The translations under genes were made by a program, and so were the position numbers. A DNA stretch of 31,063 nucleotides, taken from a virus. The notes beneath the pieces were generated by a model. It saw only the letters and a program-made list of their open reading frames with translations, was not told the DNA's origin and searched no databases. Where the stretch lies: positions 1 to 31,063 of the IMG/VR virus record IMGVR_UViG_3300031566_005779; one strand, written 5' to 3'. Every line of letters starts with the position of its first letter. Position 1 is the stretch's first letter. Of this stretch, positions 1-31,063 are shown piece by piece.

Positions 1-17
1 TGATTAAAATAACTCAT
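1..17 (-). CDS. possible start of a further leftward gene, cut by window edge
   Basis: An ATG at 17-15 on the minus strand opens a frame (M-S-Y-F-N) that runs off the left edge. It follows an A-rich leader, as most genes here do. A near-consensus promoter element (ATTATTTG followed by TTTG) lies about 25 bases upstream, downstream of the ferritin stop. Only five codons are visible, so nothing can be said about function. Confidence 0.3.
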
Positions 18-65
18 TTTTTTTAAATTTAGTTTACAAACAAATAATTAATTATAATATAAGAA

Positions 66-93
66 ATAATTATTACATACGCAATAATTATTC
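66..93. repeat. AT-only inverted repeat after the ferritin gene
   Basis: The decamer AATAATTATT occurs twice with eight bases between the copies, and it is its own reverse complement, so it can form a hairpin in either strand. It overlaps the 3' end of the ferritin gene. No T-run follows it on the minus strand, so it is a weak terminator at best. It may protect the 3' end of the structural mRNA. Confidence 0.3.
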
Positions 94-645
94 ACCCATT
101 TTATTATCTAAAAGTCTTAACGCAACTTTATCTGTACCGAATGCTTCTAGTTGATCCATCCAGTTTTGCATTTTATCATGCTCTTCAACCTGTTCTTTCA
201 AGTATTTAAGACATAACTCATACAAGATATGATCACTTTTTTTCAATGCATCTGATGCCATATCTTTGATTTGAGATGAAATTTCAATCTCATGGTCGTA
301 AGACATTTGGATAATTTGCGGTAATCCTAAAAAATTCTGAGGAGGTGTAGTTAATGCTGGAGTAGCTGGTTGTACACCAAATGATAAAGCATATGTTCTT
401 GCCCAATCAGCATGTGTTTGTTCCTCGTCTGAATATTTTTTCCATAATGCAGCAGCACCTTGGTAACCTTTATTATTTAACCACATTGACATGGCTAAAT
501 AAATTCTAGAAGAATATTCTTCTTGTTCAATACGATAATTTAAGTAACCCATGCAATCTGCTGATAACAAAGGGTTAGGCGCTTTAACACTAGGTGTAGA
601 AGCTGCGGTATCTCTTTTTACTAAAGTACGTTGTAGTGTTTCCAT
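88..645 (-). CDS. ferritin (non-haem, FtnA-like)
   Basis: This is a full-length ferritin of 185 aa, which stores iron by oxidising Fe(II) to a ferric mineral core in a 24-subunit shell. After an about 30-residue extension absent from E. coli FtnA, the four-helix bundle carries a complete ferroxidase site by alignment with FtnA: E42, Y49, E75 and H78 (in EEQTH), E119 (in DHE), Q152 and E155 (in EQVEEH). Glutamates and histidines with the ferritin spacing make this unlikely to be a Dps protein. It is the last gene of the head operon, eight bases after the connector gene, with base composition like its neighbours, so it belongs to the phage and is probably expressed late. Whether it is packaged in virions, protects DNA from iron-driven oxidation or hoards iron is inference. 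Family assignment is secure; role is open. Confidence 0.9.
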   Translation of the reverse strand: METLQRTLVKRDTAASTPSVKAPNPLLSADCMGYLNYRIEQEEYSSRIYLAMSMWLNNKGYQGAAALWKKYSDEEQTHADWARTYALSFGVQPATPALTTPPQNFLGLPQIIQMSYDHEIEISSQIKDMASDALKKSDHILYELCLKYLKEQVEEHDKMQNWMDQLEAFGTDKVALRLLDNKMGE

Positions 646-653
646 TGTTTTTT

Positions 654-1361
654 TTAATTATTAGTTTCTACTTGTTGTGTAGCCGTCTGTGCTTGATTGA
701 ATGATTCAATATCACCAGCTAGTATTTTAGCTGCCTCATCTACAAATAATTCATTAATATCATCTTTAAATTCAGATAAAACATCAACAGTAGATATCAC
801 ACCTGTGTAAGGATCTACTACACCGGTTATCTCAATTCTACGCGGTTGTCTATAATAAGACAAGATTGCATTAGGTATAGCAAACTCATCATTAGTATAA
901 ATCCTAACCTGTCCATCTTTCAATGTACAAAAGGTTTCACCCCATTCAAAACTAGGCTGCTTCATCTTATCACGAAGAAGCTCATCAACATTGGCTTCTT
1001 CTACCAATGTGATGACCATTCTTCTAGGATTTTTACAGCAATCATCAATAGCTTTACCAGATATTCTCTTCCATTCAAAGTAGTCTGCAGGTAATCCCGT
1101 ATTCGTTGTAAAGAAACCATCTTTCTTCACAAGAGTCACCGGTACATCAGTAAGAATGATTTGGAGATCATCAATCCTTCTTTTTGATTGTTCATCTCCT
1201 TCTTGCTTATTATTGCTTCCGTGTAACTGTCTACGGCACCATGCAACTTGCCCCTTGTTAAAAGCCTCTATAGCTTGCCAAGGTTCTATGTTATCATAGT
1301 CACTACTTGCAAGCTTATTAAGCCTTTGCTGGATCTTGAGTAATATGGTATTGTTATTCAT
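654..1361 (-). CDS. head-tail connector / ring protein candidate
   Basis: A 235-aa protein encoded directly after the capsid genes. The C-terminal stretch around residues 205-225 (DEAAKILAGDIES) and the length resemble the adaptor or tail-stabilisation proteins of crAss-like and P22-like podoviruses, which form the first ring below the portal and close the filled head. The N-terminal 60 residues look helical, and the middle has beta-rich YRQPRR-type segments. Its ATG overlaps the stop of the 48-aa gene upstream (TAATG), so translation is probably coupled. The assignment rests on position, length and a short C-terminal motif; it could be another virion component. Confidence 0.55.
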   Translation of the reverse strand: MNNNTILLKIQQRLNKLASSDYDNIEPWQAIEAFNKGQVAWCRRQLHGSNNKQEGDEQSKRRIDDLQIILTDVPVTLVKKDGFFTTNTGLPADYFEWKRISGKAIDDCCKNPRRMVITLVEEANVDELLRDKMKQPSFEWGETFCTLKDGQVRIYTNDEFAIPNAILSYYRQPRRIEITGVVDPYTGVISTVDVLSEFKDDINELFVDEAAKILAGDIESFNQAQTATQQVETNN

Positions 1362-1507
1362 TATTTACTAGGCTTTACTTTAGCAGCAGGATTTAAACTT
1401 CTATTAGCTGGAGAAGGTTTAGTACTAACTTTAACATTAGCATTCATACTTCTATTTGCGTTAGTAGGCTTAGATACTACTGATGGGAATTTGTTTTTAC
1501 ATTTCAT
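1361..1507 (-). CDS. 48-aa basic repeat peptide
   Basis: A short frame, M-K-C-K at its start and K-V-K-P-S-K at its end, fills the gap between the 392-aa head protein and the connector. Its TAA overlaps the next ATG (TAATG). The peptide is lysine, asparagine, serine and proline rich with no acidic residue, and consists mainly of two copies of a 17-residue unit: KPTNANRSMNANVKVST and KPSPANRSLNPAAKVKP. Such a peptide should bind nucleic acid or an acidic protein surface. The tight coupling, absence of stops and clear protein-level repeat argue for a real gene. Its place among head genes suggests an internal or capsid-associated peptide, but that is inference. Confidence 0.6.
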   Translation of the reverse strand: MKCKNKFPSVVSKPTNANRSMNANVKVSTKPSPANRSLNPAAKVKPSK

Positions 1508-1518
1508 GATATATAAAT

Positions 1519-2697
1519 TTATTGATTCCAATAATGCTCCACTTCCTCCAATAATGCCTTAAGCACATCTTCGTGAATTGGGTTCTTTAAATACTCAACA
1601 ACATCGCTCACATTTCTACCCATTAATGCATTCTTAGCATTATGATAAATCATACCATCTGCTTTAGTAACAATAAACTTGTAGAAACTAGCATCTCTTA
1701 CTACAGCTTTAAGCTTTAATGTTTCCATGTCATATTCTACTGCAGTAATAAAACTTTGAGCAGCTCTCTCTTTATTCCCTTCAATTCCTCTACCATTGAT
1801 GAATTCATCTAAGTTGTCATAAACAACATCTTGTGGAGTTGAGTTTTTATATTGCGTACTATTACCATCAAGTACTTTAGCAATATACATAAGTCTTCTA
1901 GGATCTTTAGTGAAAAGCTTATCAAGCAATCCAATAGCCTTATTCTTAAGTTTTTTGTATTCAGTACGTGTAGCAACAGTATTAACTTCTTTATCTAAGA
2001 ACCATTTTGGTGGTCTAGCTTTAGTCATAGCATCATCATAACTCTTTGCTATTAAATCAAATCCACCTGCTTCAAGCGCCATTAACTTAATTAAATCATA
2101 AGGGTCTGCTTTTGGATTCAAATACAAAGACTCATTACCAACACGTATTGTAATCTGTGACCAGAATTCATGGTTATTAGGTTTTAATAACTGAACCTTT
2201 TCCCAAAATTTCTCATCATTAATATCAATAACATTAGTTGCTAATTCTTTTTCTAACTTAGATACAACAAATCGAATGTTGTGAATAACAGCATCTCGTT
2301 TTTCAGGATCTAAATTTTGTACTTCAGGTGAGAATTCATCTAAACCTGTAATATATCTTACAACACCGTTACGTTCAATCGCAGCAATCTGTTCAACTTG
2401 GTAAGTACCAGGATAAACAGCATAACCGTAATTTTCTAATCCCATATTTTCAGATGTAGCATCAATATATGGCTTAATTGAAATAGCTCCTACAATACTG
2501 TCAAGAACTGTTTTCTTCTTTTTTCCTTTACCCTCTGTTGCATTTATCAATGTCTCAGGTACTTTAGGCTCTAATGGTTTTGATTCAGGTATACCTGTAA
2601 CTGGAGCCGATGGCCCTTCTTTCATGGTTACTTCAGGTGGAGTAACATTATCAGAAAGGTTTCTTGGTAATTGAATTGTTGGTTGATCTTCTTTCAT
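1519..2697 (-). CDS. virion structural protein downstream of the capsid gene
   Basis: A 392-aa protein in the position of the second conserved head protein of crAss-like phages, immediately downstream of the major capsid gene. Residues 1-55 are proline-rich and likely disordered, followed by a lysine patch (KGKKKK, about 57-62). Residues 65-392 form a mixed alpha/beta region ending in a glutamate-rich helix. I recognise no enzyme motif. The gene follows a 120-base gap with two RNA hairpins, which may lower its expression relative to the capsid protein. Structural role is inferred from position; it might be a capsid auxiliary protein, a portal-associated protein or an ejected cargo protein. 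Confidence 0.5.
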   Translation of the reverse strand: MKEDQPTIQLPRNLSDNVTPPEVTMKEGPSAPVTGIPESKPLEPKVPETLINATEGKGKKKKTVLDSIVGAISIKPYIDATSENMGLENYGYAVYPGTYQVEQIAAIERNGVVRYITGLDEFSPEVQNLDPEKRDAVIHNIRFVVSKLEKELATNVIDINDEKFWEKVQLLKPNNHEFWSQITIRVGNESLYLNPKADPYDLIKLMALEAGGFDLIAKSYDDAMTKARPPKWFLDKEVNTVATRTEYKKLKNKAIGLLDKLFTKDPRRLMYIAKVLDGNSTQYKNSTPQDVVYDNLDEFINGRGIEGNKERAAQSFITAVEYDMETLKLKAVVRDASFYKFIVTKADGMIYHNAKNALMGRNVSDVVEYLKNPIHEDVLKALLEEVEHYWNQ

Positions 2698-2729
2698 AAC
2701 TTTTAATTTATTGGTTTATGTTATTTGAA

Positions 2730-2771
2730 CCGGGTAAGGGGTGCAATCCCTTCATAGTTTATATTACCCGG
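2730..2771 (-). promoter_or_regulatory. nested RNA hairpin in the capsid-downstream leader
   Basis: An inverted repeat CCGGGTAA / TTACCCGG (2730-2737 and 2764-2771) encloses a second one, AAGGG / CCCTT (2736-2740 and 2748-2752). The two share bases at the junction, so either a compact two-stem fold or alternative stems are possible. It lies in the transcribed leader of the 392-aa gene, 33 bases before its ATG. Both arms are markedly more GC-rich than the surrounding intergenic DNA. Confidence 0.5.
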
Positions 2772-2781
2772 CTTATATGGT

Positions 2782-2806
2782 AAAAGGGGAACATCACTGC
2801 TCCCCT
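2782..2806 (-). terminator. weak terminator or attenuator after the capsid gene
   Basis: On the minus strand AGGGGA, a ten-base loop and TCCCCT are followed by TTTT, just past the capsid stop. The stem is only six pairs and the T-run is short, so partial termination or mRNA end-protection is more likely than a full stop, as the head genes beyond it have no visible promoter of their own. Confidence 0.45.
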
Positions 2807-2817
2807 AGTTTTCCATC

Positions 2818-4437
2818 TTAGAATGAACCTCCAGTAATTGGATTTCTCATTACAATTTTCAATACTTTCGTAGGATCTTTCACCCAGATAGCTGGCATTG
2901 TTTGAGACATGTACACTCTATAACCATTGAATTGACCTGATGATTGGAACCCTTGAGTTCTTCCCATGTAGTCCATAGTACCATTTTGATACCACCATTT
3001 CAATTGATTATCCCATTTTAATTTCAACAAATAAATGTTGTCATTAGCATTATCCGTTACATCAAAGATGATGAAAGAATAAGAACTTAATGGATGACCA
3101 TCAATAATTGGATTCTCAATGTCATTAGTATGAACATTATCAAATGCAGGATTAATTACAAATTGAACATTAGCTAAGAATGGGATCACATAACTAGTGT
3201 AAGCAAATCCGAACCCTAAGTTCATTCCTTTATTTGTAATAGCACCTATGTCAGCAGCTTCAATTAATAATCCAGCACCACTAGCTTCACGCTTGATAGC
3301 TTCGTTAACCATTCTCATACCACCCATACCGGTTTGTACAATAATCTGACGTTTTGGATCTGGTCCAGTGAATTCAACTCTACCATTGTAGAAGTTATAT
3401 AATTCAGCTCTGAACAGTTCAAGAGAGAAGCTAGATTTGTTATATACTCTTTTGAAAGAGTTATCTAATTGCTTCCAAAGACCTACTGATAATCTTACAT
3501 CATCCGGTCCATCTTGTCTAACTCTACCACCGTGACCCCACATTAAGTAAGTTTCAATATCGGTAGCAATTTTAGTCAAGTGAGCAGACTCCATTGATGT
3601 TAAGAAAGTTCTGCTAAGGTTTCCATTAGCAATAGCTTTTTTCACATAATCTTGTCCCATTACAGCAACCATGCTTTCAATACTTGACACAGACGGATCC
3701 ATGTTTTTATCAAAGTTTCTCCAGATTTCTGTTACAGGTATAGTACCGTCAGCATTTAATCCACCTTTGATAGCTAATTGTGCACGAGAAGATACAGAAT
3801 AATGTACGTGAGCCTCAGCACCACCAACATAGTTGTAAAATTCTCTGAAACCTGATCTAGTTTGGATATCAGAGAATCTCTCTCCGTATTCCCCTCTAGC
3901 AGAAGATTTTCTGAAAAACTTAGTACCGTTCGCTAAGAACTTATTATCTAAGAATTTATAGCTATCATTATTCACTATTTGTACAGTGTAGATAACACCA
4001 TCACCCATAGGAAGAATATCTTCTTCAGGAATGATATAAAGCTCAACTCCATTGTATTTGTCATAAGTGATGATATCACCATGACCAAATTCACGGATGT
4101 TTAACTTAAGTTTGAATGGTGTTCCATCCTGACCTTTAGTAATGTTAGCAGGCTCAATATCTTCAATGATATATGGAAGATCTTGACTAACCGGAGTTTG
4201 CCACTTCCATTCACCACGGATGTTATCTACTTCAATTACATTTTTACCACCAAATGAAGACATTTGATATAAAGGCATTTCTACCTTTTGAGACATTGCC
4301 CAGATATCAACAGGACCCATATCAGTAGGTTCTGCATCCCTCAGCATGTTTGATAAATGGTATGAATCTACATGAGAGGACGCATTGTAATTTGTGTCTC
4401 TCAGAAATAGTCCATTGTTAAAACTTGGAGTACTCAT
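2818..4437 (-). CDS. major capsid protein (crAss-like)
   Basis: A 539-aa protein encoded after TerL, portal and scaffold-like genes, the usual place for the HK97-fold major capsid protein. Residues 50-110 have a typical capsid N-terminal arm pattern, with an extended W-K-W-Q-T-P strand segment followed by DGTPFKLKL. The middle contains a helix rich in MxxxYVKKAI-type residues, expected for the spine region, and the C-terminus ends in a beta-rich region (about residues 440-539). No signal or membrane segment is present. The A-rich leader and the downstream hairpins would allow high expression. Identity rests on length, composition and gene order; the size and pattern fit crAss-like capsid proteins. 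Confidence 0.8.
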   Translation of the reverse strand: MSTPSFNNGLFLRDTNYNASSHVDSYHLSNMLRDAEPTDMGPVDIWAMSQKVEMPLYQMSSFGGKNVIEVDNIRGEWKWQTPVSQDLPYIIEDIEPANITKGQDGTPFKLKLNIREFGHGDIITYDKYNGVELYIIPEEDILPMGDGVIYTVQIVNNDSYKFLDNKFLANGTKFFRKSSARGEYGERFSDIQTRSGFREFYNYVGGAEAHVHYSVSSRAQLAIKGGLNADGTIPVTEIWRNFDKNMDPSVSSIESMVAVMGQDYVKKAIANGNLSRTFLTSMESAHLTKIATDIETYLMWGHGGRVRQDGPDDVRLSVGLWKQLDNSFKRVYNKSSFSLELFRAELYNFYNGRVEFTGPDPKRQIIVQTGMGGMRMVNEAIKREASGAGLLIEAADIGAITNKGMNLGFGFAYTSYVIPFLANVQFVINPAFDNVHTNDIENPIIDGHPLSSYSFIIFDVTDNANDNIYLLKLKWDNQLKWWYQNGTMDYMGRTQGFQSSGQFNGYRVYMSQTMPAIWVKDPTKVLKIVMRNPITGGSF

Positions 4438-4474
4438 TTTTGTTTTGGGTTTTAGTTATTATTAATTTTAATTT

Positions 4475-5773
4475 TTAATCTCTTGTGAAGAAACTTTTCT
4501 TTGGCCTTTGGATAGCCGGACGTTTACGTCCACCATCCAGAGGTTGCTCTTCAGGAGCACTACTTGCACTCAAGTGTTGCTGTTCCGTTTTAAGCTTTCT
4601 TACAGTTTCAACAGTAGCGGCTTCTTTACCGCCTTTTCTAATATTTTCTCTATAGCCAATAGGGTCAGCCAATAACCATAATGTTTCTGCTATTAATTCA
4701 TGATTAGGTTCAACCCATTGGTATTTTTCCAATAAGTGGCCTAATAAATTTGTTTGCTTCCCTGATTGTGACTGATAATTTGGTTGAACCAATCCTGCAT
4801 AAAGCATTTCTTGAGTTCTATTATCTAAAGGCACTTCACCTAGCTTACCTTCTTTAAGAGTGTTATATACATTATCCATATATAACTGAGATTGCTCTTG
4901 CCTTCTCTTATTAGCTGCTTCCTGCTGCATCAATCTTTGATTAACCATTTGTTGTTGCATGTTATCCAACTTTGGTTTAAACTGAGCCGCTTTCTTTTCT
5001 AAGTCACCTCTATCTTGTAATGCTGCAATTTCTTCTTCTATTTCTTCAGGTGTTCCGTAACCTGTGGCTTGGAGGTAAGAGCGAACAGCAAATTCCTGTC
5101 CCGCTTCAGTATCTATTGAAATTTCACGGATTTCATTAGCTTGACCCATAGCTCTAAATAGACTCTTTAAATCGGTACCACCATTAGCTATATACTGATA
5201 AGCTTGTTGCATTTCAGTAGGCATTCCTGAAAAGAATTGTTCAGGTAATTCTTCTTGGTAAGATTGTTTATGTTGATTAAAATTAGCTTCAATTAACTCT
5301 TCCCAGTCAGCAGAACTATAGTCTTCAATCTTCTTTCCGTCATCAAACGGTAATAAGATCTTCTTTTCCATTAGCTTTTTAGCTGCAGCAACAAACGCAG
5401 TTGGTCTACCACCTTTATTCTTCTCATCATCGTCATCAGCTGGTGCTGGAGGATTATCATCTGAAGGAGGTGCTAAAACATCTAAGTCAGTTGGCTTAGG
5501 CGGTGCAGGCGGTATATCGTCATCGGCAGGAGGATTATCCACTGGTGGATTATCTACAGCTGCAGGTGGCGTACCTGGTGCAGGGGGTGTATCATTATCC
5601 TCTTCTGGAGGATTGTCAAGGAACGATGTATCAGGACCTAAGTTACTAAAAACATTAGGTTTTTTTTCTTCATCTGGCAACATCACTGTGTCACCACCTA
5701 TGTTAAAAATAGCGTCAATATCTTCTTGACTCACTTTTTGAACTTGTGTTTTGTCAATAATTTCTTCACTCAT
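4475..5773 (-). CDS. scaffolding-like acidic head assembly protein
   Basis: A 432-aa protein between portal and capsid genes. Residues 1-130 are disordered, acidic and proline-rich, with runs such as DNPPADDD and DDDDEKNKGG. A compact helical region follows (about 130-260), then a glutamine-rich probable coiled coil (about 270-300, QQQMVNQRLMQQEAANKRR) and a basic tail ending KRPAIQRPKKSFFTRD. An acidic, helical protein with a basic C-terminus fits a scaffold that binds capsid subunits. The gene has its own promoter-like element and an AACCAACA box three bases before the ATG. No protease is seen nearby, so removal during maturation cannot be judged. Confidence 0.6.
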   Translation of the reverse strand: MSEEIIDKTQVQKVSQEDIDAIFNIGGDTVMLPDEEKKPNVFSNLGPDTSFLDNPPEEDNDTPPAPGTPPAAVDNPPVDNPPADDDIPPAPPKPTDLDVLAPPSDDNPPAPADDDDEKNKGGRPTAFVAAAKKLMEKKILLPFDDGKKIEDYSSADWEELIEANFNQHKQSYQEELPEQFFSGMPTEMQQAYQYIANGGTDLKSLFRAMGQANEIREISIDTEAGQEFAVRSYLQATGYGTPEEIEEEIAALQDRGDLEKKAAQFKPKLDNMQQQMVNQRLMQQEAANKRRQEQSQLYMDNVYNTLKEGKLGEVPLDNRTQEMLYAGLVQPNYQSQSGKQTNLLGHLLEKYQWVEPNHELIAETLWLLADPIGYRENIRKGGKEAATVETVRKLKTEQQHLSASSAPEEQPLDGGRKRPAIQRPKKSFFTRD

Positions 5774-5813
5774 AATTGTTGGTTTAATGTTATTGAGTTA
5801 TTAATAATATAAA

Positions 5814-5845
5814 CAAATATACTTAATATAAATATTTAATGTTTA
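5814..5845 (-). promoter_or_regulatory. putative promoter for scaffold and capsid genes
   Basis: The minus strand reads TATATTTG at 5821-5814, matching the Bacteroidota -7 element TAnnTTTG, followed by TTTAT as in the promoter at 14330. No good TTTG -33 element is found at 19-21 bases. It lies in a 119-base gap after the portal gene and would boost capsid and scaffold expression over packaging genes. Confidence 0.5.
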
Positions 5846-5892
5846 ATCTAATTTACCTGCATCTAAATAATTTTCTCATTATATAGCTACAG

Positions 5893-8664
5893 TTATTTCT
5901 TTTTATTCGTTTCAGAGGTTTTCGGCTTATCATACTGATTTTTATTCTCTCTGGCAATTACAACATCTTGATTCTTAAGATCTCTCTTCAAAGCCATCTC
6001 TTCACGCTTAAGCTGGGTTTTTACGCCATCTTGAGCTACACGATTATTTTCTTTTTGTTGTCCTAAGTTTACTGTATCTTGATACTCTGCAGTTGCTTTC
6101 ATATCATCCATAGCATCTTTAAAATCACTTTGTTGATTCTGATCTATATCTTGCATAGCACCAAATCCAGCAGCTCTAATTTCAGCCACCAGAATATCTT
6201 TACGGTTTTTCTTCTCATTTTCCGTAGCTTCAAAATCCATAGCCATTTGCTTCTCTTTAAGCGCCTTATCAATTTCCATTTGCTTAAGTTGTTGCTCATG
6301 CGCCATCTCTTCTTGACGTTGTTTAGTTTGCTTTTGCTCAGATGCCTTAAGTGCTACATTCAAAGTACCCAATGAATCAGCCTGCATAATCTCACCTAAA
6401 TCATAAATAGATGCCCCGGTTGTATTATTATTAAGGGACACGTCTTGCAGTTGTTTTAATATATTTCGGTGAGCAGCCTTTGTAGTACAATAAACATTAA
6501 TATCACGAAGCATTAAATCTACTCCATTTATCTCAAAGTTTATTCTTTCATCAGTAGATGTCATATGCTGTAATCTAACTGAAGGATTAGTGGCTTGATA
6601 AAACTGAGCCAAGTCAGTTCGCATCTGATGAACTCTTGGCATCAATTGATCTGAATGCTCAATAAAGTATCTTTCTGTTTGAGCGTAAGAACCAGCAACA
6701 GCTTGTTCAATACCTGTAGCTGTATTGGTTTGACCTATTTGCTGACCCATTCGCTGAGGAGTTACACCAACTACCGCAAACGCTTCTTGTTTAAAGTGAT
6801 TTGCTAATTGTACTCTACTCATTAAACGTTGCGTCTGAGATAAATCCAGTTGCTGAAAATGTTGGAAATTTAATGCATTTTCAGTATTGGAAATACTAGT
6901 GTCTAATGGAAGAATTGAAAAATCTTTCATTGCAGTATAGGCCTTAGCATAATTACCCTTACCCCAATCTTCATCCATAGAATGCTGAGGTAACGCGTTT
7001 TGATCTAATAAAACAACAGTCCCTAATTCATCAACCAAGATATCAGCTATCTGATTATTCACCAGATTAAATCCAATTTGGAAAGGCTTCATTAAGTCAA
7101 CTAATGCAGTAGACTTGACATTTCTATCTGAGAATACTCTACCTTCTACAGGTAGCTTACAACCATAAATAGAATTATCACCCTTAAATTGAAACTTAAG
7201 TGGTTTTATCTGATTTTGATTGATGCCTAAATAAATAGGGTTAATACCACTAGGGTTATTGGCTCCTTGGAATGTAGGTTGGTTAGGACCTATTTTAATA
7301 CCACCCCAAACCTGATTGTTCCAAATCCATTCAATATGTTCACCAAATACAAGAGTAGTCTTATTCTTATTCTTGATAAGAGTAGTGTTGTATATTGGCT
7401 TATCTGTAATCTTATATGTTTCATCCACAATACCAGAAGATACTTCACCATTTTCAGAAATTTTAGTTAAGTATCCTAACATACGCTGAGACTTCCAATA
7501 AGCTTGTGTCACACGCATCATATTACTTGTACCAAAATCACTATAGTCTTCAGACTCACCCATCACCCATTCAACTATATCATTCCCATTATAAACAAAA
7601 TTCTCACGCATCGATGTGAATTGACGCATAGCCAATGAAGGCCCTTCAACATTCCAGGCATGACTCTTGGTTGCATCATAGAAAGCTCCATCATTTTGCT
7701 GACCTGTAATAGGATAAGCAGCAGATCTTATGGGATAATAATACTGAAGAGATTGTAATTGTTCATCAGTCATCTTCCAACCAAATTTGTCTATGATATC
7801 TGACACAGTCATCATTTCAATTTTCCCAACCCAATTCCCTTGAGAGATGTAGCGTACATCAGGGGACTTGTGATAAAAGGTCAGTACTGGATTCCACAAC
7901 TCTGGCTCATAATCATCTTCAAACATATTGAAATGCCAAAACTCACGGTCTGTGATAAGCATGTCCTTAAAGGCTCTTTCTTCAAGTTCATCCATATGGA
8001 ATCGCTCTTCGTCAATCAAATGTTGCTTAGATGCCCACTTCTCAGCAAGCACTTCATAATTCTTAGAAAAGAATTCTTCTAATTCTGGTAAAGTCTTTAA
8101 GTTATCTAATGATGTTTCTTCTGCTAATTTTTGTTGTACTTCTGGATCATCAGGATCAGCTCCTGCTTCAATCATCTTAGTTATTAACTTTTGCTCAGCT
8201 TTTTTAACTAATACATTTTCAATTTCATCTCTCTTTCTATTCAAAACTTCATTGAAGGTGGTTTCATCAAGAGCTCTAAAACTTACTCGTGAGTTACGCT
8301 TAGCAAATTCAGCAACTAACACATTAACAACATTTGGTATAATGGGATAGAACTTTAATTCTAAAGCACCAGCATCTTCTTCGGCAAGCGTATGAACTAG
8401 ATCACGTAACTCATTATCATTCTCAACCAAGTAATCACTTTTATCTATGATTCCTTCAGCTAATTTATAATTCTTCATTAAGCGCCTTGCATTGATTCGC
8501 AGCTGTTTTAACCCTTGCCACTCTAACCAATCCATGTTCCATGCTGCCCAATCATCATCTTTCTCCTTACCTGGAAGAAACTGAAGCGGTTGCGTAATGC
8601 TTTGAAAGCGGTTTTGTTCAACCTTAGCTCCCTTCTTTAACTGTAGTGCGTTATATACCTTCAT
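5893..8664 (-). CDS. portal protein (crAss-like)
   Basis: A 923-aa portal, much longer than the 500-700 aa of many phages but in the range of crAss-like portals. It should form the dodecameric ring at one capsid vertex through which DNA is packaged and ejected. The N-terminal region contains a conserved-looking segment at about 100-140 (FYPIIPNVVNVLVAEFAKRN), and the central region has the mixed alpha/beta portal core with wing. Residues about 760-923 are a long charged coiled coil rich in Q, E and K (from EQKQTKQRQEEMAHEQQLK onward), the likely barrel or a flexible tail. Its ATG overlaps the TerL stop (TAATG). Gene order directly after TerL supports the call strongly. Confidence 0.85.
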   Translation of the reverse strand: MKVYNALQLKKGAKVEQNRFQSITQPLQFLPGKEKDDDWAAWNMDWLEWQGLKQLRINARRLMKNYKLAEGIIDKSDYLVENDNELRDLVHTLAEEDAGALELKFYPIIPNVVNVLVAEFAKRNSRVSFRALDETTFNEVLNRKRDEIENVLVKKAEQKLITKMIEAGADPDDPEVQQKLAEETSLDNLKTLPELEEFFSKNYEVLAEKWASKQHLIDEERFHMDELEERAFKDMLITDREFWHFNMFEDDYEPELWNPVLTFYHKSPDVRYISQGNWVGKIEMMTVSDIIDKFGWKMTDEQLQSLQYYYPIRSAAYPITGQQNDGAFYDATKSHAWNVEGPSLAMRQFTSMRENFVYNGNDIVEWVMGESEDYSDFGTSNMMRVTQAYWKSQRMLGYLTKISENGEVSSGIVDETYKITDKPIYNTTLIKNKNKTTLVFGEHIEWIWNNQVWGGIKIGPNQPTFQGANNPSGINPIYLGINQNQIKPLKFQFKGDNSIYGCKLPVEGRVFSDRNVKSTALVDLMKPFQIGFNLVNNQIADILVDELGTVVLLDQNALPQHSMDEDWGKGNYAKAYTAMKDFSILPLDTSISNTENALNFQHFQQLDLSQTQRLMSRVQLANHFKQEAFAVVGVTPQRMGQQIGQTNTATGIEQAVAGSYAQTERYFIEHSDQLMPRVHQMRTDLAQFYQATNPSVRLQHMTSTDERINFEINGVDLMLRDINVYCTTKAAHRNILKQLQDVSLNNNTTGASIYDLGEIMQADSLGTLNVALKASEQKQTKQRQEEMAHEQQLKQMEIDKALKEKQMAMDFEATENEKKNRKDILVAEIRAAGFGAMQDIDQNQQSDFKDAMDDMKATAEYQDTVNLGQQKENNRVAQDGVKTQLKREEMALKRDLKNQDVVIARENKNQYDKPKTSETNKKK

Positions 8665-10868
8665 TAACGTAAGTTCTTATATGGTGATCTTCTCTTATTA
8701 TTTCCTGCGGGTAGCCTTCCCTTTCCAATATTACGGAAAGCGCTACTCTTTAATTTAAACAAATCTGGTGACTTTTCCAAGTCTTTTCCATTCTCATTTT
8801 CTACACGCTTCATGTAACCACGGTTAGCCTGTTGTATTTTAGCAAAGGCCACTAATGAAGCTAAACTAACTAATCTATCCACATTGACACCATTCCTATA
8901 AGCTTCCATTTCTAACATAGCCATCCTATCGGGGATACGTGAGATACCATAAGTTTTGTGAACTATAGTACCATCTTCTAATGTTTTAGTATCAATTACT
9001 TCTTTAACCCATTCAATTAAATAATTAAGTAGGTGTGTTTTAAATATAGTACCGACATTTCTCCAACCGTAGTCCTGATATGAAGATTTATTAGCCTGTA
9101 ACTCTTTCAAGAAAACTACCTGATCCTTCGGCACTAGGTATTTCTGTTTACGCTCAGCTATCATATACTGAATAAACAATGAAATATTATTCTCAATTAA
9201 TGTCCAAGAGTTATACCATTCAATAAGCAACCTTAGCTTGAGATGCGTTTCATTCAAATCATCAAATCTACCACACCAAGCAGCAACAATCTTATCACCT
9301 TCTATAAAATTTTCTGGACCATTTTCCGTAATCCTAGTTACTTCCACAGGATTCTTATAAATATAAATAGAACATAATGATTCTGAAGTTATGGTTTTAC
9401 CTTCACCAACAGGGTCAATTGAACCATAATAAGTTCCCCATGCTGCATCTTTATCAGGTCTTTCCCATACCACAATAGAACCAGTTTTATCTTCCAACTT
9501 AGGATTTACTGGAAATTCTCTAATTTCCATCTTAGTAGTCTTCTTTACAACAATACTACCCTCAAGGTCTTCAGCTAAGTCAATTAACTCATATGGATAT
9601 TCTTTCGCATCTATTCTTCTTTTCTGATCCCCCACTAAATTTTGCGGAAACTTGGATTCATCTCTATACGCAAATGCCTCTTTAATATTTCTAGGATGCT
9701 GAGATATTCTCAATTGATATAGTTCAGGTTTTAACTCGCGCTTCCATTTTTCAAAAGTAGCGTCTAATGCGGCTAAAGCTTCTTCTGGTTTAGAGTTACC
9801 AAACTCATCAATATACGGTGGCATACCCCACTGTTCTGGAATAAACAAACCGCTTTCACCAACAACGCCTGTTTCATCCAACAAGTTAGTTGTTACAGGT
9901 TCAATACCATTTTCTTTAGGGAACATGGTAAGTTCTTTTAATGGCTCACATTCAGTCAACTTACCAACAGATCCAGCAGCTAAAAATAATCCTGTAGTAA
10001 TTTCCCCAGCATTTAATGCGGGACGGATAAACTCAAACGTCATATCTAAAGTTGGCGCAATTCCAGCCTCTTCATAAAAGAATAATTTACACGGTCCCCC
10101 AACACCTTTTGTAGGAGTTTGCTCAAAGGACATTCCTAATAACCTCCCTTTATTACCAACCTTTTTAGTCCTTCCATTCTGAGTCACCTCAATCATTTGC
10201 TGCCAGTTCTTAACCTTTTCAGGATTCATAGGACGATACCAAGCAGTATTTGCATTTAAGAAATCCTTATACTCATCAAGAAATCCCCAAGTACCTTCCA
10301 TATCAATATGCCTACTTTCGGATGCACCCATCTTTAAAGTAACCCCTCTTTCAAACCACAATTGATTAATCATTTTAGCAGCATGGAAATAAGAAGATGC
10401 AATCTGTCTTTTTTTAAGTATTGAACCGTGATTGGAATGCAGTTCTGCTTTGAGTTCATAAAGAGCTATATGTAACTGCACATCCCAGACTTCAGCGAAA
10501 TCAAAGTCGTTTTTCATCTTATCAAAGATTGGTAAGAAATTGATCCACATATAGTAATCTCGTGGTAGATACCATTCTCTATCTTCACTCTTGTAGATAG
10601 CACCCATACGGCACTTTAGTTTTTCATCATCCCAATATTTTATAAAGTCACGGCTTCTATAAGGATGTAAACAATAAACATCTTCTTGTTCTCGGAATAT
10701 ACGAGCTTGCTTATTAAATTCTTTTGAAACTTCATCAAAACCATATTGACCAGGTTCTTTAAACTGACTTTCAATATATGTAGTGAATAACTCACGGGTA
10801 TGATAACTGGTAGTTGTCCATACGCCTTTTTCCCACGTAGGTATTTCTATGTAAGGCTTACTGGTCAT
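8664..10868 (-). CDS. terminase large subunit (TerL)
   Basis: The 734-aa DNA packaging motor: an N-terminal ATPase and a C-terminal RNase H-fold nuclease. The Walker A position reads KKRQIASSY (152-160) and lacks the usual GK[ST]; the lysine must come from the preceding KK. Walker B is KLFFYEEAG (261-269) with catalytic E266/E267, and the coupling motif is AAGS (297-300). Nuclease acidic residues are probably D485 (GSIDP), E559 (LIEN) and D664 (NVDRL). The start overlaps the upstream gene by 11 bases. Length, motif order and its position before the portal make this call firm despite the deviant P-loop. Confidence 0.92.
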   Translation of the reverse strand: MTSKPYIEIPTWEKGVWTTTSYHTRELFTTYIESQFKEPGQYGFDEVSKEFNKQARIFREQEDVYCLHPYRSRDFIKYWDDEKLKCRMGAIYKSEDREWYLPRDYYMWINFLPIFDKMKNDFDFAEVWDVQLHIALYELKAELHSNHGSILKKRQIASSYFHAAKMINQLWFERGVTLKMGASESRHIDMEGTWGFLDEYKDFLNANTAWYRPMNPEKVKNWQQMIEVTQNGRTKKVGNKGRLLGMSFEQTPTKGVGGPCKLFFYEEAGIAPTLDMTFEFIRPALNAGEITTGLFLAAGSVGKLTECEPLKELTMFPKENGIEPVTTNLLDETGVVGESGLFIPEQWGMPPYIDEFGNSKPEEALAALDATFEKWKRELKPELYQLRISQHPRNIKEAFAYRDESKFPQNLVGDQKRRIDAKEYPYELIDLAEDLEGSIVVKKTTKMEIREFPVNPKLEDKTGSIVVWERPDKDAAWGTYYGSIDPVGEGKTITSESLCSIYIYKNPVEVTRITENGPENFIEGDKIVAAWCGRFDDLNETHLKLRLLIEWYNSWTLIENNISLFIQYMIAERKQKYLVPKDQVVFLKELQANKSSYQDYGWRNVGTIFKTHLLNYLIEWVKEVIDTKTLEDGTIVHKTYGISRIPDRMAMLEMEAYRNGVNVDRLVSLASLVAFAKIQQANRGYMKRVENENGKDLEKSPDLFKLKSSAFRNIGKGRLPAGNNKRRSPYKNLR

Positions 10869-11367
10869 ATGCTAAATTTTGACTACCCCTAACATGAGCT
10901 TCTTGTTCTGCTTCAAGGTCTTTGGAAACACCCTTATAAGACTGTCGAATGTTATCAAAATCTTTAGCCATAGCTCTAATCTGTCCTATGTTACCATCTT
11001 TACCATCTGTAATAGGTGTATTACCCATATAAATAGCTATATGATCCATAGCTTTCTTTAAACCGGCATGTGCCCTAACACTAGGTGTTTCATACAATAA
11101 TTCAGCTTTTTCAAGAGCTGTAATGATTTCATCATCTTCTACTGAAAAACTAATCTGCAAATCTTCTATGATCTGTTCTTCTGTTTCGTCTTCAGGCCTA
11201 TTGAAATAAGGATTTTCTGGACTAGGACATTTCATATAGAAAATGTAAGCGTATACCTGCATGTAATTATCAGGATATTTATCCATAATAACTTTTAACC
11301 AAGGCAATGCATAGCAATGCTCTGTAGGTACAATAGTCTTGTTTTTTACGTCAAATAGTCTAATCAT
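10858..11367 (-). CDS. conserved packaging-module protein, possible small terminase
   Basis: A 169-aa protein directly upstream of TerL, overlapping it by 11 bases and overlapping the nuclease gene before it by ATGA. It has a hydrophobic aromatic N-terminal half (ALPWLKVIMDKYPDNYMQVY), an acidic middle and a helical C-terminus. I do not recognise a domain. The small terminase subunit, which recognises DNA and feeds TerL, is commonly encoded here, so that is the main guess. No clear DNA-binding helix-turn-helix is visible, so it may instead be one of the uncharacterised conserved proteins next to TerL in crAss-like phages. Confidence 0.4.
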   Translation of the reverse strand: MIRLFDVKNKTIVPTEHCYALPWLKVIMDKYPDNYMQVYAYIFYMKCPSPENPYFNRPEDETEEQIIEDLQISFSVEDDEIITALEKAELLYETPSVRAHAGLKKAMDHIAIYMGNTPITDGKDGNIGQIRAMAKDFDNIRQSYKGVSKDLEAEQEAHVRGSQNLAYDQ

Positions 11368-12206
11368 TTTTTCTTAGCTTTGATTTCTTCAGGATGCATT
11401 TTGATATACTTAAGCATTGCCTGAACTTCACGTTTTAAGTACGGTAACTCATAAGGAGTTACTGATTTTACAATAGGATCGCCAACTGGATCTAATGCAG
11501 TAACGGGATAACCATGTTCATCAACAGAAGCTTTCTCAAATTCTATATGATGTATTTGCATTTTACCCGGCTTAAGATTATGATTATGCTTCAACATAAT
11601 ATACATATACACACTTAGTTGTAAAGCATAATGATTAAAATTACAATCTTCCAAGTGAGATAAAGGACCCAACATCATCTGAGTAACACCATCCCAACTA
11701 GTAAAAGCTTTAGTTTTAATTTCTTTATTGGTTTTATAGTCATATAAGTCAATAACATCCTGCAGTACTTCTACCCTATCTGCTTGACCACATACACCAG
11801 CTGACTTAAGATAAACCATATGTTCAGGATAAATACCTGAAACAAGTGTTTGATCAGGCGCTATCTTTACACCATCTTGTTCTATAGGGTTAACAATAGG
11901 TAATTCCAAACCAGAACGTTCTAACGAATCACACATCAACAATTCAGCTTCACGTTGATCATGATACCAACTACCCAAATTAACAGCTCTATTGGTTTCA
12001 CCATTCCATACTTTAATGATTTCTTCGGGAGACATCCCATACCATTTACCATTTTTATTCTTTGATGCCTTTTCAGCTATTGCCTCTTGGTCAAATGGTT
12101 TCTTGAATAATCCTACTAAACTAGTCACACTAAGCCAGTCAATTTTATTTACCTCATCCTCTGTGCTTTCGTATTTATGCGTTTCCGCTGTGAACGTTAT
12201 TGCCAT
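11364..12206 (-). CDS. PD-(D/E)XK nuclease (Cas4/RecB-like)
   Basis: A 280-aa nuclease of the PD-(D/E)XK superfamily with the motifs of the Cas4/RecB-nuclease branch in order: the helical GSWYH (78-82), an acidic residue near E128, D143 in GQADRVEV, D156-Y-K158 in LYDYKTN and Q196-L-S-V-Y200. No cluster of cysteines for an iron-sulphur centre is present, unlike true Cas4. It sits in the packaging operon immediately before the TerL pair, where crAss-like phages commonly carry such a gene. Plausible roles are processing of replicated concatemers or recombination intermediates. Family confidence is high; the exact job is not known. Confidence 0.82.
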   Translation of the reverse strand: MAITFTAETHKYESTEDEVNKIDWLSVTSLVGLFKKPFDQEAIAEKASKNKNGKWYGMSPEEIIKVWNGETNRAVNLGSWYHDQREAELLMCDSLERSGLELPIVNPIEQDGVKIAPDQTLVSGIYPEHMVYLKSAGVCGQADRVEVLQDVIDLYDYKTNKEIKTKAFTSWDGVTQMMLGPLSHLEDCNFNHYALQLSVYMYIMLKHNHNLKPGKMQIHHIEFEKASVDEHGYPVTALDPVGDPIVKSVTPYELPYLKREVQAMLKYIKMHPEEIKAKKK

Positions 12207-12432
12207 TTTGATTTGATTTTTTGGTTTGCATTATTGTTATTGCTAATTCAAAGTTTTCATTATCCGGTGAATTAATCATATCTACTAAAGAATTTCGCTC
12301 ATGCTCAGTGATTTGATTCACTTCAGCCATCCAACCCAAGTAATCAACTATATTGCGCTTATGCAATCTTAGAAGATACCAGTTAGGCGTGAGATCCTTA
12401 ATTTCAATATCTATATTAAAATCAACATTCAT
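12175..12432 (-). CDS. hypothetical protein, 85 aa
   Basis: A small soluble protein with a beta-then-helix look (DFNIDIEIKDLTPNWYLLRL, then two helices). It overlaps the nuclease gene by 32 bases and the zinc-protein gene by ATGA, so it is translated as part of a compact cassette. No family is recognised. The overlap in two frames and normal composition favour a real gene. Confidence 0.6.
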   Translation of the reverse strand: MNVDFNIDIEIKDLTPNWYLLRLHKRNIVDYLGWMAEVNQITEHERNSLVDMINSPDNENFELAITIMQTKKSNQNGNNVHSGNA

Positions 12433-12743
12433 TCATTAATATTAAGTGCATCCTCTTCCTCCTGAGAAAGGAGAGCATGCCATTTTGGGTTTTCTTCATC
12501 ACCACAGCTAGAAGAAAGAGATCTTATTTTAAATTTTTCAGAGCAGCCGCATTTGCTGCAACAGGGTTGAGTACCAGGCACTAGACAAGAAGTACCTTCT
12601 TTATCTTGAAATGGACATGTGTCACAAATAGCCTTTCTCTCAGCTGCTATCTGCTCTACGTGTTCCGCCTTAAACACAGAATTCTGAATACCTTCCAGAA
12701 TTGCTGCACGATTACTCCATATTTGGTTTAGCTTTCCTTTCAT
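12429..12743 (-). CDS. zinc-binding protein with C-terminal cysteine cluster
   Basis: A 104-aa protein. An N-terminal helix is followed by eight cysteines: C40 and C43 (ICDTCP), C53, C61-C62, C65 and C67 (CCSKCGC) and C80 before a PKW motif. The pattern CxxC ... CxxCxC ... C suggests one or two zinc sites, as in small zinc ribbons common in Bacteroidota phages. It follows the IHF-like gene with a 32-base overlap. A role in DNA or terminase binding is plausible from the context, but the sequence shows only metal binding. Confidence 0.6.
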   Translation of the reverse strand: MKGKLNQIWSNRAAILEGIQNSVFKAEHVEQIAAERKAICDTCPFQDKEGTSCLVPGTQPCCSKCGCSEKFKIRSLSSSCGDEENPKWHALLSQEEEDALNINE

Positions 12744-13098
12744 TTTTGAGTTGAATAAATTCTGCTTTCCTAACCCGTTCCGCTAAAATCTGCTTCTGCA
12801 GACCTTTCACTCTCTCCAACTTTACCGTCAGGTTCTCTTGAAGAGTACGTTGATTAAACGTCTCAGGTTTCAGGACTTCTAAATGTTTCTGATACTTAGC
12901 CGCTAACTTAGGTAACTCACCCGGTTTCGCTTTAAAGGAACCTAGATTCTCTACCTGAATATTGGGACCTTTCATCTCAACTAGACTTTTACGTACAGCT
13001 GAGTAAAAAAAACTTACAACATCCTCTACAAGTTCTACTGGACATTCCAATTTATCAGCAGTGGGTTGTATGAAATGTTTACTACTTTTGGGCAACAT
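12712..13098 (-). CDS. IHF/HU-fold DNA-binding protein
   Basis: A 128-aa protein whose first 65 residues match the HU/IHF plan: an N-terminal helical pair (VELVEDVVSFFYSAVRKSL) and the beta segment IQVENLGSFKAKPG (47-60), equivalent to the V-x-L-x-G-F-G-x-F-x-x-R motif of HU. The long beta-arm of true IHF is missing or short; instead a basic helical C-terminus (80-128) follows. IHF-like genes upstream of terminase are a conserved feature of crAss-like phages. It may bend DNA for packaging or replication. It overlaps its neighbours by 17 and 32 bases. Confidence 0.65.
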   Translation of the reverse strand: MLPKSSKHFIQPTADKLECPVELVEDVVSFFYSAVRKSLVEMKGPNIQVENLGSFKAKPGELPKLAAKYQKHLEVLKPETFNQRTLQENLTVKLERVKGLQKQILAERVRKAEFIQLKNERKAKPNME

Positions 13099-13456
13099 AA
13101 CCTATCTTATAATCTAATATTATAGTACCTTCAGTTTGAATTTTAAAAGAAGGATTTAACTTTACCTTCTTCCGATTACTCCCTTTAATACCTTTCTTTA
13201 ATATTAACTTAGACTTAGCTGCTTTGTTTAAAAAATTACGTACTGTCTGAGAATTAGAAAAAACCTTCTCATCAACAATAGAATTACAAAAATCAGCCAT
13301 ATCATATTCACCATAAGCACCCAATAAAGCAAGACAGTCAAGTTCAGCATTAGTTATGTGAACATGGTTAATGAAACATTCAGTTATCAATTGATACTTA
13401 ATAATGTCTCTGTGACCCATCCTCACGCGTTTAGTTACTAAATTATTTTCTGACAT
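13082..13456 (-). CDS. winged-helix-like protein, probable DNA-binding
   Basis: A 124-aa basic protein. Residues about 38-100 have the pattern of a winged helix: helices over ELDCLALLGAYG and DMADFCNSIV, a candidate recognition helix at SQTVRNFLNKAAKSK, then a two-strand wing (LILKKGIKGSNRKKVKL). An AACCAACA box directly abuts the ATG. The position before the IHF-like gene in the packaging operon suggests a DNA-recognition role in packaging or late gene control. The domain call is by pattern only. Confidence 0.5.
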   Translation of the reverse strand: MSENNLVTKRVRMGHRDIIKYQLITECFINHVHITNAELDCLALLGAYGEYDMADFCNSIVDEKVFSNSQTVRNFLNKAAKSKLILKKGIKGSNRKKVKLNPSFKIQTEGTIILDYKIGYVAQK

Positions 13457-13477
13457 TGTTGGTTGGTTTAATTTGAT

Positions 13478-13957
13478 TTATTTACCGGTTTCTACATCAA
13501 TGTATTCAATAGTCACCTCTTCGCCTGCTTCAATTGCAGCTGCTATTTCTGGATAAAATCTTTTATATGCACTACCGCTAGCACTACCAACATCCTTATT
13601 AAAATCTAAGATATCATTTAGTAATAAACAACCCGCTGTGTGATCATCGGTATTACCGGTATGGATAAGGATATATTGAAAGGTCATTCCATCTTTTTCA
13701 ATTTTCCAATCAGGTGCATTATAGATACACAACATACCTTTATGCATGCTACCATATTTTGCAGCATATTTATTGTGATAACCACCTTCTTTACGCAAAC
13801 CTACTTTGTAAGTTCCATTAGGAATTCTAGTTTCACCTTTAACTTTAATAGCACGCTCTTCATCTTCAATAGCACCACACTTCAATATACCATTAATGTA
13901 AAATGCATCCATTGTAGTATCCCCATTGTCACCTAGTCTTAATACTTTAAGTTTCAT
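13478..13957 (-). CDS. DUF5675-family protein, possible cell-wall enzyme
   Basis: A 159-aa protein that fits the DUF5675 family: an N-terminal beta hairpin, the core TRIPNGTYKVGLR (43-55), HKGMLCI (72-78) and the signature HTGNTDDHTAGCLLL (99-113). The arrangement H99 ... G109-C110 resembles the His/Cys active site of L,D-transpeptidase (YkuD) folds, so a peptidoglycan-acting role such as lysis or entry has been a natural guess. No signal peptide is seen. It is the second gene of the packaging operon, three bases after the 111-aa gene. The family is fairly sure; the chemistry is not. Confidence 0.7.
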   Translation of the reverse strand: MKLKVLRLGDNGDTTMDAFYINGILKCGAIEDEERAIKVKGETRIPNGTYKVGLRKEGGYHNKYAAKYGSMHKGMLCIYNAPDWKIEKDGMTFQYILIHTGNTDDHTAGCLLLNDILDFNKDVGSASGSAYKRFYPEIAAAIEAGEEVTIEYIDVETGK

Positions 13958-13959
13958 AA

Positions 13960-14295
13960 TTAATCTTTTTTGAGTTTGCGTGGACCTTTATTAACTTCAT
14001 CTGATGGAGGTGTGTCCACTGGTGCCACCATATCAGGATTTTCGTTAGGTGCTGGTTGTTCCTGCTTATCATAAAAACGAGCACGCTGCATAATCATAGT
14101 AATTCTGCGTGTTTTACTTTCTTCTATATCAGCAAGTAATCTTTGGTATTCATCTTCCACCTTTAGAAAAGTGATTTCACCTTTCAAATGCTTTATAGCA
14201 TTCTCTCTGGCCTTTTTGTAGTCTTCAGGAGATAGTTCTTGTTGAGCATTTGGGTCAAGTGTTTTTTCCTGATCCATGTTTGGTTCGTTATCCAT
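13960..14295 (-). CDS. hypothetical acidic/proline-rich protein, 111 aa
   Basis: The first gene of the packaging/head operon. A longer frame with 18 extra N-terminal residues is open, but those codons overlap the promoter element and the AACCAACA box, and the hydrophobic extension looks unlike the rest, so the ATG at 14295 is chosen. The protein is highly charged with a central helical region (YKKARENAIKHLKGEITFLK) and a disordered proline-rich tail ending KGPRKLKKD. No family recognised. Confidence 0.6.
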   Translation of the reverse strand: MDNEPNMDQEKTLDPNAQQELSPEDYKKARENAIKHLKGEITFLKVEDEYQRLLADIEESKTRRITMIMQRARFYDKQEQPAPNENPDMVAPVDTPPSDEVNKGPRKLKKD

Positions 14296-14322
14296 CTTTA
14301 AATATTGTTGGTTTATAATAAA

Positions 14323-14353
14323 CAAATGTAATAAAAAATGTTTAAACATTAAA
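14323..14353 (-). promoter_or_regulatory. promoter of the packaging/head operon
   Basis: The minus strand reads TTTA, 19 bases, TACATTTG (14330-14323), close to the Bacteroidota consensus TTTG-N19-TAnnTTTG. The spacer contains the perfect 12-bp palindrome ATGTTTAAACAT (14338-14349), a possible operator. It lies just after the terminator at 14366-14399 and 28 bases before the chosen ATG. Confidence 0.65.
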
Positions 14354-14365
14354 TAGTTTATGGAG

Positions 14366-14399
14366 CAAAAAAAAGCATCACCTAATTAGATGATGCTTT
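14366..14399 (-). terminator. terminator of the tail/lysis operon
   Basis: A nine-pair stem AAAGCATCA / TGATGCTTT (14372-14380 and 14391-14399) with a ten-base loop is followed on the minus strand by eight T. It lies 18 bases after the stop of the 621-aa gene, separating the tail and packaging operons. Confidence 0.85.
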
Positions 14400-14416
14400 C
14401 TTTAAATAGTTTATGA

Positions 14417-16282
14417 TTAACAATCCTTACAGCGATCTTCCTTTACAACAGCATAAGGAGAAGCTGGTCTATTAAATGCTAACTGTGTAGTTACTGCAGG
14501 GAAAGTACTACGTAAAAGTAAACTTCCTGTATCAGTATCAATACACTCAGGTTTTTCACATTTACACTTAGGTACACATTCATTACCAGCACTCACTGCT
14601 TTTAAATAACCAATAAAATTACCATTAGCTCTTTCTGCAGGAACAACAATGCTATTGTAAGCATTTACGTAATCGGTATCCGTTACATAGTTTCCACCAT
14701 AATTAGTACCACTATAAGGAGCGATTAATTCAGTAACTTGATTAGCTGGACCAATCTGAACAGTTCCACCAAATGAGTCTGTAGATTCTTTAGCTGTTGC
14801 TGTAGCAAATCCTGAAGTCAAACAGTTCTGCCATTCCGGACAAGGTTGCCCAGGTTCATCACAACAACCGTCATGACCAATAGAAATAAATAGTCCTGTG
14901 CCTAAAACAACAAGGTCTGTGATTCGTTGTATCTCAGCATTAGCTTCTGGACATGGACGTTCATTACCTTGTGCATCTAAGCAGTTACGTACTACATTAA
15001 CAGCATGAGCAAAATCATAAGCAAAACCCAATGTTGCAGGATCTACTAAAACTCCGTTTACTTGGTAATAAAACAAATGAGAGTCTGTTCCGTCATATAA
15101 TACAAAATATTTACCCGCTAGATCCCGTATGCTAGAATACAAGTAGTCAATAGCTGTTATTTCTCTTTTACCACTTGCTGGAACATAAGGCACATAATCA
15201 AATAACCAACCCGGTGCTGAAGTAGCTGGAGTACTAAAATCAAAAGTACCCATTACTGACTCACTTGATGCAGCATTTATAGTAACCACATTATTGATTC
15301 GTGTAACAGCCCCTAAGAAAGTATCTGCCGCAGCTCCCAATTGAGCTTCTAATTCTTGAGAAAATTTAACACCGTTATCGGTATTAGTCATGGTTACTTC
15401 AACATAATGATCTGTTACACCACCTATAGGTGCAACCACTGGCTGAATATAACCATTACCTATCGGATTAATCCAAACAATATTTCTGTAAGTTAATGTA
15501 CCATATACAGTAAAATAAGGAGCCTCTGTTCCTGGTGATACATCTGGAGTTAAACCACCTGATGTAATAACAGTTGTTGCAAACTTCTCAGGTACAGCAG
15601 AACCATCACGTACAGTTCTAACATCTAAACCACTTACTCTATAACCGGTTCTATATGTTCCACCTAATAAAGTTTCTACAAAAGAACCATAATAACCTTC
15701 ATTATAAGTCACACTAAAGAAATTCAAGAAGTCAACATTTGCATAAAAAACATCAACCATTTGATTAAAGAATACGTAACTATTAGGTAAATCCATATTC
15801 ATTCCACCAATTTGTAATTCAAATGCAGATAGTGTTGGTGTAAATGGATTTGGCATATTTGCAAATGCAGCAAAATCTGTAAGTATTTGTTTAGCTGGTG
15901 TAGGTGGTGATGTACGTGCAGTTGCCGATCCACCATCGCTAGGACACTTAGGACAACAACTACTGGCTGAACCTACGTGATTCTTACACCATCCACAGTT
16001 ATTACCACTATTAGTTGTTGATGGACAACAACACACATCATAATTTTGACTTTCCAATGGAGTATAACCACCATTCCAGTTTTCCAATCTATTTTTCAAA
16101 ATAGCTGCGGCAACTAATGCTTCAAATGGGTTCACTAAATTAGGGTTAATCCAATTAGCAGCACGAGTTCTACCACCAGTTCGTAAACGAGTAGGATCAT
16201 TCAAATGCTCAATAAGCGGTATAATATATCCTGCGTAAGGATTATTTTTTAATAGTATTCTTAAGTTAGTTATCTCTGACAT
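14417..16282 (-). CDS. cysteine-rich virion/tail protein
   Basis: A 621-aa protein, last in the tail operon. Residues 1-75 are helical. A cysteine cluster at 84-113 (C84-C86, C96, C99, C109, C110, C113) is followed by a beta-rich body, two more cysteine groups near GCCDEPGQPCPEWQNC and VPKCKCEKPEC, and a CKDC end. No signal peptide is seen. The size, beta-rich repeats and location beside spike and fibre genes point to a tail or adhesin protein. The cysteines may bind zinc or form disulphides after release from the cell. I know no family with this layout. Confidence 0.5.
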   Translation of the reverse strand: MSEITNLRILLKNNPYAGYIIPLIEHLNDPTRLRTGGRTRAANWINPNLVNPFEALVAAAILKNRLENWNGGYTPLESQNYDVCCCPSTTNSGNNCGWCKNHVGSASSCCPKCPSDGGSATARTSPPTPAKQILTDFAAFANMPNPFTPTLSAFELQIGGMNMDLPNSYVFFNQMVDVFYANVDFLNFFSVTYNEGYYGSFVETLLGGTYRTGYRVSGLDVRTVRDGSAVPEKFATTVITSGGLTPDVSPGTEAPYFTVYGTLTYRNIVWINPIGNGYIQPVVAPIGGVTDHYVEVTMTNTDNGVKFSQELEAQLGAAADTFLGAVTRINNVVTINAASSESVMGTFDFSTPATSAPGWLFDYVPYVPASGKREITAIDYLYSSIRDLAGKYFVLYDGTDSHLFYYQVNGVLVDPATLGFAYDFAHAVNVVRNCLDAQGNERPCPEANAEIQRITDLVVLGTGLFISIGHDGCCDEPGQPCPEWQNCLTSGFATATAKESTDSFGGTVQIGPANQVTELIAPYSGTNYGGNYVTDTDYVNAYNSIVVPAERANGNFIGYLKAVSAGNECVPKCKCEKPECIDTDTGSLLLRSTFPAVTTQLAFNRPASPYAVVKEDRCKDC

Positions 16283-16293
16283 GATTATTAGAT

Positions 16294-16722
16294 TTAATTC
16301 TTTTTAATATATTTTAATACAGCCCCAAATTCAGGACTATATGGATTAACATTTCTTTTACCTAGATAAGCCCATTTAGCCCACATAAGCCAATATAACC
16401 TGACAGCAAGGTATCTACGTTTAGCTTTACCTTCAGTCAATCCTTCTTTATGCATTAACCAAAGAAACACATAATCTGCATCTTTACCACCTTGCCCAGT
16501 AATCCACAAATAATCATGGATAAAACAACTCAAACAAGGATGATATACATCTTGTACCAAAGTACAACCATCATACTGAACTAGCGGATCCCACCTCTCA
16601 TCTAATAAAGCAACTTCTATTAATGATTTAATTGGTAAACCCATATCATAAACATTAGCCAGATTTTTCAGATGTGAACTGAAATCTGACTTAGTCCAAT
16701 TGATATAAGGTGTATAATTCAT
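16294..16722 (-). CDS. DUF1353-like / phospholipase A2-like protein
   Basis: A 142-aa protein with DGC (51-53), then CLSCFIHDYL (63-72) and KDADYVFLWLM (80-90). The C-x-x-C-x-x-H-D dyad after a DGC turn resembles the calcium loop and catalytic His-Asp of phospholipase A2, while HDYL followed by AD-x-x-F-x-x-x-M and a later RRYLAVRLYW is the DUF1353 pattern seen in phage tail regions. The C-terminal part is unusually rich in tryptophan and tyrosine (WLMWAKWAYL). It could act on host membranes in entry or lysis. It overlaps the upstream gene by TAATG. The family link is tentative. Confidence 0.45.
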   Translation of the reverse strand: MNYTPYINWTKSDFSSHLKNLANVYDMGLPIKSLIEVALLDERWDPLVQYDGCTLVQDVYHPCLSCFIHDYLWITGQGGKDADYVFLWLMHKEGLTEGKAKRRYLAVRLYWLMWAKWAYLGKRNVNPYSPEFGAVLKYIKKN

Positions 16723-17057
16723 TATAAGCTATTGGCCATATTAATAAATGCAGTCATAGCATCTTGTGCTGGTTGACTCATTGCTGCAAAATCAGTAACA
16801 TCTGTATCATAATCAGCAGCATCTATATCAGCATCTTCTACAGCAAATAGAATATCTAAATTAGCTGAAGTATTAGTTATAGGCTTCGCTAAAGTTCTAT
16901 TTCCAAACTCTGTCTTTAGAGCATTAACTAAATCATCAAATATAGTTTGATTAGCTGGTGCTAATTCACTATGTACTATGATTTCACTATTAGTGTCAGT
17001 CATGTATGCACATTGTCTGAAGCCCGGTTGTTTTGTTAATTCTAAATTTGTATTCAT
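16722..17057 (-). CDS. hypothetical protein, 111 aa
   Basis: A small acidic protein with an N-terminal beta part and a helical, Asp/Ala-rich C-terminal half (DADIDAADYDTDVTDFAAM). It is encoded six bases after the beta-helix spike and overlaps the phospholipase-like gene by TAATG. No family recognised; position suggests a small tail component or spike chaperone. Confidence 0.55.
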   Translation of the reverse strand: MNTNLELTKQPGFRQCAYMTDTNSEIIVHSELAPANQTIFDDLVNALKTEFGNRTLAKPITNTSANLDILFAVEDADIDAADYDTDVTDFAAMSQPAQDAMTAFINMANSL

Positions 17058-17063
17058 ATCTTA

Positions 17064-18587
17064 TTATATTACATTAGGATAATCTGCTGGTACAGCTCCT
17101 GTTAATAAATCAATTGTTGCTGGATCTATATCCACATTACTTAATACTCTATCGGCATACACTCTAATATTATGATTGGAACCTGTTATAGAATAACTAC
17201 CTGCAACATGAGGCGCATTTTCAAAATAAGCCTTAAAGTATTCTATGATTAAATCATGAGTAGCACTATTTACTTCAATACCTTTTACAACGCTACCTGA
17301 TAAAGCAGTGTTAAAGATATTACCTTTAAATACGGTTTTCCAGTTGTTACCACCTAAAGTTACTGCTGTTACATTACTGCAGTAAATATTTCCTTCAAAG
17401 TTTAATTCTCCATTAGCACTTCCAGTTGTAATAGCCTGCCTAGTAGTATTATTTAAAGCATAGATATTACCTTTCATGGTAATTACTTTAGGAATACTAA
17501 AATCAATATTCATAGCCCTTACATTAGGATTAACATAAATATTACCTTCGTGATAATGGCTAGTTCTTTGATATATGGTAGCATCTGTTAAATCACCAGT
17601 CCTATTATCATAAAAATCACCATAATATCTTGGAACACCCGGAGATGTTAACTCAATACCAAATATACCACTAACAAAAGATTGATTGCTCAAAGTTTCC
17701 ATAAATGGACATTCAACCTTAATATCAGCTTCTGCAGCAATCTCACGTTGAGTAAAGATTCTAGCGGTACCTATGCCGGCACCATTTTCCATAACAATCT
17801 TATTTGCTTTAATGTGGGATCTTCCACTAAATATTCTCCAGTAAATTAGATATTGTCTAAATGTCATTCTGATTTCATTACAATCAATAATTACATCTGC
17901 AGTATCTCTAAATATTAAACCAGTGTTAGTTCTGACAACTATATTGTTAGCTTCTAACTTACACACACATCCATTTTGAAAATCCCAATTGTCTGATATA
18001 GTTGCTGTAGATATAAAGTCACCTTTACCATAAATATTACACTCTCCGCCTGCTGCTGAATTAAGCATTTGACCAAATGTTCTACTTACTGTAGCTCCCG
18101 GAAAAAAGTAATAGTTTACATCAGGTATCCATAAGTTGTTAGGATTAGTATAAGTTCCTGGATATACAATGATCATATCACCTGCTTGAGCAGCTGACTG
18201 AGCCTCTGCTAAAGAGTTAAAGTGAAAAGTAGATTTTTCTCTAGCTGCACCAAAAAAAGTAGAGTAACCTCTTGTACTTACAATAAGCGTATTACCTCTT
18301 GGTGACATTTCTAGTGAAGACCATACTCCAGTAACTGAATCGTAAGCCAAAGCTTCTCCTGAATTATTTGACGCATTAACATCTGCTAAATCATTTAATA
18401 CTTCCACACCAGGAGGAAATGATCCACCACCATTTTTAGCAAGTTCCCAAAAGTTACCACGTGGATATCTACTTTGTACATATGTAATAGGTCCTTTAGG
18501 AGTCTGATGAATATATACAGAATTATAGTTTCTAGTTAACGTAGCTGGTGCAGCTTTGCCGCTTTCAAAATCATCTATTTGTGACAT
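17064..18587 (-). CDS. beta-helix tailspike / receptor-binding protein
   Basis: A 507-aa protein. Residues 1-105 form a fibre-like head with GGGSFPPGVEVLNDLADVN and a YDSVTGVWSS motif typical of phage tail-fibre joints. From about 115 a right-handed parallel beta-helix (pectin-lyase-like) begins at FHFNSLAEAQSAAQAGDMII-type sequence and continues with repeated G-N-I-Y and V-I-x-x-N rungs to about 470. No catalytic triad is evident, so binding rather than depolymerisation is the safer reading, but tailspike glycosidases can be hard to see. It lies between lysis-like and tail genes in the tail operon. Confidence 0.7.
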   Translation of the reverse strand: MSQIDDFESGKAAPATLTRNYNSVYIHQTPKGPITYVQSRYPRGNFWELAKNGGGSFPPGVEVLNDLADVNASNNSGEALAYDSVTGVWSSLEMSPRGNTLIVSTRGYSTFFGAAREKSTFHFNSLAEAQSAAQAGDMIIVYPGTYTNPNNLWIPDVNYYFFPGATVSRTFGQMLNSAAGGECNIYGKGDFISTATISDNWDFQNGCVCKLEANNIVVRTNTGLIFRDTADVIIDCNEIRMTFRQYLIYWRIFSGRSHIKANKIVMENGAGIGTARIFTQREIAAEADIKVECPFMETLSNQSFVSGIFGIELTSPGVPRYYGDFYDNRTGDLTDATIYQRTSHYHEGNIYVNPNVRAMNIDFSIPKVITMKGNIYALNNTTRQAITTGSANGELNFEGNIYCSNVTAVTLGGNNWKTVFKGNIFNTALSGSVVKGIEVNSATHDLIIEYFKAYFENAPHVAGSYSITGSNHNIRVYADRVLSNVDIDPATIDLLTGAVPADYPNVI

Positions 18588-18599
18588 AATCTTTTATAT

Positions 18600-19133
18600 T
18601 TAAAATATTGCTGTAGGTTGCTTTAACGCACTTGTTTTAATGTTTTTCTTCAATGCTTTCTTAATGTAAGTATCTGCTTGATCTTTAGTCATAATTTCTC
18701 CTTTATCCCAAGCCTTCAATAATGTAGCCATTTTATCCATAATTACTTCATCTCGTATACCAGATTTCTGTCCTAACCCAGAGACAAGACTTATCTTAGT
18801 GCTGTCTTCCTTAAGTACATCAGCAACAATCTTCTTCTCAATCTTATCACCGGCTTCTTTAGAGAAGTCATGTACTTCAGGTGAAGCTAACACTTCTCCC
18901 AATATAGCAGGATCAATAATGTTAGCTTTAAATTCAGCCTTGACAGCTTCTTTAACAGCAGGTGCTTTATAAGCCTCGATAATCTTATTTTGAAACTCAA
19001 CTTCAGCACCAACTTCTATTAAACCCCATACTTTCTCACCAGCGTAGGCTAATATAGCTAATGCTAATACAATTGTCTTGGTATCAAAAGCTTCTTTAAA
19101 CTTTTTACCCCATGTTTTTTCTTCGGTACTCAT
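18600..19133 (-). CDS. membrane-anchored protein next to holin
   Basis: A 177-aa protein with one N-terminal membrane segment (about 17-38, TIVLALAILAYAGEKVWGLI) and a long, charged, mostly helical soluble domain. It starts inside the holin stop codon (ATGA overlap), so the two are made together. An N-terminally anchored helical protein beside a holin could be an i-spanin or a holin regulator, but no lipoprotein partner is seen and the function is inferred from context only. Confidence 0.5.
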   Translation of the reverse strand: MSTEEKTWGKKFKEAFDTKTIVLALAILAYAGEKVWGLIEVGAEVEFQNKIIEAYKAPAVKEAVKAEFKANIIDPAILGEVLASPEVHDFSKEAGDKIEKKIVADVLKEDSTKISLVSGLGQKSGIRDEVIMDKMATLLKAWDKGEIMTKDQADTYIKKALKKNIKTSALKQPTAIF

Positions 19134-19564
19134 ACGTTATCCTCCTCTATTTGATGTTTAATAATAGCTTGTTTAATCTTTTGCCAAAAATTAAAACCTA
19201 GTAACTTACCAATATTTTCAAAGATACTACGTACCTCAATCATAGCTAACGCACCTGCTGTAATATCTATCCACGGAATAACAGGAGCTAAATATGCTTC
19301 GGCTACCTTAGCAACAATAAGAGCCAAGGGGTAAAGGATCACTTTGGTCAAAAGCCGTTCCATCTTACGTGACTCAACGTGTTTTTTACCTGCCCACCAA
19401 CTACCTTCTATTTTACGTCCATTGGACCACGCAGCCCAAATACCAGTAAATGTATCAGCTGCAATAAGGAAACCAACAGCAACACATGCTTGCCATAAAT
19501 CCATAAAAAACATGCATAAAAATGCAATGATTTCACCAGTGATGATAAGGTATTTCTCTTTCAT
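19130..19564 (-). CDS. phage holin (holin_4 / BlyA-like family)
   Basis: A 144-aa protein with several hydrophobic segments: about 5-35, 72-95 and 97-112. Between the first and second is the family hallmark AADTFTGIWAAW (35-46), then a basic stretch with G-K-K and R-K (59-67), as in the toxin-secretion/phage lysis holin family (Pfam PF05105). Holins open the inner membrane at the end of infection so that lytic enzymes reach the wall. The ATG overlaps the stop of the gene upstream (TAATG). Confidence 0.75.
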   Translation of the reverse strand: MKEKYLIITGEIIAFLCMFFMDLWQACVAVGFLIAADTFTGIWAAWSNGRKIEGSWWAGKKHVESRKMERLLTKVILYPLALIVAKVAEAYLAPVIPWIDITAGALAMIEVRSIFENIGKLLGFNFWQKIKQAIIKHQIEEDNV

Positions 19565-19881
19565 TATTCTTCTTTATTCCATGCTTCCAAGTCATCCATG
19601 TAAGTTACAAGATCTTTATGTTTAAACTGCCAAGGTTGATTAGAACCATCTAATACCTTTGCAAATTCTGCATCCTCTAACTCAACTGACTCATCTACAT
19701 TCAGTTTTTCTAATTTAGCTTCAATCTTAAATCTGATCTTCATCTCATCTTTTGTCCATCCCCCATGTGGTGGAATATTAAGAGTCAATCCTGCAAGATC
19801 AGCATATGTCATTTTTTTTACTTCTTTAGTACCATCTATTCCTATAGTGATACTTGTTTGTTGGTTTTTAAATGTTTTCAT
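19564..19881 (-). CDS. hypothetical protein, 105 aa
   Basis: A small acidic protein with IPPHGGWTKDEMKIRFKIEA (36-55) as its most distinctive stretch and a helical C-terminus. An AACCAACA box overlaps the ATG itself (AACCAACATG). It is coupled to the holin gene. The stretch resembles short proteins found before holins in Bacteroidota phages, but I cannot name a family or function. Confidence 0.6.
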   Translation of the reverse strand: MKTFKNQQTSITIGIDGTKEVKKMTYADLAGLTLNIPPHGGWTKDEMKIRFKIEAKLEKLNVDESVELEDAEFAKVLDGSNQPWQFKHKDLVTYMDDLEAWNKEE

Positions 19882-19900
19882 GTTGGTTATTTATAAATTA

Positions 19901-20401
19901 TTAATATGCTACATCCAAGATCCCCGTCAAGGTATCTTTAAATAACTGTGTTTCTCCAGAATTATTAATACCATCTATAAGAGGTTGTCTATCTCCTTCA
20001 ACGTACAAGTTCATTTCTGAACCAAAGTTTCTCATAAATGTTTTACCTGCCTCCATACCTATAAGTTGAATGGCAGCTCCTTTAGCCTGATTAAGCAATC
20101 TTTTTCTTGCTTTTTCATTTTTTTCCATTCCTCTTCCTATATCTAAATGCTTAACAATAGTTTTATTAGCTTTAGAACTAACACCATCACTACCTATCCA
20201 TTCTATAAAAACAGTTATTGTTTCAATAATACCTGTAAAAGCATTACGTGTATATGTTCTTGTTTCTCTAACCTTTAATCCAGTTGGATTGCCACCATTG
20301 TAATCTGCAAAATATTCAATAATATGAGCATCACCTAAAGGGTTAGGTGTCATTACCTTATAGTAACCTTTTAAATTGTAGTTTTGTTCTTGTATAAACA
20401 T
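19901..20401 (-). CDS. hypothetical tail-region protein, 166 aa
   Basis: A mixed protein: a beta-rich first half (YFADYNGGNPTGLKVRETRTYTR, with ITVFIEWIG), then a basic helical segment (MEKNEKARKRLLNQAKGAA) and a C-terminal beta/helix part. It sits between fibre genes and the lysis cluster in one continuous operon. No motif is recognised. Position suggests a tail or baseplate component. Confidence 0.55.
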   Translation of the reverse strand: MFIQEQNYNLKGYYKVMTPNPLGDAHIIEYFADYNGGNPTGLKVRETRTYTRNAFTGIIETITVFIEWIGSDGVSSKANKTIVKHLDIGRGMEKNEKARKRLLNQAKGAAIQLIGMEAGKTFMRNFGSEMNLYVEGDRQPLIDGINNSGETQLFKDTLTGILDVAY

Positions 20402-20405
20402 AATA

Positions 20406-21605
20406 TTATTTTTCTAAATTAAAACCATAAAGTTCTGCATCACCATTGTAAGAATCTGCTCCTGCTCCTGTAGAGTTTCTTCTTAATGTAAGTTGTAGAA
20501 TTTTACTTCCTGCTGGACCACTAATTGTTCCAACTACAGTGCTTGTTAATGTTTGATCAGCTAAAGCTGTTACATTAACAAAATTCGTTATAGTTCCATC
20601 TACTGCTGTGTAAGCATCATCACCCAAATTAACAAAAGCATAATCTAATTCCCATCCAACTGTTCCTCCTGAAGCTCCAAACTTCATCCAATATAATTTA
20701 ACATCAATATTTGAACCGTCATAAGGAACTCCGTTTCTATCTAAAGCAACATTATATAAAATTTCATCATCTGATGATGCATCAAAAGTAATATAAATCC
20801 CTGCTCCTGCATTTAAAGATGCTGTTGCTCCATTTCTTATACCATCACCTAAGCTTAATGCTGTAGGACTCCAATCAGTAGTAACTCTACCAAGCATTTG
20901 AAAGTCAGTACCATCATACATTAAACTAAAACATTGCCCTGCTAATATATCTCCACTTTTAGTAGCTTTAGAGCCATTTCTTTTTATTGCTTTAGCTCCA
21001 AGTCCGTTTAAATTTAAAGTAGCTGCCGCTGTAGAAGCATCAGTAAATAAAATATTGACAACTAGTCCTGTAGTATAAGCTATGATAGCAGGTGTTAATG
21101 TTGCAGTATAAGTATTTGTTCCTGCTGCTGTAGCATATATTTTTGAACCTGATTGATTTGTATACTTACTTCCCTCTAAGGCAAGAGGTGAAGCATATTT
21201 GATATTATCAGTTCCTGTATTAAGTTCAGCAGCTGTTGCTACTGTTCCGCCTCCGCCAGCACTTATTTTTCCTAAGATCTGGAATCTAGTTCCATCATAA
21301 GAAATAACATAAGCTTGACCAGCAGCAATATCTCCTGAAGCTAAAGCTACGGATCCATTCTTAGTAAGAGCTTTTGCTCCTAATCCATTTACATTTATAG
21401 TAGAAGCTCCTGTATTAGCATTAGTAAAGATTACAAAGAATCTTTGCCCTGATGCATAACTTGTAACTGCTGGTGTAAAACTTATTGTATATGTATCAGT
21501 TCCAGCTGCTGTACCAGAAAACTTACCACTGTTCTGTAATTGAACATCTGTTTCTGAAGCTGTGTAAACATCTACATTAACATTTATATCTCCTAATTGT
21601 CCCAT
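20406..21605 (-). CDS. tail fibre protein with duplicated domain
   Basis: A 399-aa fibre protein. Residues about 26-115 and 150-240 are two copies of one domain of about 85 residues, each with AAGT-x-TYT, a central NGLGAKA(L/I) and ending ISYDGTRFQILG or LMYDGTDFQMLG. Such NGxGAK-type units are common in phage tail-fibre collars. The last 150 residues are a different beta-rich tip domain. The duplication is visible only at protein level, so it is old. It probably forms a trimeric host-contact fibre. Confidence 0.7.
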   Translation of the reverse strand: MGQLGDINVNVDVYTASETDVQLQNSGKFSGTAAGTDTYTISFTPAVTSYASGQRFFVIFTNANTGASTINVNGLGAKALTKNGSVALASGDIAAGQAYVISYDGTRFQILGKISAGGGGTVATAAELNTGTDNIKYASPLALEGSKYTNQSGSKIYATAAGTNTYTATLTPAIIAYTTGLVVNILFTDASTAAATLNLNGLGAKAIKRNGSKATKSGDILAGQCFSLMYDGTDFQMLGRVTTDWSPTALSLGDGIRNGATASLNAGAGIYITFDASSDDEILYNVALDRNGVPYDGSNIDVKLYWMKFGASGGTVGWELDYAFVNLGDDAYTAVDGTITNFVNVTALADQTLTSTVVGTISGPAGSKILQLTLRRNSTGAGADSYNGDAELYGFNLEK

Positions 21606-21609
21606 AATA

Positions 21610-22716
21610 TTATACTGTTAAAACTCCTGCTGTGTTTAAATCTCTTATTAATGTACAAACTAAATCTCTTAATGAAGCACCATTGATTGAATTAGCATTT
21701 ATTGTTCTTAGTGTATTATCATTACTTATTATAAATGTTGTTCCTGAATTTTGATCTCCTGTATTTGTACCAGAGTTTGTTCCTGTTATATCACTCAATA
21801 AAGCTACTGTACCATCAGCATCTTGTAAAGTAATAAGTCTATCACTTGTTAATGTTGCAGTTGTTATTTCACTATTAAAAGTACTATTGTTATATACAAT
21901 TCTTTGTCCTGTACTTATAACTAAGTTGTTAGCTCCTGTTGTATTTCCTGTAGCAAGTACTGTACTAAGAGCAGGAGTACTAACTAAAGTATTTGGATCA
22001 ACCCATCTTGCCAGACCACCACCTGTAACATCACTCAATACTTTACCTAAACCTTCTGTGCCATCTACAAATTCACCTATGTATTTATTAATAGTAGCGG
22101 TACCTAAATTAGAAAAAGCATCTAATTTAACACGCATACCATATAAATTATATGTTCCTTGTGTTGCACCACCTGTAGCATTAATATCTATAAATCTATA
22201 ATTATTTGTACCTGCAGCAGTTTTAGTGTTTAATGTTCTAATCTCAAGTCCTGATATTTGTGCTGCTGCTGTTACGCTATCACCACCTAATACAATCCTT
22301 TGACCCCTATGATTATTTCCATCCGTATTATCCGTAGCAAGGTATAACTTATATCCTAATGTAGGAGTTGTTCCAATAGCAACATTACCATTTTGAAAAT
22401 AAGCATCACCACTTCCTAAATGGAATGCATAACCAGGAGCTGCTATATTAACACCTATTCTATTATTAACAGCATCTATTGTAAATAAACCAGCTTGTGG
22501 ACCATTCAATGAGTCAAATCGAACAACGTCTGTGGCAGCCATAGTAACAACAGTAGTTCCTATTTGTGTTGAGCCAGAACCACCATAAATACCACCACCA
22601 CCTGACAAATCAGATATAGTAGCAAATACATTAGACGCACTAGGGCTATTAGCTCCTACTGCTGCATCATATACATTTTTAGGTAATAATTGTTTTATAT
22701 CAGTTAATCCTCCCAT
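21610..22716 (-). CDS. tail fibre protein
   Basis: A 368-aa protein of low complexity with the features of phage tail fibres: a short conserved N-terminal joint (MGGLTDIKQLLPKN), a glycine-rich hinge (GGGGIYGGSGST), beta-repeat segments such as RIGVNIAAPGYAFHLGSGDAY and NVAIGTTPTLGYKLYLATD, and a GTNSGTNTGDQNSGTTF stretch. The C-terminus has no recognisable S74 autocleavage chaperone domain. It follows the first gene of the tail operon by three bases. Confidence 0.68.
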   Translation of the reverse strand: MGGLTDIKQLLPKNVYDAAVGANSPSASNVFATISDLSGGGGIYGGSGSTQIGTTVVTMAATDVVRFDSLNGPQAGLFTIDAVNNRIGVNIAAPGYAFHLGSGDAYFQNGNVAIGTTPTLGYKLYLATDNTDGNNHRGQRIVLGGDSVTAAAQISGLEIRTLNTKTAAGTNNYRFIDINATGGATQGTYNLYGMRVKLDAFSNLGTATINKYIGEFVDGTEGLGKVLSDVTGGGLARWVDPNTLVSTPALSTVLATGNTTGANNLVISTGQRIVYNNSTFNSEITTATLTSDRLITLQDADGTVALLSDITGTNSGTNTGDQNSGTTFIISNDNTLRTINANSINGASLRDLVCTLIRDLNTAGVLTV

Positions 22717-22719
22717 ATC

Positions 22720-23613
22720 TTAAGTTATTGTAGTTATCACTAAGTCTCCTGTTGCTATTGTTACATAAGGAATAGCTCCTAAAGTATCTCCTTGTCCACC
22801 TGCATCAAAAGAAATTGATTCTCCTGGTTTAAGTGTACCTCCTGCTACAGTGGCATCAGTTAGTCCCGCGTTAAAGAAGGATGCTGATCTTGCACCCGCA
22901 GCTATGCTTGCAGCAGCTACTCCTGATATTCTTTGTAAAGAAGGAGTTCTTACTACTGAAGTTAATTTTGTATTTACAGCAGCTAAAGTAACTTCAGATG
23001 CTCTTGTAGAAAGTGCTACATCGAGATTGGCAGTGTCTAATTTAACTGTATCAATAGCTGTTTCAACGTCTAACAAGGTAGCTTCAGTAGCTAATGTAGT
23101 AAGTAAATTCCCAAGTACTATATTGCCTAATTGTACATTAGTGTTTATAGTACTAAGATTAGTATTAACAACTCCTAATGTAGATTCCGTTGCAAAATCT
23201 TCAGCTGTAAATGTAGCTTCAGTTAACAATTGACCACCTGCATTTAATACTTGTAATTGTGTAAGAATTAAATTCAATACTGCAGAAGGATCTAAATATT
23301 CTAAAGGACCAACAGGTATGTAAAGTGCTCCATTAACATCTTTATATATTACTACTGGTACACCAGTTTCGTAATTAGTTATTTGCTGAACAACTTTATC
23401 TCCGTTTCCTGTATCTCTTACTAATAAAATTTCTATATCTTGATCAGATGCAACAATTGCATTAAGTACAGAAATAAGTGTAGATTCTTGAGCAAGACCT
23501 GACGCAGATGCCGTGGCTGCCTTCTCTAACGCACCTAATAATAATAAAACGCTTTGTTGGTACGGAAAGTTAACCTTCTTGTTACCATATGTATTTGTAT
23601 TTCCCTTAGACAT
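22720..23613 (-). CDS. fibre-like structural protein, first gene of tail operon
   Basis: A 297-aa protein starting MSKGNTNTYGNKK. An upstream in-frame ATG would add 26 hydrophobic residues but lies in the promoter/terminator region, so the ATG at 23613 is chosen. The middle carries heptad-like repeats with an E-(S/A)-T-L start (ESTLISVLNAI, ESTLGVVNTNLSTINTNV, EATLLDVETAIDTV, EVTLAAVNTKLTSV), typical of a trimeric coiled-coil shaft. The C-terminal 70 residues are beta-rich, with a SISFDAGGQGDTL jelly-roll look. A fibre shaft or anchor is likely. Confidence 0.6.
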   Translation of the reverse strand: MSKGNTNTYGNKKVNFPYQQSVLLLLGALEKAATASASGLAQESTLISVLNAIVASDQDIEILLVRDTGNGDKVVQQITNYETGVPVVIYKDVNGALYIPVGPLEYLDPSAVLNLILTQLQVLNAGGQLLTEATFTAEDFATESTLGVVNTNLSTINTNVQLGNIVLGNLLTTLATEATLLDVETAIDTVKLDTANLDVALSTRASEVTLAAVNTKLTSVVRTPSLQRISGVAAASIAAGARSASFFNAGLTDATVAGGTLKPGESISFDAGGQGDTLGAIPYVTIATGDLVITTIT

Positions 23614-23672
23614 AATTCTCGTATTAGTAGTTATACTATTACTTATAATATAATGAAATTCTTTTTGATATA

Positions 23673-23680
23673 CAAATAAA
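23673..23680 (-). promoter_or_regulatory. possible -7 element for tail operon
   Basis: The minus strand reads TTTATTTG followed by TATAT, one base off TAnnTTTG and similar to the elements at 14330 and 5821. It lies inside the T-run of the preceding terminator and 59 bases before the ATG at 23613. No clear -33 TTTG is present. It is the only candidate between the terminator and this long operon. Confidence 0.4.
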
Positions 23681-23706
23681 AAAAGCCTCAAGGTAACTTG
23701 AGGCTT
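23678..23706 (-). terminator. terminator of the accessory (Tad/GroES) operon
   Basis: A perfect ten-pair stem AAGCCTCAAG / CTTGAGGCTT (23683-23692 and 23697-23706) with a four-base loop is followed on the minus strand by a T-run. It closes the operon that ends at 23767 and separates it from the tail genes. Confidence 0.88.
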
Positions 23707-23766
23707 AATCTAAATCCATGAACAGAATTTAATTAATAGCAGGGACTGTAAAGATAATAATAAAAT

Positions 23767-23940
23767 CTATACATGCAAATTTTTTCCTATACTGTTCATA
23801 TAACTCTTAGCATTAGTAAAACAATAGTTTAATAGATGTACCTCACGGTCACTTTGTGGTAAACGAATTTTCACATGAACATTCTTTCTATAATGTACAT
23901 ATGCTTCTATATACCTTAGTTTATGAGGTATATCAGTCAC
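23767..23940 (-). CDS. 57-aa basic protein, GTG start
   Basis: A frame of 57 codons opens with GTG that overlaps the stop of the Acb2/Tad1-like gene (TAGTG) and ends 60 bases before the terminator stem. The peptide is basic (RYIEAYVHYRKNVHVKIR, then a helical LLNYCFTNAKSYMNSIGK). The stop-start overlap and filling of an otherwise empty 3' end favour a real gene, but the non-ATG start and lack of a recognised family leave doubt. If real, it is co-translated with the candidate signal sponge. Confidence 0.45.
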   Translation of the reverse strand: MTDIPHKLRYIEAYVHYRKNVHVKIRLPQSDREVHLLNYCFTNAKSYMNSIGKNLHV

Positions 23941-24389
23941 TAGTCAGCTTTATCAATCCTTGTCTCTAAAATCTTAGAGTAATGTTGCATCGTACTTAGC
24001 TGTAATTGTAAAATGCTTACTTCACTAGCTGGTACTTTTTTTGCCTCAAGTGCATTAGTCAACGCTGTTATCTTTACGTCAAGGTCTTCCTTTTCAATTC
24101 TCAATCTATCAAGGAATGTTGCAGATGGTCTGTATGCTTTATCAAAAACATGTTTAGGACTCATTGAAATATACCCTTCATGATCAGGATGATTCGGTTG
24201 ACTTAATGGATCTGCTTCATATTCCACTAAATAAACTACCTCATCAGGATTTTCATCTTCAGGCACATCCCAACCTCTATAAGCACAATATCCCTTCTTG
24301 GTCATCTCTACGGCTTTGATGTTTTTTGTTCCAGCGTATTGAGTCATTTGACTTACAATAGCACTACCGTTAACGGCTGTATCATTCAT
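23940..24389 (-). CDS. Acb2/Tad1-hairpin-domain protein (candidate cyclic-nucleotide sponge)
   Basis: A 149-aa protein of two parts. Residues about 20-88 are a beta domain with YRGWDVPEDENPDEVVYLVEY and HEGYISMSPKHVFDKAYRP, a module often found in phages joined either to DUF2829 or to a helical hairpin. Residues about 90-148 are a two-helix hairpin (FLDRLRIEKEDLDVKITAL, then a turn and STMQHYSKILETRI), matching the Acb2/Tad1 hairpin pattern. Acb2 and Tad1 bind and sequester cyclic nucleotide signals of CBASS and Thoeris defence. The gene lies directly downstream of a Tad2-like gene, which strengthens the reading. An AACCAACA box lies 12 bases before the ATG. Not shown: which ligand, if any, is bound. 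Confidence 0.65.
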   Translation of the reverse strand: MNDTAVNGSAIVSQMTQYAGTKNIKAVEMTKKGYCAYRGWDVPEDENPDEVVYLVEYEADPLSQPNHPDHEGYISMSPKHVFDKAYRPSATFLDRLRIEKEDLDVKITALTNALEAKKVPASEVSILQLQLSTMQHYSKILETRIDKAD

Positions 24390-24413
24390 AATTATAATTT
24401 TTGTTGGTTAATA

Positions 24414-24821
24414 TTAATCTAAAATTTTCCAATCAGTAGCTAATGTATCAGAAGATGATGCTACCCACCCATTAATATTATTTTCTCTATCTACAATAGC
24501 CATCTGATTACTATATTTAATTGATTGTGCAACTGTTACAGCAGGCCCCTTAATTAAATGAGAAGTAGCTTCAACAGCTTCTTGTTCTAATTTAGCTCTA
24601 GCAATAAACTCATCCTTAACTGATTGAGGTAATGATTGCATCTTAGGAACAATTTCTATATCAATGTTAGCGGGAATTTGCATAAATACAAACATCCCTT
24701 TACCATTCCATCCTGAACGCGCTACACGCTCACCATTTTTTAAAGCAGCAATAGCTTGCCCATAATTACCACGACCTAAGTGTAATGCACCATAAGGTCC
24801 TGGTGAAGTTGATTCACTCAT
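24414..24821 (-). CDS. tad2: DUF2829 / Tad2-like anti-Thoeris protein
   Basis: A 135-aa protein matching DUF2829: YGQAIAALKNGERVARSGWN (20-39) continuing GKGMFVF, a variable helical insert (65-90), then NQMAIVD and the closing signature GWVASSSDTLATDW (118-131). Tad2 proteins of this family form tetramers that trap gcADPR signals made by Thoeris ThsB and can also bind CBASS messengers, blocking suicide signalling. The N-terminal 15 residues are low-complexity. An AACCAACA box lies four bases before the ATG. Neighbour: an Acb2/Tad1-like gene. Family call is strong; the defence target in this host is inferred. Confidence 0.82.
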   Translation of the reverse strand: MSESTSPGPYGALHLGRGNYGQAIAALKNGERVARSGWNGKGMFVFMQIPANIDIEIVPKMQSLPQSVKDEFIARAKLEQEAVEATSHLIKGPAVTVAQSIKYSNQMAIVDRENNINGWVASSSDTLATDWKILD

Positions 24822-24838
24822 AATATGTTGGTTTTGTG

Positions 24839-25168
24839 TTAATGTATTACTGAACGTAATCTACTTAACTGGTTATTTAATTCCATTAATAATTTTGATT
24901 TAGTGTCTGCTTCTGAATGTAATGCATCTAATACATTACTACAATTTACTTTATCAGGTTCTTCGCATAATTTATTATTCATCTGGGATCCAGCTAAATC
25001 ATCAATCATGTTACGCAAGCATAGGACATGTTCAGCCAATTGCTCATTACTACTCTTAGTTCTTTCATGAAGGTTAGCAAAGTTATGCGATGCATCCACC
25101 TTTGTTTTAGCTGACAATGCGGGACCTCTATCATGTCCCGCTGCTGTCGGATTATTTTCTTCAAACAT
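24839..25168 (-). CDS. hypothetical helical protein, 109 aa
   Basis: A polar protein with a disordered N-terminus (MFEENNPTAAGHDRGPAL) and a mostly helical, probably coiled-coil remainder (NLHERTKSSNEQLAEHVLCL; KSKLLMELNNQLSRLRSVI). An AACCAACA box lies four bases before the ATG. Its position between the anchored membrane protein and the Tad2-like gene puts it in the accessory operon. No family recognised. Confidence 0.6.
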   Translation of the reverse strand: MFEENNPTAAGHDRGPALSAKTKVDASHNFANLHERTKSSNEQLAEHVLCLRNMIDDLAGSQMNNKLCEEPDKVNCSNVLDALHSEADTKSKLLMELNNQLSRLRSVIH

Positions 25169-25189
25169 ACTTTGTTGGTTTAATGATTA

Positions 25190-25792
25190 TTAAAAGAAAA
25201 GAAGGTAACTGACTACAGCTGCAGCAAGTATTAAAATACCCATTGTAACATATACCATAGTATTACCATCTTCGGTTAATTCTTCTACAGGATCCATAGG
25301 ATCAGGATTAGCATCAAAAGCAGCTTTGGTTTCACATGGCTCAGTTACTTCTGGCTTTGTGGTAAAGGAGCTATCCGCCTCTACTTTCTCAGGAACTTTT
25401 GGTGCAGGCTTGTTAGTATCAATAGCAGCCTCAGCCATATCAATCTTTTCCTTTACTATTTCTGGAAAGGTTGGTTTGGCGTTTGGTTTAGGCACAACCT
25501 TAACAGGACCTTCACCAACTACAGTTACTGGAGTTACAGGTTTAGTTTTTTTACTTGGTTTACGCTGCTTATTGTGAAACTTTTCATACGGAACATCTTT
25601 TAATTCAGTAATCGGGATTTCTATCTCGAACCTTTTATATCTAGGTTTTATAATAGCAATTTTTCCTTTTACTTTAATTACCGTTCCATAAATTGGTTTA
25701 GGAGATTTTTGCAATCTTTCTGGGAGTTTTTTCCCAATTAATTCTACGTAGTCATTCTTCTGAATTTGACCATCAGCTCTTAATTTTGTCAT
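25190..25792 (-). CDS. C-terminally anchored membrane protein with SH3/KOW-like domain
   Basis: A 200-aa protein. Residues 10-70 look like a small beta-barrel of SH3/KOW type (DYVELIGKK, YGTVIKVKGKIAIIKPRYK, EIEIPITELKDV). A Lys/Pro-rich linker (75-110) and an acidic segment (115-178) follow, and the last 22 residues (179-200, VYVTMGILILAAAVVSYLLF) form a membrane anchor at the very C-terminus. The topology would leave the folded domain in the cytoplasm. It comes right after the GroES-like gene. It may hold a phage or host nucleic-acid process at the membrane, but no function is known to me. Confidence 0.55.
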   Translation of the reverse strand: MTKLRADGQIQKNDYVELIGKKLPERLQKSPKPIYGTVIKVKGKIAIIKPRYKRFEIEIPITELKDVPYEKFHNKQRKPSKKTKPVTPVTVVGEGPVKVVPKPNAKPTFPEIVKEKIDMAEAAIDTNKPAPKVPEKVEADSSFTTKPEVTEPCETKAAFDANPDPMDPVEELTEDGNTMVYVTMGILILAAAVVSYLLFF

Positions 25793-25813
25793 GATTTTAT
25801 ATAGGTTTAATAG

Positions 25814-26125
25814 TTACTCTATTGTACCCCACACATCGGAGTCTCTCAATAAATAGTATTCTTCACCATCAATCTCCACTTCCATACCATGTTTTACATA
25901 ACGAACTTTCTCTCCTGCCCGACACGCATTCTCTACTAGGATGCTATTCTCCATTCTACCTGGACCTACAGCAACAACAGTCCCCCCTTCAGGAGCTTCT
26001 TGTTGGTCATCTGGTAAAATAATACCACCCTTACTTTTTTCTTCTTTCTCAAATTTTTTGATTAAGACCCTATTTTCTTTTAATTTTACTGACGTTACTT
26101 CAGTAACTTCTTTTACTTCACTCAT
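25814..26125 (-). CDS. GroES-like co-chaperonin
   Basis: A 103-aa protein with the Cpn10 plan: ENRVLIKKFEKEEKSKGGII (17-36) carries the mobile loop with G33-G34-I-I-L before PDD, the element that docks on GroEL; then PEGGTVVAVGPGR (45-57) and the C-terminal strands EIDGEEYYLLRDSDVWGTI (84-102). Length and domain order match bacterial GroES; an N-terminal extension of about 12 residues is added, and the roof loop differs. Phages such as T4 encode a co-chaperonin (gp31) to fold capsid protein with host GroEL, so a similar role is plausible. First gene of the accessory operon, with an AACCAACA box four bases before the ATG. Confidence 0.85.
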   Translation of the reverse strand: MSEVKEVTEVTSVKLKENRVLIKKFEKEEKSKGGIILPDDQQEAPEGGTVVAVGPGRMENSILVENACRAGEKVRYVKHGMEVEIDGEEYYLLRDSDVWGTIE

Positions 26126-26166
26126 TTTATGTTGGTTTAAAATTATTACTCAGTAAGTTGATGAGT

Positions 26167-26198
26167 CAAAAGTAGTAAACATTTTTTATTTACACAAT
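26167..26198 (-). promoter_or_regulatory. promoter of the GroES/Tad operon
   Basis: The minus strand reads ATTG, 20 bases, TACTTTTG (26174-26167), a good match to the Bacteroidota TTTG-N19-21-TAnnTTTG form. It lies in the 75-base gap before the GroES-like gene, leaving a leader of about 40 bases that contains the AACCAACA box. Confidence 0.6.
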
Positions 26199-26200
26199 TT

Positions 26201-26548
26201 TTATTTAGTGCTTTTGAGAATCTCGATTGCTCTTTCCATTCCTTCCCTTCCATCAAATGAATTGTGGATGACTATATCAATCCCATTCTCTTGAGTAACT
26301 TTTGGTTGACAATGACATCCTTGGTCGTGTAAATGATCTGGTTCATTAATGGGACGGATATGCCACTCTTCAGGATAATCTTGAAAGACTCCCCACCCAC
26401 CAAACTGAGGCATCTCTTCACAGCATTTCTGACAGAAAGAGTTTCCATCATCATCGGCACCATAATCCTCTTTCTCAGGATCAAAGTAATTACTGCAGCT
26501 TTCACACTTGTAATTATTCTCGTTGATATTTATTTCTTTGCCTTCCAT
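26201..26548 (-). CDS. zinc-binding protein, 115 aa
   Basis: An acidic protein with an N-terminal CxxC pair (C15, C18) and a second CxxCC (C39, C42, C43), spaced as in a small zinc finger of LIM/zinc-ribbon type. Further on, HDQGCHCQPK could add metal ligands. The C-terminal 30 residues are alpha/beta. It overlaps the metallopeptidase gene by 19 bases, so the pair is co-translated and may act together. No named family recognised. Confidence 0.6.
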   Translation of the reverse strand: MEGKEININENNYKCESCSNYFDPEKEDYGADDDGNSFCQKCCEEMPQFGGWGVFQDYPEEWHIRPINEPDHLHDQGCHCQPKVTQENGIDIVIHNSFDGREGMERAIEILKSTK

Positions 26549-26964
26549 TTCGCTTGTTTCTTTATTAGATTATCGTGATAACTATATATTTCTTCAGTCA
26601 GCCAATCAATCAAATGAGCATAAGCTTCTTCACTAGAGTGGCTGAAATGAAGTCCTCTATGTTCCAGTATGTTTACCGCTAGATGGAATATCTCGTGAGC
26701 AATCACACCTCTGGTAACATTAAATGGTAGTATGACAAAGAGTATATTATCAGCGTGAAATACCATAGCATTAGCACCTTTGAAGTAATCCTCAGCTCGC
26801 TTGAGATTCCCATCCTCGTGCTTATCTGCAAAAGGTTGAAGTAAATCTAATTCTCTAGCTGCAGTGATTGGACCATCTTTGGCAAACACTAAATTAATTT
26901 TTTCCTTGAATACAGGAACTTGAATGTGGTCTATAAATAATAGAGGAAACGGTTTCTTGGCCAT
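26530..26964 (-). CDS. HExxH zincin metallopeptidase-like protein
   Basis: A 144-aa protein with a zincin active site: HEIFH (90-94) gives two zinc histidines and the catalytic E91, and SEEAYAHLIDWL (111-122) supplies a likely third ligand, E112 or E113, in a gluzincin-like layout. The N-terminal half holds a short beta sheet (PLLFIDHIQVPVF; AMVFHADNILFVIL). No signal peptide is present, so it should act inside the cell. Similar short zincins occur in phages without known targets. It begins only about ten bases after a hairpin terminator, so expression may depend on read-through. Confidence 0.65.
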   Translation of the reverse strand: MAKKPFPLLFIDHIQVPVFKEKINLVFAKDGPITAARELDLLQPFADKHEDGNLKRAEDYFKGANAMVFHADNILFVILPFNVTRGVIAHEIFHLAVNILEHRGLHFSHSSEEAYAHLIDWLTEEIYSYHDNLIKKQAKWKAKK

Positions 26965-26970
26965 AGTCAG

Positions 26971-27020
26971 TTAAAAAAAAGACCCGCCACAGTGTGCAAT
27001 CGTTGAGAGGCAGGGCGGGT
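26971..27020 (-). terminator. GC-rich terminator with long loop
   Basis: ACCCGCC / GGCGGGT (26982-26988 and 27014-27020) are separated by 25 bases and followed on the minus strand by CTTTTTTTT. It closes the 96-aa gene. The stem is far more GC-rich than the region. No promoter fits between it and the next ATG at 26964, so it may be a leaky attenuator. Confidence 0.75.
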
Positions 27021-27026
27021 GTATTA

Positions 27027-27317
27027 TTATTTATAAGTTAAATTGGAGAACGTTTGTCCTGACTCAGTCATCATAAAGGCTTTCTGAGTTTTGTAAAGTG
27101 CTTGGATTAAAGCTCCCTCACAAACAAAGGCGTAGCAGTTCTTGCTTTCTTTATCACTAGTTGGGTCATCATCAGCAACGTGATCCTTCTTAAAATATTC
27201 GCGATAAGTTTCTCTGAATTGTTTTGGGTTAATTTCTCTGTGGATGTAGGTGTAACCTTTACCTATGACTTGATTCATTTCTACTCCGTTTTCGGAGAAT
27301 CTTCTTAGTACTAGCAT
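27027..27317 (-). CDS. hypothetical protein, 96 aa
   Basis: The ATG at 27317 is chosen over an in-frame upstream one at 27377, because the longer form would overlap both the terminator and the promoter here. The protein has YTYIHREINPKQFRETYREY as a charged helical middle, and CYAFVCEGALIQALYKTQKAF near the end. No family recognised. It is a single-gene transcription unit bounded by a promoter and a terminator. Confidence 0.6.
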   Translation of the reverse strand: MLVLRRFSENGVEMNQVIGKGYTYIHREINPKQFRETYREYFKKDHVADDDPTSDKESKNCYAFVCEGALIQALYKTQKAFMMTESGQTFSNLTYK

Positions 27318-27346
27318 AATGTGTATGTATTTATTTATATATGAGA

Positions 27347-27378
27347 CAAACTTATGAAAATAAAAAACTCCCTGCAAA
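27347..27378 (-). promoter_or_regulatory. consensus Bacteroidota promoter overlapping a terminator
   Basis: The minus strand reads TTTG, 20 bases, TAAGTTTG (27354-27347), a full match to the -33/-7 consensus. The -33 TTTG lies in the loop and stem edge of the terminator at 27362-27395. It would drive the gene starting at 27317. Confidence 0.7.
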
Positions 27379-27395
27379 TTTAATTACAGGGAGTT
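27362..27395 (-). terminator. terminator of the 27.4-27.9 kb block
   Basis: AACTCCCTG / CAGGGAGTT (27366-27374 and 27387-27395), nine pairs with a twelve-base loop, is followed by TTTTTT on the minus strand. The next gene's -33 element overlaps its loop. Confidence 0.85.
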
Positions 27396-27421
27396 CAGAT
27401 CTGTTCTTTCATGTCATTCAT
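27395..27421 (-). CDS. possible 8-aa leader peptide
   Basis: ATG to TGA encodes MNDMKEQI, and the stop touches the terminator stem. A TACATTTG element (27479-27472) lies about 50 bases upstream, without a clear -33 box. A tiny frame abutting a terminator looks like an attenuation leader, but an eight-codon frame is easily found by chance. Confidence 0.2.
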   Translation of the reverse strand: MNDMKEQI

Positions 27422-27491
27422 GTTTTAAAGTTAGACATACTTCCGATTTTCTAGTGGCACATGCTCTGGGGCAAATGTACATAAAAAATAT

Positions 27492-27779
27492 TTAATCATC
27501 ATCATCTTGATATTTATCTTCATCTCCTGGTAACCATTCTTTATCTTCAGGTTTCTTAGTCCACTTGTTATAGATGAGGCGGTCACATTCTCGCCAGCAC
27601 CAATCGAGATAAGCATCAACATCAGCAGGTGACATCATTGTAGCTAACCAGCGACCATTCTCTGTGTCACCATCTTTAATATTGAGCGGATAGTCCATTA
27701 CTCCATAAAGATAATTAGGAACATATTCCACTATATCTCCAACAGGAGGAAGGTTATGCCATACCATTACGCCTTTCAT
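27492..27779 (-). CDS. hypothetical protein, 95 aa
   Basis: An acidic, tryptophan-rich protein (MVWHNLPPVGDIVEYVP, ADVDAYLDWCWRECDRLIYNKW) with an Asp/Glu tail ending DKYQDDDD. An upstream TTG would add eight residues; the ATG at 27779 is preferred. It overlaps the stop of the 60-aa gene. No family recognised. Confidence 0.55.
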   Translation of the reverse strand: MKGVMVWHNLPPVGDIVEYVPNYLYGVMDYPLNIKDGDTENGRWLATMMSPADVDAYLDWCWRECDRLIYNKWTKKPEDKEWLPGDEDKYQDDDD

Positions 27780-27936
27780 TTCTCTTAATGCTAAATAGGT
27801 CAAGTGGATTAATAACTGGCTGTTTCTTTATTTCTAGCCAGATAAGGAACTTATAGAACCAATGTATCTCAACACGCTTAGTATCTATCCTATCAGTATC
27901 AGTAACTTTAATATACCATTTATCTATAGAGCTCAT
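27754..27936 (-). CDS. hypothetical protein, 60 aa
   Basis: A small basic protein starting MSSIDKWYIKVTD with an aromatic central stretch (IHWFYKFLIWLEIK) and an arginine-rich end (IKRNERRNG). The ATG at 27936 lies only six bases after a -7 promoter element, so the mRNA is probably leaderless or nearly so. First leftward gene at the strand switch. No family recognised. Confidence 0.5.
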   Translation of the reverse strand: MSSIDKWYIKVTDTDRIDTKRVEIHWFYKFLIWLEIKKQPVINPLDLFSIKRNERRNGMA

Positions 27937-27942
27937 AAGAAC

Positions 27943-27974
27943 CAAAGATATACATAACGGACCATATAAACAAG
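27943..27974 (-). promoter_or_regulatory. leftward promoter at the strand switch
   Basis: The minus strand reads CTTG, 20 bases, TATCTTTG (27950-27943), then GTTCTTATG. The -7 element is perfect and the -33 box has one mismatch. The start codon falls close to the expected transcription start. Confidence 0.55.
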
Positions 27975-28084
27975 CTTGGGAGTAAAGAGATATTCATCAC
28001 TATCTTAGCATTGCTCACTAGGAGTTAACAAGGGTAAATTTAAAAGTACTGTATTCACAAGGATGGGTAATGATTACTATTTAA

Positions 28085-28120
28085 CCCCCGGGGCCAAAAC
28101 GCTTTTGGGGGTATCCCCCC
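28085..28120. repeat. GC-rich inverted repeat
   Basis: A C5-G4 block, CCAAAA-CGC-TTTTGG, G5 and C6 run together here, in DNA that is otherwise AT-rich. Several hairpins compete: CCAAAA/TTTTGG with three loop bases, and GGGGG-TAT-CCCCC. It could form a stable RNA or cruciform structure in either strand; no T-run follows immediately on either strand. Confidence 0.55.
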
Positions 28121-28213
28121 TAAAATATATGGAAGTGATTTCATATAGCTGAGCTGCAGAGAAAAAGAATTCTTTTGAAGAAGATAGTTGCCTACATAGA
28201 ACAAAGGCCTTCA

Positions 28214-28258
28214 CACAGCCACCACACAGGCTTCCCACAGCTTTCACACATTACACAG
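28214..28258. repeat. 11-bp-periodic CACAG iteron-like array
   Basis: CACA(G/T) occurs at 28214, 28225, 28236 and 28247, exactly 11 bases apart, with a further CACAG at 28254. The intervening six bases vary. One-helical-turn spacing would place all copies on the same DNA face, as in iterons bound by replication initiators or regulators. Confidence 0.5.
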
Positions 28259-28307
28259 CATTGGTGCGATCTGTTAGTTTGGTGAGTCATCAATCGTTAG
28301 CATATAC

Positions 28308-28326
28308 CTTACAGTAAGCCGCTTAC
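28308..28326. promoter_or_regulatory. nested operator-like repeat
   Basis: CTTAC-A-GTAAG-CCG-CTTAC gives three half-sites that make two overlapping palindromes. It ends inside the start of the first ACCACAACCCTTTCT box, 48 bases before the first early gene. A repressor or activator site is a reasonable guess. Confidence 0.4.
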
Positions 28327-28339
28327 CACAACCCTTTCT
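28325..28339 (+). promoter_or_regulatory. leader box copy 1 (ACCACAACCCTTTCT)
   Basis: First of three identical 15-base boxes on the plus strand. It ends 34 bases before the ATG of the 188-aa gene and is followed by CACTTAAACTTATA next to the start codon. Confidence 0.65.
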
Positions 28340-28373
28340 AGGATGAAAAGATATTCACTTAAACTTATATATT

Positions 28374-28940
28374 ATGGCAAAGAAAAAAGAATATAAATCA
28401 CAATGTTGCAATGCAGCTATCTACACTGATTCAGAAGGTGCTCATTGCGGAAGTTGTGATGGTAATCCACATCGCTCAGATGATTACAACGAAGGCTGTG
28501 GTGATGAATCTTGTGACGGAACGTGTAATTGGTGTAATAAGCACGAACCACTCGAAGAACAGTATATGCAACAGGAATCTTTTAAGTATTATGATATAGA
28601 AGCGTTATCTGATTTCACCAAAGAATTAATAACTATTACTGATATGGCGAGCTTGCATATGAATGCTATAGCACCTGATAAGCAATGGTATCCAACCCAA
28701 TTCGGTAACATAGTTGTAAAAAAAGATATTATTATTTTGATTACTTATTTTACAAACGGTGTTGACTTCATGCAGCCTTTAATTCACTTATCTGGATTAG
28801 GTGACTGCACATTCATTGCTATTAATTATAATCAAAATCAAAAGGATGAATACAAAAACGTAAAAGGTGCTTTATCAGATTCAGTATTACGAGAAATGTT
28901 AACTGCGTTAAATAGAAACAAACCAAAAATAACACTATGA
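28374..28940 (+). CDS. cysteine-rich N-terminal, hypothetical early protein, 188 aa
   Basis: The N-terminal 58 residues hold eight cysteines (C11, C12, C25, C28, C42, C47, C51, C54) in CxxC-like pairs, suggesting a small zinc-binding domain. Residues 70-188 form an alpha/beta domain with a hydrophobic strand VVKKDIIILITYF and a helical C-terminus. No family recognised. It is the first gene right of the strand switch, read from a leader with the shared early motifs, so expression is probably early. It overlaps the next gene by ATGA. Confidence 0.6.
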   Translation: MAKKKEYKSQCCNAAIYTDSEGAHCGSCDGNPHRSDDYNEGCGDESCDGTCNWCNKHEPLEEQYMQQESFKYYDIEALSDFTKELITITDMASLHMNAIAPDKQWYPTQFGNIVVKKDIIILITYFTNGVDFMQPLIHLSGLGDCTFIAINYNQNQKDEYKNVKGALSDSVLREMLTALNRNKPKITL

Positions 28941-29119
28941 TTATATCAGACTTAAAAGTAATGCACAACAACCGCGGCTGGTACGTGGGCAGAACATATC
29001 AAGACAACGAAATGGGAGACATTGATTTCCCATACTCAAGAGACAGCGGATACTTCGATACTGAAGAGGAAGCTCAAGCTTACTTGGATGCTCCTGTTGT
29101 TACTGCAATCTATCATTAA
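28937..29119 (+). CDS. small conserved phage protein, 60 aa
   Basis: A 60-aa protein with GWYVGRTYQDNE and FPYSRDSGYFDTEEEAQAYL. The pattern of G-W-Y-x-G-R, PYSR-(D/E)-S-x-YF and an EEA-x-x-x-L helix recurs in small phage proteins of unknown function. It overlaps the 188-aa gene by ATGA, so the two are translationally coupled. Confidence 0.65.
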   Translation: MIISDLKVMHNNRGWYVGRTYQDNEMGDIDFPYSRDSGYFDTEEEAQAYLDAPVVTAIYH

Positions 29120-29128
29120 TCACGCAGA

Positions 29129-29155
29129 GTTGGTTAGCGTGAACAAATAACCAAC
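29129..29155 (+). repeat. hairpin containing AACCAAC
   Basis: GTTGGTT / AACCAAC (29129-29135 and 29149-29155) form a seven-pair stem with a 13-base loop in the leader of the 20-aa frame. The right arm with its next base is the same AACCAACA octamer that marks minus-strand starts, here on the plus strand, 17 bases before an ATG. Confidence 0.45.
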
Positions 29156-29173
29156 AGCTTAAAACCTACCATT

Positions 29174-29236
29174 ATGGATGAGCAAGAATACGATGACTAC
29201 TTGAGCTTGATAGAGCACGGTGTCACACAGCATTAA
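29174..29236 (+). CDS. 20-aa acidic micro-protein
   Basis: ATG to TAA encodes a peptide starting MDEQEYDDYLSLIEHG. It is preceded by CTTAAAACCTACCATT, similar to the ACTTAAACT box before other early starts, and followed by a terminator 11 bases on. Leader context and placement favour translation, but the small size leaves doubt. Confidence 0.4.
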   Translation: MDEQEYDDYLSLIEHGVTQH

Positions 29237-29247
29237 GCTGAAGACGA

Positions 29248-29275
29248 GCAGAGCATAGTCTCTGCTTTCTTTTTT
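29248..29275 (+). terminator. rightward terminator after the first early genes
   Basis: GCAGAG-CATAGT-CTCTGC is followed by TTTCTTTTTT on the plus strand. It ends the transcript that begins before 28374 and lies just before the second leader box. Confidence 0.85.
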
Positions 29276-29286
29276 CTCAGCCGTAA

Positions 29287-29301
29287 ACCACAACCCTTTC
29301 T
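29287..29301 (+). promoter_or_regulatory. leader box copy 2 (ACCACAACCCTTTCT)
   Basis: Identical to the copy at 28325 and placed 33 bases before the ATG at 29335, immediately after a terminator, as expected for the start of a new transcription unit. CCTT in the box can pair with AAGG just downstream. Confidence 0.65.
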
Positions 29302-29334
29302 AACAAGGAAAATACTAACTTAAACTCACATAAT

Positions 29335-29595
29335 ATGATACAAGTATTAGCACCATCGGAACTAAAAGATTTAATCAATGAAATTTACTACAGGCAATGT
29401 ATACAGTACAACACTCCTGATAAAATAGAGGCTGTGCTGTTTGAGATAGATAATATCCGCAAGCAATATGAGATACAGGAAGAATATCACTTGTGTCAAA
29501 TATGCAACGAGCTTAAGCAAGAGCTTATTGAAGAGCGTGATGTCAGAGTTGCCAATGATTTGGCAGACGATTTAATCTCTTTACTACAATGTTAG
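29335..29595 (+). CDS. hypothetical helical early protein, 86 aa
   Basis: An acidic, mostly helical protein (SELKDLINEIYYRQCIQYN, CNELKQELIEERD) with a central YHLCQIC. Preceded by leader box copy 2 and by AACTTAAACTCACA next to the ATG. Its stop codon overlaps the ATG of the 43-aa membrane peptide. No family recognised. Confidence 0.6.
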   Translation: MIQVLAPSELKDLINEIYYRQCIQYNTPDKIEAVLFEIDNIRKQYEIQEEYHLCQICNELKQELIEERDVRVANDLADDLISLLQC

Positions 29596-29720
29596 GCTTC
29601 ATCATAACAGCTGTCCTGCTTGTGTGGGCAGCTGTTTATGATTACAAGCACAAGAACACAAGGGATTTCTCAAGACTTCCTGAAAGAAACTATTCATTAA
29701 TCTATAACTTAAACTTATAA
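29589..29720 (+). CDS. 43-aa single-pass membrane peptide
   Basis: ATG lies in the last codons of the 86-aa gene (CAATGTTAG) and the frame ends two bases before the next ATG. Residues 1-17 (MLGFIITAVLLVWAAVY) are a clear membrane segment followed by a basic patch (DYKHKNTRD). A coupled, well-fitted frame with a membrane segment argues for a real gene. A small early membrane peptide might modify the host envelope or exclude other phages; that is a guess. Confidence 0.55.
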   Translation: MLGFIITAVLLVWAAVYDYKHKNTRDFSRLPERNYSLIYNLNL

Positions 29721-29722
29721 CT

Positions 29723-29962
29723 ATGGCAAACAAAGCAATAGACCAAGACAAACATTGGCAATACAATAAGAACTTCATCAACTGGGTAGTAGATGTTACC
29801 AAGAAATCAGTTGAGGAGGGAGGCTTAGCAGATGATGCAATCCAACACCTAAAGAACAGGTCATTGGAAACAATCATCAACCTGAAAGCAGGTGCTAAAG
29901 TCTACAAGCACAGAGCAGAGCATATGCTTGATGCAATCAGAATAATAAGAGGACTTTCATAG
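29723..29962 (+). CDS. hypothetical early protein, 79 aa
   Basis: A small helical protein (QYNKNFINWVVDVTKKSVEE, then AIQHLKNRSLETIINLKAG) with charged ends. The box AACTTAAACTTATA sits just before the ATG and overlaps the end of the membrane-peptide gene. No family recognised. Confidence 0.6.
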   Translation: MANKAIDQDKHWQYNKNFINWVVDVTKKSVEEGGLADDAIQHLKNRSLETIINLKAGAKVYKHRAEHMLDAIRIIRGLS

Positions 29963-29978
29963 TCTTCTTATTTAACTC

Positions 29979-29993
29979 ACCACAACCCTTTCT
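29979..29993 (+). promoter_or_regulatory. leader box copy 3 (ACCACAACCCTTTCT)
   Basis: Third identical copy, 50 bases before the ATG at 30044. Here CCCTTT of the box can pair with AAAGGG nine bases on, giving a six-pair hairpin in the leader. Confidence 0.65.
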
Positions 29994-30043
29994 TGTTTAA
30001 AAAGGGGATTAACCTCTTTTAATTAATTAAATACTTTCATACC

Positions 30044-30445
30044 ATGAAAATCAAATTATTACGCTCATACCGTAGCAAAAACGGTAACGCAACTTTCGTA
30101 TACGCTGTTAGCGGTAACCAAGCAGACCTTGAGGCTTTCAAATCAGCACAAGGCGAGTATTACAGAGAAGATGAGAAGACTGGTAGTCCTCTTTGGTTCA
30201 CAACTCGTTGCGTAGGCGATAACGGCAAGCTTATCATTACAACCAACGGAAAGGTTGTACCTGATATGTCAGCGTTTGACCAAGCTGCATCTATTGCTGC
30301 GCAATATGGTGGAAACTTTGGGCAAGAGCTTGCAAGACAAGCTGCGCAATCAATCTTGGGCACACAGCCTACGGTTGAAGAGCCTGCTTCTGCTCCTGTT
30401 GCATCTGCACCAGTTGATGCTCCGTCTATTGAAGACGCTGAGTAG
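30044..30445 (+). CDS. hypothetical early protein, 133 aa
   Basis: A protein with a basic beta-rich N-terminal domain (KIKLLRSYRSKNGNATFVYA; PLWFTTRCVGDNGKLIITTN), a helical middle (FDQAASIAAQYGGNFGQELA) and a disordered Ala/Pro/Glu tail ending SIEDAE. A beta domain plus an acidic tail is reminiscent of single-stranded DNA-binding proteins, but no aromatic OB-fold signature is certain. It has its own leader box and a strong terminator, so it is a monocistronic, probably highly expressed gene. Confidence 0.6.
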   Translation: MKIKLLRSYRSKNGNATFVYAVSGNQADLEAFKSAQGEYYREDEKTGSPLWFTTRCVGDNGKLIITTNGKVVPDMSAFDQAASIAAQYGGNFGQELARQAAQSILGTQPTVEEPASAPVASAPVDAPSIEDAE

Positions 30446-30452
30446 TCTAATT

Positions 30453-30485
30453 GAAACCCGAGCTTCGTGCTTGGGTTTCTTTTTT
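30453..30485 (+). terminator. strong rightward terminator
   Basis: GAAACCCGAG / CTTGGGTTTC (ten pairs with one G-U) with a seven-base loop is followed by six T. It lies directly after the 133-aa gene. Confidence 0.9.
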
Positions 30486-30528
30486 CTCAAAACACAAAGG
30501 TGTTCGCTAACGCTCACGTCTTTATTAC

Positions 30529-30548
30529 GCGTGACTTATGTGTCACGC
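30529..30548. repeat. perfect hairpin in gap before the basic protein gene
   Basis: GCGTGAC-TTATGT-GTCACGC gives seven pairs. It is GC-rich relative to its surroundings, with no T-run, so it is probably not a terminator. The rest of 30486-30648 shows no gene. Confidence 0.5.
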
Positions 30549-30636
30549 TGCTTCCCCAACTCCCCTGACGGGACAGCATTTTTTACTATCATCTTCTTCT
30601 CTCAAGCGTTGATTACACACTCTCATTATTTTTATT

Positions 30637-30644
30637 TATATTTG
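30637..30644 (+). promoter_or_regulatory. -7 promoter element for the basic protein gene
   Basis: TATATTTG matches TAnnTTTG, and only four bases separate it from the ATG at 30649, suggesting a leaderless mRNA. A good -33 box is not seen. Confidence 0.45.
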
Positions 30645-30648
30645 TCTT

Positions 30649-30957
30649 ATGGCAGCATCAGGAACTAACCCAAAGAAACGTAACTCTAACGCAGGCAAAA
30701 GCACTGGCAAGAGTACATCAGCTAAATACTTCGCTTCTCACCCTGAAGCAAGGAAGAAGAAGAATGCATACAACAAAGCTTACCACGCCACACCAGAGCG
30801 TAAGAAGTATAGAGCAGAGCTTAACGCTAGTAACCGCTCTAACCCTAATGGTAAAGGTCAAGACAAGAGCCACACTAAATCAGGTTCTATTGTTAATGAG
30901 CCACGCTCTAGTAACCGCGCCAGAAATGGAAAAGGCAATAAGCCTAAGAAGAAGTAG
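30649..30957 (+). CDS. small highly basic phage protein, 102 aa
   Basis: A lysine- and asparagine-rich protein with ASHPEARKKKNAYNKAYHAT (29-48), PERKKYRAELNASNR, DKSHTKSGSIV (72-82) and a SSNRARNGKG tail. Similar short basic proteins with a YHxTPERKKYRxEL and a D-x-S-H-x-K-x-G motif occur in many marine and Bacteroidota phages, with no known function. The charge fits DNA or RNA binding. It could be an internal virion protein or a nucleic-acid-binding regulator. Confidence 0.65.
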   Translation: MAASGTNPKKRNSNAGKSTGKSTSAKYFASHPEARKKKNAYNKAYHATPERKKYRAELNASNRSNPNGKGQDKSHTKSGSIVNEPRSSNRARNGKGNKPKKK

Positions 30958-31007
30958 TCTCCACCCCGTGTAACATCCTAATCAATCCCTTGCTATCACT
31001 GGCATCT

Positions 31008-31015
31008 TAATTTTG
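31008..31015 (+). promoter_or_regulatory. possible -7 element near right edge
   Basis: TAATTTTG matches TAnnTTTG. The ATG shortly after is followed at once by a stop, so any gene it serves begins beyond the window. The remaining 30958-31063 shows nothing else. Confidence 0.25.
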
Positions 31016-31063
31016 GCTATGTAAGCCGCCCCAACCCCCTCTTGCAAGAAATGATTGTTGAGT

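Follow-up and report, generated by a model that had tools for sequence, protein, structure and literature searches.

Among the described phage sponge proteins, Tad1 and Acb2 both have helical hairpins and assemble as hexamers, and Tad1 is laid out as a beta part followed by its hairpin (PMC12043709). Tad2 binds cyclic dinucleotides via its beta2-beta5 insertion, which is separate from the gcADPR pockets (reviewed in PMC12043709), and Acb4 (PF13876) has been proven biochemically to be a cGAMP sponge (PMC11722364). In the present work a pair of neighbouring phage genes, A and B, was compared with these systems. The pair lies in the window, i.e. the whole stretch of 31,063 nucleotides that was analyzed (an IMG/VR record), and its features are given in Table 1.

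Table 1. Features of the gene A and gene B region in the window, with strand and supporting evidence.
Feature	Position	Strand	Description	Evidence
Terminator	23683..23706	-	intrinsic; 10-pair stem and T run, ~230 bp past gene A	
Gene A	23940..24389	-	beta domain and PF21825 hairpin, 149 aa	ORF, Pfam, phrog_872, model
Gene A, helical hairpin	23946..24116	-	PF21825 (crAss001_48), residues 92-148	
Gene A, beta domain	24126..24347	-	residues ~15-88 (~72 residues)	phrog_872 N-half
Region 5' of gene A start	24390..24417	-	AACCAACA motif	
Gene B	24414..24821	-	stand-alone Tad2, 135 aa	PF11195, SptTad2 match, predicted fold
Gene B, insertion	24528..24674	-	residues ~50-98, PKMQSLPQSVKDE motif, extra helix 66-89	
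Region 5' of gene B start	24822..24849	-	AACCAACA motif	
Gene C	24839..25168	-	109-aa orphan immediately upstream of gene B, AACCAACA start motif	
GroES co-chaperonin	25814..26125	-	phage protein of the same gene run	PF00166 3.9e-21
HExxH protein	26530-26964	-	AHEIFHLA motif	phrog_1365

The first-pass annotation had placed two consecutive sponge genes here, and both open reading frames were found as a tight pair, separated by 24 bp and with gene B transcribed first. The same genes are present at 100% identity on a longer sister contig of 52,953 bases. The host of the phage is most likely a Bacteroidota bacterium, because the large terminase of the window distantly resembles those of crAss-like and Flavobacterium phages (~25% identity).

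Gene B is a genuine Tad2 and a fresh member of the known family, as had been proposed (under the name DUF2829). It matches PF11195 at 7.4e-19 (68.5 bits, curated cut-off 25), and a sequence search of the PDB gave SptTad2 at 4e-17, with AcrIIA7/HgmTad2 and ModTad2 as the other nearest solved chains; a profile built from gene B and 51 relatives attains 1.9e-41 against the solved Tad2 chains. All columns that are invariant in the 52 sequences are kept, including W38, N39, G40, W119, D125, D130 and W131, and the conserved residues of GWNGKGM, a motif that the first reading had pointed out, and of W..S..D....DW are present. The AlphaFold2 model (pLDDT 89) has the predicted Tad2 fold and was matched by Foldseek to 8wjd, SptTad2 with cGG, at 3e-10 (TMt 0.77) and to 23 more Tad2 chains at E <= 0.001. 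The insertion sits between beta2 and the last strands and is of the SLPQSVK type that is common to gene B, HgmTad2 and SptTad2, while SPO1 Tad2 and ModTad2 can be aligned to gene B only outside it. Dinucleotide binding by Tad2 is ascribed to such an insertion in the review cited above, and gene B is predicted to bind both gcADPR-type signals and cyclic dinucleotides.

Gene A consists of a beta domain and a two-helix hairpin, and the overall pLDDT of its model is 92. The beta domain has the signature YxGTK...YLVEY...GYISxSPKxVFxxAY, with modelled strands at residues 16-19, 23-30, 51-57 and 74-78; it belongs to no Pfam family and is matched by the N-terminal half of phrog_872 at 1e-23 (profile 7-99 of 172). 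The remark that this domain is often fused to DUF2829 was right, because phrog_872 pairs this N-terminal half with a C-terminal half that is Tad2. A sequence search of solved structures with gene A gave no credible relative, the matches being to peptide deformylase at 0.03 and to coiled coils at 0.2 or more, and the model gave nothing in the PDB at E <= 0.001 by Foldseek. Among its matches to predicted viral proteins were a Tad2-annotated protein and crAss001 gp48.

The hairpin was matched by PF21825 at 4.6e-13 (49.3 bits, curated cut-off 24.8), and its helices, residues 92-115 and 121-148, are modelled with pLDDT 94-98. Its conserved polar positions are R95, E99, R/K106, Q130, Y137 and R144, of which E99 (72/72), Q130 (71/71), R144 (71/71) and R95 (68/71) are nearly invariant. 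To judge from the residue numbers, R95, E99 and R144 should gather at the open end of the hairpin beside the beta domain, if the helices pair in the antiparallel way of the model, and this cluster is the best candidate for a binding site of gene A. No solved relative of the hairpin was found by sequence.

The first-pass annotation had read gene A as a beta domain joined to an Acb2/Tad1 hairpin; the beta domain and the two helices are real, and the family of the hairpin is a different one. PF24729 (Acb2_Tad1_hairpin) gave no match to gene A up to E 1 and is absent from the longer sister contig, and the positive control, T4 vs.4 (Acb2), was matched at 1.1e-19. In hhalign the PF21825 sets were linked to the Acb2/Tad1 sets at about 1% probability or less, against 89% for two distant Acb2 branches under the same settings and ~99.6% among stand-alone, beta-fused and Tad2-fused PF21825 hairpins. 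There was no Acb2/Tad1 protein in the best 50 of 257 weak PDB matches from Foldseek, although a fold of only two helices discriminates poorly. Gene A is thus not a member of Acb2/Tad1 by any test made.

On the minus strand the gene run is transcribed in the order HExxH protein, ORF 26201-26548, GroES, a 200-aa protein, gene C, gene B and gene A, followed by the terminator. The AACCAACA motif stands just ahead of the start codons of A, B, C and groES, which is consistent with their joint expression, and the strong terminator is likely the end of the operon. Gene C had no Pfam, phage or viral-contig relative beyond its own lineage; as a possible third sponge it was set aside, since no search gave a relative and its weak PADLOC match (0.017) was judged to be chance. 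The 200-aa protein (25190-25792), an orphan, is basic at its N-terminus and ends in a hydrophobic, membrane-like segment. A 57-aa ORF with a GTG start (23767-23940) overlaps the stop codon of gene A and has no relatives among the loci compared; it may be translationally coupled to gene A or be a chance ORF. At 28374-30957 the strand switches to a block of short plus-strand ORFs, and nothing in PADLOC or PHROG matched those that were tested.

The partners of the beta domain were surveyed by a scan of bacterial genomes for its motif, with gene A as the confirming query, which gave 65 proteins. By purpose-built profiles, 60 of the 65 carry a sponge or PF21825 alongside it: Tad2 in 23, the hairpin in 13, the hairpin with Tad2 in 12, Acb4 in 7, an Acb2/Tad1-like hairpin in 4 and Acb4 with Tad2 in 1. 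Pfam counts in the same 65 are Tad2 36, PF21825 24, PF13876 8 and PF24729 4, the PF24729 matches within beta fusions being close to the cut-off (23-28 bits). Acb2/Tad1-like hairpins come after a gene A-type beta domain in the loci L354 and L355. PF21825 is fused to Acb4 in L194 and, as beta-Acb4-hairpin, in the complete crAss-like genome cr107_1 (L371), and to Tad2 in the orders beta-hairpin-Tad2, Tad2-hairpin and beta-Tad2-hairpin. In Yersinia phage vB_YenM_TG1 the beta domain is fused to an RyR domain (L382 1174-1818; PF02026 3.9e-10), possibly another signal-binding partner. A Foldseek match had raised the suspicion of an RyR-hairpin fusion in this protein, and no PF21825 is present in it.

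The notion that genes A and B work as a single unit, or stem from one, draws support from the beta-hairpin-Tad2 single proteins. A plain split of one fused gene was rejected, because the known fusion orders differ from the transcription order in the window, which is Tad2 and then beta-hairpin.

The neighbours of such genes were counted in 154 distinct loci, each 7.5 kb or longer, with the lineage of the window excluded. In these loci 22 further sponge-type ORFs were found; all 22 share the strand, and 20 lie within 400 bp, where ~2 are expected (p about 5e-18). Tad2, gene A and the fused proteins served as seeds for the viral-contig loci, and gene A was also the query that confirmed the genome sample, so that these counts and those of the preceding survey are not population frequencies. 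Independent parallels to the pair of the window are L067, where beta-hairpin, Tad2 and Acb4 are adjacent, and L142, where beta-hairpin and Tad2 are neighbours. In L002, which holds the closest relative of gene A, Acb4 comes next, whereas Acb4 was present in 0 of 43 Tad2-seeded records. In E. coli phage N4 (33632-34485; L379 1109-1962), gp48 is of the Acb4 family (8.8e-35) and the next gene, gp49, has the beta domain and Tad2 (8e-24).

Sequence comparison also indicates that the modules swap among close kin, because a swapped locus and a mixed clade were both found. The locus, L268 of Wenyingzhuangia (Flavobacteriaceae), which matches that of the window, has a GroES-like protein, an HExxH-type protein and a Tad2 relative, ~50% identical to gene B, ahead of a beta-Tad2 gene in which a gene A-type beta domain (~55%) is fused to a divergent Tad2 in place of the hairpin. 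In the beta-domain tree, which is built on 69 columns and has many open forks, gene A falls in a five-member clade (support 99) of 3 hairpin and 2 Tad2 members. The HExxH protein that adjoins GroES and Tad2 in L268 is a distant relative of the one in the window.

PF21825 occurs mostly as a stand-alone protein of 63-77 aa, and mostly not adjoining sponges, in 13 phage and crAss-like records that were sampled; it is rare in bacterial genomes (4/399 and 2/396). T4 denB.1 (L105 1489-1683) and crAss001 gp48 (L104 1495-1686) are stand-alone members annotated without function. In Klebsiella phage vB_Kpn16-P2 the hairpin gene comes directly after Acb4 and beta-Tad2. The few fusions elsewhere join it to an ATPase, a membrane segment (L112) or a helical protein (L360). 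The ATPase in the first of these is of ABC type (L261 3362-4195), and in Rhizobium phages Tad2 overlaps an ABC ATPase annotation. A literature search, with subscription papers mostly outside its reach, gave nothing on PF21825 or crAss001_48.

On this evidence we propose, with a probability of roughly 0.6, that the operon closes at its 3' end with a counter-signalling cassette formed by genes A and B, in which B, a Tad2, would act as a sponge and A would be a second anti-signalling protein, with a sponge-associated beta adaptor joined to a PF21825 hairpin. A cassette built from interchangeable modules is the best reading of the locus. Gene B would sequester cyclic-ADPR-type signals, as the homotetrameric Tad2 proteins do, and probably, through its insertion, cyclic dinucleotides too. 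Gene A most likely either traps a further signal at the conserved polar end of its hairpin or builds such pockets by oligomerising, so that its role would be that of an extra decoy or of a partner in pocket building. The hairpin is a separate module, distinct from Acb2/Tad1, that is swapped in and out beside Tad2 and Acb4, and most likely A and B, jointly or side by side, blunt abortive infection that is signalled by nucleotides. The analysis shows the families, the make-up of the domains, the pairing of the genes, the swapping of modules and the predicted folds, and from these co-expression, ligand binding by B and any signal binding by A are inferred. A wider proposal is put forward tentatively, at slightly less than even odds. 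PF21825 hairpins, namely the C-terminus of gene A, T4 denB.1 and crAss001 gp48, may be an unrecognised family of sponges or sponge partners, and the beta domain of phrog_872 a common adaptor to Tad2, Acb4, Acb2/Tad1-like hairpins, PF21825 and, once, RyR, so that modular multi-signal decoys would result.

The association of the modules fits signal binding and scaffolding by gene A alike. It is possible, if rather unlikely, that both parts of gene A, the beta domain as well as the hairpin, act as scaffolding that oligomerises or steadies the sponge pockets without binding a signal; gene A would then assist B or be a scaffold in its own right. Oligomerisation is common among two-helix hairpins, and the hexamers of the hairpin-bearing Tad1 and Acb2 also speak for such a role, as does the beta domain, which is almost never found alone. 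However, the hairpin exists as an entire gene of 63-66 aa in T4 (denB.1), crAss001 (gp48) and other phages, and is therefore argued to do something on its own, and the residues that it conserves best (E, Q, R, R) are polar. An improbable account gives gene A an unrelated role, with sponge and PF21825 genes brought together merely by the accessory-gene regions of phages. Stand-alone PF21825 genes are indeed neighbours of denB/rIIB in T4-like phages and are flanked by lysin genes in a mycobacteriophage, but single-polypeptide fusions in several orders and with two sponge folds, together with swaps inside one clade, go beyond a shared location. That the hairpin is a true Acb2/Tad1 hairpin drifted past sequence detection, making A Tad1-like, is very improbable: the alike layout of Tad1 and the Acb2/Tad1-like hairpins that L354 and L355 have behind the same beta domain are outweighed by the hhalign result, the different conserved residues and, to a small degree, the fold matches listed.

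One small beta domain is common to three folds that are proven or likely sponges (Tad2, Acb4, Acb2/Tad1-like) and to an uncharacterised hairpin, and these partners replace one another. The pattern speaks for a modular system of decoys and gives a simple route to new anti-signalling proteins, namely to search for the beta domain and see what it is joined to. It is also a first functional lead for denB.1 of T4 and gp48 of crAss001, genes of well-known phages with no role assigned in the records consulted, and gp48-gp49 of N4 (Acb4 family and beta-Tad2) is a ready laboratory pair. The literature searched, which lay mostly outside subscription papers, gave no mention of the beta adaptor, of the link to PF21825 or of fusions with several sponges, and we claim no priority.

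In comparison with the known systems, gene B resembles the described Tad2 proteins (SptTad2, HgmTad2/AcrIIA7, SPO1 Tad2, ModTad2) in sequence, conserved residues and predicted fold and has the insertion of HgmTad2 and SptTad2, but it is longer (135 aa) and has an extra helix inside the insertion. Gene A is like Tad1 in general layout, a beta part and then a C-terminal helical hairpin, whereas its hairpin is PF21825 with no detectable homology and no Tad1 was among the fold matches listed. It shares with Acb2 (PF24729; T4 vs.4) a helical hairpin, and Acb2/Tad1-like hairpins can trail the same beta domain, yet it differs in Pfam match, hhalign result and conserved residues. The proteins crAss001 gp48 and T4 denB.1 have the hairpin family of the gene A C-terminus but without the beta domain. 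Although Acb4 was not found in the longer sister contig of the window lineage, this proven sponge elsewhere bears the beta domain of gene A (L353), or both the beta domain and the hairpin (L371).
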